Below the pieces are notes generated by a model. That model did no database searches and was not told the origin of the DNA. It saw only the letters and a program-made list of their open reading frames with translations. The position numbers and the translations under genes are program-made. Shown piece after piece: positions 1-64,000 of a DNA stretch of 64,000 nt. This DNA is from an uncultured Verrucomicrobiae bacterium (GTDB taxonomy: Bacteria; Verrucomicrobiota; Verrucomicrobiia; Limisphaerales; UBA1100): assembly GCA_937775205.1 (NCBI GenBank), contig CALKBX010000006.1, positions 1 to 64,000 of the forward strand. The letters are read 5' to 3'. Within the stretch, counting starts at the first letter, position 1. Each line of letters opens with the position of its first letter.

Positions 1-400
1 TGAAGGCGTTCAGCTCTTGTGGGGAGAGTGATTTCAAGGGTCGGTTGCCCGACTCGCCAAGTTGCGCAAGAAGGGCTCTCACAACAAATCCGTATCGCTC
101 AACTGTTCCGGTTGAAACGCTTCCGGACTTGATGGCTAACCATTGAGTAAAAAAGTCCTGAATGGACGGATTACGAACTTGATCAACGCCAATCCGATTC
201 ATCAAATCGGAAATGATGTTCAACGCTTGTGCTTCATGAAGGGTTTCAACTTGCTTCGCTGCGTTCTCCATCGCCAAGGCAAAGACAAGCGCTTCGGATC
301 TTTTCTTCTGCTTGGTTGAACGGAAATGTTGCCTGCCGCTGGAATCCCGAAATGAAGCATACCAGTATGGAGACCCGATTCTGCGATGTACGCTGGCCAT
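1..400 (-). CDS. Tyrosine recombinase (phage-type integrase), 5' part only
   Basis: Reading the minus strand from an ATG at 400 gives 133 open codons that run off the left edge. The protein begins MASVHRRIGSPYWYASFRD and continues GRQHFRSTKQKK, the usual start of integrases that read an arm site. From about residue 75 comes a SAM-like core-binding segment (IQDFFTQWLAIKSG, then TGTVERY, LKSLSPQELNAF). The catalytic R-H-R-Y domain would lie outside the window, so activity cannot be judged. A TAG lies in frame just upstream and no other ATG is available, which fixes the start. The family catalyses site-specific integration or excision of mobile elements. The gene reads away from the sulfatase operon and sits next to a tRNA T-arm-like fragment, which suggests the right border of an integrated element. 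Family call is confident; element identity is not known. Confidence 0.85.
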   Translation of the reverse strand, partial: MASVHRRIGSPYWYASFRDSSGRQHFRSTKQKKRSEALVFALAMENAAKQVETLHEAQALNIISDLMNRIGVDQVRNPSIQDFFTQWLAIKSGSVSTGTVERYGFVVRALLAQLGESGNRPLKSLSPQELNAF

Positions 401-506
401 ACTGATAACATAATGCTAACACTCCTGCATGTCAATTATGTTCAGTACGTTTGTTATTCACCGGAAATCAGCTTTTTGAGGGATAAAAAGAGGGCGGAAA
501 CGAACG

Positions 507-523
507 TTGGGTTCGATTCCCAA
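507..523 (+). other. tRNA T-arm-like fragment, possible attachment-site remnant
   Basis: TTGGG, loop TTCGATT, CCCAA form a perfect 5-bp T-stem with a canonical 7-nt T-loop. No acceptor or anticodon arm pairs with it upstream, so it is not a complete tRNA. Its place between an integrase gene and an intact operon is what is expected when an element inserts into the 3' end of a tRNA gene and duplicates that end. The complete tRNA would then lie to the left, outside the window. The rest of 401-534 shows nothing else recognisable. A chance match is possible. Confidence 0.4.
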
Positions 524-534
524 AGTACATTCTT

Positions 535-1830
535 CTACTTGGAGCTAGGATGTTTGGCTTTGAATTCGGGGAAGGGGGCGGGGGTATTGGGGGGGAAGCG
601 GTTGAGGATCATTTGGAGGCGTTGGCGGCGGCCGGGGGCGATTTTGTCCAGGGGACTGACTTTGTGTTGCTGCAGGGGATCCTTGTTTAGGTCGTGGAAC
701 GCGCCTTTGTTGTCCACCAAATGGTGCCAGTCGCGGATCATTCGGAAGTTGCCGATCTGGGAATAGATCCAGCTGCGCTTGTCGAAGGGGTCTTCGCTGC
801 CGCGCAGGCTGGGGACGAAGGATCTGCCGTCCAGCTTCAATTGCTTGGGGGCGGGGATGCCGGCCAGCTCGAGGAAGGTGGGGTAAAGGTCGGTGAAGTC
901 GATGAGGTCCCGCGAGACAATGCCGCCCTTGGTCAGGAACGGTGCCCGAACGATGAAGGGCACGTGGACGCCCCAGTCCGCCTCGCGGCCCTTGCCTTTC
1001 GGGTACGGCTTTTTGTTGAGGACCCCGGATGAGGCGGAACCGTTGTCGCCGGTGAAGAGGATCACGGTGCGCTTGGTGAGCTTCAAATCGTCGACTGCGT
1101 CCACCAGATTGCCGATAAGTTGGTCCATGTAGGTGACGTTGCCCGCGTAGAGGGCGGCTTTGCCTTCTGGGGGATTAGCCTTGTTCAGAGGCGTGGTTGT
1201 GTGTGGGCCGTGGGTGAGCAGCATGGGGTAATAAACGAGGAAGGGACGATCCTTGTGGCGCTTGATGAAATCGATGAGGAAACGGTTGATGGTGTCGGGG
1301 CCGTAGGGGGCCTTGGCGCGTTTACCGTTGGTGGACAGCAGTCCGTTCCAGAAACGTTCGGCGGTCTCCGGCTGGCCGGCCTCAACGCCCGGCCATACGC
1401 AGTGTTCATCGAAGCCGTGCTGCTTGAGGATGTTGGGTTGTTTGCCGAGATGATTGATTTGCCATTTGCCGCCGATGGCGGTGGCGTATCCGGCATCGCG
1501 CAGCAGCCGGGCAAAGGTGGTGAAGCGATCCGGTCGCAACCCCGCGCCGCCCCAGCGCGGGACGTCGTAGTGCTGAACCCAGCCGTGATGGCAGGGGTAT
1601 TGGCCAGTCAGCAGGGTAACGCGGGTGGGGGTGCAGATGGGCGTGCACCAGGCGGTCTCGTAGCGGACACCCTGTTTGGCCAGCCGGTCGATGTTTGGAG
1701 TGGGATGCTTGGCGCCGTAGCAGCTGACCCAGTCCCGACCCATGTCGTCGACCATGATCAGGATGATGTTGGGGCGTTCGGCGGCGTGGACGACGGCGGC
1801 CAACCACAGGAAGAGAAACAGTGTTTTCAT
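535..1830 (-). CDS. Secreted arylsulfatase-type sulfatase
   Basis: Predicted sulfatase of the formylglycine (type I) family, which removes sulfate esters from polysaccharides or other substrates. The start chosen is the ATG at 1830, giving a 431-residue protein with a signal peptide (MKTLFLFLWLAAVVHAAE). The metal-binding motif VDDMG follows at about 27-31. The signature C-T-P-T-R at 66-70 carries Cys66, the residue oxidised to formylglycine by a maturase. Further family marks are TGQYP and the FTGDNG metal site. The length is at the short end for the family. The start overlaps the stop of the upstream DUF1592-type gene in an ATGA, so it is probably translationally coupled to it. The 53 codons upstream of 1830 in the same frame lie within that gene and are not used. 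Substrate cannot be told. Confidence 0.93.
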   Translation of the reverse strand: MKTLFLFLWLAAVVHAAERPNIILIMVDDMGRDWVSCYGAKHPTPNIDRLAKQGVRYETAWCTPICTPTRVTLLTGQYPCHHGWVQHYDVPRWGGAGLRPDRFTTFARLLRDAGYATAIGGKWQINHLGKQPNILKQHGFDEHCVWPGVEAGQPETAERFWNGLLSTNGKRAKAPYGPDTINRFLIDFIKRHKDRPFLVYYPMLLTHGPHTTTPLNKANPPEGKAALYAGNVTYMDQLIGNLVDAVDDLKLTKRTVILFTGDNGSASSGVLNKKPYPKGKGREADWGVHVPFIVRAPFLTKGGIVSRDLIDFTDLYPTFLELAGIPAPKQLKLDGRSFVPSLRGSEDPFDKRSWIYSQIGNFRMIRDWHHLVDNKGAFHDLNKDPLQQHKVSPLDKIAPGRRQRLQMILNRFPPNTPAPFPEFKAKHPSSK

Positions 1831-4226
1831 TTCGAGTGGAACGGCTCGCTGGTAACGATTTGCTGGATCAACTCGCGCAGGCCGTGTTGGTGCCGGGGCA
1901 TGGCGGAGACGATTCGGTCGATGTCGTCGCGGTCGGTGAAACTGATCCGCCGACCCAGCGCATAAACGAATAGTTTCTCGGTCAGGCACCGGGTGAATTG
2001 CTCGGGCCTTGCGAGGAGGTATTTACGGATGCTACTGGGGCCGTTGATAGCGGTGCCGTCGGGCATTTTGCCGGAGGCATCGATGGGCTGGCGCTTGGCG
2101 TAGCGGTCGCGCCAGCGGCCCAGAAAGTCGTAGTGCTCCATGGAGAGCCCGAGCGGATCAATCTTGCGGTGGCACTCAAAGCAGGTGGCGTTGTTGCGGT
2201 GCTTTTCCATTTGCGCGCGGATGGTGGTGACGCCGCGGGTGTCCGGCTCGATGGGGTCGACATCGGGCGGCGGCGGACTGGGCGGAGTGCCGAGCAGGTT
2301 CTCGAGAATCCAGACGCCACGCAACACCGGTTGGGTTTCCACGCCGTTTGAGGTGACGGTGAGCACGCTGCCGTGCCCCAGCAGTCCGCCGCGGCGATGC
2401 CCGGGCTGAAGTTGGACCCGTTGGAACTCCTCGTGTTTTACATCGGGGATGTCGTAATGCCGCGCCAGTGGCGCGTTGAGGAAGGTGTAGTTTGAGTCTA
2501 CAAATTCGAGGACGCTGCGATTGTTGGCAAGCACGTACTGGAAATAACGGCGGGTTTCCTCGCGCATTGCGTTCTCGAGGTCATCGGCGTAGTAGGCGCG
2601 GTTCTTTTCGGGGTCGGGCGGCATTTCGCCGAGCTTGCGCAGGTGCAGCCATTGGCCGACAAAATTTTCAGTCAAGGCCTTGGCCCGCGGATCCTTGAGC
2701 ATGCGCTCGACCTGCGCGCGCATGCCGGCCGGGGTTTGGAGATCGCCCGATGCGGCCGCGGCGCGCAGCTTTGCATCAGGCATGGAACTCCAGAGGAAAT
2801 AGGACAGGCGCGACGCCAGTTCGTAGGCGTCCAGTTTTGCGTCGTCTTTCCCCCGGGCATTTTCAGTGAGGTACACGAAGCGCGGCGAAGTGAGGATTGC
2901 CCGGACACCATAACGGGCCGCCGCCCAGAAATCCTTTTTCTCGACCAAGTATCGCTCGGCCAGATCAAGGTAAGGCTCGATTTCAGCCGGGGTTACTGGC
3001 CGGCGAAAGGCAGCGTTGGCGAGCCGGGTGAGGCAGTCGCGCAGGTATTCCGGTCCGGGTTTTTTCGGCGAGTTCGGGAAATACCTGTCGAAGCCCGGCA
3101 AAGGCCACTGTTCGAAAAACGGACCCTCGATGCCGAGCGTGTAAACGTGCAGCTCGGGGCCGGAGCCGATGTACATCTCCGGCGGGTTCCGTGCCGGGAA
3201 GAGCGCGTCCTTGTTGTACTTGGGCAACACCTTGCGCAGGATGCGCTTAAAGGATCCGTTTGGGCCGTTCGCCCAATGCACATGAAAAGTAAATCCTTTC
3301 TCGAGCCACACCCGGTGTTCAATTTCGATGATCCGATCATCGGGGATCTCGTATTCGCCGATGATCCGGTGCGCGGTGGCGCCCAGCTCACGCGAATCAA
3401 TCGAGATGGAAAGGCGCATCGGCTCGTTGGAGTTGTAACGCAGGTCTTCATCCTTGTAGCGGGATTCTCTCCGGATCGCCCGGGCTGAAAGCCGGATGAC
3501 ATATTCGCCGGCGGCGGGCACTCCCCGTTTCTTGTCGAGCGGAGAGATACCCAGTGGCTGGCGGAACTTAATGAACATTCGCCCGGCCGCCTTTCGGTTG
3601 TCCTTATTCAACGATTTCGCGGCTGCCTTGCTCGCTATTTTATACCGGATCATTTGAGGCTTGGGGCCGGGCCGGATCGCCTTGTCTGCCACCTTGCGGG
3701 CCGCCTCAAGGTAGTTGTGCAGCAGATGGCCGGACGTCACAAGGCCTTCGCCCACGTTGTCAAAACCTCCCAGCGAATCGTCTGGCGGAAAAGTGGTGGT
3801 GGGATCAAAGTCGATCATCCTCAGGTCAAACAGATCCCGAACGGTGTTCCGGTATTCCGCGCGGTTCAACCGCCTCAGGACGCCCTTGCCGGAATTCTCA
3901 CGGGCCGACTCTCTCGCGCGCGCCAGGGACTGCGTCAGGTGCGTCACCACCCGCTTCACCTCGGCCGGCGTGGGCTGCTTCTTCTCTTTTGGCGGCATCT
4001 CGGCAAGGTTGAGCTGGTCGAGAATCTCCTGAAAACTCTCCGCCTCCGCCAGTTTGGTAAAGTCGCCCGTCAACATGTCAAAACGTCGGTCGCCCTTTTG
4101 TTTCTCCGGGCCATGGCATTGCACGCAATAGGACTTTAAAAAAGGCCGGAGCAAGCCGGGCTGATCGGCAGCCTGCACACCGGCCGCAAGCAGACATGCG
4201 GCAATTACAAACCGCGGCGTCATCAT
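1827..4226 (-). CDS. DUF1587/DUF1592/DUF1588/DUF1585 multidomain cytochrome-like protein
   Basis: A 799-residue secreted protein of the large planctomycete/verrucomicrobial family with domains DUF1587, DUF1595, DUF1592, DUF1588 and DUF1585. After the signal peptide (MMTPRFVIAACLLAAGVQAAD) comes a heme-c type C-V-Q-C-H at 34-38. Then follow RRLNRAEYRNTVRDLF (DUF1587), ANAAFRRPVTPAEIEPYL (DUF1595), YELASRLSYFLWSSMPDAKL (DUF1592), a region with a second C-F-E-C-H and RKIDPLGL (DUF1588), and a C-terminal DUF1585 (FVYALGRRISFTDRDDI). The biochemical role is not established; the two CxxCH sites suggest electron transfer outside the cytoplasm. The gene overlaps the DUF1552 stop by ATGA and the sulfatase start by ATGA, so the three form one operon. 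DUF1552 and DUF1592-type genes are a well-known pair. Confidence 0.92.
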   Translation of the reverse strand: MMTPRFVIAACLLAAGVQAADQPGLLRPFLKSYCVQCHGPEKQKGDRRFDMLTGDFTKLAEAESFQEILDQLNLAEMPPKEKKQPTPAEVKRVVTHLTQSLARARESARENSGKGVLRRLNRAEYRNTVRDLFDLRMIDFDPTTTFPPDDSLGGFDNVGEGLVTSGHLLHNYLEAARKVADKAIRPGPKPQMIRYKIASKAAAKSLNKDNRKAAGRMFIKFRQPLGISPLDKKRGVPAAGEYVIRLSARAIRRESRYKDEDLRYNSNEPMRLSISIDSRELGATAHRIIGEYEIPDDRIIEIEHRVWLEKGFTFHVHWANGPNGSFKRILRKVLPKYNKDALFPARNPPEMYIGSGPELHVYTLGIEGPFFEQWPLPGFDRYFPNSPKKPGPEYLRDCLTRLANAAFRRPVTPAEIEPYLDLAERYLVEKKDFWAAARYGVRAILTSPRFVYLTENARGKDDAKLDAYELASRLSYFLWSSMPDAKLRAAAASGDLQTPAGMRAQVERMLKDPRAKALTENFVGQWLHLRKLGEMPPDPEKNRAYYADDLENAMREETRRYFQYVLANNRSVLEFVDSNYTFLNAPLARHYDIPDVKHEEFQRVQLQPGHRRGGLLGHGSVLTVTSNGVETQPVLRGVWILENLLGTPPSPPPPDVDPIEPDTRGVTTIRAQMEKHRNNATCFECHRKIDPLGLSMEHYDFLGRWRDRYAKRQPIDASGKMPDGTAINGPSSIRKYLLARPEQFTRCLTEKLFVYALGRRISFTDRDDIDRIVSAMPRHQHGLRELIQQIVTSEPFHSK

Positions 4227-5488
4227 GTCAGCAGTTCGTTCAGGTTGCCTGTGCTGGTGGAGAAACGATCCGTTTCCACCCCCAGTTGCTGGAGGATGGA
4301 GACATAGAGATCGCAGAGTGGCCGACCGTCCCGGCCGTGCCGATCGAAGCGGTGATGCTGCCCGGTCTTGAACCCGCCCCCGGCAACCATGATGGGCAGG
4401 TTGCGGCTGGAGTGCGAACTGGCGTTGCCCATTCCGCTGCCGAACATCACCACCGTGGAATCCAGCAGCGGTCGGCCGTCGGCATCCCGGGTGGCCTTCA
4501 GCCGATCCAGAAACTGCGCGAACTGGCGCGTGTAATAGAGCTCGATGATAGTCAACTGTCGGAGCAAATCCTGTCGCTTACCATGGTGCGTGAGCGAATG
4601 GTAGCCCAACTCGATCCCGTCAAACGGAAACAACCGGTTGCCGCCGGGATGCCCAAAGGTGATGACATTGGTTGTGTTGGTCTGCAACGCCAGGATGATC
4701 AGGTCATACATCACCGAAGTGTTGTGGGGATAGTTGAGGTCCACCACCACGTCATCGTTTCCCTTGATCACTGCATCACTCGCCTTCGGCTTCGGGACAT
4801 CAAGCCACTCCGTCCGGCGTTGCAGCTTGCGCTCCACCTCCCGCACCGCCGTCAGGTATTCATCCAGCTTGGCCTGGTCGGTTTTCGCGAGGCGCGCGTT
4901 GAGGCGGCGGGCATCCGCGCGCACCACATCCAGAATGCTGGCATCCTCACGGAGAAACTCCCGGGTCTTCGCCTTGGTCTTTGGATTATCGTCCAAGAAC
5001 ATCCGGGCAAAAATCCGGGTGGGGTTGCTGTCACTGGGCAGGATCACCCCCGCGCGCGACCAGGAAATGCCGCCGGAACCCAGCCGCAACGAGGGTAAGC
5101 GCGTTTGTTTCCCGATCTGTTCCGCCAACAACTGATCCAGCGAATGCAACCGCTGCGGCTGATCCTTCGTATCCTTCAACTCCATCCCATTAAGCAGCGT
5201 ATTGGAACAACCATGCCCCCCGCCCACTTCCGGATGATCCAGGTTGGAGAAAATCGAGAGGTCGCGCCGATGCCGTTCCAGCGGCTTCAGGAGCGTTGGC
5301 AAGGCATAGTCCGCACCGGTTTGCACTGGGAAAAACCCGCCCGGATTCATGCCATAAGCAGGCGCCACACAAACAAACCGCTTGGCCTTGGCACCCTTGG
5401 CCGCCGCCCCCTGCAAGGATTCAAAAGCCGGCAACGCTAGGCAAACGCCCAGTCCCCGCAAAAAATGTCGTCTATGAATTTCAGGCAT
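4223..5488 (-). CDS. DUF1552 family secreted protein
   Basis: First gene of the minus-strand operon. From the ATG at 5488 the product has 421 residues. The N-terminus contains a twin-arginine type motif (HRRHFLRGLGVCLALPAF), so export in a folded state through Tat is likely. The body matches the DUF1552 family: VAPAYGMNPGGFFP near the start, LDHPEVGGGHGCSNTLLNG, an internal FGHPGGNRLFPFDG, and a C-terminal FGSGMGNASSHSSRNLP. DUF1552 proteins are structurally like DUF1501 and sulfatase-fold proteins but lack known activity; they are almost always encoded beside DUF1592-type proteins, as here. A TTG at 5494 is an alternative start two codons upstream. Function unknown. Confidence 0.9.
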   Translation of the reverse strand: MPEIHRRHFLRGLGVCLALPAFESLQGAAAKGAKAKRFVCVAPAYGMNPGGFFPVQTGADYALPTLLKPLERHRRDLSIFSNLDHPEVGGGHGCSNTLLNGMELKDTKDQPQRLHSLDQLLAEQIGKQTRLPSLRLGSGGISWSRAGVILPSDSNPTRIFARMFLDDNPKTKAKTREFLREDASILDVVRADARRLNARLAKTDQAKLDEYLTAVREVERKLQRRTEWLDVPKPKASDAVIKGNDDVVVDLNYPHNTSVMYDLIILALQTNTTNVITFGHPGGNRLFPFDGIELGYHSLTHHGKRQDLLRQLTIIELYYTRQFAQFLDRLKATRDADGRPLLDSTVVMFGSGMGNASSHSSRNLPIMVAGGGFKTGQHHRFDRHGRDGRPLCDLYVSILQQLGVETDRFSTSTGNLNELLT

Positions 5489-5588
5489 CAGCAATTCTCA
5501 CTACTAAGTCCACTCTTTCGTCCGAACGACTTCATGCTATTCCCCCTGAAAGCCGAAGGGAAGTTTTGTTTGATCAGGAATTGCTCCT

Positions 5589-5930
5589 CTACTCTTTCAA
5601 CCCCTCCAGAAATGCGCGGCAGGAGAAGGCAACGAACATGGCCAGATCCTTGTCGCCGGGCAGCACTACTGTGGCCGGAGTATCGGTCGGGCGTATTTTT
5701 TAACGCGGATGAGGACCATCTCCATGGGTTCACGCGCGGCGGTGGACTGTGCGCCGAGCAGTTCAATCGTGCGGGCGGCGTGGATTACGATGATTAGGTT
5801 TTCGTGGGCGAGGTCTTTGATTAAAGCGTGCACGACGGGCAAGGGCGTTGGCGGCTTCGATGCGGACGGCGGGGGATGGGTCGTGCAATCCTTTTTGAAG
5901 TTCGCGCCTCCGGACGCGACAAAGCACCCC
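5589..5930 (-). pseudogene. Remnant of a sulfatase C-terminal HEAT-repeat region
   Basis: Three minus-strand pieces in different frames line up as the tail of a sulfatase with HEAT-like repeats. From right to left they read RRRELQKGLHDPSPAVRIEA, then ALIKDLAHENLIIVIHAART and LLGAQSTAAREPMEMVL, then RPTDTPATVVLPGDKDLAMF followed by FSCRAFLEGLKE and a TAG at 5589-5591. At least two frame changes are needed, one near 5830-5845 and one at the run of six A near 5700. No catalytic domain is found upstream. It therefore looks like a degraded 3' fragment. Family assignment rests on my recall of this repeat tail in verrucomicrobial sulfatases and is moderately sure; the broken state is seen directly. 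Confidence 0.65.
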
Positions 5931-6126
5931 TGTGACTTGAGCGTGCCGGAAGTCACCAAGGGCGAACCTGTTCCCCGGAAGTGGGTTCTACAGGCACTGC
6001 CGGATTACGAGAATTCAAAAGTGCGCCACGCACTCTACCTGCCGACCGATTGGGTGAAGGGAAAAACGTATTCCGTGATTGCCGAGTACACAGGAAACAA
6101 CGGAACGGTCGCAGGCGGCAAGGCAA
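5916..6126 (+). pseudogene. Remnant of a secreted alpha/beta-hydrolase-like gene
   Basis: An open stretch without a usable start reads CDLSVPEVTKGEPVPRKWVL, then QALPDYENSKVRHALYLPTD and WVKGKTYSVIAEYTGNNG. This resembles the segment just before the nucleophile domain of planctomycete/verrucomicrobial secreted hydrolases (typically an LP-Y-G-V-YH-LYLPTDW-Y-VI-EYTGN pattern). The similarity stops after about 65 residues, and the longer reading frame continues into unrelated sequence that overlaps the next gene. No signal peptide, nucleophile or histidine region is present. I call it a truncated fragment. It lies back to back with the sulfatase remnant, so 5489-6165 holds no intact gene. Confidence 0.5.
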
Positions 6127-6165
6127 TCCGATTGCCCTCAAGGACGCCGCGTGCTACCAACGCGC

Positions 6166-7218
6166 GTGGGTTGGTTGCGCGTATTGCTGATGATTGGGTT
6201 TCCGTTCCTGACGGGATGCGGCACGATTTCGTATTACGCCCAAGCGGCGCGCGGGCAGGGGGAATTGGTTTGCAAACGCCAACGCATCGAGGCGGTGCTG
6301 GCGGATCCCGAACAACCGGAGGCCCTCAAGTCCCGCTTGCGGTTGGTGAATGCTCTGCGCCAGTTCGCTGGCGAAGAATTGGATTTGCCGACGGGCAGCA
6401 GTTACACGCACTACGTTGCGCTCGATCGTCCGATGGCGTTGTGGGTGGTGAATGCCGCGCCGGAATTTTCACTGGAACTCAAGTCGTGGTGGTATCCTTT
6501 TGTTGGACGATTCGAAGGACGAGGTTTTTTTAACAAACAACAAGCAGAAGACTTCGCGGACAAATTACGCAAGCAAGGCTACGATGTCGCAATGTCCGGC
6601 GCGACCGCGTATTCCACTTTGGGTTGGTTTGCGGATCCGGTGCTGAGCACGTTTATAAAATTTAATGATGCAGGTTTGGCCGAACTTATTTTTCACGAAC
6701 TCACCCACCAAAGGCTATATATTTTTGGCGACACCACCTTCAACGAAAGCTTCGCCACCGCCACAGCTCAAGCGGCGACGCTGAAATGGTTGGCCGCTCG
6801 CGGGAATGAAAATGCAAGCAAAGAGTACGCTGCTTCAGTGAAGCGCTTGGATCGCATCACTCAAAAACTTCGTAACACACGCGACAAGTTAGACATCCTG
6901 TTTTCGCAACTGCACGAAAGTGTTGCCTCACAGCGCAAGTGCAAGGCGGACATTTACCAAACCCTGCGCACGGAACTAAAACTTTTACAGAATGAACCTG
7001 GTTTTTCCGACGTCAAAAACCGCCGGCAGGCACCGATGAATAACGCCACGTTGGGTTCAATCGCGGTGTACCATAAACATGTGCCCGCATTCCGTAAATT
7101 ATTTGAAAACTGCAATCAGAAATTCCCTGAATATTTCAAAGCTGTGGGGCGCTTGGGGAAGCTCCCGCGCGCTGAGCGCCATCGTGCGCTTAAAGCGCTG
7201 TGCCTTGCCGCTCCTTGA
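6166..7218 (+). CDS. Lipoprotein putative aminopeptidase (PF10023-type)
   Basis: A 350-residue protein with a lipoprotein signal: VGWLRVLLMIGFPFLTGC, then GTISYYAQAARGQGELV. The Cys of TGC would be the lipidated residue. The middle carries the metallopeptidase-like site ELIFHELTHQRLYIFGDTTF followed by NESFATATAQ, matching the putative aminopeptidase family (H-E-L-x-H-Q plus downstream E). The C-terminal third is lysine/arginine rich with LDRITQKLRNTRDKLDILF and probably helical. The start is taken as GTG at 6166, because it places the signal segment at the N-terminus; an ATG at 6190 would cut the signal short. The gene is intact although both neighbours are damaged. Substrate unknown. Confidence 0.8.
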   Translation: MGWLRVLLMIGFPFLTGCGTISYYAQAARGQGELVCKRQRIEAVLADPEQPEALKSRLRLVNALRQFAGEELDLPTGSSYTHYVALDRPMALWVVNAAPEFSLELKSWWYPFVGRFEGRGFFNKQQAEDFADKLRKQGYDVAMSGATAYSTLGWFADPVLSTFIKFNDAGLAELIFHELTHQRLYIFGDTTFNESFATATAQAATLKWLAARGNENASKEYAASVKRLDRITQKLRNTRDKLDILFSQLHESVASQRKCKADIYQTLRTELKLLQNEPGFSDVKNRRQAPMNNATLGSIAVYHKHVPAFRKLFENCNQKFPEYFKAVGRLGKLPRAERHRALKALCLAAP

Positions 7219-7249
7219 GTTCACAAGAAGTGCACAGTACACTTTTCGC

Positions 7250-8608
7250 ATGCGATGTTTTCTAGCTTTACTTCTTGCGGTACCTATTTTGGTCACCGCC
7301 GCCAAAGCCCCGCCCGCAGGCATTCCGATTTCCAAACACAACCGCACCGAGTTGCACGCGGCCGCCGAGGCGCTCAAGTCGGGAATTGATGGTTACGAAG
7401 GCCGACAACATCAACTGCTGCCGGACATCATTATTTTCTACAACGCCGTCCGCTACGCGCTGGATGACAACATGTTTTATCAGGCGAAAGACGTGGCTTC
7501 CGCCCGCAAGCTGCTCGCTCTTGGCCAAGAACGCCTCGTTCAGTTGCGTCTCGGCAAACACCCTTGGACGACGGCCACCGGTCTGGTGCCGCGCGGGTAT
7601 CGGTCGCGATTGGATGACTCGGTGATTCCGTACGGCGTTGAGGTTCCGGCCAATTACACCCCGCGTGTCCATAAAAAATGGCGGCTCGATGTGTGGCTGC
7701 GTGGCCGCAACAACAACCTCAGCGAAGTGCGATTCCTCACCGAACGCCTCAATTGGAAAAGTCCTTTTGCGCCCAAGGACACAATTGTACTGCATCCGTA
7801 TGGCCGTTTTTGCAATGCCTATAAATTCGCCGGCGAGGTGGATGTGATGGAGGCATTGCAACACGTGCAGGCACGGTATCCCATCGACCGCCAACGAATC
7901 GCCCTGCGCGGCTTCTCGATGGGTGGCGCAGGCGCGTGGCACCTCGGCGCGCATCACGCCGGTGATTGGGTGGTGGTCGCGCCGGGCGCGGGGTTTGTGG
8001 ACACCGCGATTTATCAAAATATTTTCACCAAGAAACCCCCGCCCACTTGGTGGGAACAAAAGCTGTGGAATCTTTACGACGTGCCTCCCGTCGCCGCCAA
8101 TTTCGCAAACACGACGGCCATCGCATACAGCGGCGAAATCGATAAACAAAAGCAAGCCGCCGACTTGATGGCCGCCGCGTTCAAAAAAGAAGGCATGACA
8201 TTGACTCACATCATTGGCCCAAAAACCGGCCACCGCTATGAGCCCAAGGCGAAGCTGGATGTTGCCCGCCAAGTCGGGGCCGCCGTGGACAAGGGCAAAA
8301 ATGCTGATCCGCGCAAGGTGCGTTTCACCACTTACACGCTCCGGCAAAACCGCATGAAGTGGGTGACGGTATTCGGCCTTGAGCAACACTGGAAACAGGC
8401 ACGCGTGGAAGCGCAGTACATCGACGATTGGCAGTTTGTCGTGAAAACTAAAAACGTATCCGCGCTGATGCTTGACCAACTCGAAATTCCTAATCAAGGC
8501 GCAACGACTTACGCGGTGACCATCGACGGGCAAAAACTAAAAACCAAACCGCCGCGCAACGGCCCATCAAACTGCGTAAGTTTGGCGACAAGTGGAACGT
8601 GGTGCTGA
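7250..8608 (+). CDS. Secreted prolyl-oligopeptidase-like serine hydrolase, N-terminal part (frameshifted)
   Basis: Starts at the ATG 7250 with a signal peptide (MRCFLALLLAVPILVTAAKA). The protein has the alpha/beta-hydrolase nucleophile elbow G-F-S-M-G-G in ALRGFSMGGAGAWHLGAHH, where Ser is the predicted nucleophile, and a late GPKTGHRYEP region that probably supplies the catalytic His. An N-terminal helical region (RTELHAAAEALKSGIDG, LPDIIIFYNAVRYAL) precedes the hydrolase domain, as in PHB-depolymerase/POP-like secreted enzymes of this phylum. The frame breaks near 8566-8575: after KLKTKPPRNGP the sequence should continue KLRKFGDKWNVVLS, but that reading lies in another frame. A one-base deletion explains this. 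The remainder is the next entry. Confidence 0.75.
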   Translation: MRCFLALLLAVPILVTAAKAPPAGIPISKHNRTELHAAAEALKSGIDGYEGRQHQLLPDIIIFYNAVRYALDDNMFYQAKDVASARKLLALGQERLVQLRLGKHPWTTATGLVPRGYRSRLDDSVIPYGVEVPANYTPRVHKKWRLDVWLRGRNNNLSEVRFLTERLNWKSPFAPKDTIVLHPYGRFCNAYKFAGEVDVMEALQHVQARYPIDRQRIALRGFSMGGAGAWHLGAHHAGDWVVVAPGAGFVDTAIYQNIFTKKPPPTWWEQKLWNLYDVPPVAANFANTTAIAYSGEIDKQKQAADLMAAAFKKEGMTLTHIIGPKTGHRYEPKAKLDVARQVGAAVDKGKNADPRKVRFTTYTLRQNRMKWVTVFGLEQHWKQARVEAQYIDDWQFVVKTKNVSALMLDQLEIPNQGATTYAVTIDGQKLKTKPPRNGPSNCVSLATSGTWC

Positions 8609-9201
8609 GTCTGCAAATGAATTCGCTCGTCAAGCTGCCCGGATTGCAGGGGCCGATTGACGATGCCTTTCTCAACCGCTTCATCATGGTGCGCCCCACC
8701 GGCAAACCGATGAACGCTGCCGTCGGCAAATGGGTGCAGGCTGAAATGAAAAACGCCCTCACCGAATGGCACCGCCAATTCCGCGGCCGACCCATCGTGA
8801 AGAATGACACGGACATTAAACTTCGCGATATGACCTCCAACCTCATCCTTTGGGGTGACCCGCAAAGCAACCAGTTGCTGGCCAAAATCGCGGGACAACT
8901 TCCCATCGAATGGACGGCGAAAGGTATTCGTCTGAAAGACAAAAGCTGGCCGGCCGATAAATTTGTGCCAGTGCTTATTTACCCGAACCCTTTCAACCTT
9001 CAACATTACATCGTATTGAACAGCGGATTTACTTTTTCCGAATACGGACACTTAAGCAATTCCATGCAAAACGCCAAACTCCCCGACTACGCCGTGCTGG
9101 ACATGCGCGTGCCCATCGCCGAGCGCATCCCTAAGGGCGTGGCCCACGCCGGATTTTTTGGTGAGCGCTGGGAGATGACGGATTCCGAGGGGAAAGATTA
9201 A
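8599..9201 (+). CDS. C-terminal part of the frameshifted serine hydrolase
   Basis: Continuation of the preceding gene in a second frame: KFGDKWNVVLSLQMNSLVK, then KLPGLQGPIDDAFLNRFIMV and later WGDPQSNQLLAKIAGQLPI, LIYPNPFNLQHYIVLNSGFT and FGERWEMTDSEGKD. The phrase HGLQGPIDDAF is typical of the C-terminal region of these secreted hydrolases, which supports one original gene of about 650 residues across 7250-9201. There is no signal peptide or own ribosome site at 8599, so this piece is unlikely to be translated separately. Whether the gene is a true pseudogene or carries a sequencing error is not decided by this sequence. Confidence 0.7.
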   Translation: MVLSLQMNSLVKLPGLQGPIDDAFLNRFIMVRPTGKPMNAAVGKWVQAEMKNALTEWHRQFRGRPIVKNDTDIKLRDMTSNLILWGDPQSNQLLAKIAGQLPIEWTAKGIRLKDKSWPADKFVPVLIYPNPFNLQHYIVLNSGFTFSEYGHLSNSMQNAKLPDYAVLDMRVPIAERIPKGVAHAGFFGERWEMTDSEGKD

Positions 9202-9218
9202 CCGCAAAGAACACAGAG

Positions 9219-11036
9219 ATGAACAAATTTATTTTAATTTTACTGCTCGCACCGATGGCGTGGGCCGCGCCGAAGAAACCGCAACTGCCGCCGGCCTTCG
9301 ATCCGCCGGATCAACTCTTCCGAATGGCGCCGATGCCGCAATCGAGTCGAAGCATCGTTGTGCCCCTTTCCAAGACCATTCATCTGGCATTTGACACCGA
9401 ACTTTGCCGCATCCACACCGTCTGGAAAGGCGGCCCGCTAAAACTGTTTGGCCCGTGTTACCATGGTGGCAAGCGGCCATTCATTTGCCTTCCTAATGGA
9501 AACATGCTCTGGGGAAATATGCCCTTTACCTCATGGCACCCCACTAACCCAGGCCACGCGCAAGAAATCGAAAGGGGCCGACAGAAGCTTGTTCGTTATC
9601 TTGGTGTTCGGACGGAATCGGGCCGGATAATTTTTATCTACAATTTAATTAACCACGTTGGAGGTAATATTCGCATTGAAGAATCTGTGCGGGCGGAAGG
9701 CGATGTGGTGGTACGTCAATTTAAAATCTGGCCGAGAAAAACAAGATTATTTTTAAATGCTCACCAAGAATTTGGGAAGAAAATTGATTTGGGTATTCCA
9801 AACACAGCCGCAATTAAGCGGGGCAAAGATGTTTTGTTGTCGGTGGTTCGCGGCAAAGGTGCGGAATATCTTGGGATAGGAAAGGGCTACATACGTTACA
9901 CTGAAGAAACCTTCACCGAGGAAGGGAGCACTAAAGGCAATCCGACGCAAATTCTGGAAGGCTCGTGTGGGTTTTTAACACTATTCATTGAGGCCAGCGA
10001 AAAGCCCACGACCTTCCTGGTGGCATCAATGGTTGCCGCCAACCCGGACAAAGCCCGCCAAATGGCAAGAACCTGGAAAGGCAAACCGGTCGTAACAAAA
10101 CCGCCCAAGCCAGTTATTCGCGAAGCCAATCCCCGCGCGCGGCGAAGTTTTGTGTTAAGCCCGTATTATACAACGGAAGCGTTTGCGTTGCCTAAAAAAT
10201 TGAATTTACAGGTGACCGGGATGGATTGGCTGGCTAAGGATAAGTTGGCGGTGTGCACTTATGCCGGCGAGGTGTGGATTGTGGAGGGCGCCACGGGGCC
10301 GGTGGGGAAAATGAAATTCCGCCGGTTCGCGCGTGGGATGAATGAGCCGATGGGGGTGTTGGTGAAGGACGGGAAAATTCATCTGGGCAACAAGGCGGAA
10401 ATCACGCGCTTGAGCGATACGGATAAGGACGGCGCGGCAGATTTGTTTGAATGCGTAAATCGCGATTGGGATTACACGGGGAGTTATAATTCGTTTTCGT
10501 ACGGGCCGGTGCTGGATAAAAACGGAAACTTCGTGGTGGCCAATGCTGGCCACGCGGGGCGCTGGAGCGCGCGGCACATGGGCTGGGCGCTGCGCATCAA
10601 GCCGGGCTCCGCCAAGGCCGAGGCGTTTGCCAGTGGATTTCGTGAGCCGAATGGCATCGGCACGTTCGGGCCGGACAAGGATATTTTCGTGACGGACAAT
10701 CAAGGCGCGTGGATTGGGGCGTGTAAGTTGAACCATGTGAAGGACGGCGGATTTTACGGGCATCCCGCCTCGAAGCCCGCGCCGAAGAAATTGTATGCAG
10801 GGCGTAAGACATTCACGCCTCCCGCAGTATGGTTTCCGTACAAACTGGCGCGCTCGAGTAGCGGCATGTGTGAAATTAAGGACGACCGCTTCGGGCCGTT
10901 CAAGGGGCAGCTCTTGGTCGGTGATTTTCAAAACGCCATCGTCACGCGCGTGCAACTGGAAAAAGTCGGCGGCGAATGGCAGGGCGCGGTGTGGCCGTTT
11001 CTCAAGGGATTTCAATCCGGCGTGAACCGGTTGTGA
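9219..11036 (+). CDS. Secreted sugar-dehydrogenase-like beta-propeller protein (frameshifted before its C-terminus)
   Basis: Starts MNKFILILLLAPMAWAAPKK, a clear signal peptide. The first half contains IHLAFDTELCRIHTVWKGGP and an all-beta region. The second half (about residue 330 onward) resembles the glucose/sorbosone dehydrogenase-type propeller of this phylum: GMDWLAKDKLAVCTYAGEVW, EPMGVLVKDGKIHLGNKAEI, ITRLSDTDKDGAADLFE, then GFREPNGIGTFGPDKDIFVT and HVKDGGFYGHPAS. The frame ends at GFQSGVNRL; the natural continuation VMGPDGHLYVGGCK lies in another frame, so one base appears lost near 11030. The intact protein would be about 760 residues. It follows the damaged hydrolase by 17 nt and probably shared its transcript. 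Substrate and cofactor cannot be judged. Confidence 0.7.
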   Translation: MNKFILILLLAPMAWAAPKKPQLPPAFDPPDQLFRMAPMPQSSRSIVVPLSKTIHLAFDTELCRIHTVWKGGPLKLFGPCYHGGKRPFICLPNGNMLWGNMPFTSWHPTNPGHAQEIERGRQKLVRYLGVRTESGRIIFIYNLINHVGGNIRIEESVRAEGDVVVRQFKIWPRKTRLFLNAHQEFGKKIDLGIPNTAAIKRGKDVLLSVVRGKGAEYLGIGKGYIRYTEETFTEEGSTKGNPTQILEGSCGFLTLFIEASEKPTTFLVASMVAANPDKARQMARTWKGKPVVTKPPKPVIREANPRARRSFVLSPYYTTEAFALPKKLNLQVTGMDWLAKDKLAVCTYAGEVWIVEGATGPVGKMKFRRFARGMNEPMGVLVKDGKIHLGNKAEITRLSDTDKDGAADLFECVNRDWDYTGSYNSFSYGPVLDKNGNFVVANAGHAGRWSARHMGWALRIKPGSAKAEAFASGFREPNGIGTFGPDKDIFVTDNQGAWIGACKLNHVKDGGFYGHPASKPAPKKLYAGRKTFTPPAVWFPYKLARSSSGMCEIKDDRFGPFKGQLLVGDFQNAIVTRVQLEKVGGEWQGAVWPFLKGFQSGVNRL

Positions 11037-11506
11037 TGGGCCCCGACGGCCACCTCTATGTGGGCGGTTGCAAAACCGTGGCGTGGGCGGCTAACGCGCC
11101 GTTTTCGCAGGGGCTCGAGCGCGTGAAGTTCAGCGGCAAGATTCCGTTTGAAGTAAAAACCGTCCGCGCGATACCGGATGGATTTGAACTTACTTTCACC
11201 AAACCAGTTGACCCCAAGGCTGCGGGCGATGCGGCCGGCTATGACGTGTGGCAGTATAAATATCAGTACCAAAAAAAATACGGTTCGCCGGAGTTTGACC
11301 ACGACGGCAAGAAGGACAGCTTCACGGTCATCGATGTGAAGAGTGCCACGGTGTCGAAAGATGGACTGAAAGTGCGACTGCGGCTTGATGGCTGGAAAGC
11401 GGGCTATGTGACCGCCGTACGCGGCTTGGATGCGCGCAGCGCCGAGGGCGAGAAACTGTGGCATGACACGTTTTATTACACGCTGAATCGGATTCCACGG
11501 CGCTAA
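10976..11506 (+). CDS. C-terminal part of the frameshifted beta-propeller protein
   Basis: The real coding part of this frame begins at about 11033 with VMGPDGHLYVGGCKTVAW and goes on ERVKFSGKIPFEVKTVRAIP, GFELTFTKPVDPKAAGDAAG, YDVWQYKYQYQKKYGSPEF and a fibronectin/Ig-like ending with VTAVRGLDARSAEGEKLWHD. This is the usual C-terminal segment of the same dehydrogenase-like family, so it belongs to the preceding gene. The first 19 or so codons of the open frame (10976-11032) are only an out-of-frame overlap. No separate start signal is seen. Confidence 0.65.
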   Translation: MAGRGVAVSQGISIRREPVVMGPDGHLYVGGCKTVAWAANAPFSQGLERVKFSGKIPFEVKTVRAIPDGFELTFTKPVDPKAAGDAAGYDVWQYKYQYQKKYGSPEFDHDGKKDSFTVIDVKSATVSKDGLKVRLRLDGWKAGYVTAVRGLDARSAEGEKLWHDTFYYTLNRIPRR

Positions 11507-11585
11507 CGTGCTACCGGCAAGGTGCCGGCAGAAAGTACGAATCCCCACCTTGTGTGCAACGTCCAATTCCACTAGACTTATCGCG

Positions 11586-13586
11586 ATGACTTTTTGGCGG
11601 ACAATCTTTTGCAGCTCGGCTTTTGGCGCGTTGGCATTGGAAGGCGGGGAAGGCGAGCATTGGGCGTTTCTCAAGCCGCAACGCCACAATCCGCCCAAGG
11701 TGAAACAAGCTGATTGGCCGCGCAATGCCATTGACTATTTCATCCTCGCCGAGCTTGAGAAAAAGAAACTCGCGCCCTCGCCGCAAGCGGAAAAGACGAC
11801 GCTGCTGCGGCGGGTGCATTTGGACTTGATTGGGTTGCCGCCCTCGCCGACCGAGGTTGATGCGTTTCTCGCCGACCTGCGTCCGGATGCCTTTGAGCGA
11901 GTGGTCGACAAGCTGCTTGCGTTGCCTCATTATGGCGAGCGTTGGGGACGTTTTTGGCTCGATGCCGCGCGTTATGCGGACAGCGATGGCTACAGCCACG
12001 ATGCGCCGCGGGTGATGTGGCGTTATCGCGATTGGGTGGTAGCTTCGTTCAATGCGGATCAACCGTTTGACCAATTTGTCATCGACCAACTTGCGGGCGA
12101 CATGCTTCCCAAGGCGACGCAAGCCCAACGCATCGCCACGGGATTTCATCGCAACACACAAATCAACACCGAGGGCGGCGTGGACAAGGAGCAGTTTCGC
12201 GTGGACTCAATCTTCGACCGCATCGCGACCACGGGCGAGGTCATGTTCGGCCTCACCTTCGGCTGCGCGCAATGTCATGACCACAAATTTGACCCGTTCA
12301 AACAAGTGGAGTTTTATCGGATGTTTGCATTCTTCAATCAAGTTGACGAGCCTCGCGTGGAAACCCCCACAGTCGCCGAGGCTGAGGCGCGCGCCGTGCA
12401 CGATGCCAAGGTGAAAGTGCTGCAGGTAAAAGTAAATGCCACGGAGAAGGGGGCGAATGCGCGAAAAAAACTTGAGAAGGAACTGGCCGCGCTGAAAAAG
12501 AAACGGCCTGGCTCGACCACCGCGCTGGTGATGCGCCAGCGCAAGTCGCCGCGCAAGACGTTTCGCTTTGTGAAAGGTAACTTCACGCGACCCTCGGAAG
12601 AGGTGCAACCGGGCGTACCGGCGGTGCTCCATGCGTTTCCCAATCAGGAAAGGGCCAACCGACTGGACTTTGCCCGCTGGGTGGCCAGTCGCGAAAATCC
12701 GTTGCTCGCGCGCGTGGCAGTAAACCGCATGTGGCAGCATCACTTCGGCGCGGGATTGGTGGAAACGGAAAACGACTTTGGCACGCAAGGCACGCCACCC
12801 ACCAATCACGCGTTGCTGGATTGGTTGGCCACGGAATTCATGCGTGTCAAATGGAGCCGCAAGGCGATGCACCGGCTCATGGTCACATCGGCCACGTACC
12901 GCCAATCCTCCAAACGCCGCGCTGACCTCACTCGAACTGACCCGTACAATCGGTTACTCGGTCGGCAGCCGCGGCTACGATTGGAGGGTGAAATCATTCG
13001 CGACAACGCGCTCACCATTAGTGGACTGCTCAGCCGTAAAATGGGTGGCCCTGGCGTATTCCCGCCGCAACCCGATGGCTGCATGAATCTTGGCCAACAG
13101 AAAAAAACGTGGCGGGCGAGCAAGGGTGATGACCGCTTTCGGCGCGCGGTTTACACTTACCGTTGGCGCGCCACGCCGCATCCGGCGCTGAAAGTTTTTG
13201 ACACACCCGATGCCTTTGCCGCTTGCACGCGCCGACTGCGCTCGAACACGCCGCTACAGGCATTGACGCTGCTCAACGATCCGGCATATTTTGAAATTAA
13301 CATCGGCTTCGCGCGGCGAATTTTAAAGGAAGGGCAGGGGAACAATTCCCGAAAACTGCATTTCGCCTTCCGGCTATGCCTCGCGCGCGAGCCGGATGCG
13401 GCGGAAATTAAAATCCTTTCCGCCGTGTTGAAGCGCGAACTCGCCGCCTTCGCCAAGACCCCCGCCGAGGCGGAGGTCTTACTGAAGGGGCGCGAAACGG
13501 GCGGGTTGTCCAAACCTGAATTGGCCGCGTGGACGATGGTGGCGCGGGTGCTGATGAACACGGATGAAGTCATTACACGTGAATGA
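11586..13586 (+). CDS. DUF1549/DUF1553 secreted protein without the PSCyt1 heme domain
   Basis: From the ATG at 11586 a 666-residue protein begins with a short hydrophobic segment (FWRTIFCSSAFGALALEGG) and goes directly into DUF1549: NAIDYFILAELEKKKLAPSP, LIGLPPSPTEVDAFLADL, HYGERWGRFWLDAARYADSD, and a C-A-Q-C-H-D-H-K-F-D-P metal/heme-like motif. A charged linker (about 285-335) leads to DUF1553: [34 protein letters not shown] and TRRLRSNTPLQALTLLNDPA. The long paralogue at 44892 has an N-terminal PSCyt1 CxxCH domain and an internal LamG domain; both are absent here. The stop overlaps the DUF1501 start by ATGA. Function of the family is unknown; the pair is typical for the phylum. Confidence 0.9.
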   Translation: MTFWRTIFCSSAFGALALEGGEGEHWAFLKPQRHNPPKVKQADWPRNAIDYFILAELEKKKLAPSPQAEKTTLLRRVHLDLIGLPPSPTEVDAFLADLRPDAFERVVDKLLALPHYGERWGRFWLDAARYADSDGYSHDAPRVMWRYRDWVVASFNADQPFDQFVIDQLAGDMLPKATQAQRIATGFHRNTQINTEGGVDKEQFRVDSIFDRIATTGEVMFGLTFGCAQCHDHKFDPFKQVEFYRMFAFFNQVDEPRVETPTVAEAEARAVHDAKVKVLQVKVNATEKGANARKKLEKELAALKKKRPGSTTALVMRQRKSPRKTFRFVKGNFTRPSEEVQPGVPAVLHAFPNQERANRLDFARWVASRENPLLARVAVNRMWQHHFGAGLVETENDFGTQGTPPTNHALLDWLATEFMRVKWSRKAMHRLMVTSATYRQSSKRRADLTRTDPYNRLLGRQPRLRLEGEIIRDNALTISGLLSRKMGGPGVFPPQPDGCMNLGQQKKTWRASKGDDRFRRAVYTYRWRATPHPALKVFDTPDAFAACTRRLRSNTPLQALTLLNDPAYFEINIGFARRILKEGQGNNSRKLHFAFRLCLAREPDAAEIKILSAVLKRELAAFAKTPAEAEVLLKGRETGGLSKPELAAWTMVARVLMNTDEVITRE

Positions 13587-15013
13587 TTATGAACACCGCA
13601 AATCTTCAATCGTCGACTCGCCGGCATTTCTTTGGCCAATGCGGCATGGGGCTCGGCTCCATCGCGCTGGCGTCGATGATGGACGAGCAGGCGATGGCGA
13701 ATCCGTTTGCGCCTAAACAGCCGCACTTTGCGCCCAAGGCGAAGAATGTCATTTTTCTGTTCATGGCCGGCGGACCGTCGCATTTGGATTTGTTTGACTG
13801 GAAACCGGAACTCAAGAAGCGACACGGGCAATCCATTCCGGAATCCTTCACCAAGGGCAAACGGTTTGCGTTTATGAACAGCTCGTTCAAGGACGCTAAC
13901 AAACTGCAGGGCACCATTCGCGATTTTAAACAGCACGGCCAGTGCGGTATGTGGGTGAGCGAGTGCTTTCCGCACATCGCCACGGTGGCGGATGAGCTGA
14001 CGCTGGTGCGCACGTGCAAAACGGAGCTGTTCAACCACGCGCCGGCGAAACTTTTCATGAACACCGGCACGGGCTTATTCGGCCGGCCGAGCATGGGTTC
14101 GTGGGTGACGTATGGCATCGGCACTGAGTCGCGCGATTTACCTGGGTTCATGGTGCTGCAATCCGGCCCACGCGGGCCGCGAGGCGGTGGGGTAAACTGG
14201 GCGAGTGGTTTTCTGCCCACGAGCTATCAAGGCGTGCCGTTGCGCGGGAACGGCGACCCCATTTTGAATTTAGCCAACCCCAAGGGCATCAGCAGCATCC
14301 GCCAGCGGGAATCCATTGACGCGGTGCGGGCGCTGAATCTCAAGCGCGCGATGGAAACGGGTGACCCGGAAATCCAAACGCGCATCGCCAGCTACGAGAT
14401 GGCGTATCGAATGCAGACGAGCGCACCGGAGTTGATTGACATCAAAAGCGAAAGCAAGGCCACGCTGGATCTCTATGGAGCGCAACCCGGCCAGACGAGT
14501 TTCGCCAACAACTGTTTGTTAGCGCGGCGGTTGGTGGAACGCGGTGTGCGGTTCGTGCAGCTGTACCATACCAATTGGGATTCCCACGGCGGCCCGTCGG
14601 AGACATTGACGAAGGATTTTGACAAGGTGACAAAAGATGTGGACCAACCGTGCGCCGCGCTGATTCGCGACCTCAAGGCGCGCGGATTGCTTGATGACAC
14701 GCTGGTGATTTGGGGCGGCGAATTCGGCCGCACGCCGATGAGCGAAAAACGCGCCACACCCGGGCGCAATCATCACATCGATGCCTTCAGCATGTGGTTC
14801 GCCGGCGGTGGCATCAAGCCCGGCAACCTCGTGGGCGAGACCGATGAGTTCGGCTTTGGCGCGATCACCGAGGAACATCACGTCCACGACCTTCACGCCA
14901 CCATCCTGCATCAACTGGGCATTGATCACGAACGCCTCACCTTCCGTTTCCAAGGTCGCGACTTCCGCCTTACCGACGTGGAGGGCAAAGTCATCAAAGA
15001 GATGTTGGCGTGA
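13583..15013 (+). CDS. DUF1501 family secreted protein
   Basis: A 476-residue protein with a Tat-like start (STRRHFFGQCGMGLGSIALA). The body matches DUF1501, a sulfatase-fold-related family: VIFLFMAGGPSHLDLFDWKP, ELFNHAPAKLFMNTGTG, GRPSMGSWVTYGIGTESRDL, ASGFLPTSYQGVPLRGNGDP, FVQLYHTNWDSHGG and the C-terminal VIWGGEFGRTPMSEK with GRNHHIDAFSMWFAGGGIK. DUF1501 proteins are nearly always encoded next to DUF1549/DUF1553 proteins, as here with an ATGA overlap. The stop overlaps the tilS start (TGATG), so the housekeeping genes that follow may be read from the same transcript. No catalytic role is established for the family. Confidence 0.92.
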   Translation: MIMNTANLQSSTRRHFFGQCGMGLGSIALASMMDEQAMANPFAPKQPHFAPKAKNVIFLFMAGGPSHLDLFDWKPELKKRHGQSIPESFTKGKRFAFMNSSFKDANKLQGTIRDFKQHGQCGMWVSECFPHIATVADELTLVRTCKTELFNHAPAKLFMNTGTGLFGRPSMGSWVTYGIGTESRDLPGFMVLQSGPRGPRGGGVNWASGFLPTSYQGVPLRGNGDPILNLANPKGISSIRQRESIDAVRALNLKRAMETGDPEIQTRIASYEMAYRMQTSAPELIDIKSESKATLDLYGAQPGQTSFANNCLLARRLVERGVRFVQLYHTNWDSHGGPSETLTKDFDKVTKDVDQPCAALIRDLKARGLLDDTLVIWGGEFGRTPMSEKRATPGRNHHIDAFSMWFAGGGIKPGNLVGETDEFGFGAITEEHHVHDLHATILHQLGIDHERLTFRFQGRDFRLTDVEGKVIKEMLA

Positions 15014-16335
15014 TGAACATTCTTGCCGAATGCATCGAGGATTGCCCCCTGCCAAAAGGCGAGTCCGTATTGGTGGCCGCCTCGGGCGGGGCGGATTCAA
15101 TGGTGCTGCTGCATGCTTTGCGAAACCGCAAAATTGTGGTGGCGCATTTCAATCATCAATTGCGCGGCGCAGCATCGGATGCCGATCAAGAACTCGTTGA
15201 AGAAACAGTTCGCAAATTGGATGTTCCAATTGTAGTGGGACAATGGAAACCGGACGTCGAGGCCATTCGCCAGCACGGCCTCGAAATGGCGGCTCGCGAA
15301 GCCCGACTGGGTTTTCTGGCTCAAGCGGCAAAAAAAAATCAATGCAGATGGGTGACGATGGCGCATCACGCGGATGATCAGGTGGAAACTTTTTTTTGGC
15401 GCTTGCTGCGGGGTGCGGGCGGCAGCGGTTTGGGCGGCATGACGGCAACGGCCCCGTTCCCGGGGCACTCGGATTTGCAAATCGCACGCCCACTCTTGAA
15501 ATTACGGAAGGCTGAAATTTTGGCGCACGCCAAAGCGGAGGACATTTTGTTTCGGGAGGATGAAAGCAATACCGATCCCGTTCATCTGCGGAACCGGATT
15601 CGCCAACGTTTGCTGCCATTGTTGCGCGAAGAATTTCATGTTGAAACAGATTCGGCAGTGCAGCAATCCATGGAGTTGGTGGGCGCGGATGCGGATTGCG
15701 TAAAATCCTTGGCCTCGGAATGGTTGGCGGCGGAAGCGCCTCAACCTTTTGATGGGTTGCATCCGGCGTTGCAACGCCAAGTAATCTGGCATCAACTCAT
15801 CGCGCGCGGCGTGGAGCCGTCACATCATTTGATTGAACACCTTCGTCTTCGCCCTGAAGAACCGCGATCAATCAACCCGGCCGAGGCGCTTCTGTGCGAT
15901 TCCACGGGCCGGCTGGATTTGATCAAGTCCCCCAACAAGAATCGCTCAATTGACGCATCGGAGTGGACGTTGCGCTCAGGCTGGAATGAATCGGCTTTTG
16001 AGGGGGGCAAGATTCGCTGCCGCGTGGGCACCGGCGGACGGGTTGGGGGTGAGCCGGACGTTGAGTTTTTTGATGCCGACCGGGTGGGGTCACGGATTAT
16101 CCTGCGAAACTGGCGTGACGGGGATCGCTTCGAACCGATCGGCCTGGGGCGCGCGGCCAAGTTGCAGGACCTGTTTACCAATGCCAAAGTGTCCGCCCCG
16201 GAAAAGCGCGAACGGGTCATTGCCTGCGCGGCGACCGGAGAAATCTTTTGGGTTCAAGGCCTGCGCATTGGGGAAATCGCCAAAATTCGGCCGCAAACGA
16301 GGCGTTTTTTGGAGTGGCGCTGGATGGCTGCCTAA
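15013..16335 (+). CDS. tilS: tRNA(Ile)-lysidine synthase
   Basis: TilS converts C34 of the CAU anticodon of a minor tRNA-Ile to lysidine with ATP, so that AUA is read as isoleucine. The 440-residue product has the N-type ATP pyrophosphatase PP-loop S-G-G-A-D-S at 24-29, the following AHFNHQLRGAASDADQELV, MAHHADDQVETFFWRLLRGA, and NRIRQRLLPLL, all typical of TilS. The C-terminal third (ILRNWRDGDRFEPIGLGRAAK, LQDLFTNAKV, FWVQGLRIGEIAKI) is the TilS C domain that binds the tRNA acceptor. The ATG at 15013 is chosen over GTG at 15010 because it forms a TGATG junction with the upstream DUF1501 stop. Confidence 0.95.
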   Translation: MNILAECIEDCPLPKGESVLVAASGGADSMVLLHALRNRKIVVAHFNHQLRGAASDADQELVEETVRKLDVPIVVGQWKPDVEAIRQHGLEMAAREARLGFLAQAAKKNQCRWVTMAHHADDQVETFFWRLLRGAGGSGLGGMTATAPFPGHSDLQIARPLLKLRKAEILAHAKAEDILFREDESNTDPVHLRNRIRQRLLPLLREEFHVETDSAVQQSMELVGADADCVKSLASEWLAAEAPQPFDGLHPALQRQVIWHQLIARGVEPSHHLIEHLRLRPEEPRSINPAEALLCDSTGRLDLIKSPNKNRSIDASEWTLRSGWNESAFEGGKIRCRVGTGGRVGGEPDVEFFDADRVGSRIILRNWRDGDRFEPIGLGRAAKLQDLFTNAKVSAPEKRERVIACAATGEIFWVQGLRIGEIAKIRPQTRRFLEWRWMAA

Positions 16336-16380
16336 GGGTTTGCCCAAACCAGATTTCTGTGTTAAGCTATCGGTTCGCGA

Positions 16381-18414
16381 ATGAAAGAAAAAGACCCTAA
16401 TACAACCGAGCGCTCAATGAAGCCGTGGATAATTTACATCGTCATCTTCGGCGCGATTTTTGTGCTGCTCACGCTGAATACTGATCCCAAAAAGGGAGAA
16501 GAACAGAAAATGGACTATCGTGAGTTCAAGGAATTGCTTGATGCAAACCTGATTGTAGAGGCAAAAATCAAGTACTCTCAAGCCACTGATTTACGCGAGA
16601 TCAGCGGGATCATTGCCAAAACTAATTCGGCGGGCGAACGCATCCTGGAACCCGGCAGCCAAAAAGCTAAACAGGGCGTCCGCTTTACTTTTGAGTCCTA
16701 CATCCCCAAAGATCACGAGGCCACAATTCTCACCGCGCCCAACATTACGCAGGAACGCGAGAGCACTTTGCTGATGAGTTTCCTGATCACAATTCTTCCG
16801 TTTTTGATTATTGTTTTATTCATCTATTTTTTCTTCATCCGCCAGATCAAAAATGCAGGGAAGGGCGCAATGAACTTCGGCAAAAGCAAAGCGCGGATGA
16901 TGAACAAGGATAAAAACAAAATTACCTTCAAGGACGTCGCCGGCGTTGAAGAGGCCAAGGACGAAGTCAGCGAGCTGGTGGAATTCCTGAAGGACCCCAA
17001 AAAATTTCAGAAACTCGGCGGCCGAATTCCCAAGGGCATCCTGATGGTTGGCGCGCCCGGCACGGGCAAAACGCTTTTGGCCAAGGCCATTGCGGGCGAG
17101 GCGGATTCGAGTTTCTTCAACATCAGCGGCTCGGATTTTGTGGAAATGTTTGTGGGCGTCGGCGCCAGCCGCGTGCGCGATATGTTTGAGCAAGCGCGCA
17201 AGAGCACGCCTTGCCTCGTCTTCATTGATGAAATTGACGCCGTGGGGCGCCACCGCGGCCACGGTCTCGGCGGAGGCAATGATGAACGCGAGCAAACGCT
17301 CAACGCGCTTTTGGTGGAAATGGATGGCTTCGATACTCAAGAGGGCATCATCATTATTGCCGCCACCAACCGTCCGGACGTGCTGGATCCCGCGCTCTTG
17401 CGGCCCGGGCGTTTTGACCGTCAAATCACCGTGAGCCTTCCGGATGTGCGCGGACGCGAGGCGATCCTCAAAGTGCACGCCAAAAAAGTGAAGCTCGCCA
17501 AGAAGGTGGATCTCTCCATCATCGCGCGCGGCACGCCCGGATATTCCGGCGCGGAGTTGGCCAACCTGCTCAATGAAGCCGCATTGTTGGCGGCACGGCG
17601 CAATAAAAAACGGATCGGCATGGTTGAGCTTGAGGAATCGCGGGACAAGGTTCGCTGGGGCCGCGAGCGCCGCAGCATGGCCATGACCGAGGAGGACAAA
17701 AAACGCACCGCCTGGCACGAAGCCGGCCACGCGATTATCAATGTGCTGTTGAAACACTGTCATCCGCTGCACAAGGTCACCATCATTCCACGCGGGCAAT
17801 CACTTGGTTCCACGATGAGTTTGCCCAAGGATGACGTGCTGAATTATCACCGCCTCGAAATGCTCGATACCATTTGCATGACCATGGGCGGAAGGATTGC
17901 AGAGGAAATGTATTCGGGCGACGTGTCCTCCGGCGCAGCGGGAGATATTAAACAAGCCACCAAGATGGCGCGAGCGATGGTTTGCCAATTCGGCATGAGC
18001 GACAAACTCGGCATGGTGATGTACGGCGGCGAAAATGAGTACGTCTTCCTCGGGCGCGATATGGCGCAAAGCAAGGATTACAGTGAAGACACCGCACAAA
18101 TGATTGATTCCGAGATGATGCGCATCACACAGGAATCCTACGAACGCGCCGAGAAACTCATCACCGATAACCGCGATAAACTCGATCTTATCGCCGAGTG
18201 CCTGCTCGAATACGAAACGCTCGACGGCAAGCAGGTGGAGGAAATCGTGCGCACCGGAAAATTCGAACCGCCAAAAAACACGGGCAAGGGTAAGGGCGGG
18301 GACAGACCAAGTGGCGAGGAGGCTTCCACGCCGTTGTCCGACGACAAACTCCAGAAGAAATCCACTGACGAGGACTCGGGCCTCGGCAGTTCCCCCGCAC
18401 CCGCACCCGCCTAG
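16381..18414 (+). CDS. ftsH: ATP-dependent zinc metalloprotease FtsH
   Basis: Membrane-anchored AAA+ protease that degrades misassembled membrane proteins and short-lived cytoplasmic proteins. The 677-residue product has a first membrane segment ([17 protein letters not shown]), a periplasmic domain, and a second segment ([20 protein letters not shown]). The AAA module carries Walker A G-A-P-G-T-G-K-T at 224-231, Walker [12 protein letters not shown], the SRH region [20 protein letters not shown], and the protease zinc site H-E-A-G-H at 446-450. The C-terminal tail is a low-complexity, Pro/Gly/Lys-rich stretch ending APAPA. It is the head of a tight run with rpe (8-nt gap) and the phosphohexomutase gene. 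Confidence 0.97.
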
Positions 18415-18422
18415 CACCGGTC

Positions 18423-19091
18423 ATGAAGATTGCCCCCTCGCTCTTGGCGGCGAATTTCGGAAAGTTCCAGCAAGAGGCCGCACGCGCCGAACGTGCCGGC
18501 GGCGACTGGCTGCATCTCGACGTGATGGACGGCCATTTCGTGCCAAACATTTCCTTTGGGCCTGACGTGGTGAAAGCGCTGCGGCCGAAATGTAAAATGT
18601 TTTTCGATGTCCACCTAATGTGTTCGCGTCCGGAGATTCTGATCGAACCCTTTGCCAAAGCGGGCGGCGAACAAATCATTATTCACGCTGAGTTGGATGA
18701 TAAAGTGAGCGACCTCATTTGGCAGATTCGCAATCTAAGCCTCAAAGTGGGTCTTGCCGTGAACCCGCCCACGCCGATCGCCGCCGCCGAACCTTTTCTC
18801 GATCAGATTGATCTGCTGCTGGTGATGACGGTGAATCCCGGTTTTGGCGGCCAATCCTTCATGGGCGAATGCCTCCCTAAAGTACAACAGGCGTGGGAGT
18901 GGCGCCGCGCGCGCGGGCTGGGCTACCGCATTGAGGTGGATGGCGGCGTGGATCTAACCACCGCCGCCGAATGCGCGCAGGCGGGCGCGGACTCTTTTGT
19001 GAGCGGCACCGCGCTCTTCAGCAAACGCAATATGAAACAAGCCGTAACGCGAATGCGCGCGGTCGTGGAGAAAAACCGTAAACGCAACTAA
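18423..19091 (+). CDS. rpe: Ribulose-phosphate 3-epimerase
   Basis: Interconverts D-ribulose 5-phosphate and D-xylulose 5-phosphate in the pentose phosphate and Calvin-type pathways. The 222-residue TIM-barrel protein has the expected motifs: KIAPSLLAANFGKF at the start, DWLHLDVMDGHFVPNISFGP with the metal-binding His/Asp, FFDVHLMCSRPEILIEPFAK, VMTVNPGFGGQSFM, and IEVDGGVDLTTAAECAQAG for the phosphate-binding loop. Length is normal. It starts 8 nt after ftsH and its stop TAA shares one base with the ATG of the next gene, so co-transcription is very likely. Confidence 0.96.
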   Translation: MKIAPSLLAANFGKFQQEAARAERAGGDWLHLDVMDGHFVPNISFGPDVVKALRPKCKMFFDVHLMCSRPEILIEPFAKAGGEQIIIHAELDDKVSDLIWQIRNLSLKVGLAVNPPTPIAAAEPFLDQIDLLLVMTVNPGFGGQSFMGECLPKVQQAWEWRRARGLGYRIEVDGGVDLTTAAECAQAGADSFVSGTALFSKRNMKQAVTRMRAVVEKNRKRN

Positions 19092-20527
19092 TGCCGGAAA
19101 ACCATTCCAACATCAAGTTTGGTACTGACGGTTGGCGAGCAGTGATGGCTGAAGATTTTACTTTTGCCAACGTACGCGCCGTCGCCCAAGCCACCGCGGA
19201 TTACTTTCGCCGCCGCAAGACCCGAACCACCCGCAAACGGATGGTGGTGGGTTATGATAGGCGTTTTCTCTCGGACGAATTTGCGATGGCGGTAGCCGAA
19301 GTATTGGCGGGCAACGGCTACGAAGTGATTCTCACGCCCACGCCCACGCCTACGCCGGCGGTGTCGTGGGCAGTCAGGGCAGGGCAGGGGAGGGCGGGGG
19401 TGATGGTCACCGCTAGCCACAATCCGGCGCGCTTTAATGGCTACAAACTCAAGCTCCACCACGGCGGCCCGGCCGATCCGGAGACGTGCCGAGGCGTGGA
19501 AGCCCTCATTGGAAAACATCCCGTGCGTTCGATGCCTTTCAAAAAAGCACACTCGCGGAAACTGATTCGTGTGGAGGATATTCGTCCGCGCTATTATCGG
19601 GCATTACGAAAGTTGGTGGATTTCAAACTCATCGCAAAGAGCGGTTTGCGTTTTGGCCACGACGCGCTTTTTGGCGTCGGGGCAGGGTGCTTTGAAGAAT
19701 TGCTCGAGGACACCAATTGCAAGGTCACCACCTTCAATGGCGCGCACGACCCAAACTTCGGCGGCATTTGCCCTGAACCCATTGAGCGCAATTACACCGC
19801 CACGGCGGAGGCGCTTCGGCGCAAGCCGGTGGATTTTTGCCTTGTAACTGATGGTGACGCTGATCGCATCGGCGGCATGGACGGCCGCGGTAATGCGCTC
19901 ACCACTCACCAGATTATTTGCCTCCTGCTCGAACATTTTATTTTGCGCCGGCAAGGGCAGGGGAGGGTAGTGAAAGCGCTCACCACCACTTCGATGGTGG
20001 ATATCATCTGCGGCCGCTACGATCTCGAGCTCACCGAAACCGGCGTGGGCTTCAAATATATCTGCGAGGAAATGCTGCGCGGCGATGTGATGCTCGGCTT
20101 CGAGGAGAGCGGCGGCGTGGGGTTTCCTAATCACGTCCCCGAGCGCGACGGCTTGCTCGCGGGACTGATGATGCTCGAACTGCTCGCGATGGAACAACAA
20201 CCGATCACCAAACTGCTGGCCCGGCTGGACAACGAATATTCACCGCACCGGTACGGTCGCCTCGACACCCAATTTCCGCTGGAAAAACGCAGCGAACTCA
20301 TGGAGCAATGCGCAGTGCATCCGCCCAAGCAATTGCTCGGCTCACCAGTGGAGCGACTGCAAACTTTTGATGGCGTGAAATTCACCGCCCGCAACGGCTG
20401 CTGGCTGATGTTGCGCGGTTCCGGCACCGAGCCAATCCTGCGCATTTACGCTGAAGCCCCCACCGAGGCCGGCGTGGCGCAGATGCTGGAACAGGGCCAA
20501 AACCTCGCGCGCGCCTCGCTCCGGTAG
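19091..20527 (+). CDS. Phosphoglucomutase/phosphomannomutase family protein
   Basis: A 478-residue alpha-D-phosphohexomutase that moves phosphate between the 1 and 6 positions of hexoses. It shows the four family sites: [15 protein letters not shown] at the start, the phosphoserine loop V-T-A-S-H-N-P, the metal-binding D-G-D-A-D-R-I-G, the sugar-binding [13 protein letters not shown] and the C-terminal phosphate-binding R-G-S-G-T-E-P. Sugar specificity (glucose, mannose or glucosamine) cannot be assigned. Two oddities lie before the active-site loop: a TPTPTPTP run and the unusual segment RAGQGRAG, encoded by a G-rich tract containing overlapping GGGCAGGG octamers. A second G-rich tract encodes RRQGQGRVV near residue 290. 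Confidence 0.94.
19377..19400 (+). repeat. Overlapping KOPS-like octamers in a G-rich tract
   Basis: Two overlapping GGGCAGGG copies (19377-19384 and 19382-19389) run into GGGGAGGG (19387-19394) and a G5 run. All fit the E. coli FtsK-orienting consensus GGGNAGGG and all lie on the plus strand, pointing to the candidate dif site at 23.9 kb. The same tract meets the usual G-quadruplex pattern of four G3+ runs with short loops. It lies inside the phosphohexomutase coding region. Confidence 0.55.
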
Positions 20528-20591
20528 CAATTTTCTTTTCATCACGCAGAATGCGGGTATCTTCTCGCGGACGCGTTTGAAGGTTTTAAGG

Positions 20592-22382
20592 ATGGATCCC
20601 AAATATATACGAAATTTTAGCATTATTGCCCACATCGACCACGGGAAAACCACGTTGTCGGATCGGCTCCTTGCGTGCACCAACACGGTGAGCGATCGCG
20701 AGATGGAAGATCAATTGCTCGACTCGATGGACCTCGAGCGCGAACGCGGTATCACCATCAAGGCACATCCGGTGACGATGATGTACACCGCCAAAGACGG
20801 CCACGAATACGAGCTCAACCTCATTGACACGCCGGGGCACGTGGATTTTTCCTACGAAGTTTCCCGCAGCCTCAGCGCGTGCGAAGGCGCGCTGCTCATC
20901 GTCGATGCCGCGCAAGGCGTGGAGGCGCAGACGGTCGCCAATGTGCACCTCGCCAATCGGCAGGGGCTCGAGGTGATTCCGGTGATCAACAAAATTGATC
21001 TGCCGCACGCCGACGTGCCCAACGCCATCAAGCAAATCGAGGACGTGCTCACCATCCCCGGCGACCACGCCATCCCGTGCAGCGCCAAGGAAGGCATCGG
21101 CATTGAGGATATTTTGGAAGCCGTTGTGGAACTCGTGCCACCGCCCAAACCCACGGCGAACGGCAAACTCCAGGCGCTCGGATACGATTCGGTTTACGAT
21201 CCATACAAGGGCGTCATCATTCACGTGCGGGTTTTTGATGGTGAACTGCGGCCCGGGATTCGCGTGCGTTTGCATCATTCGCAAAAAACCATCGAAGTGA
21301 AAGAGGTCGGCAGCTTCAACCCCAAACCTTACGCTCGCGATTGCCTCGGCCCGGGTGAAACGGGATATTTCACCGCCAACATCCGCAGCCCGCGTGATGT
21401 GAAAATGGGCGACACCATCACCGACACCACTGATCCCGCGCCTGTCTTGCCCGGATTTAAGGAAGTACAACCGATGGTGTTCAGCGGCATTTACCCCATC
21501 AATTCAGTCGATTTCGAAAGCCTCAAGGGCAGCCTCGCCAAACTCCAACTCAATGACCCCGCGTTTGTGTATCAGCCCGAAAGCTCGGTGGCGCTGGGCT
21601 TCGGCTTCCGCTGCGGCTTCCTCGGGCTGTTGCATCTGGAGATTATTCAGGAACGCCTGCGGCGCGAGTTCGACATGGACATCATCGCCACCTATCCGAG
21701 CGTAATTTATCAAATAGTGCTCACCGACGGCACCAAGGTGGAGGTCGATAATCCCGCGCACATGCCCGACCCCTCCATCATTAATTGGATTGAAGAACCC
21801 ATCGTTCGATACTTCATCATTTGCCCCAACGAAAACATCGGCGACATGATGAACCTCATCGGTGATAAACGCGGCTTGCTCGAACACACCGAGACCCTCG
21901 ACACCACCCGCGTGATGCTCGAGGGCACACTACCGTTGAACGAAATCCTGATTGATTTTCACGACCGCATCAAGAGCATCACCCGTGGCTATGGCAGCAT
22001 GGATTACGAACCCGCCGGATATCTCCAAGCCGATATGGTGAAGCTGGATATGATGGTGAACGGCGAGGGCGTGGACGCCTTCTCCAGCATCGTGCACCGC
22101 GACAAGGCCACCGCTCGCGGCCGCTCGCTCGCCGCCAAGTTGAAAGAGGTCATCCCGCGCCAACAATACAAAGTCGCCATCCAAGGCGCCATCGGCGGCA
22201 ACATAATCGCTCGCGAAACAATCGGCGCCATGCGTAAAGATGTCACCGCCAAATGCTACGGCGGCGATATTAGCCGCAAACGCAAATTATTGGACAAACA
22301 GAAGAAGGGCAAAAAACGCATGAAAGCCATCGGCTCAGTCAACATCCCACAAGACGCTTTCATTAAAGTGCTCAAAGCATAA
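20592..22382 (+). CDS. lepA: Elongation factor 4 (LepA)
   Basis: A translational GTPase acting on stalled or misplaced ribosomes. The 596-residue product has the G1 motif in [20 protein letters not shown]2 in [14 protein letters not shown]3 DTPGHVDF, and G4 N-K-I-D in [14 protein letters not shown]. The LepA-specific C-terminal domain is present ([65 protein letters not shown]). The start ATG at 20592 is preferred over TTG at 20577, because GAAGG sits 8 nt upstream (20579-20583) and [14 protein letters not shown] is the normal start. lepB follows after 11 nt, the classic lepA-lepB arrangement. Confidence 0.97.
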
Positions 22383-22393
22383 GGTAAAAACGC

Positions 22394-23866
22394 ATGACAA
22401 AAAACTGGCGCTGGTTCATTTCCAAAACCCTCCGCGAAGCCGTGGAGCTGCACAAGCAAGTCATCAAACTACTCGCCGCCCAACGCGATTTGCTGAAGCC
22501 CTCGCGCGTGGATGAACTCGAAAAGGCACTGGACGCACTTCAAGCCAAGCTCGTTGGCCCCGTTGACAAAGCGGCCGTGCTCGATGAAATGGACGCAATG
22601 ATGATCACCGCCGATCGCGTCCTGTTCCCGTACCCCGACCCCAAGGCGCGTGACTGGGTGGAAATGTTCCTCGTCGTCGCCGTGCTTGTGCTGGCGTTCC
22701 GCACATTCTTTTTCCAACCCTTCAAAATCCCCACCGGCTCGATGCAACCCACACTCTACGGCATCACCATCGAAAACCTGATGGACCGCACCGGCACCGG
22801 CAAAATGGAGCAGGGGATGCTGGCCGCAAATGAGCCCACTTTTGAACCGCAAGACCTCGGCCGAACCGTGACATTCGCCGACGGCAAACATGCCACCATC
22901 ACTCAATTCAAAGACAGCCAACACGTAAAACTTTCATCCTCCAGCGCAGTCGACGAACAAAATTTCACAGTGACCTTCAAGCTTCCCGGCGTAGACGGCA
23001 AGACGACTGATAAGTTGCGTGGCTATTCATACCACTCAATGCAGGCCGATGGAAATTGGCAGCTTGTAGAAATCAAATCACCCAAAACAATATTTCCGCT
23101 AATCAGCAAACAGATTCTTGTGTTCAAAGATTTGAACACAGGCGACAATTTTCAAAAATCTGAATGGTTTCCTCCCTTGGATTCACACCAAAATCCTGTT
23201 TTGTATGAACGAACTGATTTAGATGATCTCAATAGAAGGCCCAACTATGGACAACCCCGTGTTGGCGCTGAATTTTCTAAAGGCGAATACATTTATAAAT
23301 TGAGAGTCAAAACCGGTGACCATTTGTTCGTCAACAGAATTACCTTCAATTTTCGCCGACCAAAGCGCGGTGATATTTGCGTTTTCAGCACCAAGGGCGT
23401 GCCGAAAATTGGCGGTGAAGAAATCTTTTACATCAAGCGCCTAGTCGCACTCAGCGGTGAAACCATTTCAATTGGTCAAGACCGCCATATTCGAATCGAC
23501 CACAGACGGATAGATGCAAACGATTCTGGATTTGAATTCCTTTATGATTTCCCAATCACATTTCTCACCAATGGTATCCAGATCATTTCTGTTCCGACAT
23601 TCGAAACGGCGGATTCCGTTTATTCCGGCCACGTCAATGACAATCATCCCGCCGCCAAAAAAAGAGGAACTTTAGCCCCAAATTTCATTGACTCAAAAGA
23701 TACCCAAACAATCAAGCCTGACCAATACATGATGTTCGGCGATAATACCACCAACAGCTCCGATTCTCGCTACTGGGGCCAACTACCCATGCGCAATGTC
23801 ATCGGAAAATCCTCTTTCGTTTACTGGCCACCACTAAGCCCAAGATTCGGCTGGAGCCATCGATAA
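22394..23866 (+). CDS. lepB: Signal peptidase I with a large internal insertion
   Basis: Membrane serine protease that removes signal peptides from exported proteins. Box B is FKIPTGSMQPTL with the nucleophile Ser116; the general base Lys348 lies in FYIKRLVALSGETI; box E is FGDNTTNSSDSRYWG near the C-terminus. One membrane segment (WVEMFLVVAVLVLAFRTFFF) precedes the catalytic serine, and a roughly 85-residue cytoplasmic helical region forms the N-terminus. The protein has 490 residues, against roughly 320 in E. coli, and Ser and Lys are 232 residues apart, against about 55 in E. coli. The insertion holds the segment LKLPGVDGKTTDKLRG-like beta-rich sequence with no domain I recognise. It is the last plus-strand gene before the candidate dif site. 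Confidence 0.93.
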   Translation: MTKNWRWFISKTLREAVELHKQVIKLLAAQRDLLKPSRVDELEKALDALQAKLVGPVDKAAVLDEMDAMMITADRVLFPYPDPKARDWVEMFLVVAVLVLAFRTFFFQPFKIPTGSMQPTLYGITIENLMDRTGTGKMEQGMLAANEPTFEPQDLGRTVTFADGKHATITQFKDSQHVKLSSSSAVDEQNFTVTFKLPGVDGKTTDKLRGYSYHSMQADGNWQLVEIKSPKTIFPLISKQILVFKDLNTGDNFQKSEWFPPLDSHQNPVLYERTDLDDLNRRPNYGQPRVGAEFSKGEYIYKLRVKTGDHLFVNRITFNFRRPKRGDICVFSTKGVPKIGGEEIFYIKRLVALSGETISIGQDRHIRIDHRRIDANDSGFEFLYDFPITFLTNGIQIISVPTFETADSVYSGHVNDNHPAAKKRGTLAPNFIDSKDTQTIKPDQYMMFGDNTTNSSDSRYWGQLPMRNVIGKSSFVYWPPLSPRFGWSHR

Positions 23867-23900
23867 CCCAATTCCCAAAAGAAATCACACACGGATCCAC

Positions 23901-23928
23901 CTTTCGCACAATATATGTTATATGCAGT
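23901..23928 (-). other. Candidate dif site (XerC/XerD chromosome dimer resolution)
   Basis: In the gap between the convergent genes lepB and glgA, the minus strand reads ACTGCATATAA, spacer CATATA, then TTGTGCGAAAG: an 11-6-11 layout like known dif sites. By my comparison it shares about 19 of 28 positions with the B. subtilis dif. The surroundings agree. KOPS-like GGGCAGGG copies on the plus strand lie at 6253, 13332, 19377, 19382 and 19955. Copies on the minus strand lie at 24916, 25608, 27127, 29706, 29990, 33156, 33161, 36014, 36658 and 50968. All point toward this gap. The site itself is an inference; the octamer polarity is seen directly. Nothing else is recognised in 23867-23955. Confidence 0.5.
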
Positions 23929-23955
23929 TAAGGTTAGTGTGAGTTTGTTACTGTA

Positions 23956-24771
23956 TTAGGCTTTGTATATTTGAAGGTACTGCTCTGCGGCCTTTGGCCA
24001 TGAAAAGTCCTGTGCCATTCCTCGTTCGCGCACCCTTTCCATTTCTTGATCGTCATAAAACATTTTGAGAGCGCGGAGGACTGCTGCTGTTAACTGCGGC
24101 ACTTCAAAACGATCATAACGAATTCCATTGCCCTTGGCCTGGCTGATATCGGTGATGCTGTCCTTGAGGCCGCCGACGGCATGGACGATGGGGATGGTGC
24201 CGTAGCGGAGGCTGTAAAGTTGATTGAGGCCACAAGGTTCAAAACGGGATGGCATCAGGAAGAAATCCGCACCGGCCTCAATTTTGTGCGAAAGGGATTG
24301 GTCGTAACCGATTTCCACTCCAACTCTGTTGGGGAATTCGCCTCGAAGTTGAAGCAGCATTTTTTCCAAATCCTCATCTCCGGAGCCCAACAAGACAAAT
24401 TGGAAACGATTTTCCGGCAACAATTTCGCCAGTGCCTCGACCATTTGCCCGATGCCTTTTTGTTCCGCCAAGCGCGACACCACCGCCAACAGGGGCAAGC
24501 CGTCATCGGGCAAATTGAATATTTCCAGCAAATGTTTTTTGCACGTTGCTTTGCCCGAAAGATTCTTCGAGTCGTATTCAGCAGCCAAATGCGGATTGTC
24601 GCACGTGCGCCACTCGGAGTAATCCACGCCATTGAGGATTCCGGTGAGTCGATCCTGATGTTTCAGCAATTCCCCATCGAGCCCCTCGCCGAATCCTTCT
24701 GTGAGAATTTCCTTTGCATATTGCGGGCTCACCGTTGTGATGGCATCAGCGTAATGCAGGCCGGCCTTCAT
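23956..24771 (-). CDS. glgA: Glycogen synthase, C-terminal part (gene interrupted)
   Basis: C-terminal nucleotide-binding half of a GT5 ADP-glucose-dependent glycogen synthase. It begins NFMKAGLHYADAITTVSPQY and continues GILNGVDYSEW, LPLLAVVSRLAEQKGIGQMV and the catalytic/sugar-nucleotide loop PSRFEPCGLNQLYSLRYGTI with the conserved E-x7-type acid region, then VGGLKDSITD. The same frame continues upstream as RGPEHFGNLNFMKAGL back to an in-frame TAA at 24805-24807. This half and the N-terminal half are therefore in one frame, separated by a short out-of-frame patch. ATG 24771 is merely the first Met after the break. Without repair only a truncated N-terminal protein would be made. Confidence 0.8.
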   Translation of the reverse strand: MKAGLHYADAITTVSPQYAKEILTEGFGEGLDGELLKHQDRLTGILNGVDYSEWRTCDNPHLAAEYDSKNLSGKATCKKHLLEIFNLPDDGLPLLAVVSRLAEQKGIGQMVEALAKLLPENRFQFVLLGSGDEDLEKMLLQLRGEFPNRVGVEIGYDQSLSHKIEAGADFFLMPSRFEPCGLNQLYSLRYGTIPIVHAVGGLKDSITDISQAKGNGIRYDRFEVPQLTAAVLRALKMFYDDQEMERVRERGMAQDFSWPKAAEQYLQIYKA

Positions 24772-24804
24772 AAAGTTCAGGTTCCCAAAATGTTCCGGGC
24801 CGCG

Positions 24805-25362
24805 TTAGTGAAAGAGTTTTGCGGCGAAAGATTGGTGAGCGCAAACTCGATCCGCCTCGCAGGTGCCTTGATACGCGAGGTTGTGAATGCTGAAGATCGT
24901 TCGCGTCGTGCCCTTCCCTGCCCCTTCCTTCAACAGCATTGGCACAATGGCGGTCTGCCAATCGTGCAAATGGGTCACATCAAAATCAGTCGCCAAGCGC
25001 GCCACGGCTTTGCTGAAGAAGATGTATCGTTCGGGGTTATCCCAATACCCTTCCCCGTGTTCCATGTACAGTGCGGGGCGATTATAAAACGCATCGTTTT
25101 CCAGCAACAACACGGTGAGGTTGGGTGAGGGTTGGTGACGCCACCAACGGCCGGTGATTTTGGCTTTCCCCAAGGGCAAATCAAACTCATCACCGATAGC
25201 CTCCAAATCAGGGAATTGCTCTCGGATGCCGCGATACAAGGGCGTGGCCACGGTCACTTCGTGGTTTTGCGTCAAGGCACCGGAAAGTCCCGCAACCATA
25301 TCGGCCAAGCCGCCGGTTTTGGAGTACGGGAAAAATTCGCTGGCCGCCTGGAGGATGCGCAT
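24805..25362 (-). CDS. glgA: Glycogen synthase, N-terminal part (gene interrupted)
   Basis: N-terminal GT5 half: MRILQAASEFFPYSKTGGLA with the ADP-glucose-binding K-T-G-G-L-A-D, then FDVTHLHDWQTAIVPMLL and TIFSIHNLAYQGT, all diagnostic of GlgA, which extends alpha-1,4-glucan from ADP-glucose. After EADR the frame slips: the expected FALTNLSPQNSFTN is read in another frame, while this frame runs to TAA at 24805-24807. A second slip near 24800-24808 restores the frame. Two opposite indels within about 45 nt are needed. The gene starts 7 nt after the serS stop and probably shares its transcript. Confidence 0.8.
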   Translation of the reverse strand: MRILQAASEFFPYSKTGGLADMVAGLSGALTQNHEVTVATPLYRGIREQFPDLEAIGDEFDLPLGKAKITGRWWRHQPSPNLTVLLLENDAFYNRPALYMEHGEGYWDNPERYIFFSKAVARLATDFDVTHLHDWQTAIVPMLLKEGAGKGTTRTIFSIHNLAYQGTCEADRVCAHQSFAAKLFH

Positions 25363-25369
25363 CTTCTCG

Positions 25370-26665
25370 TTAAGCGGGAATGCGGTCAGCGCGCAGATAG
25401 GAGTGCAGCGGCTCGGGAATGGCGATGGAGCCGTCGGCTTGTTGATGCGTTTCGATCAGCGCGACAAATAATCGGGCCAACGCCACGCCGCTGCCGTTGA
25501 GAATGTGCGGCAGTTGATTGCCGCCCTGCTCTGCCTTGAATCGGGTTTTCATTCGGCGCGCTTGGAAATCTTCCGTGTTGGAAACACTGCTCACTTCGAG
25601 ATAGCTCCCCTGCCCCGGCGCCCAAACTTCGATGTCGTAGGTTTTGGCGGCGGCAAATCCCATATCGCCACTGCTCAGCAGCAACACGCGATAGTGCAGC
25701 CCGAGCAGTTGCAAAACTTTTTCCGCGTTGGCGAGCATCGCTTCGAGTTCGTCGCAGCTGGTTTCGGGCTTCACAACTTTGATGAGTTCCACTTTATCAA
25801 ATTGATGCACGCGAATCATTCCGCGCGTAGCCACTCCGGCCGCGCCCGCCTCGGCGCGGAAGCACGGACTGTAAGCACAGTATTTCTTAGGCAACTCTTC
25901 TTCGCTTAATATTTCGCCGCGATGCAAGTTTGCCACGGGGGCTTCGGCGGTGGGGATGAGGTAGCGTTTGCCAAGCGTCTCGCCATCGAGCCCTTCCTGC
26001 ACGGCGTAGGCTTGATCGAGGAATTTCGGGAATTGCCCCACCCCTTCCATGCACTCCGCCTTTACCATGAAGGGCGGACTGACCTCGGTATAGCCGTGCT
26101 CGTGGATGTGGAGGTCGAGCAGGAATTGAATCATCGCCCGCTCCAGCCGTGCGCCCCAGCCGGTGTAGAGCAGAAAGCCGCTGCCTGCCAGTTTCGCGCC
26201 GCGCTCGAAATCAATGAGCTTCAGCGAATCGCACAAATCCAAATGGCCCTTGGGCTCAAAATCAAACGTGACTTTGTCGCCCGATACTCGTACCTCCTCA
26301 TTAGCGCTTTCGTCGCCGACGGGCACGCTTTCGTGGGCGAGATTCGGGAGGGTGAGAATCAAATTATTGAACGCATCATCAGCCTCGGCCCGTTGTGCGT
26401 TAAGCAAATCAACTTTGTCGCCCAACTTACGCGTTTCTGTTTTCTTGGCCTCGGCTTCGTCCTTTTTCCCTTGGCCCATCAGCGCGCCGATCTCCTTGGA
26501 AACCGCGTTGCGGGCCGCCTGCAAAGTTTCCGCTTCAGTGACCAACGCCCGTCGTTGTTCGTCCAGCGCCAATAGTTCGTCAATGCGGCTTGCGTTCTCG
26601 CCACGCGCGACCAACCGTTCCTTGGCGGCGTTTGGCTCTTGGCGGATGTATTTAATGTCCAACAC
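25370..26665 (-). CDS. serS: Seryl-tRNA synthetase
   Basis: Charges tRNA-Ser (and tRNA-Sec where present) with serine. The 431-residue class II enzyme starts MLDIKYIRQEPNAAKERL, followed by the long antiparallel coiled-coil tRNA-binding arm (about 30-105). Motif 2 is CFRAEAGAAGVATRGMIRVH with HQFDKVELIK downstream, and motif 3 is LNGSGVALARLFVALIE; GQGSYLEVSSVSNTEDFQAR is the serine-binding region. The N-terminal arm, core and length are all normal. A minus-strand GGGCAGGG octamer lies within the codons for APGQGSYLE (25608-25615). It lies between the NagB-like gene (58-nt gap) and glgA. Confidence 0.96.
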   Translation of the reverse strand: MLDIKYIRQEPNAAKERLVARGENASRIDELLALDEQRRALVTEAETLQAARNAVSKEIGALMGQGKKDEAEAKKTETRKLGDKVDLLNAQRAEADDAFNNLILTLPNLAHESVPVGDESANEEVRVSGDKVTFDFEPKGHLDLCDSLKLIDFERGAKLAGSGFLLYTGWGARLERAMIQFLLDLHIHEHGYTEVSPPFMVKAECMEGVGQFPKFLDQAYAVQEGLDGETLGKRYLIPTAEAPVANLHRGEILSEEELPKKYCAYSPCFRAEAGAAGVATRGMIRVHQFDKVELIKVVKPETSCDELEAMLANAEKVLQLLGLHYRVLLLSSGDMGFAAAKTYDIEVWAPGQGSYLEVSSVSNTEDFQARRMKTRFKAEQGGNQLPHILNGSGVALARLFVALIETHQQADGSIAIPEPLHSYLRADRIPA

Positions 26666-26723
26666 GGCGCGGATTATAGGGGCGACGGGCTGGAGGGCAA
26701 GAAATCGCGGGGTCGATTGGACA

Positions 26724-27653
26724 TTAGTGCATTTCCACTTCGCAAGTGCCGAGGCCGCCGCGAAAGAAATTGAACTGCACGTTGGGATGATCGGCCAACA
26801 GACTCATGGGCACGGCGCTGTCGGCGATGCCTTTGGAAATCATCAACGTGGTGAGGCGTTGACCGAACGGGCTATCGTGCGCGCCGGCCTGCCAAATGCT
26901 TACCTTCTCCGCTAGCCACGTTTCGCGTGGGCCCACGGTAATGGCTTGCTGGGGCACTAGGCTGATGTTGCCGCCGCCGCTGGTGCGGGCGTTTTGGGCA
27001 AGGGTCACCGGATGCAAATCCACGATGCGCGTGCCGAGCTTGCGATATTCCTTGGCGGACGGCGGGTTGCTTTTCCATTTACCTTTTCGCGGCAATGGAT
27101 CGTTGAAGGCCCAGTGTTTAATGTCGCCCTGCCCACCTTGCATCACGGCGCAGCGCACGCCTTCCCAACTATCAATGAAGGGCTTGGTGTTGGCCTTGGG
27201 GAAATGTAAATTTTCATCGGCCATGCAGAGGGTTTTATCAATTTTGTTGAAACACAATTCGCGGTCGGCTCTTTCAAACGAAAGCGGATGCTTGACCGAG
27301 ACTTCGCGCTTGCCGTCATACCATTCATCCATGCCCCAGAAGTGAGCGGAACGAATGCTGACCTCGAGGGCATTCACGAGGCGCGCCACAAGCGGCAGTT
27401 GTTCGGTTGGGCCAATGGGGCCGCAGATGCCCACGGGATTATCCGGCGTGGAAACGCGCCACGCATCGATGTACTCCAGCGCCTCGGCAAGGTAAAAATC
27501 CTCCAGCGTGTCGTACATCACCACGCGAAAGCCGGGCCGCGCGAGTTTTTCGATTTGGCGCGGCGTGAGCTTGGCGGCATCGCGGATAAGGTCGTCCTCC
27601 AGGGTAGTGTAATCCCACCAATCGGGGGCAATGGTGCTGAGCTTGCGGGGCAT
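26724..27653 (-). CDS. Glucosamine-6-phosphate deaminase/isomerase-like protein
   Basis: A 309-residue protein of the NagB/RpiA/SOL fold. The region [13 protein letters not shown] matches the F-x-M-D-E-Y/W substrate motif of glucosamine-6-phosphate deaminase. [14 protein letters not shown] corresponds to the G-x-G-x-D-G-H-I-A-F-N-E-P active-site loop; the Asp and His are kept, but the loop is altered and the final Glu is Asp. The C-terminal [20 protein letters not shown] and [15 protein letters not shown] fit the family's end. It probably acts on an amino sugar phosphate or related sugar. It lies directly downstream of an LmbE deacetylase (1-nt gap) and a Gfo/Idh oxidoreductase, which suggests a three-gene amino sugar pathway. 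The exact substrate is unknown. Confidence 0.85.
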
Positions 27654-27654
27654 A

Positions 27655-28458
27655 TTATTCTTCCTTTTCGAGTGAGCGCTCGTATTTTTGATTTACCAAA
27701 TAATTTTTCCCGAGCACATCTTTCAGTGGATCCAATTCTTCGGAACTGAAACCAAAGTGCAAATGCCGCCGCCAACCTTCGGCGAACTTAAATTTTTTTG
27801 ACAGCTTGCCCAGCATCCGCGACACCTCTTCACCCGACTTGATGTATGAGTTCATCCCCTGACTCACATCCAGCCAATCCTGTTGACTCGCGTGTGCGGC
27901 CAGCGCCTCCACTTGCTGCGCGCGAACCGGCGTCGTGTTCACAAATGCACCGGCCATCACGCGCCGGCGCAATGGATCGCGCAAACTGTGGGGCATAGCG
28001 TGATACACCGTGACTTTGTTCGCAAAGGGCTTGGTGCCGGGTGTGCTTTTGAAGTTGGGCATTCCGTGCGCGAAAGCAGCCGTCACCGCGAGGCGGCAGG
28101 TGTTGGTGTGGTCTTCCATGTAATCCACCGGCGAATGCGTGAGCACCACCGATGCCTTGGACTTGCGAATCACCGCCGCCACTTTGCGCAGCGTGGGCAC
28201 GTCATACATGATTTCCAAATCATTACAGATGCTCGCATGATATTTTGCGCCCAGGATTTTGGCGGCAGATTTGGCTTCCCGCGTGCGGGTGCGAGTGGCT
28301 TGGGCGGCATTTAATTTCACGCTGCCCAAGTTCCCGCAGGAGAGATTGAAATAATGAATCTCCCAACCCGCCGCCTGCAACTGCAGCAGCGTGCCGGCCA
28401 TGGCGAACTCGATGTCATCCGGATGCGCCCCGATGGCAATGGCCGATGGCTTGGGCAT
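27655..28458 (-). CDS. PIG-L/LmbE family deacetylase
   Basis: A 267-residue zinc-dependent N-deacetylase of the LmbE family. The metal motif A-H-P-D-D lies near the N-terminus ([19 protein letters not shown]), and the second conserved motif [13 protein letters not shown] supplies the other metal-binding His. Family members deacetylate N-acetylglucosamine-containing substrates. The gene is placed between a Gfo/Idh oxidoreductase (2-nt gap) and a NagB-like protein (1-nt gap), so deacetylation followed by deamination of an amino sugar is a reasonable inference. No signal peptide is visible, hence probably cytoplasmic. Confidence 0.93.
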
Positions 28459-28460
28459 AG

Positions 28461-29501
28461 TTATTTTGCGGGTTTGATCCGCACGGGCTTGCCGGTGGCG
28501 GCGGATTTGTCGGCGGCGAAGATGATTTCGTGCGTGCGTGCGGCGTCCGCGAGGCTGGTGTGGGGCATCTCTTTACCGGCGCGCAGTGCGGTGAAGAAGG
28601 CTTCGAATTGCGTTTGGTATGGGTGATCGCTCACGTCGCCGGAATCCACCAGTTGCGTGGCCAGCGTGCTCCATTCATTTTTGTTCAGTCCGCCCATTTT
28701 ACTGGAGTAAAATTTATTGTCTAAAATACTGCCCTCGCTGCCAACGAGATGGGTGTGGAAATAATAAGGCTGCAAGCAATCGATGACGCTGGCAACTTTA
28801 CCAAGGCGGCCGTCTTTGAATTTCAGAATCGTGACGCTGGTGGTATCGTATTCGTACTTTTTGAAAATTTTGTTTTTCGATTGAGTGGAATGACTGGTTA
28901 CTTCCACAACGTCCGTCGAGCCCATAAAATACAAAAGCGCGTCCATCGCGTGGCAACCGGCCGAAAGCAAACTGCTGCCGCCGGCATCCTTTTTAGTGTT
29001 CCAACGATACTGGCCGTACCACGGGCCAACGCCGTGATAATAATCGACTTCGCCGTAGTGGATTTTGCCGACGAGCCCTTGGTCCACAACGGATTTAATC
29101 GTGAGAAATTGCGATGCGAAACGGCACTCAAAACACACGCAAACTTTCACGCGCGCCTTCTTCACCGCCGCCACCATACGCCGCAGGCTGGGCTGCGTGA
29201 GCGTGAGGGGCTTCTCGATGATGATGTGCTTGCCCGCCTTGGCTGCGGCGACCACTTGATCGGCGTGCTGGTACGGATAGCTGGTCACATCCACCACGTC
29301 CAAAGTTGGATCCTTGAGCATGGACTTGAGGTTGGTGGTGGTTTTGATGCGACTGCCGTGGCGCACGCTGAGTTCATCGTCGTCCAACAGGCGCGATGAA
29401 AACACGCGAGTGACCTGAGCCATGCCCGAGGCGTTGATGGCGTCAATGTGAGCGGTGGCCGCCCAGCCGTATCCGATTATGCCGACGTTGTATTTTTTCA
29501 A
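28461..29501 (-). CDS. Gfo/Idh/MocA family oxidoreductase
   Basis: NAD(P)-dependent sugar oxidoreductase-like protein. The Rossmann motif is KKYNVGIIGYGWAATAHIDA; the E-K-P motif is in HIIIEKPLTLTQPSLRRMV; the C-terminal domain has GGSSLLSAGCHAMDALLYF. The start is TTG at 29501, which gives the natural N-terminus with 346 residues. An ATG at 29561 would add a non-conserved extension and overlap the divergent gene. The gene leads a tight minus-strand run with the LmbE and NagB-like genes. Divergent transcription to the DUF2064 gene leaves about 62 nt for both promoters. Substrate is unknown. Confidence 0.9.
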   Translation of the reverse strand: MKKYNVGIIGYGWAATAHIDAINASGMAQVTRVFSSRLLDDDELSVRHGSRIKTTTNLKSMLKDPTLDVVDVTSYPYQHADQVVAAAKAGKHIIIEKPLTLTQPSLRRMVAAVKKARVKVCVCFECRFASQFLTIKSVVDQGLVGKIHYGEVDYYHGVGPWYGQYRWNTKKDAGGSSLLSAGCHAMDALLYFMGSTDVVEVTSHSTQSKNKIFKKYEYDTTSVTILKFKDGRLGKVASVIDCLQPYYFHTHLVGSEGSILDNKFYSSKMGGLNKNEWSTLATQLVDSGDVSDHPYQTQFEAFFTALRAGKEMPHTSLADAARTHEIIFAADKSAATGKPVRIKPAK

Positions 29502-29563
29502 AATAAAAACCCGTGGTTGAATGGGGAGGCCGATGGCACAATGATTGGCCCAGAATGTCAAGG

Positions 29564-30142
29564 ATGCCCGAACCCCGCATCATTATTTTTGTCAAAGCGC
29601 CTCGCCCCGGTTTTGTGAAAACCCGGCTGGCCGCCGCCATTGGAAACGAAGCCGCGCGCAACGCCTATCGTCGTCTCGCCGAAACCGTGGTTGCCAATCT
29701 GGCTCCCCTGCCCCACACGGAGTTACGCTTCACGCCCGACGATGCGGAAAACGAAATCGCTCATTGGCTGAGCGATGACTGGACTGCCCGCCCCCAAGGC
29801 GAAGGCGACCTCGGTGAACGGATGCACCGTGCTTTCATCGAAGCAAAGGGGCCCGCAATCATTATCGGCTCCGATTGCCCTCAAGTGGAGCTGAGCGATC
29901 TTCGAACAGCCGCCAAAACCCTGCAAGCCCGCGACGCAGTCATCGGCCCCGCCACGGATGGCGGCTATTGGCTGATTGGCCTGAACGCGCCCTGCCCCGC
30001 CCTGTTTGAAAATATCAAATGGAGCACGAGCGACGTTCTGCCAAAGACACTGGAGAAGGCAAACGAGGCTGGGTTGTCGGTGCAGTTGCTGCGCGAATTG
30101 ACGGATGTAGATACAGGGGAGGATTGGGAAAGGTGGAAATAA
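29564..30142 (+). CDS. DUF2064/TIGR04282 glycosyltransferase-like protein
   Basis: A 192-residue protein of the nucleotidyl/glycosyltransferase-like family once called rSAM/selenodomain-associated transferase 1. It shows PRIIIFVKAPRPGFVKTRLA at the start, GDLGERMHRAFIEA, PAIIIGSDCPQVELSDL and the typical GPATDGGYWLIGL, then WSTSDVLPKTLEKA. The fold is GT-A-like with DxD-type S-D-C-P. Its substrate is unknown. The start could be ATG 29555 or 29564; the latter begins right before the conserved strand. Two minus-strand GGGCAGGG octamers lie within it (29706 and 29990). Confidence 0.88.
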   Translation: MPEPRIIIFVKAPRPGFVKTRLAAAIGNEAARNAYRRLAETVVANLAPLPHTELRFTPDDAENEIAHWLSDDWTARPQGEGDLGERMHRAFIEAKGPAIIIGSDCPQVELSDLRTAAKTLQARDAVIGPATDGGYWLIGLNAPCPALFENIKWSTSDVLPKTLEKANEAGLSVQLLRELTDVDTGEDWERWK

Positions 30143-30419
30143 TTCCGGGTGTTCATTTCCAGTGTTGCCAGTGCGGAAAATTGGTGTAGAAAGCAGCAAG
30201 CCGATAGTAGATGCACTTGACTTAAATTCTGTATCCCAAGAAAGTCATGATGGCTAACGGGTGACCGAGCGAACACACTTCAGTTTCAAAAACCCTCCGA
30301 CATCAATGATACCAAGAGACGTAGATAATGATATTGGCTTTGGTGAATCCGTTATCACTTTGGGCATTTTACGAGGCCAAGAATCAAGATGCGCTTGTTT
30401 TTATGGGGTTAAAAGAAAC
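30143..30419. other. Intergenic region without recognised features
   Basis: Between the DUF2064 gene and the minus-strand tRNA-Gly there are 277 nt with short open frames only. I see no clear terminator, repeat or RNA. Confidence 0.5.
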
Positions 30420-30493
30420 TGGAGCGGGTGGCGAGAATCGAACTCGCGTTATCAGCTTGGAAGGCTGGAGTAATACCATTATACGACACCCGC
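30420..30493 (-). tRNA. tRNA-Gly (anticodon TCC)
   Basis: The minus strand folds as a full cloverleaf of 74 nt including an encoded CCA. The acceptor arms are GCGGGTG and CACCCGC with discriminator T. The anticodon stem-loop CCAGCCTTCCAAGCTGG carries TCC, which reads GGA and GGG codons. The T-arm is GCGAG, TTCGATT, CTCGC. It is intact and not interrupted. Confidence 0.97.
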
Positions 30494-30596
30494 GTGGGCA
30501 GTATCATAGAGGGCTCGGTGCGTTTGTCAATTCGCAGGGCGCCACTTTCCGTATCACGCTTGGCATCGTTCCCGCTTGCGGGTATGTTGCGGGCCG

Positions 30597-31961
30597 ATGA
30601 GTTCTGTTCTCTTGCAAGGCGGGCGTGTGATTGATCCGGCCAATGATCGCGACGAAACCGCGGATGTGCTTTTGTCCGATGGGAAAATCACGGTGGTCGG
30701 TACCGGGTTGGAGACACTGCCGGACACAGAGGTGATTGATTGTACCGGCCAAGTGGTTTGTCCGGGGTTGATTGATCTGCACGTGCATTTCCGCGAGCCG
30801 GGCCAAACGGCCAAGGAGAACATCGCCACCGGCTCGGCCGCAGCGGCGATGGGTGGCTTCACCTCGGTGGTGTGTATGCCCAACACCACGCCCGCCATCG
30901 ACAACCCCGCGACGGTTGCGCTCATCCAGGATCAAGCCGAACGCGAGGCGATGGTGAATGTTTATCTCACCGGCACCATTACACTAGGCATCGCGGGTGA
31001 AGAACTGGCACCCATCGGCTCCCTCAAACAAGCGGGCGTGGTGGCGATCACTGATGACGGCCATTGCGTGCAGAACCACGATCTCATGCGCCGCGCGCTG
31101 GAGTACGCGAAGATGTTTGACCTGCCGGTGATGGATCATTGCCAGGATTATTCCATCGTGACCGATGGCGTGATGCACGAAGGCTACTGGAGCACCAACC
31201 TCGGCCTCAAAGGCTGGCCGGCGGCGGGCGAAGATTTAATCGTGGCGCGCAACATCGAGCTGGCCGAGCTGACCGGCACGCACATCCACTGCCAACACGT
31301 GAGCAGTGCGCGGTCGGTGGAGTTGATCCGCCAAGCGAAGGCGCGCGGCATTTGCATTTCCGGCGAGGCGTGCGCGCATCATTTTACGCTCACCGATGCG
31401 GCGATCGGCGGCAGCGAACATTTCTGGGCCGAAGATGGCCGCGAACTTCAAACTGAATCGCAACGCACGGAGTGGCCTTCGTTTGATACAAACTGCAAAA
31501 TGAACCCGCCACTGCGCACGGCGGAAGACCGCAAGGCCATCATCGCCGGGCTTGCCGATGGCACGCTGGAAATCCTCGCGAGCGATCACGCGCCGCATTG
31601 CGCGCATGAAAAGGAGGTGGAGTTTGACTACGCCCCCTTCGGCATCACTGGATTGGAAACGGAATTAGCCCTGTCGCTGATGCAACTCTTCCACGCGGGC
31701 CACCTCGATTTGCCCGCGCTCATAGCGAAATACACCGTAAACCCCGCCACGCTGCTCAAGCTCGAAAAGGGCACCTTAACCGAAGGCGCGGATGCGGACG
31801 TGACGGTGTTCGATCCCAACGCCGAGTGGGTGTACGACGCGGCCGCCAGCCCCAGCAAATCCGCCAACACCCCCTTCCACGGTTGGACGCTTAAAGGCCG
31901 GCCGACCATGACCGTGGTTGCCGGAAAAATTGTGTGGCGCGAAGACGCCGTTGCGGCGTAA
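30597..31961 (+). CDS. pyrC: Dihydroorotase
   Basis: Third enzyme of pyrimidine synthesis, cyclising carbamoyl-aspartate to dihydroorotate. The 454-residue product has the metal motif D-L-H-V-H-F-R-E-P-G-Q of the long (class I) dihydroorotases, then GGFTSVVCMPNTTPAIDN, HCQHVSSARSVELIRQAK, and LASDHAPHCAHEKEVEFD, which supplies the catalytic Asp. The start ATG at 30597 is used, with SSVLLQGGRVIDPAND as the normal N-terminus; the seven codons upstream are not conserved. carA, another pyrimidine gene, lies about 630 nt downstream with a dead thioredoxin gene between. pyrB is not in the window. Confidence 0.95.
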   Translation: MSSVLLQGGRVIDPANDRDETADVLLSDGKITVVGTGLETLPDTEVIDCTGQVVCPGLIDLHVHFREPGQTAKENIATGSAAAAMGGFTSVVCMPNTTPAIDNPATVALIQDQAEREAMVNVYLTGTITLGIAGEELAPIGSLKQAGVVAITDDGHCVQNHDLMRRALEYAKMFDLPVMDHCQDYSIVTDGVMHEGYWSTNLGLKGWPAAGEDLIVARNIELAELTGTHIHCQHVSSARSVELIRQAKARGICISGEACAHHFTLTDAAIGGSEHFWAEDGRELQTESQRTEWPSFDTNCKMNPPLRTAEDRKAIIAGLADGTLEILASDHAPHCAHEKEVEFDYAPFGITGLETELALSLMQLFHAGHLDLPALIAKYTVNPATLLKLEKGTLTEGADADVTVFDPNAEWVYDAAASPSKSANTPFHGWTLKGRPTMTVVAGKIVWREDAVAA

Positions 31962-32078
31962 ACTCGGCCCATCGACATTAACCCCCACATCCACCGGTAT
32001 TTGATCCTGCTCAATGTAGGCTTAAAAAGCACTGATGTCAACGCCGACACCCCCAGCGACAATGATTCGACCGCGGCG

Positions 32079-32468
32079 AAGGCTGGCTGACCAACATCGA
32101 AAAGGCCAAGGAAGTAGCCAAGAAAGAAGACAAACTCATTCTGATGGAATTCACCGGCTCCGACTGGTGCCCGCCTTGCGTCGCAGTTCAAAGAGGAGGT
32201 CTTCAATCCAAAGAAGAGTTCAAGACATACGCGAAGGAAAACCTAGTGCTTGGTGAAGGTGGATTTTCCGCGAAACAAAGAACAAAGCGATGCTTTAAAA
32301 AACAGGCTAACGATACCGCCCTCCAGGAGAAATATCAGCGTCGAACGGTTACCCTACTTATGTGGTGCTAAATAGTGGAGGTGAGGAGATCGGCCGCCAA
32401 GAGGGATACAGCACCGGTCGGCCGCAAAGGCGTTCACTACTAAGATCAGGAGCTATACCAAGAAGTAA
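32079..32468 (+). pseudogene. Degenerate thioredoxin-fold protein gene
   Basis: Fragments in all three plus frames line up as one thioredoxin-like protein. In order they read WLTNIEKAKEVAKKEDKLIL, MEFTGSDWCPPCVAVQR with the C-P-P-C redox site, [54 protein letters not shown] and [13 protein letters not shown] with a stop at about 32468. At least four frame changes are required. The 5' end may reach about 31990, where a hydrophobic leader-like stretch is seen. The many indels in a short gene make sequencing error alone unlikely. A strong terminator still follows. The rest of 31962-32592 holds nothing else I recognise. Confidence 0.75.
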
Positions 32469-32497
32469 ACCAAGAAACAATTTGAACTCTTTTTCAC

Positions 32498-32525
32498 GGC
32501 GCGGCCTTCGGGTCGCGCCTTTTTT
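32498..32525 (+). terminator. Rho-independent terminator
   Basis: A 9-bp stem GGCGCGGCC/GGTCGCGCC (one G-T pair) closes a TTCG loop and is followed by six T. It lies after the degenerate thioredoxin gene and before carA, so it would end the pyrC-side transcript. Confidence 0.9.
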
Positions 32526-32592
32526 GTGTCGCCGCTTGACGGGTTGGCGGGCGCTCCCTAAACTTGCGCGGCTTCACAGTCAACCCAACAAA

Positions 32593-33738
32593 ATGGCAAT
32601 CCTCGCTCTCGAAGACGGAACAGTTTTTCACGGCCTAGGTTTCGGCGCACGCGCCACGGCCTGTGGCGAAGTGTGTTTCAATACTTCGATGACCGGTTAC
32701 CAGGAAATCCTCACGGATCCCTCTTACAAGGGGCAGATTGTGACGATGACTTATCCGGAGATCGGCAACTACGGCGTGAATCCGGACGACATTGAGAGCT
32801 ATCAGCCGCATGTCTCTGGCTTTGTGGTGCGCGAGCTTTCGCCGGTGGTCAGTAGTTGGCGCGCCCGCCAGTCGCTCGATGAGTACCTGACGGAAAACGG
32901 TATCCCCGGCATCGAGGGCATCGACACGCGCGCGCTCACCAAAAAACTTCGTGTGCGCGGCGCGATGAATGGCGTGATTTCGACTGAAGAAATTTCAGAA
33001 GCCGACGCCAAGCAACGAGCCACTGAGTGGCCCGGAATGGTGGGTGCTGATTACGCGAAAGAGGTCACGCACGCCGAGGCGTTTGATTGGGAGACTCACG
33101 AACAATCCAGCGAGGAATTCGCAATCCCATTCGGGAACGACCCCACGCCGCACCCCCCTGCCCTGCCCCCGGCGGATGTGCCGATTGTGGCGTACGATTT
33201 TGGCATCAAATATAATATCCTGCGCTGCCTTCGACGGCACGGTTTCCAAGTGCGCGTTGTACCCGCGAGTACGACCGCCGAAGAAGTGTTGAAGCACAAC
33301 CCCGCCGGCGTATTCCTCTCCAACGGCCCCGGAGATCCCGCCGCATTGGGTTATGCGGTGAAAGCGGTGACGGATTTAGTATCTCATGGAATCCCCATTT
33401 TCGGCATTTGCCTCGGCCATCAAATTCTCGGGCAAGCACTGGGCGGCAGCACCTTCAAACTCAAGTTCGGCCATCGCGGGGCCAATCAACCGGTGAAAGA
33501 TTTGGAATCCGGCCGCATCGAGATCACCTCCCAAAACCACGGTTTTGCAGTGGATTCATCGACACTTCCCGAGGAAATCCAAGTTAACCGCATCAATCTC
33601 AATGACCAAACCGTCGAGGGATTGCGCCATCGTTCTAGGCCGATTTTCAGCGTGCAATACCATCCCGAAGCTTCGCCGGGCCCTCACGATTCCAACGGAC
33701 TGTTCGGCCGTTTCCGGGAAATGACCACCCAAGCCTAA
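32593..33738 (+). CDS. carA: Carbamoyl-phosphate synthase small subunit
   Basis: Glutaminase subunit that delivers ammonia to CarB for carbamoyl phosphate, the precursor of pyrimidines and arginine. The 381-residue protein begins [20 protein letters not shown] and has [34 protein letters not shown], and a class I amidotransferase domain with FLSNGPGDP, the nucleophile in [14 protein letters not shown] and SQNHGFAVD. The C-terminal [16 protein letters not shown] gives the catalytic His/Glu. carB is not in the window. A short linker between the two domains is encoded by a C-rich tract ([11 protein letters not shown]) that contains two overlapping minus-strand GGGCAGGG octamers. Confidence 0.96.
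33156..33168 (-). repeat. Overlapping KOPS-like octamers, minus strand
   Basis: Two overlapping copies of GGGCAGGG on the minus strand (33156-33163 and 33161-33168) inside the carA linker. They point left, toward the candidate dif site, opposite to the copies left of 20 kb. Confidence 0.5.
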
Positions 33739-33742
33739 CTGC

Positions 33743-33771
33743 TTGACATCACTGAAAAAGTTAGTTACTTT
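33743..33771 (+). promoter_or_regulatory. Sigma70-type promoter candidate for the FHA-protein gene
   Basis: A perfect -35 hexamer TTGACA (33743-33748) is followed after 17 nt by TACTTT (33766-33771), a weak -10. Transcription would start near 33778, about 30 nt before the ATG at 33809. Sequence match only. Confidence 0.45.
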
Positions 33772-33808
33772 TAAGTAGCCCGTAAGTTTGGGTAGCTTGT
33801 TTCGAGGC

Positions 33809-34327
33809 ATGGCTACGCTGTTGTACATCATCACCGAAGGGATTCAAGGCGGTCCGTTCGAGTTGACCGAAGGGACTCATATTCTTGGGTCCGCTGAAGC
33901 GTCTCCTATTCTCATTTCAGATACCACCATCTCTGCACAGCACGGCCAGTTTACCATCACCGCCGGACAAATCGTGTATCAGGATTTGGGCTCCCAAAAC
34001 GGCAGCTTCGTGGAGCAACAACCCGTCACTTCCGTCACCCTCGTGGCGGGGCACATCGTGCAAGTCGGCAACATCCACGTGCAGTTAGTAGACGATCCCA
34101 GTGTGGTGGAAACCATGAAGCGCGAAACCGCCGTCATCCAAACCGGCCCCAAAGCGATTCAGCCCGGCGACTTTGGCTCCAAAAACGAAGCCAAATCCCC
34201 CTTCCGAGTTAAAAAATCCGGATGGGTGAAAGTTTACATCATCGTCATCACCATCATCGGCGTTTTGGCTGTGGGGGCATTAATCCTGCTCCTCTTCTTT
34301 CCGGAAATGCTCACCCCTTCCAACTAA
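33809..34327 (+). CDS. FHA-domain membrane protein
   Basis: A 172-residue protein with an N-terminal FHA domain, which binds phosphothreonine peptides (ILGSAEASPILISDTTISAQ, then HGQFTITAGQIVYQDLGSQN and GSFVEQQPV). A charged linker with SPFRVKKSGW leads to one C-terminal membrane helix (VYIIVITIIGVLAVGALILLL) and a short tail. The FHA domain should face the cytoplasm. It probably reads the output of a Ser/Thr kinase such as the one at 41058, but no kinase is adjacent. The ATG at 33809 is preferred over a TTG seven codons upstream. The gene has its own promoter candidate. Confidence 0.85.
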   Translation: MATLLYIITEGIQGGPFELTEGTHILGSAEASPILISDTTISAQHGQFTITAGQIVYQDLGSQNGSFVEQQPVTSVTLVAGHIVQVGNIHVQLVDDPSVVETMKRETAVIQTGPKAIQPGDFGSKNEAKSPFRVKKSGWVKVYIIVITIIGVLAVGALILLLFFPEMLTPSN

Positions 34328-34390
34328 GCAAAATCTCCACCGGGGTTCATTGCACAAAAGGTTGCACTTTCGCGCACAATCCGTATTGAT

Positions 34391-35857
34391 GTGCGCCCCG
34401 TGGACGACACGAATAAACTAATTGAACAACGCCGGGAAAATCTCGCCGCCTTGCGTGAAGCCGGTATTGAACCCTTTGCCAATAAATTTACTCCCAGCGA
34501 AAACTGCGGAGATGCCAAGGCCAATTACGAAGAGGGCCGCCCGGTGGCGGTCGCCGGCCGACTCGTGTCCAAACGCGAAATGGGCAAAACCATTTTCGCG
34601 CACATCCGCGACACTTCCGGAACCCTCCAACTCTTCATTCGAAAAAATGATATTGGCGACGAAGCATTTGCGATTTTCAAGGGCCTCGACCTCGCGGATT
34701 TCGTGGGTGCCAATGGCACGCTATTCACCACCAAGACCGGTGAAATCAGCGTGAAGATGACTGACTTCGTCGTACTCGCCAAAGCACTACGGCCGCCGCC
34801 CGACAAATGGCATGGCCTCGCTGACCAAGAAACCCGCTATCGCCAGCGCTATCTCGACCTCATCGCCAATGACGAAGTGCGCGATACTTTCCTTAAGCGC
34901 AGTACCATCCTTCACGAGATTCGCAACTTCATGGCCGAGCGCGGGTTTGTGGAAGTGGAAACACCAATTCTGCAAAGCATCCCCGGCGGGGCGGCGGCAC
35001 GACCCTTCGTGACGCATCACAACACATTTAATCGCGATTTTTTCATGCGCATTGCGCTGGAGCTTTCACTCAAAAAACTACTCGTTGGCGGGATCGATCG
35101 AGTGTTCGAGATTGGCCGCATCTTTCGCAACGAAGGTATTTCGCGCCGCCACAATCCCGAGTTCACCATGCTCGAGGCGTATCAAGCTTATGGCGATTAC
35201 GAAACGATGATGGAGCTGCTCCAATCAATGATTTGTCACCTCGCCGAAAAAGTGTGCGGCACGCTCATCATCGAGCAAAAGGACGAGGAAGGAAACATCA
35301 CGCAAACTATCGACCTCACCCCCGATTGGCGGCGGGCGAAGTACAAGGATTTGATTCGCGAAAAAGCCGGGGACGATTGGTTTGACCTCAGGCCCGACCA
35401 ACGCCGCGCCCGCGCCACCGATGAGTTAAAAATTGAAACGGACCCCGACGAGCAGGATTACGAAGTCACCAACGCCGTGTTTGAAAAACTTGTCGAACCC
35501 ACGCTCATTCAGCCCACCTTCGTAACGCATCTACCCAAAGAGCTTGTGCCGCTCGCCAAGCTTTCCCCCGATGAGCCCGATTGCGTGGAGGTCTTCGAGT
35601 GCTGCATCAACGGCCAGGAAATTGCCCCCGCGTACACTGAACAAAACAACCCCATCGAACAACGCGAACGCCTCCAAGAACAAGCCGGCGGCGAACAGCA
35701 AAAGATGGACGAAGATTTTCTCACCGCCCTCGAACACGGAATGCCCCCCGCCGGCGGCATCGGCATCGGCATCGATCGCCTCTGCATCATGCTCCTCGGG
35801 CAGGAGAGCATCCGCGATGTGATTCTCTTCCCACAGTTGAAACCGCGGGAAGAATAG
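34391..35857 (+). CDS. lysS: Lysyl-tRNA synthetase, class II
   Basis: Charges tRNA-Lys. The 488-residue enzyme has the N-terminal OB-fold anticodon-binding domain (VAVAGRLVSKREMGKTIFAH), the RYRQRYLDLIANDEVRDTF bridge, motif 1 around GFVEVETPILQSIPGGAAAR, motif 2 IGRIFRNEGISRRHNPEFTM, and motif 3 GGIGIGIDRLCIMLLGQESI. Everything is intact and of normal length. The start is GTG at 34391; the ATG two bases upstream is out of frame. The stop is followed within a few bases by a palindromic element that separates it from the convergent threonine synthase gene. Confidence 0.97.
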   Translation: MRPVDDTNKLIEQRRENLAALREAGIEPFANKFTPSENCGDAKANYEEGRPVAVAGRLVSKREMGKTIFAHIRDTSGTLQLFIRKNDIGDEAFAIFKGLDLADFVGANGTLFTTKTGEISVKMTDFVVLAKALRPPPDKWHGLADQETRYRQRYLDLIANDEVRDTFLKRSTILHEIRNFMAERGFVEVETPILQSIPGGAAARPFVTHHNTFNRDFFMRIALELSLKKLLVGGIDRVFEIGRIFRNEGISRRHNPEFTMLEAYQAYGDYETMMELLQSMICHLAEKVCGTLIIEQKDEEGNITQTIDLTPDWRRAKYKDLIREKAGDDWFDLRPDQRRARATDELKIETDPDEQDYEVTNAVFEKLVEPTLIQPTFVTHLPKELVPLAKLSPDEPDCVEVFECCINGQEIAPAYTEQNNPIEQRERLQEQAGGEQQKMDEDFLTALEHGMPPAGGIGIGIDRLCIMLLGQESIRDVILFPQLKPREE

Positions 35858-35859
35858 CC

Positions 35860-35889
35860 TCGGCAGGGACACACTGCCGCGCGTCCCTA
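35860..35889. repeat. REP-like palindrome between convergent genes
   Basis: The arms AGGGAC (35865-35870) and GTCCCT (35883-35888) flank a GC-rich loop with an inner GGCAG...CTGCC pairing as an alternative. It fills the 29-nt gap between lysS and the threonine synthase gene. On the minus strand its end supplies the TAG stop of threonine synthase (35887-35889). It may also serve as a two-way transcription barrier. Confidence 0.5.
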
Positions 35890-37107
35890 CAAAGCCGCCC
35901 AATCCACCGGCTCACTCAAATCAATCCGAGGCACCTCCGCCGTCACACACTCCGGATATTTCTGTGCCGCGCCGGTGTTGAAAACCAGCACTCGATCTTT
36001 GGGTTTCACCTTTCCCTGCCCCATTAACTGATCCAGCACCCCGAGGCAAACCGCCGTTTCCGGGCACACCGCAATGCCTTCTTTGGAATTGGCCAACTGC
36101 ATCCACTGCGGAATATCCCCCTCCGGCGCGCTCATCGCCACGCCGCCGCTCTCGCGCACCGCATCGAGGATCATGAAATCTCCCACCGCCTGCGGCACCC
36201 GCAATCCGCTTGCGATGGTGGCCGCGTTGGCCACGCGCTTGGCGTGACGCGCGCCGCTCTCGAACGCTTTCACAATCGGCGCGCACCCATCGCTTTGGCA
36301 CGCAACCATCTTCGGACGCTTGCCGCTTTTGAGCCAACCCAATGCCTCCAACTCCGCGAACGCCTTCCACATTCCGATCAACCCCGTGCCGCCGCCGGTG
36401 GGATACAAAATCCAATCCGGCAATTCCCATTCAAACTGTTCGGCCAATTCCAGCCCCATCGTTTTTTTGCCCTCGATGCGATACGGCTCCTTCAGCGTCG
36501 ACACATCGAACCACCCCATCGCCTCCGCGCCTTCGCGAACCAGCCGCCCGCAGTCATCGATCAGTCCGTTCACCGCAAACACCTTTGCGCCGTGCAACAG
36601 ACATTCCTTTTGGTTAATCAACGGCGTGTCGTCGGGCATAAATACAAAACACTCCATCCCTGCCCGTGCCGCGTACGCTGCCAATGCGCCACCGGCATTG
36701 CCAGCCGTGGGAGCCGCCAAGCGTTTCAAGCCGAATTCATTGGCCATCGTCACCGCCATCGCCATACCGCGCGCTTTGAAACTTCCAGTCGGTAAACGGC
36801 TTTCGTCTTTGATGAGTAAATTTTCCAAACCAAATTCCGCGCCCAACCGTTTGGCGGGAAGGATCGGCGTGATGGTTTCGGTGAGCGAAACAATGCTCGC
36901 CGGATCATCCATCGGCAGTAGTTCTAAATACCGCCAAAGCGTGGGCGGACGACCAAAGAGTGCTTTCTTGGGAAACTCCTTTTTTACCAAATCCAAATCA
37001 TACCGCACCCAAAGCGGCCGGTGGCATCGTATACACAAACCGTGCACCTCGCCCGCGGGATATTCCGTGCCACAATCGGCACACTCCAAATGCGTCACAA
37101 AAGGCAT
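35887..37107 (-). CDS. thrC: Threonine synthase (zinc-ribbon type)
   Basis: PLP enzyme that makes threonine from phosphohomoserine. The 406-residue product starts MPFVTHLECADCGTEYPAG with a Cys4 zinc ribbon (CADC and CIRC), as in the shorter archaeal/bacterial ThrC type. The PLP lysine is in LPTGSFKARGMAMAV, followed by APTAGNAGGALAAYAARAG and the phosphate-binding YPTGGGTGLIGMWKAF. The ATG at 37107 is used; the 38 codons upstream would intrude on the divergent promoter region (37108-37201) and are not conserved. A related activity of the same fold (for example cysteate synthase) cannot be excluded. The stop codon comes from the adjoining palindrome. Confidence 0.88.
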   Translation of the reverse strand: MPFVTHLECADCGTEYPAGEVHGLCIRCHRPLWVRYDLDLVKKEFPKKALFGRPPTLWRYLELLPMDDPASIVSLTETITPILPAKRLGAEFGLENLLIKDESRLPTGSFKARGMAMAVTMANEFGLKRLAAPTAGNAGGALAAYAARAGMECFVFMPDDTPLINQKECLLHGAKVFAVNGLIDDCGRLVREGAEAMGWFDVSTLKEPYRIEGKKTMGLELAEQFEWELPDWILYPTGGGTGLIGMWKAFAELEALGWLKSGKRPKMVACQSDGCAPIVKAFESGARHAKRVANAATIASGLRVPQAVGDFMILDAVRESGGVAMSAPEGDIPQWMQLANSKEGIAVCPETAVCLGVLDQLMGQGKVKPKDRVLVFNTGAAQKYPECVTAEVPRIDLSEPVDWAAL

Positions 37108-37201
37108 GCGCGAGGGAAACGCATTTAGGCATGCGGCGTCAAGTGTGGTAGGGAAGCAAGCTTGAACACACGCCCCCAATTCAGGCAAAGTCCCCGCCGT
37201 T

Positions 37202-38242
37202 ATGGCACCTAAAATTCGCATGGGCTTTATCGGCGTGGGCTCGATGGGTTTCAGTCATTTGCAGTTGTTCCACGAGGACTGCGGCAAACAAGCTGAAGCC
37301 GTGGCTGTGTGCGCCCGTGATGCCGGACGAATCCGGCGCGCAATGGACGTCGCGCCAAATATGACGCTGTTCAAAAAAGAAAAAGACCTCATCCAAAGCG
37401 ACCTCGATGCCGTGGTGATTTCCTCGCCCAACTTTACCCACGTGCCGCTTGCGCTCGCGGCGCTCAAGGCAGGCAAACATATTTTTCTGGAAAAACCCGT
37501 CGGCATCACTCCCGTCGAATGCCGCAAACTCCTGCGCGCTTCGGAACGCAGCGATCGCATCTTGATGATTGGGCACGAGCTGCGGTACTCGCCGTATTTT
37601 GCAAAATTCAAAACACTGGTCGATGACGGCGCGGTGGGTGCGCCGCACATGACTTGGTGCAAAGAATTTCGCGGACCCTTTCAGCCGAAGAGCCGCGAGT
37701 GGATTCAAGACCGCCGCAAAAGCGGCGGCTGTCTCGTAGACAAAAACTGCCATCATTTTGATCTCATGAATTGGTGGCTCGGCGCGCGCCCCAAACGCGT
37801 GAGCGCCTTTGGCAGCAACGCCGTCAACCGCGTCATTCCCGGCCCCAATCAGGCGCACGACCACGCAACCGTAAGTTGGGAATACGACAGCGGCGCGAAA
37901 GGCACGCTGCACCTCAGCCTCTTCGCCCACGACCCCCCAAAGGAAACGCTCGAAATGGGCATCGTTGGCGACAGCGGCGTTTTACAAACCGACCTCGACA
38001 ACCTGAAAATCCTCCACTGGAAAAAAGGCCGCGATAAACCGCGCGTCATCTCCGTGGACGCCAAACGCGGCATCGGCTGGGGCGGACATTTGGGTTTTGC
38101 TGAAATGCATCCCGCCTTCATCCGCGCCATACAAAAAGGCGAATCGCCACTCACCTCCGTGAGCAACACCCTCGATGGATCGCTGCTGGCGATTGCCGCC
38201 GAGGAATCCATTCGCAAAAAACAAATCATCACCATCAAATAA
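37202..38242 (+). CDS. Gfo/Idh/MocA family oxidoreductase
   Basis: A 346-residue NAD(P)-dependent oxidoreductase. The N-terminal Rossmann fold has KIRMGFIGVGSMGFSHLQLF, the E-K-P motif is KHIFLEKPVGITPVECRKLL, and the catalytic-domain motif is GGCLVDKNCHHFDLMNWWLG. The C-terminal part (LSLFAHDPPKETLEMGIVG) is the usual beta-sheet substrate domain. The stop TAA is followed at once by the ATG of the GH43-like gene, so the two are co-translated; together they suggest processing of a plant- or algae-derived sugar. Substrate unknown. Confidence 0.9.
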   Translation: MAPKIRMGFIGVGSMGFSHLQLFHEDCGKQAEAVAVCARDAGRIRRAMDVAPNMTLFKKEKDLIQSDLDAVVISSPNFTHVPLALAALKAGKHIFLEKPVGITPVECRKLLRASERSDRILMIGHELRYSPYFAKFKTLVDDGAVGAPHMTWCKEFRGPFQPKSREWIQDRRKSGGCLVDKNCHHFDLMNWWLGARPKRVSAFGSNAVNRVIPGPNQAHDHATVSWEYDSGAKGTLHLSLFAHDPPKETLEMGIVGDSGVLQTDLDNLKILHWKKGRDKPRVISVDAKRGIGWGGHLGFAEMHPAFIRAIQKGESPLTSVSNTLDGSLLAIAAEESIRKKQIITIK

Positions 38243-39217
38243 ATGAGCACCCATCCCATCACCGAAAAACTTTTGAACGGCACTCTCATCCGCGAACCCG
38301 TCGGCAATGAGCAAGGCTACTGGTCCGGCGCGCCCGGTTGGACTTGGGACGAAACCGACCAAGCCGCTTACGTCTGCTATCGCATTCGCCGTCCGCGCGG
38401 CGTGGAGCCCGATCGCGGCGGCGAATCGCGCATCGCCAAGACGACTGATTTTGAAAATTTTAAGGATGTGTGGGCCGTGCAAAAGAGCGATTACAATTCC
38501 GCTTCCATCGAGAAGAGCACGCTCAAGCGCGGTAAGGACGGCCGATGGCGCTATTTCACCAGCTTCGTTGCGCCCGAAGATGGCCGGTGGTGCACCACCA
38601 TCAACACGGCTGACAGCATCGAAGCGCTTGACCCCGCCAACACCAAACGCCTTTTCACCGCCACGGATCACAACCTTGAAGGCGTGAAGGATCCGTGGTT
38701 GATGGAAGTCGATGGCACGTATCATTTATTCCTCAGCGTCGCCATCAATACCGCCAGCACCAGTGACAGCTCGCACGAGTCGCTGGATATTTTCAACACC
38801 GGCGAATGCAAAAGCGCCACCGCCCTCGCCACATCGACCGACCTCGACAACTGGGATTGGCAAGGCATCGTCCTCCAACCCGAAGGCGACACCGCGTGGG
38901 ACAAATACTGCCGCCGCATCAACAGTGTGCTGCCGCTCGCGGGAAAATATTATGCCTTCTACGACGGCAGCGAAGGCCATCACCAAAATTACGAAGAACG
39001 CACCGGCCTTGCTGTTTCTGATGATTTGCGAAATTGGAAAATCTTAACGCCCGAATCCTCGTGCATCACCAGCCCGCACACCACCGGCTCGTTGCGCTAC
39101 ATCGACGCCCAACATCACGGCGATGAAATTATCTTTATGCACGAACTCACCCGCGAAAACGGAGCCCACGAAATGCGGTTGACGAAGTTTGATGCTGACG
39201 GATTTTCGTTGGAGTGA
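38243..39217 (+). CDS. GH43-like five-bladed beta-propeller glycosidase-related protein
   Basis: A 324-residue protein with repeated aromatic-Asp motifs of the beta-propeller glycosidases (GH43/GH117-like clan). Seen are EQGYWSGAPGWTWDETDQAA, RIAKTTDFENFKDVW, VKDPWLMEVDGTYHLFLSVA, ALATSTDLDNWDWQGIVLQP, VLPLAGKYYAFYDGSEGHHQ, and GLAVSDDLRNWKILTPESSC. The paired phrases T(S/T)DL-NW recur as propeller blades. No signal peptide is present, so it is probably cytoplasmic. Catalytic acids cannot be placed with certainty. The gene is coupled to a Gfo/Idh oxidoreductase and converges with an MFS transporter gene. Confidence 0.75.
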   Translation: MSTHPITEKLLNGTLIREPVGNEQGYWSGAPGWTWDETDQAAYVCYRIRRPRGVEPDRGGESRIAKTTDFENFKDVWAVQKSDYNSASIEKSTLKRGKDGRWRYFTSFVAPEDGRWCTTINTADSIEALDPANTKRLFTATDHNLEGVKDPWLMEVDGTYHLFLSVAINTASTSDSSHESLDIFNTGECKSATALATSTDLDNWDWQGIVLQPEGDTAWDKYCRRINSVLPLAGKYYAFYDGSEGHHQNYEERTGLAVSDDLRNWKILTPESSCITSPHTTGSLRYIDAQHHGDEIIFMHELTRENGAHEMRLTKFDADGFSLE

Positions 39218-39223
39218 TTTTTA

Positions 39224-39277
39224 GACACGGATTTCACAGATTTTCACGGATAAAAATAATCTGTGTGAATCCGTGTC
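39224..39277. repeat. Long inverted repeat between convergent genes
   Basis: The left arm GACACGGATTTCACAGATT (39224-39242) pairs with AATCTGTGTGAATCCGTGTC (39258-39277) around a 15-nt loop, with only one or two unpaired bases. It lies between the GH43-like gene and the convergent MFS gene. It resembles the dispersed palindromic repeats found in many bacterial genomes and could act as a bidirectional terminator. Confidence 0.75.
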
Positions 39278-39282
39278 AAAAC

Positions 39283-40572
39283 CTACTCCGGCAAGTCCTT
39301 CCCTTTCGTCTCCGGCAAATAAGCGATCGCAATTAGCCCGAGAAGGAAAGTAGTTCCAAGCAAACTCAACGCCTCTCGAATTGGGAAGCCTTCAATGGAT
39401 TTCACGATGCCGGAAAGAATCAGCATTGGCGCGGCTACGATTCGGCCGACGTTGAAACAAAAACTCGTGCCCGTCGCCCGCAAGTGATTGGGAAACAATT
39501 CCGGAAAGTACACTGCATACCCCGCGTGCATGCACAGCGTGAAAAATCCAAACACCGGCAACAACCACAACAATTGATTGTAAGTTTGAGGCAAATAGCA
39601 AATGACCGGCACGACCATAAACGCACCCAAATGGCCGAGAATAAATGCTTTGTGTCGCCCAATCCGTGCACAAATCGGCCCGAACAGCAGCAACCCAACC
39701 CCCGCGCCGGTGGTCTGCACGATTCCGTAGGCGAACTTGGATTGCTTAGCCGCCTCGGCCACACTTGCGCCTTCGGCCAATAACATTTCCTTCGCCAACC
39801 CCTGCGTGGCGATGCCCACTGCCCAAAAACTTGCCAACCCCACCGCCGCCAGCATCATCCCCAACAGCGCGTGTTTGCGCCATTTCGAATGGCTAAACAA
39901 TTCACGATAACTACCAGCGTTCTTTCGCGTGTCATCCGCCGCTTTCTTCCAGCGTTCCGGTTCCTTGACGGCGACCCGCACCCACACCACCAACAATGCA
40001 GGAATGATTCCAATCAAATAAGCATACCGCCACTGCGCGCCCACCGCCATCCCGGCCAGCGCGGCCATCCAAGTGCCCACCACGCTGGAAGCATGGAAAA
40101 TACTGGCGGCGTGTGTGCGGGCGTGTTTGGGGAAAATTTCCGCCACCAAGCTCGCCGCCACGGCCCATTCGCCGCCGACACCCATGGCCACGAAAAACCG
40201 CAGCGAGGCAATCTGCCACAAGTCAGTTGCGAAATATGTTAGCCCGGAAAAAAGTGAGTAGGTGAGGATGGTGGCAATCATAATGGGCCGCCGCCCGTAG
40301 CGATCGGCCAGCGAACCGAAGAGCAACCCACCCACGGTTCCGCCCACCAGAAACGCGGCGAGAAACCAATCGCCCCACATATCTACTTTTGCCGCGCGCG
40401 CTTTATCGTCGGTGATGCCCGAGAGGAGATCGTTGAGCATTTCCCCGCGCGTGAGGTTGAAAATCTGGCCTTCGTAAACATCAAAAATCCAGCCCGCGCA
40501 GGCGATGATGAGGATGATCCATTGGTACCGCGTGATGCCGCTGTACCATTTGCGGTTCGGTGTGTCGGCCAT
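39283..40572 (-). CDS. MFS transporter
   Basis: A 429-residue major facilitator protein with about 12 membrane segments. The conserved MFS loop 2-3 motif is GGLLFGSLADRYGRRPIMIA, with a second copy GPICARIGRHKAFILGHLG after the midpoint. FVAMGVGGEWAVAASLVAEI and YFPELFPNHLRATGTSFCFN are typical of the metabolite:proton symporter subgroup (sialate, aromatic acid or sugar acid carriers). The C-terminus ends LPETKGKDLPE, a family signature. It follows a small lipoprotein gene with zero spacing, so the two form an operon. Substrate not predictable. Confidence 0.92.
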   Translation of the reverse strand: MADTPNRKWYSGITRYQWIILIIACAGWIFDVYEGQIFNLTRGEMLNDLLSGITDDKARAAKVDMWGDWFLAAFLVGGTVGGLLFGSLADRYGRRPIMIATILTYSLFSGLTYFATDLWQIASLRFFVAMGVGGEWAVAASLVAEIFPKHARTHAASIFHASSVVGTWMAALAGMAVGAQWRYAYLIGIIPALLVVWVRVAVKEPERWKKAADDTRKNAGSYRELFSHSKWRKHALLGMMLAAVGLASFWAVGIATQGLAKEMLLAEGASVAEAAKQSKFAYGIVQTTGAGVGLLLFGPICARIGRHKAFILGHLGAFMVVPVICYLPQTYNQLLWLLPVFGFFTLCMHAGYAVYFPELFPNHLRATGTSFCFNVGRIVAAPMLILSGIVKSIEGFPIREALSLLGTTFLLGLIAIAYLPETKGKDLPE

Positions 40573-41019
40573 CTACTTGGTTTCCTCCGGGCGTTCGAGG
40601 CTGAAGGTGCCGTGGTCTTTGGGGCTACGATAGTTGAACTGCAATTGGTTGGTGGTTCCACTTCCGTCGTAATGATAAACGCCGCCGGCGAGTTTACCGA
40701 GGTCGGCTTGGCCTTGGAATTGATATTGGCCGTTTGCCTCGGTGACCGTCATATCCAGTCCATACCCGTAGCTGATTGGCAAGATTCCCCATGTATATTT
40801 GGCGTGGAACCGGGTGTGGTAAACGCCCGCCTCCTTGCGAGTGATGAGGCAGCGCAGCACGTCGTTATGCTGATTAGTGTCGCTGTGCCAACGGCCAACC
40901 CATTGGCCTTCGATGCCGCTGGCGGTATTACTCGCGGCTTCCCAATCCCGATCAAAGGTGGAGCAACCCACACTCAGCAAAACGAGGCCAACCGAAATAA
41001 TCCATGCGCGCGGGCTCAT
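40573..41019 (-). CDS. Small lipoprotein of unknown function
   Basis: A 148-residue protein with a lipoprotein signal (WIISVGLVLLSVGC, then STFDRDWEAAS); the Cys is the predicted lipidation site. The mature part is a predicted beta-rich domain: GQWVGRWHSDTNQHNDVLRC, HTRFHAKYTWGILPISYGYG, YQFQGQADLGKLAGGVYHYD. I do not recognise the family from the sequence, though it resembles small beta-barrel lipid/ligand-binding proteins. It sits directly upstream of the MFS gene and 38 nt downstream of the FHA-kinase gene. Confidence 0.8.
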   Translation of the reverse strand: MSPRAWIISVGLVLLSVGCSTFDRDWEAASNTASGIEGQWVGRWHSDTNQHNDVLRCLITRKEAGVYHTRFHAKYTWGILPISYGYGLDMTVTEANGQYQFQGQADLGKLAGGVYHYDGSGTTNQLQFNYRSPKDHGTFSLERPEETK

Positions 41020-41057
41020 GCGCGGAAGATAGCGGGCGGCAAGTTCAAAGGCAATGC

Positions 41058-42653
41058 TCAGGTGAGCGAGGCATCACAATGCGTGCACGGGCCGGGCTGG
41101 TCGTTGCGCAGTTTGCCGCTGCATTGGCTGCAGGTAAATCGCTTGGGTTTGAAAAGGATTTTCCCGATTGCCGAAAGACCAAACCAAAAGATCAGAATAA
41201 AAATAACCCAGATCACGATTTTATCCTTGGGGGCGTCCTTCAACCCAATCACCAGCAGCAAGGAGAATAACGCTAGAACGGCGATGAAGCCCTGATGCCA
41301 AGGATTATCACGGGCCTCAATACTGCCCCAGTCGGCAATGGCGATTTTTTCATGAACCGTGAGATTAGTGCCCTCAAGCACCGGCGGCGTGGTATCGCTC
41401 CGCGTGGGCACAGGTGGTGGCGGTTCATCGGAGGGCGCGTGGCCAAGGGTCGAAGGTGTGATGGGCGCTAACGGAGCGAGTTGCGTAATTGGCGGCAGCA
41501 CGGGTTCATCGCTGCTGGCAATCCATTCTTCAACCGCCGCGGCGCTGGGCGGACGATGGGCGGGATCTTTGGCGAGGCAGGCCATGATCATGGCGCACAC
41601 GGCATCGGGCACTTGATTTTGCAAACCCAACTCGGAGAGACGCTCGGCAAGTGGCTTGGCCTCCACGTTGAGAACTTGATAGGTGACATCGCCGCTGGAG
41701 AATGGCGGGCGGCTGGTGAGCAATTCGTAAAAAGTGGAGCCGAGTGCATAAAGGTCGTCGCTGGCGCGTGGGATTTCGCCGCGCATTTGCTGAGGGCTCA
41801 TGTAAAGAGTGGTGCCGCTAACGCTGCCTTGCATAGAGGATCGACTAAGGCTGTCCGCCATGGATGCGGCAATGCCGAAGTCGGCGAGCTTCAGATTGCC
41901 CTGCCTGTCGACCATCATATTCGCGGGCTTGAGGTCGCGGTGGACAATTTTGTTTTGATGCGCGTACTCGAGCGCATCGCAAAGCTGCGACATCAACGGC
42001 CGCAGCGTTTCCCAATTGAAACAATTCCCGGGCTGGGCAAGTCGCATCGTAGCGAGGTCCTGACCATTGATAAATTCCAACGTAACAAAAGCAGGCTCGC
42101 CCGGTGGTTGCACGAGGTCGTGAATGCGAATGATGTTGTTGTGGCTGAGGTGGCGGCTTTTTTGCACTTCGCGCCTGAGATCAGAAATAGCCACGGCATC
42201 ATTAGCCATTTCTGGCGGCAGACGTTTAAGGGCGATTTCTTCGCTGAGTTCCTCATCGCGGGCCAGCCACACCTCCCCACGTCCGCCGCGACCGATGGGG
42301 CGAATCAGGCAGTAGCGCCGCGCTAACACTTCGCCTTCCCTTGCCCGCACGCTGGTGGGCGCTTGCAACGCCAACCAGCGATCGCCCACTTGGATGGTTT
42401 GGCCGGGGCTCACGCCCAAGCGACCGCGCACGCCCATGCCATCCAGAAAAATTCCGGCGGTTGTGCCGAGGTCTTCAATAAAGAGATCGCCATTTTGCAG
42501 ATGCAAACGTGCGTGCGCCGCCTCCGCGCCACTCAGCAAAATTGCCGAGCCCGTCGCCGAGCCAATCGCGTGCACGCCCTCGCCAAGGAGAAATTCGGAA
42601 AGCACCACGCCATCCGAACCGGCTATCAACACTTTGATCGCGTCCGTGGGCAT
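41058..42653 (-). CDS. FHA-domain serine/threonine protein kinase with C-terminal zinc ribbon
   Basis: A 531-residue signalling protein. Residues about 1-100 form an FHA domain (GVHAIGSATGSAILLSGAEA, HARLHLQNGDLFIEDLGTTA). The kinase domain follows with the glycine loop IGRGGRGEVWLA, the ATP lysine in EIALKRLPPEM, the catalytic loop V-H-R-D-L-K-P-A-N, D-F-G in LKLADFGIAAS, and SGTTLYMSPQQMRGEIPRAS in the activation segment. After a Pro-rich linker come two membrane helices (FIAVLALFSLLLVIGL and IVIWVIFILIFWFGLSAIG). The tail is a zinc ribbon, CSQC and CTHC. All catalytic residues are present. It precedes the lipoprotein and MFS genes. Confidence 0.93.
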   Translation of the reverse strand: MPTDAIKVLIAGSDGVVLSEFLLGEGVHAIGSATGSAILLSGAEAAHARLHLQNGDLFIEDLGTTAGIFLDGMGVRGRLGVSPGQTIQVGDRWLALQAPTSVRAREGEVLARRYCLIRPIGRGGRGEVWLARDEELSEEIALKRLPPEMANDAVAISDLRREVQKSRHLSHNNIIRIHDLVQPPGEPAFVTLEFINGQDLATMRLAQPGNCFNWETLRPLMSQLCDALEYAHQNKIVHRDLKPANMMVDRQGNLKLADFGIAASMADSLSRSSMQGSVSGTTLYMSPQQMRGEIPRASDDLYALGSTFYELLTSRPPFSSGDVTYQVLNVEAKPLAERLSELGLQNQVPDAVCAMIMACLAKDPAHRPPSAAAVEEWIASSDEPVLPPITQLAPLAPITPSTLGHAPSDEPPPPVPTRSDTTPPVLEGTNLTVHEKIAIADWGSIEARDNPWHQGFIAVLALFSLLLVIGLKDAPKDKIVIWVIFILIFWFGLSAIGKILFKPKRFTCSQCSGKLRNDQPGPCTHCDASLT

Positions 42654-42671
42654 CGCGGCATTTTTGAAGAA

Positions 42672-42762
42672 TGGCGGAGAGGGCGGGATTCGAACCCGCG
42701 TTACCCGTTATAGGTAAACCAGTTTAGCAAACTAGCGCATTCGACCACTCTGCCACCTCTCC
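42672..42762 (-). tRNA. tRNA-Ser (anticodon GCT)
   Basis: A 91-nt cloverleaf on the minus strand with encoded CCA. The acceptor GGAGAGG pairs with CCTCTCC, the anticodon loop TTTGCTAAA carries GCT (reads AGC and AGT), a long variable arm typical of class II tRNAs is present (TTACCTATAACGGGTAA), and the T-arm is GCGGG, TTCGAAT, CCCGC. Confidence 0.97.
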
Positions 42763-42860
42763 GACCGGTTCGGCGGGCAACTTACCGCCGTTTGGCGAGT
42801 GAGTCAAACCCTCCGCGCGGCGTTGGACAACGGCGGTGGCCTGTGGCATATTGCCCCATC

Positions 42861-43031
42861 ATGAAACAGCTAAAACAAATCGACCCAAAATCCCTCATCA
42901 TCGGCTTCCTGCTTAGTGCGGTAGTCTTCCTAACCCTCGGCCTCGCCCAAGCCGAAGTCGTCAAAGTCCGCATCATCGGCATCGACAAAGCCGCCTTTGA
43001 AAGCTGGGATGCTATCAAGGTAAGTAATTAG
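42861..43031 (+). CDS. Small single-span membrane or secreted protein, unknown
   Basis: A 56-residue product: MKQLKQIDPKSLIIGFLLSA, then VVFLTLGLAQAEVVKVRIIG, then IDKAAFESWDAIKVSN. It has one N-terminal hydrophobic segment that could be an anchor or a signal peptide, with an A-Q-A cleavage-like end, and a short soluble tail ending WDAIKVSN. The composition fits a real coding frame and the spacing to rmuC is small. I do not know a named family. No obvious ribosome site is seen, so confidence is moderate. Confidence 0.6.
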   Translation: MKQLKQIDPKSLIIGFLLSAVVFLTLGLAQAEVVKVRIIGIDKAAFESWDAIKVSN

Positions 43032-43092
43032 ATATTCCGAAAAACTCGTTCCGTACTTGTCAACGCCCTCCATTGCCCTGAAACTCTGCGCG

Positions 43093-44205
43093 GTGGATGT
43101 TGTTTTACCAATCGTGTTATTTGTCGTCGGCTTTGGGGCGGGCGCGTTTATCATTTGGCAGGTGAAACAAAAAGAAATTGAGGCCGCCAATCACGGCACC
43201 GAAGAACTCGAGGCCTCCTTTGGCAATCTTTCGCGCAAGGCGCTTTCTGAAAATCAAAGGCAATTTTTGGAGCTGGCCCAAAGTGAGTTTGCCAAACTTC
43301 AAGCCGGCTCCGGACAACAGTTAGATCAAAAAAAAGAACTCATCGACGCCAGCCTTCAAATCATTCAACGCTCCCTGAAAGATTTAGGGGAAGGCACCGC
43401 CGGCTTGCGTGAACAGGTCCAACTATCACGAAGCCGGATCGACAACCTCAACGAGACCACTGACCAACTGCGCCTCATCCTTTCCAATAGCCAAGCCCGC
43501 GGCCAATGGGGCGAACGATTGGTGGAGGATATTTTGAGCTTACTCGGGATGATGGAGGGAAAAAATTATTCCAAGCAATCCAAGGAAGGCGATGATCGTC
43601 CGGACTTCACGTTCAACCTGCCCAAAGACAAGCGCTTGAATATGGACGTCAAATTCCCCATCACCCATTACGAAAAATACCTCGCTTCGGAAGACGAAAC
43701 AATTCAAGCGAGTGAAAAGAAGCAATTCCTCACCGCTGTGCGCAATCATGTCAGTGCCGTAGCCAAGCGCTCGTACATTGACCCCGCCGGTGGCACGGTG
43801 GATTACGTCCTGCTTTTCATCCCCAACGAAAGCATTTATAGCTTCATCAATCAGGAAGACCACGATCTGATTGATTTCGCAATGAAAAAACAAATCGTGC
43901 TTTGCTCACCACTCACCCTCTACGCCATCCTCTCATTGATCCGCCAATCCGTCGCCAGTTTCGCAGTAGAGCGCAAGGCTGGTGATCTCCAAAAACTAGT
44001 GCAGGACTTCAGCATCCAATGGGAAAAATACGGCGAAAAAATTGATGCCTTGGGCAAGACTCTTTCTACTGTGAACAACCATTACGACCAAATCAAAACC
44101 ACGCGCGCCACCGCCCTTGAACGCCCCATGCGAAAAATTCTAGATTTGAAACTAGAGCAGCAGGATGAAAGCCCGCCTGCAATCACTGACAGCGATTCAG
44201 ATTGA
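43093..44205 (+). CDS. rmuC: DNA recombination protein RmuC
   Basis: RmuC-family protein, linked to control of inverted-repeat recombination and carrying a nuclease-like C-terminal domain. From GTG 43093 the product has 370 residues with an N-terminal membrane anchor (VDVVLPIVLFVVGFGAGAF), a long coiled-coil region (about 20-150), and the conserved domain with QARGQWGERLVEDILSLLGM, RPDFTFNLPKDKRLNMDVKF, VDYVLLFIPNESIYSFINQE and LCSPLTLYAILSLIRQS. A TTG start at 43057 is an alternative that adds 12 residues before the membrane anchor. Family call is clear. Confidence 0.93.
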   Translation: MDVVLPIVLFVVGFGAGAFIIWQVKQKEIEAANHGTEELEASFGNLSRKALSENQRQFLELAQSEFAKLQAGSGQQLDQKKELIDASLQIIQRSLKDLGEGTAGLREQVQLSRSRIDNLNETTDQLRLILSNSQARGQWGERLVEDILSLLGMMEGKNYSKQSKEGDDRPDFTFNLPKDKRLNMDVKFPITHYEKYLASEDETIQASEKKQFLTAVRNHVSAVAKRSYIDPAGGTVDYVLLFIPNESIYSFINQEDHDLIDFAMKKQIVLCSPLTLYAILSLIRQSVASFAVERKAGDLQKLVQDFSIQWEKYGEKIDALGKTLSTVNNHYDQIKTTRATALERPMRKILDLKLEQQDESPPAITDSDSD

Positions 44206-44209
44206 GGCT

Positions 44210-44767
44210 TCAATTGTTTCGCAACTCTTCCCAAGGCAACTCCGGCCAGGGCACTTCACCTTCGGGCTTGGGGAGGTTGAAACGGCTAGAGTGAGGAAGC
44301 TCCAGTTCAGCCTCGCCTTCCTCTTCCAGCATCTGGGCGGCCTCGATGGCGGTTTTGCCTTGGTACAAGATGGCCATCACTGCAGAATGCACACAGTCTA
44401 ACGCACATATAGCAAAGCCGATCATCGCGAAGACTGCCTCTTCGCTCAGTCCGCATTCGGGATCGAAATACACACGGCTCCGCGTCATCAGGCGGCCCTC
44501 GTCGAAATCCATCTCCAACCTGCACGTGTTATTTCGCGGCCCGATGCGGACAATCAACTCCGCCAACGCCGCGCGTTTGTCTTCCGGAATAGACAACGGA
44601 TGATAGGCCACCACCTGCAACGCCTCCTCTTCGACTTTCACGCACGTGGTCCACACGCCCCCACCGGTGCCCAAAACAGCCCAAGCTGACCCGTTTTCCG
44701 GATCCGCCTTGAAGAGCACATCCGCTTCTTCGAAATGTTTCACTACGCTTTCAAATGTATCACTCAT
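44210..44767 (-). CDS. YbjN domain-containing protein
   Basis: A 185-residue cytoplasmic protein of the YbjN family (type III secretion chaperone-like fold). It starts MSDTFESVVKHFEEADVLFK and has WAVLGTGGGVWTTCVKVEEE, LQVVAYHPLSIPEDKRAALA, ELIVRIGPRNNTCRLEMDFD and FDPECGLSEEAVFAMIGFAI, which follow the family's strand-helix pattern. The C-terminus is acidic and Pro-rich. The ATG at 44767 is chosen; the open frame upstream overlaps the divergent gene's start region. Its molecular role is unknown. It converges with rmuC, 4 nt apart. Confidence 0.82.
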   Translation of the reverse strand: MSDTFESVVKHFEEADVLFKADPENGSAWAVLGTGGGVWTTCVKVEEEALQVVAYHPLSIPEDKRAALAELIVRIGPRNNTCRLEMDFDEGRLMTRSRVYFDPECGLSEEAVFAMIGFAICALDCVHSAVMAILYQGKTAIEAAQMLEEEGEAELELPHSSRFNLPKPEGEVPWPELPWEELRNN

Positions 44768-44891
44768 GGTTTTTCCTTTTGTTGAATGTTGCTGACTTAA
44801 TTTCTTCCGGAATGTTAACACACTCGATGGGTCACACTCTGTCCCACCCGTGATTGCGCGAATACTTTTTTTGTGATATCGTCCAAGCCGT

Positions 44892-47800
44892 ATGCGATTT
44901 GGAATATCGACATTTGCCATTGTACTATGCGTGTCAAGCGGGGCTGCTTATGCCGCAGAACAGCTTCCGGAAGTGGTTCGCTTTAATCGGGATATCCGCC
45001 CGATTCTCTCGAATAACTGTTTTTTGTGTCATGGGCCGGATGAAGGGCGACGCAAGGCAAAGCTGCGTTTGGACGTGGAGGTGGTGGCCAAAAAGGAGGT
45101 CATTGTCGCGGGTAAACTTTTGGAAAGTGAATTGTGGGCGCGGATTACCGCCACCGATGTGGAGGAACGGATGCCGCCGCTCAAGTCGAAGAAGGAACTC
45201 ACTCCGCATCAAATCGCCCTCATCAAAAAATGGATTGAACAAGGCGCAAAATACGAAAGCCACTGGGCATTCATCGCGCCGAACTCCCCTGCTCTGCCTC
45301 AATCAAAAACCAAGTGGGGCCACAATCCCATCGACAACTTCATTGCCAACAAACTCGGTGCCAACGGACTCAAGCCTTCGCCGGAAGCCACGAAAGAAAT
45401 CCTCATCCGGCGCGTCACGTTTGATCTCACCGGCTTGCCACCCACTTTGCCCGAGGTAATTGCGTTCGTGAACGACAAGAGCCCCAAGGCCTACGAAAAA
45501 GTCATCGACCGCTTGCTCGCCTCCAAGGCATATGCCGAGCGGATGACGCTGCACTGGATGGACGTCGCCCGATACGGCGACAGCAGCGTGCATCACGCCG
45601 ACGGCCCGCGCACGATGTGGCCCTGGCGCGATTGGGTGATTAACGCATACGACACCAACAAGTCCTTCAAGGATTTTACCATCGAACAAATTGCCGGCGA
45701 CTTGTTGCCCAATTCCACTGTGGCGCAAAAGGTGGCCACCGGTTTCAACCGTAACCACGGCACCACCGATGAAGGCGGCCTCATTGTTGAGGAGTATCGC
45801 GTGGAATACGTGGTCGACCGCGTGAAAACCACCGGCAATGTCTGGCTCGGCCTCAGCGTAGAATGCGCCCAATGCCACAGCCACAAGTACGACCCCATTT
45901 CGCACAAAGAGTACTACCAATTTTTTGCCTTCTTTAACAACAACGCCGATAGCGGCAAACAATCCAGAGGAGGCAATGCGCCGCCAATGGTGAATGTGGT
46001 TTCCGATGACCAACAGAAACTCCGTGACGACGCTCAAACGCGTATCAATTCAGCCACCACAAAACTAACTGCTCGCAAAAAATCCGCGAAAGGCGACATT
46101 GAAAAATGGGTTATCGCCGCCGCGCTCAAAAACCAAGAGCAACCGCAAGAGCCGGAGGGCCTCATCGCGCATTTGCCGTTGGATCAATTTAAAAACAAAA
46201 TCACAGGCGAATTGATAAGCAAAAAAACTACTGCCAAATTAGAAGGTGGTGCGCAAGCGAGTGACGGAAAATTCAGTGGCGGATTGCGTGTGGTGAAAAA
46301 TGGCTTCGTCAATGTGAAAGGCATCACACCGCCGGAATGGAACGAGCCGTTCAGTTACGGTTGCTGGGTGAAGCCCGATGCCGCAAATGCCAGTGGCGCG
46401 ATTTTCAGCAAGATGAATGAGGGCAACGCTTTTCGCGGGTTTGATATTTGGCTGCAACAAGGCGCGCCAGGAACACACATCATCAACAACTGGCCCGATA
46501 ACGCCGTGAAAATCCTCGGCAAGGAAAAAGTCAAAGCCAAAAAATGGTCGCATATTTTTGTGACCTACGATGGATCCGGCAAAGCCAGTGGCACGCGGAT
46601 TTATCTCAACGGCAGACGCCTCGCGCACAATATCGAAGCGGATGGATTAAGCGGAACGATTCAAACGCCAAATGAATTCCGCATCGGCCGACGCTCCAAT
46701 TCCGCCCAAGCCAACAATATCGAAATCGATGACGTGCGTTTGTACAATCGTGCGCTGACCGATACCGAAGTGGCCACGCTGGCGGGCAATGATCCGGTCG
46801 GCCCCATCCTCGCCATCGCGCCCGACAAACGAAACGCCAAACAAAAAACCGCGCTCATAATTCATTACCTCAATACCATTGATAAAGAACACCAATCACT
46901 GACCGCTGAAAAACAAAAGGCGACAAGCGAATTGACGGCGTTGACCAAAACCAAAATCACTTCGATGATTATGGGCGATCAAGGCAAGATGCGACCCACT
47001 TACATTCTCGAGCGCGGCCATTATTCGCATCCGCGCAAGGACGAACTCATCAAGCCCGGCGTGCCCGCGTTTCTGCCGCCGCTACCCAAAGCCGCACCAA
47101 AAAATCGCCTCGGTCTCGCCCAGTGGCTCACGCGAGCAGACCATCCGCTAACCGCCCGAGTGACGGTGAATCGTTACTGGTCGCTGCTCTTCGGCAAAGG
47201 CCTTGTGAAAACAGTTTCGGATTTGGGCACGCAAGGCGATTGGCCAACGCATCCGGAGTTGCTCGACTGGCTCGCCACCGATTTCGTGAAGCACGGCTGG
47301 GACGTCAAACGCACGCTCAAGCAAATGGTGATGAGCGCCACGTATCGGCAATCCTCCCGTATTACGCGCGAGTTGTTTGCCCAAGACCGCTCCAACGCCC
47401 TCTTGGCGCGTGGGCCACGCTTCCGATTGCAGGGCGAGTTTGTGCGCGACAACGCACTCGCTGTCAGTGGATTGCTCGTGCGGAAAATCGGCGGCCCCAG
47501 CGTGAAGCCTTATCAACCGCCCGGCCTTTGGAACGAAGTCAGCCTCGGCGGCAACGTGCGTTTCCGGCAGGACAAAGGCGAGGGGCTGTACCGGCGCAGT
47601 ATGTACACCTATTGGAAACGCTCCGCGCCTGCGCCCACGATGACGATTTTCGATGCGCCCACTCGGGAAAAATGCCTCGTCGAACGCCCCCGCACCAACA
47701 CGCCGCTGCAAGCACTGGCCACGTTGAATGACCCGCAATTCGTCGAAGCCTCGCGGCATTTGGCTGAGAGAATGATGAAAGAAGGCGGTAATTTACCGAA

Positions 47801-48047
47801 AGACCGCGTTGCGTTCGGCTATCAACTCGTGGCCGCGCGGACGCCCAAGGCGTTGGTTTCACAAATTCTTTCCAGCGCGTTCAATGAAGAGTTTGAGCAT
47901 TACAAAAAGAATCCCGAAGCCGCCGCCAAGTTGTTGGCAACGGGCGATTCCAAGCGCGACGAATCACTCAACACCGCCGAGCACGCCGCCTGGACCATCG
48001 TGGCCAGTATGTTGCTCAACCTCGACGAAGTCATCTCCCGTCTTTAA
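44892..48047 (+). CDS. PSCyt1-DUF1549-LamG-DUF1553 multidomain secreted protein
   Basis: A 1051-residue secreted protein. A signal peptide ([19 protein letters not shown]) is followed by a PSCyt1 heme-c type domain with C-F-L-C-H at 43-47, then DUF1549 (about 140-345; [44 protein letters not shown]). A LamG/concanavalin-like domain lies at about 415-590 ([60 protein letters not shown]), suggesting carbohydrate binding. DUF1553 closes the protein ([51 protein letters not shown]). The DUF1501 gene follows after 5 nt. This is the fuller version of the paralogue at 11586. Function of the system is unknown. Confidence 0.92.
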
Positions 48048-48052
48048 ACATT

Positions 48053-49510
48053 ATGAATCCATTTCACGAAAACGGCCTGCTGCAAACCCGCCGCGAACTG
48101 ATTTTTAACACCGCCAAATGCCTCGGCGGTGCAGCGCTCGGCTCGCTGATGGCACCCAATCTCATCAGCGCCCCGCGTACGAGCAACGGCATTGGCGGGT
48201 TAGCCGGACTCCCCCATTTTGCGCCTAAAGCCAAGCGAGTGATTATGCTCTTTTTTTCCGGTGGCCCGAGCCATATCGATATGTTCGATTACAAGCCGCG
48301 AATGCGAGACTTTCACGGCACTGAGTTGCCCGACTCCATCCGCAAAGGCCAACGCATTACCGGGATGACCAGTGGCCAAAAATCGTTCCCCTGCGTCGCA
48401 CCAATGTTCAAATTCAAACGCCACGGCGCGCACGGCACTTGGGTGAGTGAGTTGCTGCCAAACATCGCTGGCATCGTCGACGACGTCACGCTCATCAAGA
48501 GCATGCATACCGAGGCGATCAATCACGATCCCGCCATCACTTACATTCTCACTGGCACCCAACAGCTCGGCAAACCCAGCTTCGGCTCGTGGATCAGTTA
48601 TGGGCTCGGCAGCGAAAATAAGGATTTGCCCGCGTATCTCGTGATGATTTCCAAAGGACGCGGCCAAAGCCAGGCCCTGTATTCGCGCCTTTGGAACAGC
48701 GGCTTCCTGCCCAGCAAACATCAGGGCGTCAATCTCCGCAGCGGACGCGAGCCGGTTTTGTTCCTCAAAGACCCCGAAGGCATCGATCGCCCACTGCGGC
48801 GGCGGATGCTCGATGGCATTGCGAAAATCAATCAGGAACAATTTTCCGAGTTCGGCGATCCTGAAACCCAAACACGCATTTCGGCATACGAGATGGCCTT
48901 CCGAATGCAAGCCAGCGTGCCGGATTTGATGGATGTTTCCAAGGAACCCAAAGCTATAAAAGAAATGTACGGCAAAGACACCGCCAAGCCCGGCACCTTT
49001 GCCAGCAACTGCATCCTTGCCCGCCGGATGGCCGAGCGCGGCGTGCCGTTCATCCACCTCTTCCACCGCGGCTGGGATCAGCACGGCGCGCTGCCGGTGA
49101 AGCTGCGCCAACAATGCGAGGACGTCGATCAACCTGTGGCCGCGCTCATCAAGGATTTGAAACAACGCGGGATGCTCGATGAAACACTCGTCATCGTCGG
49201 TGGCGAATTTGGCCGCACCATTTATTCCCAAGGCGCCCTCTCCAAAACCAATCACGGCCGCGACCACCACGGCCGGTGCTTCACCACGCTAGTGGCCGGC
49301 GGCGGCTTCAAAGCCGGCTACGAACACGGCGCCACCGATGATTACAGCTACAACATCACACGCGACCCCGTGCACATCAACGACCTCAACGCCACTCTCC
49401 TCCAACAAATGGGCATCGACCACGAACGCCTCACCTACCGCTTCCTCGGCCTCGACCAACGCCTCACCGGCGTGGAAGGGGCGAAGGTTGTTCCGCAATT
49501 AGTCACTTAA
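48053..49510 (+). CDS. DUF1501 family secreted protein
   Basis: A 485-residue DUF1501 protein with a twin-arginine-like start ([20 protein letters not shown]). Family marks are [37 protein letters not shown]-like sequence, [33 protein letters not shown] and [15 protein letters not shown] with [20 protein letters not shown]. It forms a pair with the preceding PSCyt1-DUF1553 protein and is a paralogue of the protein at 13583. Its stop overlaps the stop of the convergent transporter gene by 4 nt. Confidence 0.92.
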
Positions 49511-50526
49511 TCTTCGGCGCTTCCGTGGCAGTTGAAAGTTTGCTTTCCAGCACATCCGTCACTCTTTGGGTTTTGTTTTTCAAACCACGGTACTAATAGA
49601 GTATCTACGAGGAGTTGGAAAAGGTGGTAGAGGACCAAGGGCACTGCGCCGTAGGGGTTGGAGGCGAAGAAATTGCTCCAGACGTAAATGCCGTTGGGGA
49701 GGGTCTTTTGGGAGCCGCTAAGCATCATTGCGGTGCGGTCGGGCCAGCCGAAGCGGAGCCAACCAGAGAGGAGGTAATTCCAGGCGAGCAATGCGAGGTG
49801 GAGAATGGCGCACGCGGCGAAGAAACGCAGGACGATATTGGGCGCGCCTTGGAGTTGTTGGGCGCCGGAGGCAAATCCGGTGTAGACGAACATTAAAATA
49901 ATAAACTGCGGCACGATGCGGATAAAGGGACGGATGCGCTCGGTGCGTTCCCAAAGTATTGGGCGGAGCAATTGCCCGGCGGCGATGGGGAGGAGTACCA
50001 TATAAACCATCCGCAGCATCATTTCACCCACGCGAAAATCGACGTCCGCGCCAATGCTAATTTCCAGGATAAATGGCGTTAGCAAAAAGGTAAGGCTATT
50101 GGAGGCAAGAGTGCAGATGAGGGCGAGTTCGCTGTTGCCTCTGGCCATCATTGTGAGGGCGATGGCGGAGGCGAGGCTGCCGGCCTGCGCGGCCATAATC
50201 ATCATGGCGGGGAGGAAGTGCTCGTTGCCCGCGGGTGCCAGCCACAGGCTCAAGCCGTAGGCGAGTACGGGCGAGAAAATATAAATACTGAGCAGCACGG
50301 GGATGACGGCGTGAAAGTTGGTGGCTTGTTTGACGAGGTTGGAGGTATCCATCGTGAAACCGGCGATGCCCAGCATCACGCCCACGAAGACGGGGATAAC
50401 CCAGCCGGAATCCTTGAGCGCCAACCCCGCCTCGGGCACGAGAATGCCCACAGGAATGAGGAAGATCAGTGCGGCTAGAAACCAATAGCGCCGGACAAAA
50501 TCATGGTTCACACCAATGAATGCCAT
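49507..50526 (-). CDS. Bile acid:sodium symporter (BASS)-like transporter
   Basis: A 339-residue membrane protein with about ten predicted helices of the BASS/arsenite-resistance superfamily. Typical stretches are [80 protein letters not shown], and [17 protein letters not shown] near the C-terminal crossing helices. The substrate could be an organic anion; this subgroup is not well defined. The start ATG at 50526 forms a TAATG junction with the upstream kinase gene, so the two are translationally coupled, an uncommon pairing. Confidence 0.85.
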
Positions 50527-51401
50527 TAATGCACTCCCATCACTTTGTGCAAATCGCGTGCCATTATTCCCATGGTGAGGTAGCGTTTCTCTGGAACATA
50601 CTCGATGCACTTCAGAATTAACTCCTCCAGCAAAAGTGGGATGTTGGGGTTGAATTTGCGCGGCTTGCGGATGAGATATTTTGGGTTGAGCTGGTTGGTG
50701 AGTTTTTCCTTGGCAGTCTGGCCTTCGAATGGTTTCACCTGCGTGAGCATTTCGTACACGGTGACGCCAAAGGAATACACATCGGCGCGCTGATCAAAGC
50801 GCCAGCCATTCACCACCTCGGGGGCCATGTACAGTGGGGTGCCGGATTTACGCTCAAATTTCATCGGCGAATCAGGGATGGCTTGCGCGGTATCAAAATC
50901 GCACACAAATAAAGTGCCTCCGCGACTGATAATGAGATTCTCCGGCTTCAAATCAAGGTGCATGATTCCCTGCCCGTGGAGGTGCACCAATCCCGCGCAG
51001 AGGTCGATGATCATATCGCTGAGAATTTCCTCGAGCATCGGGTCTTCGCGCACGTTCATTTCGCGCAGATTCAATCCTTCCACATATTGGAGCACGGCAT
51101 ACTCGCGTCCGCTGACTTTGCCGCTTTCGTGAAAGGCAATCACGTTCCGGTGCGGCGCGAGCTTGGCCATGATATCGCAACCGTGCCGAAACAAAGCTGG
51201 GCCATTGGATCCCGAGCCAAACGAATCATGCATCACGCGCAGCGCAAGGGTGTGGCCATCGGGATCGGTGACCAGCCATATCGTGGCCAACCCGCCTTGA
51301 GCAATGCGCTCCAGCAGGCGGTAGTCGCCAAATTTTCCGTTTTCAACGAGTTGGATCTTTGCCTCCTCTTTCCCGCGCGGATGAGGCCGCGCGCGGGCCA
51401 A
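50526..51401 (-). CDS. Atypical serine/threonine protein kinase-like protein
   Basis: A kinase-fold protein of up to 291 residues without membrane segments. The core motifs are altered: the ATP-binding lysine of VAIK is replaced by Arg (TLALRVMHD, R55), HRD is H-L-D in GIMHLDLKPENLIIS, and DFG is D-F-D in VCDFDTAQAI. The glycine loop (IAQGGLATIWLV) and the SGTPLYMAPEV activation segment with ADVYSFGVTVYEMLT are kept. It may be a low-activity kinase or a pseudokinase. No in-frame ATG exists: the frame opens at TTG 51401, while a strong GAGGAGG (51362-51368) sits 5 nt before an ATC at 51356-51354. The start is therefore uncertain. It is coupled to the BASS-like gene downstream. Confidence 0.82.
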   Translation of the reverse strand: MARARPHPRGKEEAKIQLVENGKFGDYRLLERIAQGGLATIWLVTDPDGHTLALRVMHDSFGSGSNGPALFRHGCDIMAKLAPHRNVIAFHESGKVSGREYAVLQYVEGLNLREMNVREDPMLEEILSDMIIDLCAGLVHLHGQGIMHLDLKPENLIISRGGTLFVCDFDTAQAIPDSPMKFERKSGTPLYMAPEVVNGWRFDQRADVYSFGVTVYEMLTQVKPFEGQTAKEKLTNQLNPKYLIRKPRKFNPNIPLLLEELILKCIEYVPEKRYLTMGIMARDLHKVMGVH

Positions 51402-51409
51402 TCCAAGCG

Positions 51410-52366
51410 GTGAACGGGAATTGTTTCAATAAAAATCACTTGGCGCGGCAGGAAATTGCGGCTGTACTGCGCCTCTTGCGACATACAGTTGCCATTCTGA
51501 TTTACGTTGCCTGCGTGTTTTTGGGCGCAGCACTGCTTTCGCCATTGGCGTGGAAAGCGGTTTTCGCGGACTGGGCATTTCTGACATTCCTGAATGACCA
51601 CGACGATTTTCATCGTTACTTCAACCGCTGTCTGCTGGGGCTGTCCCTGCTTGGGCTCGGATTGTTGTGCCGATTCTCCGGCATCAAATCGTGGTCAGAA
51701 ATTGGCTGGTCGAATCCCAGCAAAAACCTGCCGTGGCTGGGCAAGGGCTTACTGCTCGGGCTGGCCTCGCTGACGGCCGCGGCCGCCATTCCCCTTCTGA
51801 GCGGCGCGCGGGAAATGCTCCCCACTCCCATGCTAGCGGATTGGAGCCGCCATCTCGTCAATGCGCTGAGCGCCGGGCTGCTAGTGGCGGTGATTGAGGA
51901 AACCCTGTTTCGCGGCGTGCTCTTTGGTTTGTTGCGGCGGGATTTGTCGTGGCGCTGGGCGGCGCTGGCGGGTTCGCTATTTTTTGCGGCAATGCATTTT
52001 TTGGATCAAAAACCCGATATAGAACCCATCACTTGGACCTCCGGCTTCTCAGCGTTGCCGGCGATGGTTCACGATTTTACAAACGACCCGTATTGGGCAG
52101 CGAAATTTACCAACCTCACGCTGGCGGGATTTATACTCTGCGCGCTTTGGCAGCGCACAGGGAATCTCTATTGCTCAATCGGCGCGCACGCGGGCTGGAT
52201 TTTTTGCCTTAAGACCAACGGGTTTCTCACGCAATCAACCGCGGACTCCGCGTCGGCGCTTTGGGGTAGCGGACAAATCAGCGATGGGTGGGCAGCCACG
52301 CCCTTGCTGGCGTTGATGGTTTGGTATATTATCCGAAGCAATGAAAAGCCCCCTCAACCTGATTGA
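51410..52366 (+). CDS. CPBP family intramembrane metalloprotease
   Basis: A 318-residue integral membrane protein with about eight hydrophobic segments. The CPBP/ABI motif 1 is present as AVIEETLFRGVLFGLLRR (E-E-x3-R), motif 2 is FFAAMHFLD (H), and motif 3 is IGAHAGWIF (H). These residues form the glutamate/histidine active site of the Rce1-like proteases. The extra hydrophobic segment with FSALPAMVHDFTNDPYWAAK lies between motifs 2 and 3. The start is unsure: GTG 51410 is used, TTG 51440 is an alternative. The 3' end overlaps comF by 26 nt. Its substrate is unknown. Confidence 0.85.
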   Translation: MNGNCFNKNHLARQEIAAVLRLLRHTVAILIYVACVFLGAALLSPLAWKAVFADWAFLTFLNDHDDFHRYFNRCLLGLSLLGLGLLCRFSGIKSWSEIGWSNPSKNLPWLGKGLLLGLASLTAAAAIPLLSGAREMLPTPMLADWSRHLVNALSAGLLVAVIEETLFRGVLFGLLRRDLSWRWAALAGSLFFAAMHFLDQKPDIEPITWTSGFSALPAMVHDFTNDPYWAAKFTNLTLAGFILCALWQRTGNLYCSIGAHAGWIFCLKTNGFLTQSTADSASALWGSGQISDGWAATPLLALMVWYIIRSNEKPPQPD

Positions 52367-53066
52367 GCCATTGAAGGGGCTAGCCTTTCCGGAAGTCTGC
52401 CAAGTGTGCGGTGATTCATGGGCCGGTGCGACTGACGGCTTTGCCTGTCGCAAATGTCGATCAAACATTTTCAAATCCACACCGCCTTGGTGCGAACAAT
52501 GCGGATTACCTTTCAATGGCGCGGCGGGAAATGCAACCATCTGCAAAAATTGCCACGAGGCAGATTGGCAATTTGAGCGCGCCCGCTCCATGATGTCCGC
52601 CCGCGGGTTGGTGCGGGAAGTGATTCATCGGTATAAATATAACCGTCACGAATTTTTTGAACCCCTGATGGTCCAATGGTTATTTGGCTGTGGGAGCCTG
52701 TTTTCGGAGAAGTCACAATGCGTGGTTCCGGTTCCGCTGCATCCACTGAAAGAACGCGATCGCGGGTTCAACCAAGCTGAGAGATTAGCCAAGGGCGTGG
52801 CCGAACACCTCAATTTGCCCGTAAAATCCGAGTGTTTAATGCGATTCAAATACACGGAAACCCAAACCAACCTCTCACGAAAGGAGCGCATGGCAAACAT
52901 GCAAAACGCGTTTGGAGGCTCGGAACGCATGACCTTTTCGCGCGTATTATTAGTGGACGACGTGATGACCACGGGCGCCACGGCAAGCGCCTGCGCGGCG
53001 GCGCTTCGGCGAGCCGGAGCGCAAACTGTGGATGTCTTGACCCTCGCGCGCGGCATTCCAGTTTAG
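52341..53066 (+). CDS. comF: ComF family protein (amidophosphoribosyltransferase-like)
   Basis: A 241-residue protein with the N-terminal ComF zinc-finger region (CQVCG, ACRKCR, WCEQCGLPF, CKNCH) and a C-terminal phosphoribosyltransferase fold. VREVIHRYKYNRHEFFEPL, VVPVPLHPLKERDRGFNQAE, TETQTNLSRKERMANMQNAF and the PRPP loop VLLVDDVMTTGATASACAAA are typical. ComF proteins are linked to DNA uptake in competent bacteria, but most have an unproven role. It starts inside the end of the CPBP gene and is followed after 63 nt by accD. Confidence 0.9.
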   Translation: MKSPLNLIEPLKGLAFPEVCQVCGDSWAGATDGFACRKCRSNIFKSTPPWCEQCGLPFNGAAGNATICKNCHEADWQFERARSMMSARGLVREVIHRYKYNRHEFFEPLMVQWLFGCGSLFSEKSQCVVPVPLHPLKERDRGFNQAERLAKGVAEHLNLPVKSECLMRFKYTETQTNLSRKERMANMQNAFGGSERMTFSRVLLVDDVMTTGATASACAAALRRAGAQTVDVLTLARGIPV

Positions 53067-53129
53067 TTTTGGCTTGAGGCGGAGGTGGGTTTGGACAACA
53101 TACTCCCCAAGCGACGGCATTGCCGCATT

Positions 53130-54053
53130 ATGGCTAAACAACCCAAAAAAACACTCGGACTCGAAACAGTAGAACCGGCAGTGACTCCCCCACCCGCGGA
53201 GCAGGAGCCGGCGATTGAAAAGAAGCCCGTGAGCCCCGGCACCACTCGCAGGCGCGACATCCCGCAAGGCTTGTGGACAAAATGTCCTGAGTGCGAAGAG
53301 ATGATCTTCGACAAGGAGCTGGAAGAAAACGAAAAGGTATGCCCGCATTGCAGCCATCATTTCTTAACCACCGCATACGCACGCATCGCCTCGTTGACGG
53401 AGCCGGAATCATTTGAGGAATTCGATGCGGATATGATGAGCGTCGACACGCTGGAATTTACCGGCACCGCCGCCTACGCCGACAAGCTGGTGAAACATCG
53501 CGAAAAAACGGGGCTCAAAGATGCGGTCATCACCGGCATCGGCCGCATCGGCGGCCACGAAGTGGGGATGGCGGTGATGGATTTTAATTTCCTGGGCGGC
53601 TCGATGGGTTCGGTGGTGGGCGAAAAAATCACCCGCATCGTGGAAGTCGCCACGGAACGACGATTGCCGGCAATTATCATTTCCAGCAGCGGCGGTGCGC
53701 GGATGTACGAAGGCATGTTCAGCCTCATGCAGCTGGCTAAAACCAGCGCGGCCATTGCATATCATGGGCGGCAAAACCTGCCGTACATCAGCGTGCTTAC
53801 CCATCCCACCACTGCCGGCGTGATGGCGAGCTACGCGAGCCTGGGCGATCTGATTATTTCCGAGCCCAAAGCAATGATTGGTTTTGCCGGGCCGCGCGTG
53901 ATTAAAGACACCACCCAAAGCAAGCTGCCCGAGGGCTTCCAGACGGCGGAATTTTTGATGGAACGCGGGCTGATCGACGCGATCATCCCACGCACGGAGT
54001 TAAAGAAGAGGCTGAGCGAGTATCTAGATTACCTCTGTGGCAATCTCGGCTAA
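53130..54053 (+). CDS. accD: Acetyl-CoA carboxylase carboxyltransferase beta subunit
   Basis: Half of the carboxyltransferase that transfers CO2 from biotin to acetyl-CoA, the first step of fatty acid synthesis. The 307-residue product has a Pro/Lys-rich N-terminal extension of about 45 residues, then a Cys4 zinc finger (KCPECEEMIFDKELEENEKV with CPHCSHHF), and the crotonase-like core: MAVMDFNFLGGSMGSVVGEK, IIISSSGGARMYEGMFSLMQ, PYISVLTHPTTAGVMASYAS, AMIGFAGPRVIKDTTQSKLP and GFQTAEFLMERGLIDAIIPR. The ATG at 53130 gives the natural start. accA is not in the window. Confidence 0.96.
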   Translation: MAKQPKKTLGLETVEPAVTPPPAEQEPAIEKKPVSPGTTRRRDIPQGLWTKCPECEEMIFDKELEENEKVCPHCSHHFLTTAYARIASLTEPESFEEFDADMMSVDTLEFTGTAAYADKLVKHREKTGLKDAVITGIGRIGGHEVGMAVMDFNFLGGSMGSVVGEKITRIVEVATERRLPAIIISSSGGARMYEGMFSLMQLAKTSAAIAYHGRQNLPYISVLTHPTTAGVMASYASLGDLIISEPKAMIGFAGPRVIKDTTQSKLPEGFQTAEFLMERGLIDAIIPRTELKKRLSEYLDYLCGNLG

Positions 54054-54433
54054 AGCTTGGGCTTGAGCTTGGCGTAAATCAAATTTGAGGCATCACGATC
54101 CCCAAAGACCCCCACGCGAATGGATAGCGACGTCAGTTCCGTGGACTCGCTTTTCACATCAAAAGTGACGTTTCCAAAATCGCTGCGGGCGGTGATTCTG
54201 CCGGCGAAAGCTTTCTTTTCATTTTTCTGGATTTCGAAATTCAGTTCCTTGCAGGTCTCTTCCACGACGGCGTAAACCTCATCAAAGGATTTGGTTGAAG
54301 TCACTTCGAGATCCCCCTTGGTGTACATCACTGCACCAGCGCCCGCGCCTACAGCGGCCACAACCAGACAACCCGTTTGGGGAACCCCCACGAAACCAAC
54401 CACAACCGTGGCAATAATTATTTTAATATTCAT
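54050..54433 (-). CDS. DUF3568-type lipoprotein
   Basis: A 127-residue protein with a lipobox (VVGFVGVPQTGC, then LVVAAVGAGAGAVMYTKGDL). The mature domain has EVTSTKSFDEVYAVVEETCK, FAGRITARSDFGNVTFDVKS and LSIRVGVFGDRDASNLIYAK, matching the DUF3568 family of small lipoproteins. Function unknown. The ATG at 54433 gives the proper signal; the upstream nine codons of the frame are not needed. Its stop TAG overlaps the stop of the convergent accD gene by 4 nt. Confidence 0.82.
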   Translation of the reverse strand: MNIKIIIATVVVGFVGVPQTGCLVVAAVGAGAGAVMYTKGDLEVTSTKSFDEVYAVVEETCKELNFEIQKNEKKAFAGRITARSDFGNVTFDVKSESTELTSLSIRVGVFGDRDASNLIYAKLKPKL

Positions 54434-54474
54434 AACGCCTCCTGAGTGCCACCGGCACAAAGGGGAATCTAGAA

Positions 54475-57400
54475 ATGCCGCCTAATTTAGTCAAGCGAGA
54501 CAGAGCGCGACTTATTCACACGCGTGAATCAAAGTCGGCGCTTGCCTTGCCGCCGCGCCAATGCAAAATTGAAGGCACACCGGTGGCCGATCCAAATCCA
54601 TTTCCCGTGCCCGAGGATGAATCCGCGCGACTTAAAATGTTGCGCGGCTTGGAGTTCACGCAAGCCAACCCGCCGGAGGCCGCTTGGAATGACTTAGTTG
54701 AGCTGGCTGCCCACATCGCCAATGCACCGAAGGCGTGGATTACGATCGTGGCCAAGGAAACGGTTCACCCCATCGCCTGTTGGGGTTGCAAAATTGAGGT
54801 GATGCCCCGAGGCAAATCGCCCTGTGCCCAAACCATCATGGCCGATGCCCCTCTGTTCGCGCCGGAAAACTTCCCGGGATTTTATGCGGGTTTTCCGATC
54901 CGCGTGAACGGTCATGCTGTGGGCACTCTGGCGGTGGAGGGAGCGGAGTCACTCGGGCTTTCCGACAAGCAAATTCGCCATTTACAACTGCTCGCCAGCC
55001 AAGCCGCTGAGCGATTGAACCTCCGGCATCGCGTGACTGCTTTGGAGACAGAAAATGCAGAATTGCTCATTCAAGAATTGGGCGTGGAAATGGCCGAAGA
55101 AAAATACCGCAGCATTTTCGAACATGTGCAGGAAGGGATTTTCCAAACGACGAGGGAGGGAGCTTTTATATCCGCGAACCCGATGCTTGCAAAAATTTAC
55201 GGGTTTGAATCTACGGATGACTTGATGGCGAATTTGAATGATATTTCCGGCCAACTTTATCTCGACCCGGAACGACGAACGGAATTTGTGAGACGCATGA
55301 ACAAGCATGACGTCATCCATGATTTCCAATCGCCGGTGCGCCGACAGGACGGAGAATTAATTTGGATTTCTGAAAATGTTCGCGCCGTGCGCAACAAAGC
55401 GGACGAATTACTCTATTTTGAGGGCACTGTGGTGGACATCACTGAACAGAAAAACACCGAGCAGGCACTGCGCACCTCGGAATTGCTTTACCATTCATTG
55501 GTGGAAATTATTCCACAGAATATTCTGCGTAAAGACAGCGAGGGCCGGTTCACTTTCGCCAATCAACGATTTTGCAAACTCAATGGCCGAACCTTTGATG
55601 AGATCATCGGCAAGACCGATCATGATTTATTCCCTAAAGATCAAGCGGATAAGTACCGGCGCGATGACCGGCGCCTGATGGAGAGTGACCAAACCTACGC
55701 GACCACTGAGATCCACATGCAACCCGACGGCACGGAACTCCACGTGGATGTGATCAAAACACCGCTTCACAATGAAGCGGGCGAAGTCACCGGCCTGCAG
55801 TGTATGTTTTGGGATGTCACCGAACGTCACCTCATGGAGGAGCAATTGGCTTATGAACGCGATTTGCTCAATGCGCTTCTGGAAAATGTCCCGGACAGAA
55901 TTTACATCAAAGACACCGAATCGCGTTTCATCAAGGGCAGCTCCGCGCTCGCCCGGCGATTGAGCCTTAATTCGGCCGATGAAATTATTGGCAAAACGGA
56001 TTACAATTTCCACCCAGAAAAACAGGCGCGCGAATTCCATGAGGATGAACAACGCGTCATCATCACTGGCAAGGCAATCATCAACAAGGTCGAGCAACAA
56101 ACCAGCGAGGAAGGCCGGGCCGTTTGGGCCTCGGTCACCAAGGTGCCTTTCCGCAACCGCTCGGGTATCATCACTGGCATCATAGGCATTTCGCGTGACA
56201 TTACCGCGCTGAAACTGGCCGAGGAAGAAAGCGCCCGCGCGCGGGATCTCGCGGTGGAAGCCGCACAGGTGAAGGCACAATTTCTCGCCGTAATGAGCCA
56301 CGAAATCCGCACGCCAATGAATGGCATCATCGGGATGATTGATTTACTGCTCTCCTCCGAGCTGTCGGAAGACCAGCGCGAGTACGCCCAAACTGTCCGC
56401 ACCAGCGCCGATGCGTTGCTGGATATTCTCAATGATATTCTGGATCTTTCAAAAATCGAGGCCGGTCGGCTCGAGCTGGAAAAGGCGGAATTTTCCCTGC
56501 GTAAGGTCTTGGAAGAAGCAGTGGAACTCCATGCCCTACGCGCAGAAGCCAACCAGATAGAACTCAACGCCAATGTGCCCGCCGAATGCGAAGGGCGCTA
56601 TCGCGGTGACGCCGGGCGCCTTCGTCAGGTGTTGCTCAATCTGGTAAGCAATGCCGTGAAGTTTACCGAGCAAGGCGAAGTGCAGATCTCGGTCGGCCGA
56701 AAACAGGAAACCGATAGCGGCATTGAGTTACAATTCTCCGTTCGCGATACCGGCCTCGGCATCACGCCCGATCAACAGGAAAAAATCTTCGATGCCTTCC
56801 GCCAAGCCGACGGCTCCACCAACCGCCGCTACGGCGGCACGGGTCTCGGCCTTTCCATTTCGCGCCAGCTCACCGAAATGATGGGCGGCCACATGTGGCT
56901 CGAAAGTGTGCCCGGAGAGGGATCCACTTTTCACTTCACGGTGCAGTTGGAAAACTTCACCCCTGAACCACCGCCCACAGACGATGAACTTATTGGCAAA
57001 AAAATACTCGTAGTGGCCCCCAACGATTTTGCCCGCGAAGCCATCGCTCAATTCGCAAACGCTTGGAAAATGGATCTCACCACTGCCGCCACTGGCGAAG
57101 GTGCCCGCCAGCGCCTCAATGAACAGGCTTGGTTCGACCTCATTCTTGTGGATCTCGCACTTGACGACGAAGACGGCCTCGATCTCGTGCAGGAAATCCA
57201 AACCCACGAGACGCATCGCGAGGCCAAATCCATCCTCCTCACTTCGCGCCGGCAAAAAGTGGATACCGGGCTACTGCGCACACTGGGCGTCGCCGGCACG
57301 CTGCTCAAACCCATGCGCCGGAGCCGCTTGCGCCAAGTGCTGGTCAATGCCCTTACCGGTAAAACGTACACACCCAAGTCCGTGGAGCGAGGCGACGCCG

Positions 57401-58146
57401 CCAGCCACCGCTCGCTCCGCGTGTTGGTGGCGGAAGACAACCCCATCAATCAACGCGTGGCCACGCTTCAGCTCAACAAGTTGGGCCACGAGCTTGATTT
57501 GCGGGAAGACGGCCAGGGCGTATTGGACACCCACCTCGGCGATTTTGACATCATTCTGATGGACTGCCAAATGCCCAACGTGGATGGCTTGGAGGCCACC
57601 CGCCAAATTCGCCAACGCGAACAAGCCAATCCTGAGCAACAACCCATTTACATTATCGCCATGACCGCCAACACGCAGGAAGATGACCGTGACGCGTGCC
57701 TCAAGGCGGGGATGGACGATTTCATTTCGAAACCCGTGCAGCTCAACGAGCTCGAACGCGCGCTCAATAAATCCCTCGGCCTCGATCCTGGGATAGAGCA
57801 GGACGCTCCCAGCGCAGTGTTGCTCGACCAAACTCAGCTCGACCAGTTTCGCGTCAATGACAACAACGATATGCTTCGTGAGTTGGTTTCGATGTACCTT
57901 ACCGAAACCAACGGACAAATTGACTCGCTCTCCACTCAACAGAACCCCGACACGGTGGCGCGCATTGCCCACCAACTCAAAGGCAGCAGCGCGAATCTCG
58001 GCGCGCGCCGATTGGCCGATGCCTTTTCGCGTCTTGAGGAAACCGCCAAAGCCGGCGACCTCGCCCCGGCCAGCGATTTGCTGGCGGAAATTCGCGGCAC
58101 CTTTGATCGCACCCGCGTGAAATTTAACGCCCTCCTCGCCGAATGA
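54475..58146 (+). CDS. Hybrid sensor histidine kinase (GAF-PAS3-HisKA-HATPase-REC-REC-HPt)
   Basis: A 1223-residue soluble hybrid kinase with no membrane segment. Domains: GAF at about 35-185 (PKAWITIVAKETVHPIACWG), PAS at about 205-330, 335-460 and 465-585, HisKA with the phospho-His at H609 (MSHEIRTPMNGIIGMIDLLL), HATPase_c at about 710-825 (LLNLVSNAVKFTEQGEVQIS, GGTGLGLSIS). The first receiver (842-960) lacks the acidic pair (VVAPNDF, A848-P849) and is probably inactive. The second (983-1105) is complete with D1030 in IILMDCQMPNVDG and FISKPV. The HPt domain carries H1166 in IAHQLKGSSANLG. No response regulator is adjacent. GTG 54583 is an alternative start. Confidence 0.95.
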   Translation: MPPNLVKRDRARLIHTRESKSALALPPRQCKIEGTPVADPNPFPVPEDESARLKMLRGLEFTQANPPEAAWNDLVELAAHIANAPKAWITIVAKETVHPIACWGCKIEVMPRGKSPCAQTIMADAPLFAPENFPGFYAGFPIRVNGHAVGTLAVEGAESLGLSDKQIRHLQLLASQAAERLNLRHRVTALETENAELLIQELGVEMAEEKYRSIFEHVQEGIFQTTREGAFISANPMLAKIYGFESTDDLMANLNDISGQLYLDPERRTEFVRRMNKHDVIHDFQSPVRRQDGELIWISENVRAVRNKADELLYFEGTVVDITEQKNTEQALRTSELLYHSLVEIIPQNILRKDSEGRFTFANQRFCKLNGRTFDEIIGKTDHDLFPKDQADKYRRDDRRLMESDQTYATTEIHMQPDGTELHVDVIKTPLHNEAGEVTGLQCMFWDVTERHLMEEQLAYERDLLNALLENVPDRIYIKDTESRFIKGSSALARRLSLNSADEIIGKTDYNFHPEKQAREFHEDEQRVIITGKAIINKVEQQTSEEGRAVWASVTKVPFRNRSGIITGIIGISRDITALKLAEEESARARDLAVEAAQVKAQFLAVMSHEIRTPMNGIIGMIDLLLSSELSEDQREYAQTVRTSADALLDILNDILDLSKIEAGRLELEKAEFSLRKVLEEAVELHALRAEANQIELNANVPAECEGRYRGDAGRLRQVLLNLVSNAVKFTEQGEVQISVGRKQETDSGIELQFSVRDTGLGITPDQQEKIFDAFRQADGSTNRRYGGTGLGLSISRQLTEMMGGHMWLESVPGEGSTFHFTVQLENFTPEPPPTDDELIGKKILVVAPNDFAREAIAQFANAWKMDLTTAATGEGARQRLNEQAWFDLILVDLALDDEDGLDLVQEIQTHETHREAKSILLTSRRQKVDTGLLRTLGVAGTLLKPMRRSRLRQVLVNALTGKTYTPKSVERGDAASHRSLRVLVAEDNPINQRVATLQLNKLGHELDLREDGQGVLDTHLGDFDIILMDCQMPNVDGLEATRQIRQREQANPEQQPIYIIAMTANTQEDDRDACLKAGMDDFISKPVQLNELERALNKSLGLDPGIEQDAPSAVLLDQTQLDQFRVNDNNDMLRELVSMYLTETNGQIDSLSTQQNPDTVARIAHQLKGSSANLGARRLADAFSRLEETAKAGDLAPASDLLAEIRGTFDRTRVKFNALLAE

Positions 58147-58191
58147 GCGTTCCCTTTGACAACCTTCCCCGCCAGACCTAGATTTACCCCA

Positions 58192-58692
58192 ATGGAAGCA
58201 CTGCACGCGCCCTGGCGCATCGAATATATCCTCGGCCCCAAACGCCACGAAGGCCCCGATGGCGATGTCTCCATTTTCACGGTGATCGCGCAATCCGGCG
58301 ATGACGTTGCCAACAACGTGATTGCCCGCGGCAAAACCTGTTTTGCGGTGATGAATAATTTCCCCTACAATGCCGGGCACCTCCTGATTGTGCCCTATCG
58401 AGAGGTGCCTGATTTGGCTGATCTCACTGAAGAAGAACTGCTCGAGCTGATGCAACTTTGCCGCCGCTGCCAAGCCGCGCTGCGCGAGACGATGAATCCC
58501 GGTGGATTCAACATCGGCCTCAACCTCGGCTCAGCCGCCGGAGCGGGCATTGGGGAACATTTACATTTGCACGTGGTGCCTCGCTGGGATGGCGACACCA
58601 ACTTCATGCCCGCCCTCGGCCAAACCGCCGTCATCCCCGAAGCCGTCGCCGAGACGGCTGCCAAACTCCGCACTGCCCTCGCCCAAACTTAG
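58192..58692 (+). CDS. HIT family hydrolase (Ap4A-type)
   Basis: A 166-residue histidine-triad protein; the family hydrolyses or phosphorolyses nucleotide phosphoesters such as diadenosine tetraphosphate. The HIT motif is H-L-H-L-H-V-V-P-R-W in GAGIGEHLHLHVVPRW, with FAVMNNFPYNAGHLLIVPYR and GFNIGLNLGSAAG upstream, typical of the bacterial Ap4A phosphorylase-like subgroup. ATG 58192 is the normal start (MEALHAPWRIEYILGPK). It is the first gene of a tight plus-strand set with phoH, ybeY and recO. Confidence 0.94.
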   Translation: MEALHAPWRIEYILGPKRHEGPDGDVSIFTVIAQSGDDVANNVIARGKTCFAVMNNFPYNAGHLLIVPYREVPDLADLTEEELLELMQLCRRCQAALRETMNPGGFNIGLNLGSAAGAGIGEHLHLHVVPRWDGDTNFMPALGQTAVIPEAVAETAAKLRTALAQT

Positions 58693-58693
58693 C

Positions 58694-59650
58694 ATGCCAA
58701 CCATCACCCTCACTTTCGACAGCGCCCGACAAGCCCAACAGTTGTTCGATAACGAACCACAAAACCTCAAGCTCCTGAAGGAGCAACTCGAGGTGAACGC
58801 CACAGCGCGCGAGGGCTGGATCAAACTTGAGGGCGAAGAGGACGCGCTCAATCATGCCCGGGAAGTTTTTAATTCCCTCCGTCAACAATTGGATTCCGGC
58901 CAGCGCCCGCGCCAACGCGAAATTCTTAAGGCCATCGAAACGGTAAAAGAAAACGGCACCGACGCCCTCAAGAGCCTCAATACCCAGCGCATCACCACTT
59001 CCCCGCGCAAGCCACAGGTGATGCCAAAAACCCTCGGCCAAAAAACATATCTCGATGCCATCGCCTCTCACGATGTCACCTTCGGCATTGGCCCCGCCGG
59101 CACCGGCAAAACCTATCTCGCCATGGCCATGGCCGTCAGCGCGCTGCACCGCGGCGAAGTCTCGCGCATCATTCTCACCCGCCCCGCGGTGGAAGCCGGC
59201 GAAGCGCTTGGCTTCCTGCCCGGTGATTTGCGCGAAAAACTCAGCCCCTATTTGCGTCCGCTGCACGATGCGCTCACCGATATGATGCCTGTGGAGGAAG
59301 TGCAAAAACACATGGAACGCGAGACCATCGAGATCGCCCCGCTCGCCTACATGCGCGGCCGAACACTCAACAACGCCTTTGTGATTCTCGATGAAGCACA
59401 GAACACCACCAACGAGCAGATGTTCATGTTCCTCACGCGATTGGGCTACCACTCTAAATCCGTGATCACCGGCGACCCGACGCAGGTGGACCTCCCCGCA
59501 TCAAAGCAATCGGGCCTGATCGAGGCGCTCCTTAACCTTAAAAATGAAGAAGGAATTTGTGTTGTTGAATTTGGCATAAAAGATGTCGTGCGCCATCCGC
59601 TCGTGCAGCAAATCATCGAGGCCTATGAAACCCACCGCACCAAATCATGA
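58694..59650 (+). CDS. PhoH family ATPase
   Basis: A 318-residue PhoH-like P-loop ATPase, thought to act in RNA metabolism. The KH-like N-terminal region covers about 1-110 (WIKLEGEEDALNHAREVFNS). The ATPase domain has Walker A in FGIGPAGTGKTYLAMAMAV, SRIILTRPAVEAGEALGFLP, Walker B NNAFVILDEAQNTTNEQMFM, and SVITGDPTQVDLPASKQSGL. Length and order are normal. One base separates the HIT stop from its ATG region, and the stop overlaps the ybeY start by ATGA. The phoH-ybeY order is conserved in many bacteria and points to ribosome and RNA quality control. Confidence 0.95.
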   Translation: MPTITLTFDSARQAQQLFDNEPQNLKLLKEQLEVNATAREGWIKLEGEEDALNHAREVFNSLRQQLDSGQRPRQREILKAIETVKENGTDALKSLNTQRITTSPRKPQVMPKTLGQKTYLDAIASHDVTFGIGPAGTGKTYLAMAMAVSALHRGEVSRIILTRPAVEAGEALGFLPGDLREKLSPYLRPLHDALTDMMPVEEVQKHMERETIEIAPLAYMRGRTLNNAFVILDEAQNTTNEQMFMFLTRLGYHSKSVITGDPTQVDLPASKQSGLIEALLNLKNEEGICVVEFGIKDVVRHPLVQQIIEAYETHRTKS

Positions 59651-60099
59651 AACACATCAGCGCCCGCAACATGCAACGGCGCCATCCCGTAGCCTCCCGC
59701 GAGGTCCGCAAAGTGGCGGGTCTCCTGATGGATGAATTGCTGGAGATTGAGGCTTATGATTTATCCATTCTGTTTGTGAACGAAACCCGAATGGCCCAGC
59801 TCAACAAAGCTCACCTCCAACACGAAGGCCCCACAGACATCATCACTTTTGATTATTGCACCCCCGCCCTGCTCCACGGCGAATTGGTCATATGTCCCGC
59901 CGTGGCCAGCAAGCACGCTCAAAAATACCGCGCCAGCCTTGGCCGCGAACTGGCGCGTTACATCATTCACGGCGTGCTTCACCTTCGCGGTTTTGATGAT
60001 CAAACGCCCGCCGCCCGCCGCAAAATGAAACGCGAGGAAAACCGGCTCTTGCAAAAACTCGCGCGGCGTTTTCCAGTAGACTCCCTTACCCATGGATGA
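59647..60099 (+). CDS. ybeY: rRNA maturation/endoribonuclease YbeY
   Basis: A 150-residue single-strand endoribonuclease-like protein used in 16S rRNA 3' processing and 70S quality control. Family marks are LSILFVNETRMAQLNKAHLQ, GPTDIITFDY and the metal site in RYIIHGVLHLRGFDDQ. The first two His of H-x3-H are present, but the third His of the canonical H-x3-H-x5-H is Asp here. It overlaps phoH by ATGA and recO by 8 nt. Assignment is supported by both sequence and neighbours. Confidence 0.92.
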   Translation: MKHISARNMQRRHPVASREVRKVAGLLMDELLEIEAYDLSILFVNETRMAQLNKAHLQHEGPTDIITFDYCTPALLHGELVICPAVASKHAQKYRASLGRELARYIIHGVLHLRGFDDQTPAARRKMKREENRLLQKLARRFPVDSLTHG

Positions 60100-60733
60100 A
60101 AATGCTCACGGCGTGATCCTGCGTGTCCGGCCCTTGACCGAGACGAGCTTGATTGTCCATTGGCTCACCCCTGAACACGGCCGCCTCGGCACCGTTGCCA
60201 AAGGCGCGCGCCGGGCCAAGAGCCCCTTCCGCGGAAAACTGGATTTGCTGTTTGAAGGCGAATTAGCTTTTCGCCGCAGTCGGAAATCCGACCTGCACAT
60301 TTTGAGCGAAGTAAACATTGAAGCTACCCACGCCAGCCTGCGCGACGACATCTTGCGTCTGCAACTGCTCGCCTATGCCACTCGCTTTATCGAGTGCGCC
60401 ACCGAGCCGGAAAATTCATTGCCCGGCATCCACGCCATTTTCTCAACGCTACTCAACCATCTCGATACCCATACCACACGCCCCGCCCTCGTTTACGCGC
60501 TGGAAATTAAACTACTTAACGAACTCGGCCTCGCGCCTTCCCTTGATGAAACCCGCCTCAAAGACGGCACTCGCGATCTGCTCGAACACCTCGCCATTCT
60601 TAATTGGGACACCATCACCCAACTCAAACCCACCCGCTCCCAAGCCGAAGCCGCCCGCCAATTCCTCGGCAACTTCATCCAACAAAACCTCGGCAACATC
60701 CCCAAAGGCCGCGACACCGCGCTGGGGATTTGA
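60092..60733 (+). CDS. recO: DNA repair protein RecO
   Basis: A 213-residue RecO-type protein that helps load RecA in gap repair (RecFOR path). The N-terminal OB-fold is clear: GVILRVRPLTETSLIVHWLT, PEHGRLGTVAKGARRAKSPF, GKLDLLFEGELAFRRSRKSD. The helical C-terminal part follows (LLAYATRFIECATEPE, ALVYALEIKLLNELGLAPSL). No Cys zinc site is present, and the protein is somewhat shorter than E. coli RecO. It starts 8 nt inside the end of ybeY. A REP-like palindrome follows the stop. Confidence 0.9.
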   Translation: MDENAHGVILRVRPLTETSLIVHWLTPEHGRLGTVAKGARRAKSPFRGKLDLLFEGELAFRRSRKSDLHILSEVNIEATHASLRDDILRLQLLAYATRFIECATEPENSLPGIHAIFSTLLNHLDTHTTRPALVYALEIKLLNELGLAPSLDETRLKDGTRDLLEHLAILNWDTITQLKPTRSQAEAARQFLGNFIQQNLGNIPKGRDTALGI

Positions 60734-60739
60734 CTTCAG

Positions 60740-60794
60740 TAGCGCAGGTTTTCAACCTGCATTTCGAAAACGTGCAGAATTAAATTCTGCGCTA
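60740..60794. repeat. REP-like double palindrome between recO and ispG
   Basis: Outer arms TAGCGCAG and CTGCGCTA are perfect inverted repeats. Inside are two hairpins, GCAGGTT-TTC-AACCTGC and GCAGAAT-TAA-ATTCTGC. It fills the gap between convergent recO and ispG and supplies the TAG stop of ispG at 60792-60794. It probably also limits read-through both ways. Confidence 0.7.
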
Positions 60795-62546
60795 GACAGC
60801 CACTGCATCCACCCATTTATCATGCTCGCGAATGAGATCTACGAGGCTTTCCACCGCGTCCGCTTCGGGGATGTTGAAACGTACCGGTTCGCGGCCAACA
60901 TATAAATTAATCTTCCCCGGCGCGCCGCCCACGTAGCCAAAATCCGCATCCGCCATTTCGCCGGGGCCATTGACGATGCAGCCCATAATCGCAATCTTCA
61001 CGCCCTTGAGATGTTCCGTTCGCGCCTTGATGCGGGCGGTCACTTCCTGCAAATCAAACAACGTCCGCCCGCAACTCGGACACGCCACGTAGTCCGTCTT
61101 GAACGACCGACATCCCGCCGCCTGCAAAATATTAAATGCCAGCCGCAGCGACTGACCCACGCCACTTTCGCCACGCACCAGAATGGCATCGCCAATACCG
61201 TCGCACAATAACGACCCAATCACGACCGACGCGCGCAGCAGCGCGATGTTCGGCTCCAGCGCGACTTCGCCGAATCTCAGGCAATCCTTCAATAAAATTG
61301 GATTGCGCGCGCCCATCGATTTCAAACGCCCGCCCAACAAACGAAAGGCGGTGATGGCGGGCAACTCCAAATCATCGCGCACCGTGATGAGTTGCGTGTC
61401 GCAATTCACCGTGAAATCCTCGCGCGGATCCACTTCCATTACATTAAGGTTTTCGTAAACAGCTTCGGGCCGCACATCCGCGCCGGGCTTGATGCGGGGC
61501 GCAAGCTTCTCCCACGCGGCCTCAGTGACCACCACGCGGATGGTTTGTTCGCCACCGCATTTCACATCATCGGTTAAATCAATTTCCGGCGTGGCGCGTC
61601 TGCAAAAATCAAAAGGGTCAAATGCCACCGGCACGTCGGGCACGTCTGAATCACCGCAAGTCAATTCCGGAATTTGCGCGATGAGATCCGCGCACACGGC
61701 AATTTCATTCGGCGAATCCTCCGTCAGTGAAACGCGAATGGTATCGCCCAACCCATCGCACAGCAGCGAGCCAATGCCTATCGCGCTCTTGATGCGGCCA
61801 TCCTCGCCCTCGCCCGCTTCGGTGACGCCGAGGTGCAGCGGATAATTCCAATCCGGCCCCAACTCCGCCAAGCGCGCAGCAAGCAATCGATAGCATTCGA
61901 TCATCACCTTTGGGTTACTCGACTTCATCGAAAATTTGAAATTGTGAAAATCCAAATCTCGCGCGATACGGGCAAACTCCAGCGCGCTCTCCACCATTCC
62001 CAACGGCGTGTCGCCAAAGCGGTTCATAATCCGATCGCTCAACGAGCCGTGATTGGTACCAATCCGTAGCGCCCGCCCGCGGGTTTTGCATTCCTCCACA
62101 AGCGGCGCAAACTGCTCCTCGATGCGCGCGAGTTCCAAAGCGTATTGTTCGTCCGTATATTCGCGGGTGATAAATTTTTTGGAATCGGCGTAGTTGCCCG
62201 GATTCACCCGAACCATCTCGCACCATTTCACCGCTTCCAGCGCGGCATCCGGCTTGAAATGAATATCCGCCACAACCGGCACATTCGATCCGCGCGCGCG
62301 AATGCCGGCCACGATCGGTTCAAGATTTGCCGCATACTTTTTGGTTTGCGCGGTGATGCGAACGATTTGGCAACCGACCTCCACCAACGCCACCGACTGC
62401 TCCACGCACGCATCCGTATCCAGCGTGCTGCAGGTGATCATGGATTGTTGAACGATGGGCTCGCCGCCGCCCACCACCACTTCGCCAACCGTCACCGGAC
62501 GCGTTTCCCGACGCGCGTGGCGGTACGGTGAGGCGCAGTAGTCCAT
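60792..62546 (-). CDS. ispG: 4-hydroxy-3-methylbut-2-enyl diphosphate synthase (long form)
   Basis: Iron-sulfur enzyme of the MEP isoprenoid pathway. The 584-residue product is the long three-domain form known from plants, Chlamydiae and Bacteroidetes, against about 370 residues in E. coli. The TIM-barrel part has GGGEPIVQQSMITCSTLDTD, VPVVADIHFKPDAALEAVKW, RVNPGNYADS and RIGTNHGSLSDRIMNRFGDT. The middle insert is at about 290-480. The C-terminal domain binds the 4Fe-4S cluster with CPSCGRTLFDLQ and MGCIVNGPGEMADADFGYVG. It begins directly after the TAA of rseP (TAAATG). Confidence 0.96.
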   Translation of the reverse strand: MDYCASPYRHARRETRPVTVGEVVVGGGEPIVQQSMITCSTLDTDACVEQSVALVEVGCQIVRITAQTKKYAANLEPIVAGIRARGSNVPVVADIHFKPDAALEAVKWCEMVRVNPGNYADSKKFITREYTDEQYALELARIEEQFAPLVEECKTRGRALRIGTNHGSLSDRIMNRFGDTPLGMVESALEFARIARDLDFHNFKFSMKSSNPKVMIECYRLLAARLAELGPDWNYPLHLGVTEAGEGEDGRIKSAIGIGSLLCDGLGDTIRVSLTEDSPNEIAVCADLIAQIPELTCGDSDVPDVPVAFDPFDFCRRATPEIDLTDDVKCGGEQTIRVVVTEAAWEKLAPRIKPGADVRPEAVYENLNVMEVDPREDFTVNCDTQLITVRDDLELPAITAFRLLGGRLKSMGARNPILLKDCLRFGEVALEPNIALLRASVVIGSLLCDGIGDAILVRGESGVGQSLRLAFNILQAAGCRSFKTDYVACPSCGRTLFDLQEVTARIKARTEHLKGVKIAIMGCIVNGPGEMADADFGYVGGAPGKINLYVGREPVRFNIPEADAVESLVDLIREHDKWVDAVAV

Positions 62547-64000
62547 TTACTCGCCAGGGGCGGACTGCTCGATTTGTGTGTCGCGGTTAAAAATATCGTG
62601 CAGCAACGGCACCCGTTTCACATCAGCCAATGTAACAAATAGAAAAAATCCCAACAGCAAAACCGCGAATACCGTGGTGGCAAATTCCTGCACACGAACG
62701 CTGACGGGTTTTTTGCGCACCCACTCCACGAGGGACAATAGAATGTGCCCGCCATCCAACACCGGCACAGGAAGCAAATTGAGAATCGCGAGATTGATGT
62801 TCAGCAAAACCAGAAAACTCAATGCTAGGCGCAGATCGGTATTTACCTGAATGGACAGCATCCCAAAAATGCCAATCGGCCCGCTCAAATCCTTGGCGCC
62901 CACACCGGATTCCTTGCCGCGACCGAGTGCCTTGAAGGTGATCGCCACTTTGTTGAGCACATCAGCAATTTGAACCATCGGTGTTGGGCCGGGGCGTTGC
63001 TCCACATAACGAAGCGGCTCGGGTCTAAACACCAAACCAATGCGCTGCGCCAACCCAATACCAAGCCGACCGTCACGCGGGGTGATTTTCACCGTGCGTT
63101 TTTTGTTGTCCGCTGAATCTGCAAACAAATGCACGTCGCTGCCTTCGCTACTGAAAGTCACAGCATTGGCATTACGGGCGGCATCACTTGAATTTTTATG
63201 GAAAAAAACTTTGTCACCCTGAACGCGCGCGAAATAATCAACACCCGCTTCCAATCCTTCAGGAATCTTGACTGCACTTATCCGCACCTTTTCACCTGTG
63301 ATCACCCCGTGTTCTTCGCCCAACTCGATAAAATTCCCCGAAGGCTCAATCCGTTTCAAAACTTTCTGGGTGCGTTCGGTTTCGAGGATCATTTCTTCAT
63401 CATCACTGGCGCGAACGATTCCGATGAACTGGCTGACACTGGTGACCGGCTCCCCGTTTGCACTTTGAATGATGTCGCCCGGCCACATATCGGCATCCAT
63501 CGCGGGCGTAGATTGCAAGGGCTCAAGATCCCATCCAATTTTGCTCAGCAACAAATCCCAAGTGCCGTGCTCCGGCTCAGGAATTGCACCCACGGTCACA
63601 CGCGGCTGGGCGGGAGTCATGAATTGCAATTCCACTTCCTGATCGTCACGTTTTACGGTGATGGTTTTTTGGCTGCCCGGCTCCTCCAAGACAAGGTCAA
63701 GAAAATGGTACTGGCTGTAAACTTTTTGATTGTCCACCGTGAGGATTCGGTCATCCGGCTTGAGTTTACTCGAAACAAAAAGCCCGCTTCGATTGGCTTT
63801 GCCGGGTTCGCCGATTACCATTTCATCATGATTATCCAATCGCAGCCGACGGATGCCGCCATCCCATGTGCCGGCGGGTACATCCAGCGTGAGCACTTCG
63901 TCACCGCGCTTGATCTTCAACTTGACCGTGGGCCCGGTGCTGTCGAGCACGGCATAAATCACGTCCTGCCACGCTTCCACCGGTTTATCGTTGATCGCAA
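62547..64000 (-). CDS. rseP: RIP metalloprotease RseP-type, C-terminal part (runs off the window)
   Basis: Site-2 membrane metalloprotease that releases anti-sigma factors or other membrane proteins. In the window are at least 484 codons, open to 64000. PDZ-like modules are seen (SSKLKPDDRILTVDNQKVYS; MWPGDIIQSANGEPVTSVSQ), then the membrane core with KDLSGPIGIFGMLSIQVN and the second metal motif LNLLPVPVLDGGHILLSLVE, and a last helix AVLLLGFFLFVTLAD. The HExxH site would be upstream of the window edge. Compared with E. coli RseP there is a long insert between the PDZ region and the membrane core, including a beta-rich part. rseP and ispG adjoin as TAAATG. Confidence 0.92.
   Translation of the reverse strand, partial: AINDKPVEAWQDVIYAVLDSTGPTVKLKIKRGDEVLTLDVPAGTWDGGIRRLRLDNHDEMVIGEPGKANRSGLFVSSKLKPDDRILTVDNQKVYSQYHFLDLVLEEPGSQKTITVKRDDQEVELQFMTPAQPRVTVGAIPEPEHGTWDLLLSKIGWDLEPLQSTPAMDADMWPGDIIQSANGEPVTSVSQFIGIVRASDDEEMILETERTQKVLKRIEPSGNFIELGEEHGVITGEKVRISAVKIPEGLEAGVDYFARVQGDKVFFHKNSSDAARNANAVTFSSEGSDVHLFADSADNKKRTVKITPRDGRLGIGLAQRIGLVFRPEPLRYVEQRPGPTPMVQIADVLNKVAITFKALGRGKESGVGAKDLSGPIGIFGMLSIQVNTDLRLALSFLVLLNINLAILNLLPVPVLDGGHILLSLVEWVRKKPVSVRVQEFATTVFAVLLLGFFLFVTLADVKRVPLLHDIFNRDTQIEQSAPGE

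Follow-up and report, generated by a model that had tools for sequence, protein, structure and literature searches.

A candidate dif site downstream of lepB, at a KOPS polarity switch, in a draft verrucomicrobial genome

The lepB–glgA gap

The window considered here is a stretch of 64 kb at the start of a contig of 118,323 bp (C6), which belongs to a draft verrucomicrobial genome of 3.25 Mb (31 contigs, 92% complete), probably of the Limisphaerales/Pedosphaerales order. Two convergent genes, lepB and glgA (Table 1), are separated in it by a gap of 89 bp (23867–23955, the lepB stop being at 23866 and the 3′ end of glgA at 23956). This intergenic DNA contains the 28-mer CTTTCGCACAATATATGTTATATGCAGT, which has an 11-6-11 layout and only nine G/C bases; GC content near the gap is 0.48–0.49, against about 0.55–0.58 elsewhere. 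An earlier note on this DNA had proposed a dif site here, read on the minus strand as ACTGCATATAA-CATATA-TTGTGCGAAAG and lying in AT-rich DNA between convergent genes; the letters are exactly as it described, and so is the setting. Its estimate of about 19 matches in 28 to the dif site of Bacillus subtilis was also reproduced by a hand count in the minus orientation.

Table 1. Features of the window around the candidate dif site
Feature	Coordinates	Strand	Basis
Candidate dif site, 28 bp	23901..23928	+	Conserved, with decayed flanks; unique in draft genome; at KOPS/GC-skew switch
Predicted XerC-binding arm CTTTCGCACAA	23901..23911	+	Predicted assignment; inner part CGCACAA as in published XerC arms
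Central hexamer TATATG	23912..23917	+	11-6-11 layout; final G in 66/69 order sites
Predicted XerD-binding arm TTATATGCAGT	23918..23928	+	Predicted assignment; aligns with TTATGTNNANT of class/phylum homologues; A at position 22, where G is usual
lepB, signal peptidase I, converging on site	22394..23866	+	Peptidase_S26, E 6e-34
glgA, glycogen/starch synthase, converging on site	23956..25362	-	Glyco_transf_5 + Glycos_transf_1; translation
GGGCAGGG octamers (KOPS) left of site, pointing at it	nearest 19955..19962; also 6253, 13332, 19377, 19382, 19680	+	Octamer match
GGGCAGGG octamers (KOPS) right of site, pointing at it	nearest 24916..24923; also 25608, 27127, 29706, 29990, 33156, 33161, 36014, 36658, 50968	-	Octamer match

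A weight matrix made from 17 published proteobacterial dif sites placed the 28-mer first on the whole 118-kb contig, at 18.5 bits (the best unrelated match scored 11.5). The 28-mer is also the sole exact match in the window to the dif-type pattern CGCACAATNNNNNTTATRTNNANT, and the sole match to a slightly looser form of that pattern, at up to one mismatch, in the 92% complete draft genome. As the earlier note had suggested, the genome was scanned for a better dif: the canonical CATAATNTANATTATGTNAA, at up to three mismatches, gave four scattered matches, all with three mismatches, and its reversed control gave two. No better dif was thus found in the draft genome, although a second site may lie in DNA absent from the 31 contigs. 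One of the four, the weak dif-like sequence CACAATGTATTTTATCTGAA (L006, at C5:281233–281252; three mismatches to the canonical core), is probably a chance occurrence.

The glgA gene has some peculiarities of its own. It is interrupted by an in-frame TAA (24805–24807, minus strand) where ‘Verrucomicrobia bacterium isolate SZUA-1035’, the closest named relative of the genome, has Ser in an intact GlgA of 467 aa, and the 15 residues before the TAA look locally frame-shifted by comparison with that protein, so that the gene is either a recent pseudogene or affected by draft-assembly errors. Further into glgA (24284–24294, minus strand) is a second exact copy of CTTTCGCACAA, 383 bp from the first, where 0.06 copies would be expected in the window. 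This copy codes for LSHK, conserved residues of GlgA, and is present also in SZUA-1035 and in another relative (G003), so it is likely to reflect codon constraint and coincidence.

Conservation in the family, the order and the phylum

The 28-mer is found immediately 3′ of lepB in ten relatives of the family, so the conservation in the same gap that the earlier note had advised looking for is present at up to four mismatches. In SZUA-1035 it is identical even though the sequence on both sides has diverged; it is identical also in two other relatives, and seven have two to four mismatches. Three more genomes (G001, G008 and G009) have a diverged form, nnnnCGCACAA-TnnnnG-TTATATnnAAT, at the same place downstream of lepB. 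Over 15 sites, pairwise identity is 82–85% in the arms and centre, and falls to 32% and 38% in the 30-bp left and right flanks. A member of another family (G132) has a copy matching at 25 of 28 positions, and its neighbouring genes are unrelated to lepB and glgA. From this copy and the decayed flanks it follows that the conserved unit is the site, and not the lepB–glgA pair.

A single exact occurrence of CGCACAATNNNNNTTATRTNNANT was found in 69 of the 156 genomes of the order, these 69 being from 30 families (the reversed pattern gave none); the invariance of CGCACAA among these 69 sites was imposed by the search pattern. In sampled genomes of three families (f26, f41 and f49), no dif was found at one mismatch. 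In the phylum, CGCAYAATNNNNNTTATRTNNANT detected matches in 123 of 241 genomes, usually one in each (reversed-pattern control, one). Several genomes of other Verrucomicrobiota (G504, G386, G517, G401, G341, G461 and G502) have two dif-type sites. In G504, the two (C1:1991945 and C2:1105824) are each more than 1 Mb into separate long contigs, which could mean that it has two large replicons; in others, a Xer-using mobile element or an assembly overlap is a possible source of the pairing.

Orientation of the arms

By hand count, the B. subtilis site is matched almost equally well in either orientation, at 19 of 28 positions on the minus strand and 18 on the plus strand. The earlier note had placed the XerC arm at ACTGCATATAA and the XerD arm at TTGTGCGAAAG, both on the minus strand. 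The matrix of published sites separates the two readings, giving 18.5 bits to the plus strand and 15.3 to the minus strand, and the gap is wider in the diverged family sites (17.9 vs −8.2 bits for that of G001). Moreover, the homologues in the class and phylum, written in the plus orientation, have the form CGCAYAAT...TTATGT, as in published dif sites. The published proteobacterial sites fit the phylum pattern in the same orientation as the window site, and that of Shewanella oneidensis has the same inner XerC arm, CGCACAA (PMC2731167). Because the phylum homologues and the published sites share this orientation, the predicted XerC arm is CTTTCGCACAA, on the left of the plus strand, and the predicted XerD arm is TTATATGCAGT, on its right. 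The homologues, the published sites and the matrix all favour the plus strand, so the earlier note had the right site with its arms exchanged, and we consider the minus-strand arrangement very improbable. The weakness that it saw in its XerD arm arose from reading the XerC arm backwards (TTGTGCGAAAG), but the arm now assigned to XerD is still atypical, at positions 22 and 25.

KOPS polarity and GC skew

An unbiased count of octamers on three contigs found GGGCAGGG to be the most polarised around the site, with 65 copies directed toward it and one away; the ratio was 24:0 on the window's own contig, and 91:1 on six contigs with a lepB-side site. The window has 16 copies (2.5 expected by chance), and all of them point at the 28-mer, the six on the left being on the plus strand and the ten on the right on the minus strand, which bears out the earlier placing of the site inside a KOPS polarity switch. 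On the contig that holds the window, the polarity of GRGCAGGG reverses within an interval from −1.1 to +1.0 kb relative to the site. A second word, GAGCAGGG, is likewise polarised (28:0). Other anagrams of GGGCAGGG are themselves biased (561 toward, 272 away), so base composition contributes to the polarity but leaves the 65:1 ratio unexplained. Reversal of KOPS orientation at dif is an accepted hallmark (PMC13342612).

The cumulative GC-skew maximum of the contig is 3.8 kb from the site (3.9 kb in G002); the median distance in Proteobacteria is 7.3 kb (PMC2731167). In a high-completeness single-contig genome from another order of the class (G310), the skew maximum and the homologous site are 76 bp apart, and GGGNAGGG is distributed 10:0 on one side and 0:10 on the other. 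In G115, a member of the window's own order, the site likewise marks a reversal of GGGCAGGG (21:3 and 2:14), although the skew does no more than flatten. The contig-level skew maximum fails to pinpoint the site in G003 (which has a broad plateau), G009, G014 and G132, the last having a contig too short for a firm judgement of either skew or KOPS.

Xer recombinases and FtsK

The genome encodes a XerC-like recombinase (its gene is upstream of recF), a XerD-like recombinase (adjoining a purC-like gene) and an FtsK with a gamma domain; the xer gene neighbours were read by eye from translations. Both Xer proteins score below the strict NCBIfam equivalog cut-offs, but each has its highest score with the model expected for it (XerC or XerD), and the best match of XerD is the solved E. 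coli XerD (E 1e-56). A third recombinase (L004) is an unrelated integrase-like protein.

In the established order of events, FtsK loads on KOPS and reaches dif, XerD is activated, and XerC then completes the exchange (PMC5357621). By analogy, FtsK in this organism would load on GGGCAGGG and be steered from both chromosome arms to the 28-mer, where its gamma domain would activate XerD at TTATATGCAGT and XerC would complete the exchange at CTTTCGCACAA, converting chromosome dimers to monomers before cell division. XerC and XerD would be expected to bind the 28-mer and to catalyse recombination there.

Is the element the chromosomal dif?

Might the element instead be a conserved signal of the lepB–glgA gap, acting in transcription or in the RNA, such as a shared terminator or an mRNA 3′ element, whose likeness to dif is coincidental? 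It does lie between two convergent 3′ ends, and within the family it stays beside lepB. However, neither a terminator (or terminator-like hairpin) nor a promoter was found in the gap, a terminator would be unexpected at a KOPS switch, and the homologues extend through the phylum, mostly at one per genome. The copy between unrelated genes in G132 largely refutes such a role, to which we would give hardly any credence. Still more improbable is a Xer site that an integrated mobile element uses or has left behind, as distinct from the chromosome's own dif: dif-like sites are indeed carried by Xer-using elements, and two pattern matches were obtained in some members of the phylum, but here there is a single copy in the draft genome, at the point of KOPS convergence, in a gene context that is constant in the family and with ordinary core genes on both sides.

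The 28-mer is thus conserved, present in single copy, placed where KOPS polarity and GC skew switch, and accompanied in the genome by genes for the three proteins concerned. On this evidence it is very probably the chromosomal dif of this verrucomicrobial genome.

The XerD arm and its recombinase

The XerD arm of the window site (TTATATGCAGT) differs from the usual TTATGT..A at positions 22 and 25 of dif, and so do those of most sites of the order. Among the 69 order sites, position 22 is A in 55 and G in 14, and position 25 is never A. This bias was not built in, because the search pattern accepted either A or G at position 22 and was unrestricted at position 25. All of the 122 genomes with pattern matches outside the order have G22. 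The idea that A22 might be a family-specific trait was rejected, A being the majority state throughout the order (55/69).

The numbering of R220 follows an alignment to the solved chain and a shift of 2, calibrated on R148, a catalytic arginine. In the order, XerD is altered in the helix to which R220 and Q221 of the E. coli protein belong; Q221 was predicted to contact base 24 of dif (PMC2731167). At the place of R220, 19 of 20 XerDs from other Verrucomicrobiota have Arg, as does that of E. coli, but only four of 38 from the order do. When XerDs were paired with their dif sites, all 19 with Arg (E. coli included) went with G22, while the 28 without it went with A (16) or G (12); pooled in this way, and with shared ancestry ignored, the association of R220 with G22 has p = 2e-5. 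Within the order, in a sample deliberately enriched for G22 genomes, G22 accompanies both of the two Arg-bearing XerDs (the dif of one, G066, coming from a one-mismatch search) and 12 of the 28 others, a difference that is not significant (p = 0.21). A strict one-to-one co-variation of R220 with G22 was rejected, because XerDs without Arg pair with both bases, and relaxation alone fits. We therefore raise, as a tentative suggestion that may well prove wrong, that XerD–dif recognition has been relaxed in this order, the R220 equivalent having mostly been lost and base 22 drifting between A and G. The combination of a changed base 22 with an altered DNA-reading helix amounts to a natural experiment on half-site reading by XerD.

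The XerD of the order (L160–L189 were compared) belongs to an unusually divergent lineage, with order-specific residues and an insertion: its members are 59–91% identical to one another and only about 40% identical to those of other orders of the class, a level no higher than with the remainder of the phylum.

Comparison with known systems

In the literature searched, which took in few subscription journals, no experimental study of dif in the phylum Verrucomicrobia was found, and the place and slightly altered sequence of dif had not previously been pinned down for this branch. The site provides a terminus anchor, and with it a KOPS word, for a group known mainly from draft assemblies, and CGCACAATNNNNNTTATRTNNANT allows dif to be located in some 30 families of the order with no need of closed genomes. 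Within the phylum, dif sites were predicted in Opitutus terrae, Akkermansia muciniphila and Methylacidiphilum infernorum by Kono et al. 2011 (PMC3025954); these are of the same kind as the window site, but its order was absent from that set.

The GGGCAGGG octamer fits the KOPS of E. coli and Vibrio cholerae, GGGNAGGG (PMC5357621), and like it is polarised toward dif on both sides, but here the N position is strongly C, and GAGCAGGG is polarised too. Another close parallel is with the XerCD/dif systems of Proteobacteria (PMC2731167), in which, as here, dif is an intergenic 28-bp sequence of 11-6-11 layout and low G+C content near the skew maximum, with CGCAYAA as the inner part of the XerC arm and an XerD arm beginning with TTAT, and is served by two Xer recombinases. 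The window site differs from the proteobacterial ones in having A at position 22 (usually G), C at position 25 (usually a highly conserved A) and G as the last central base.
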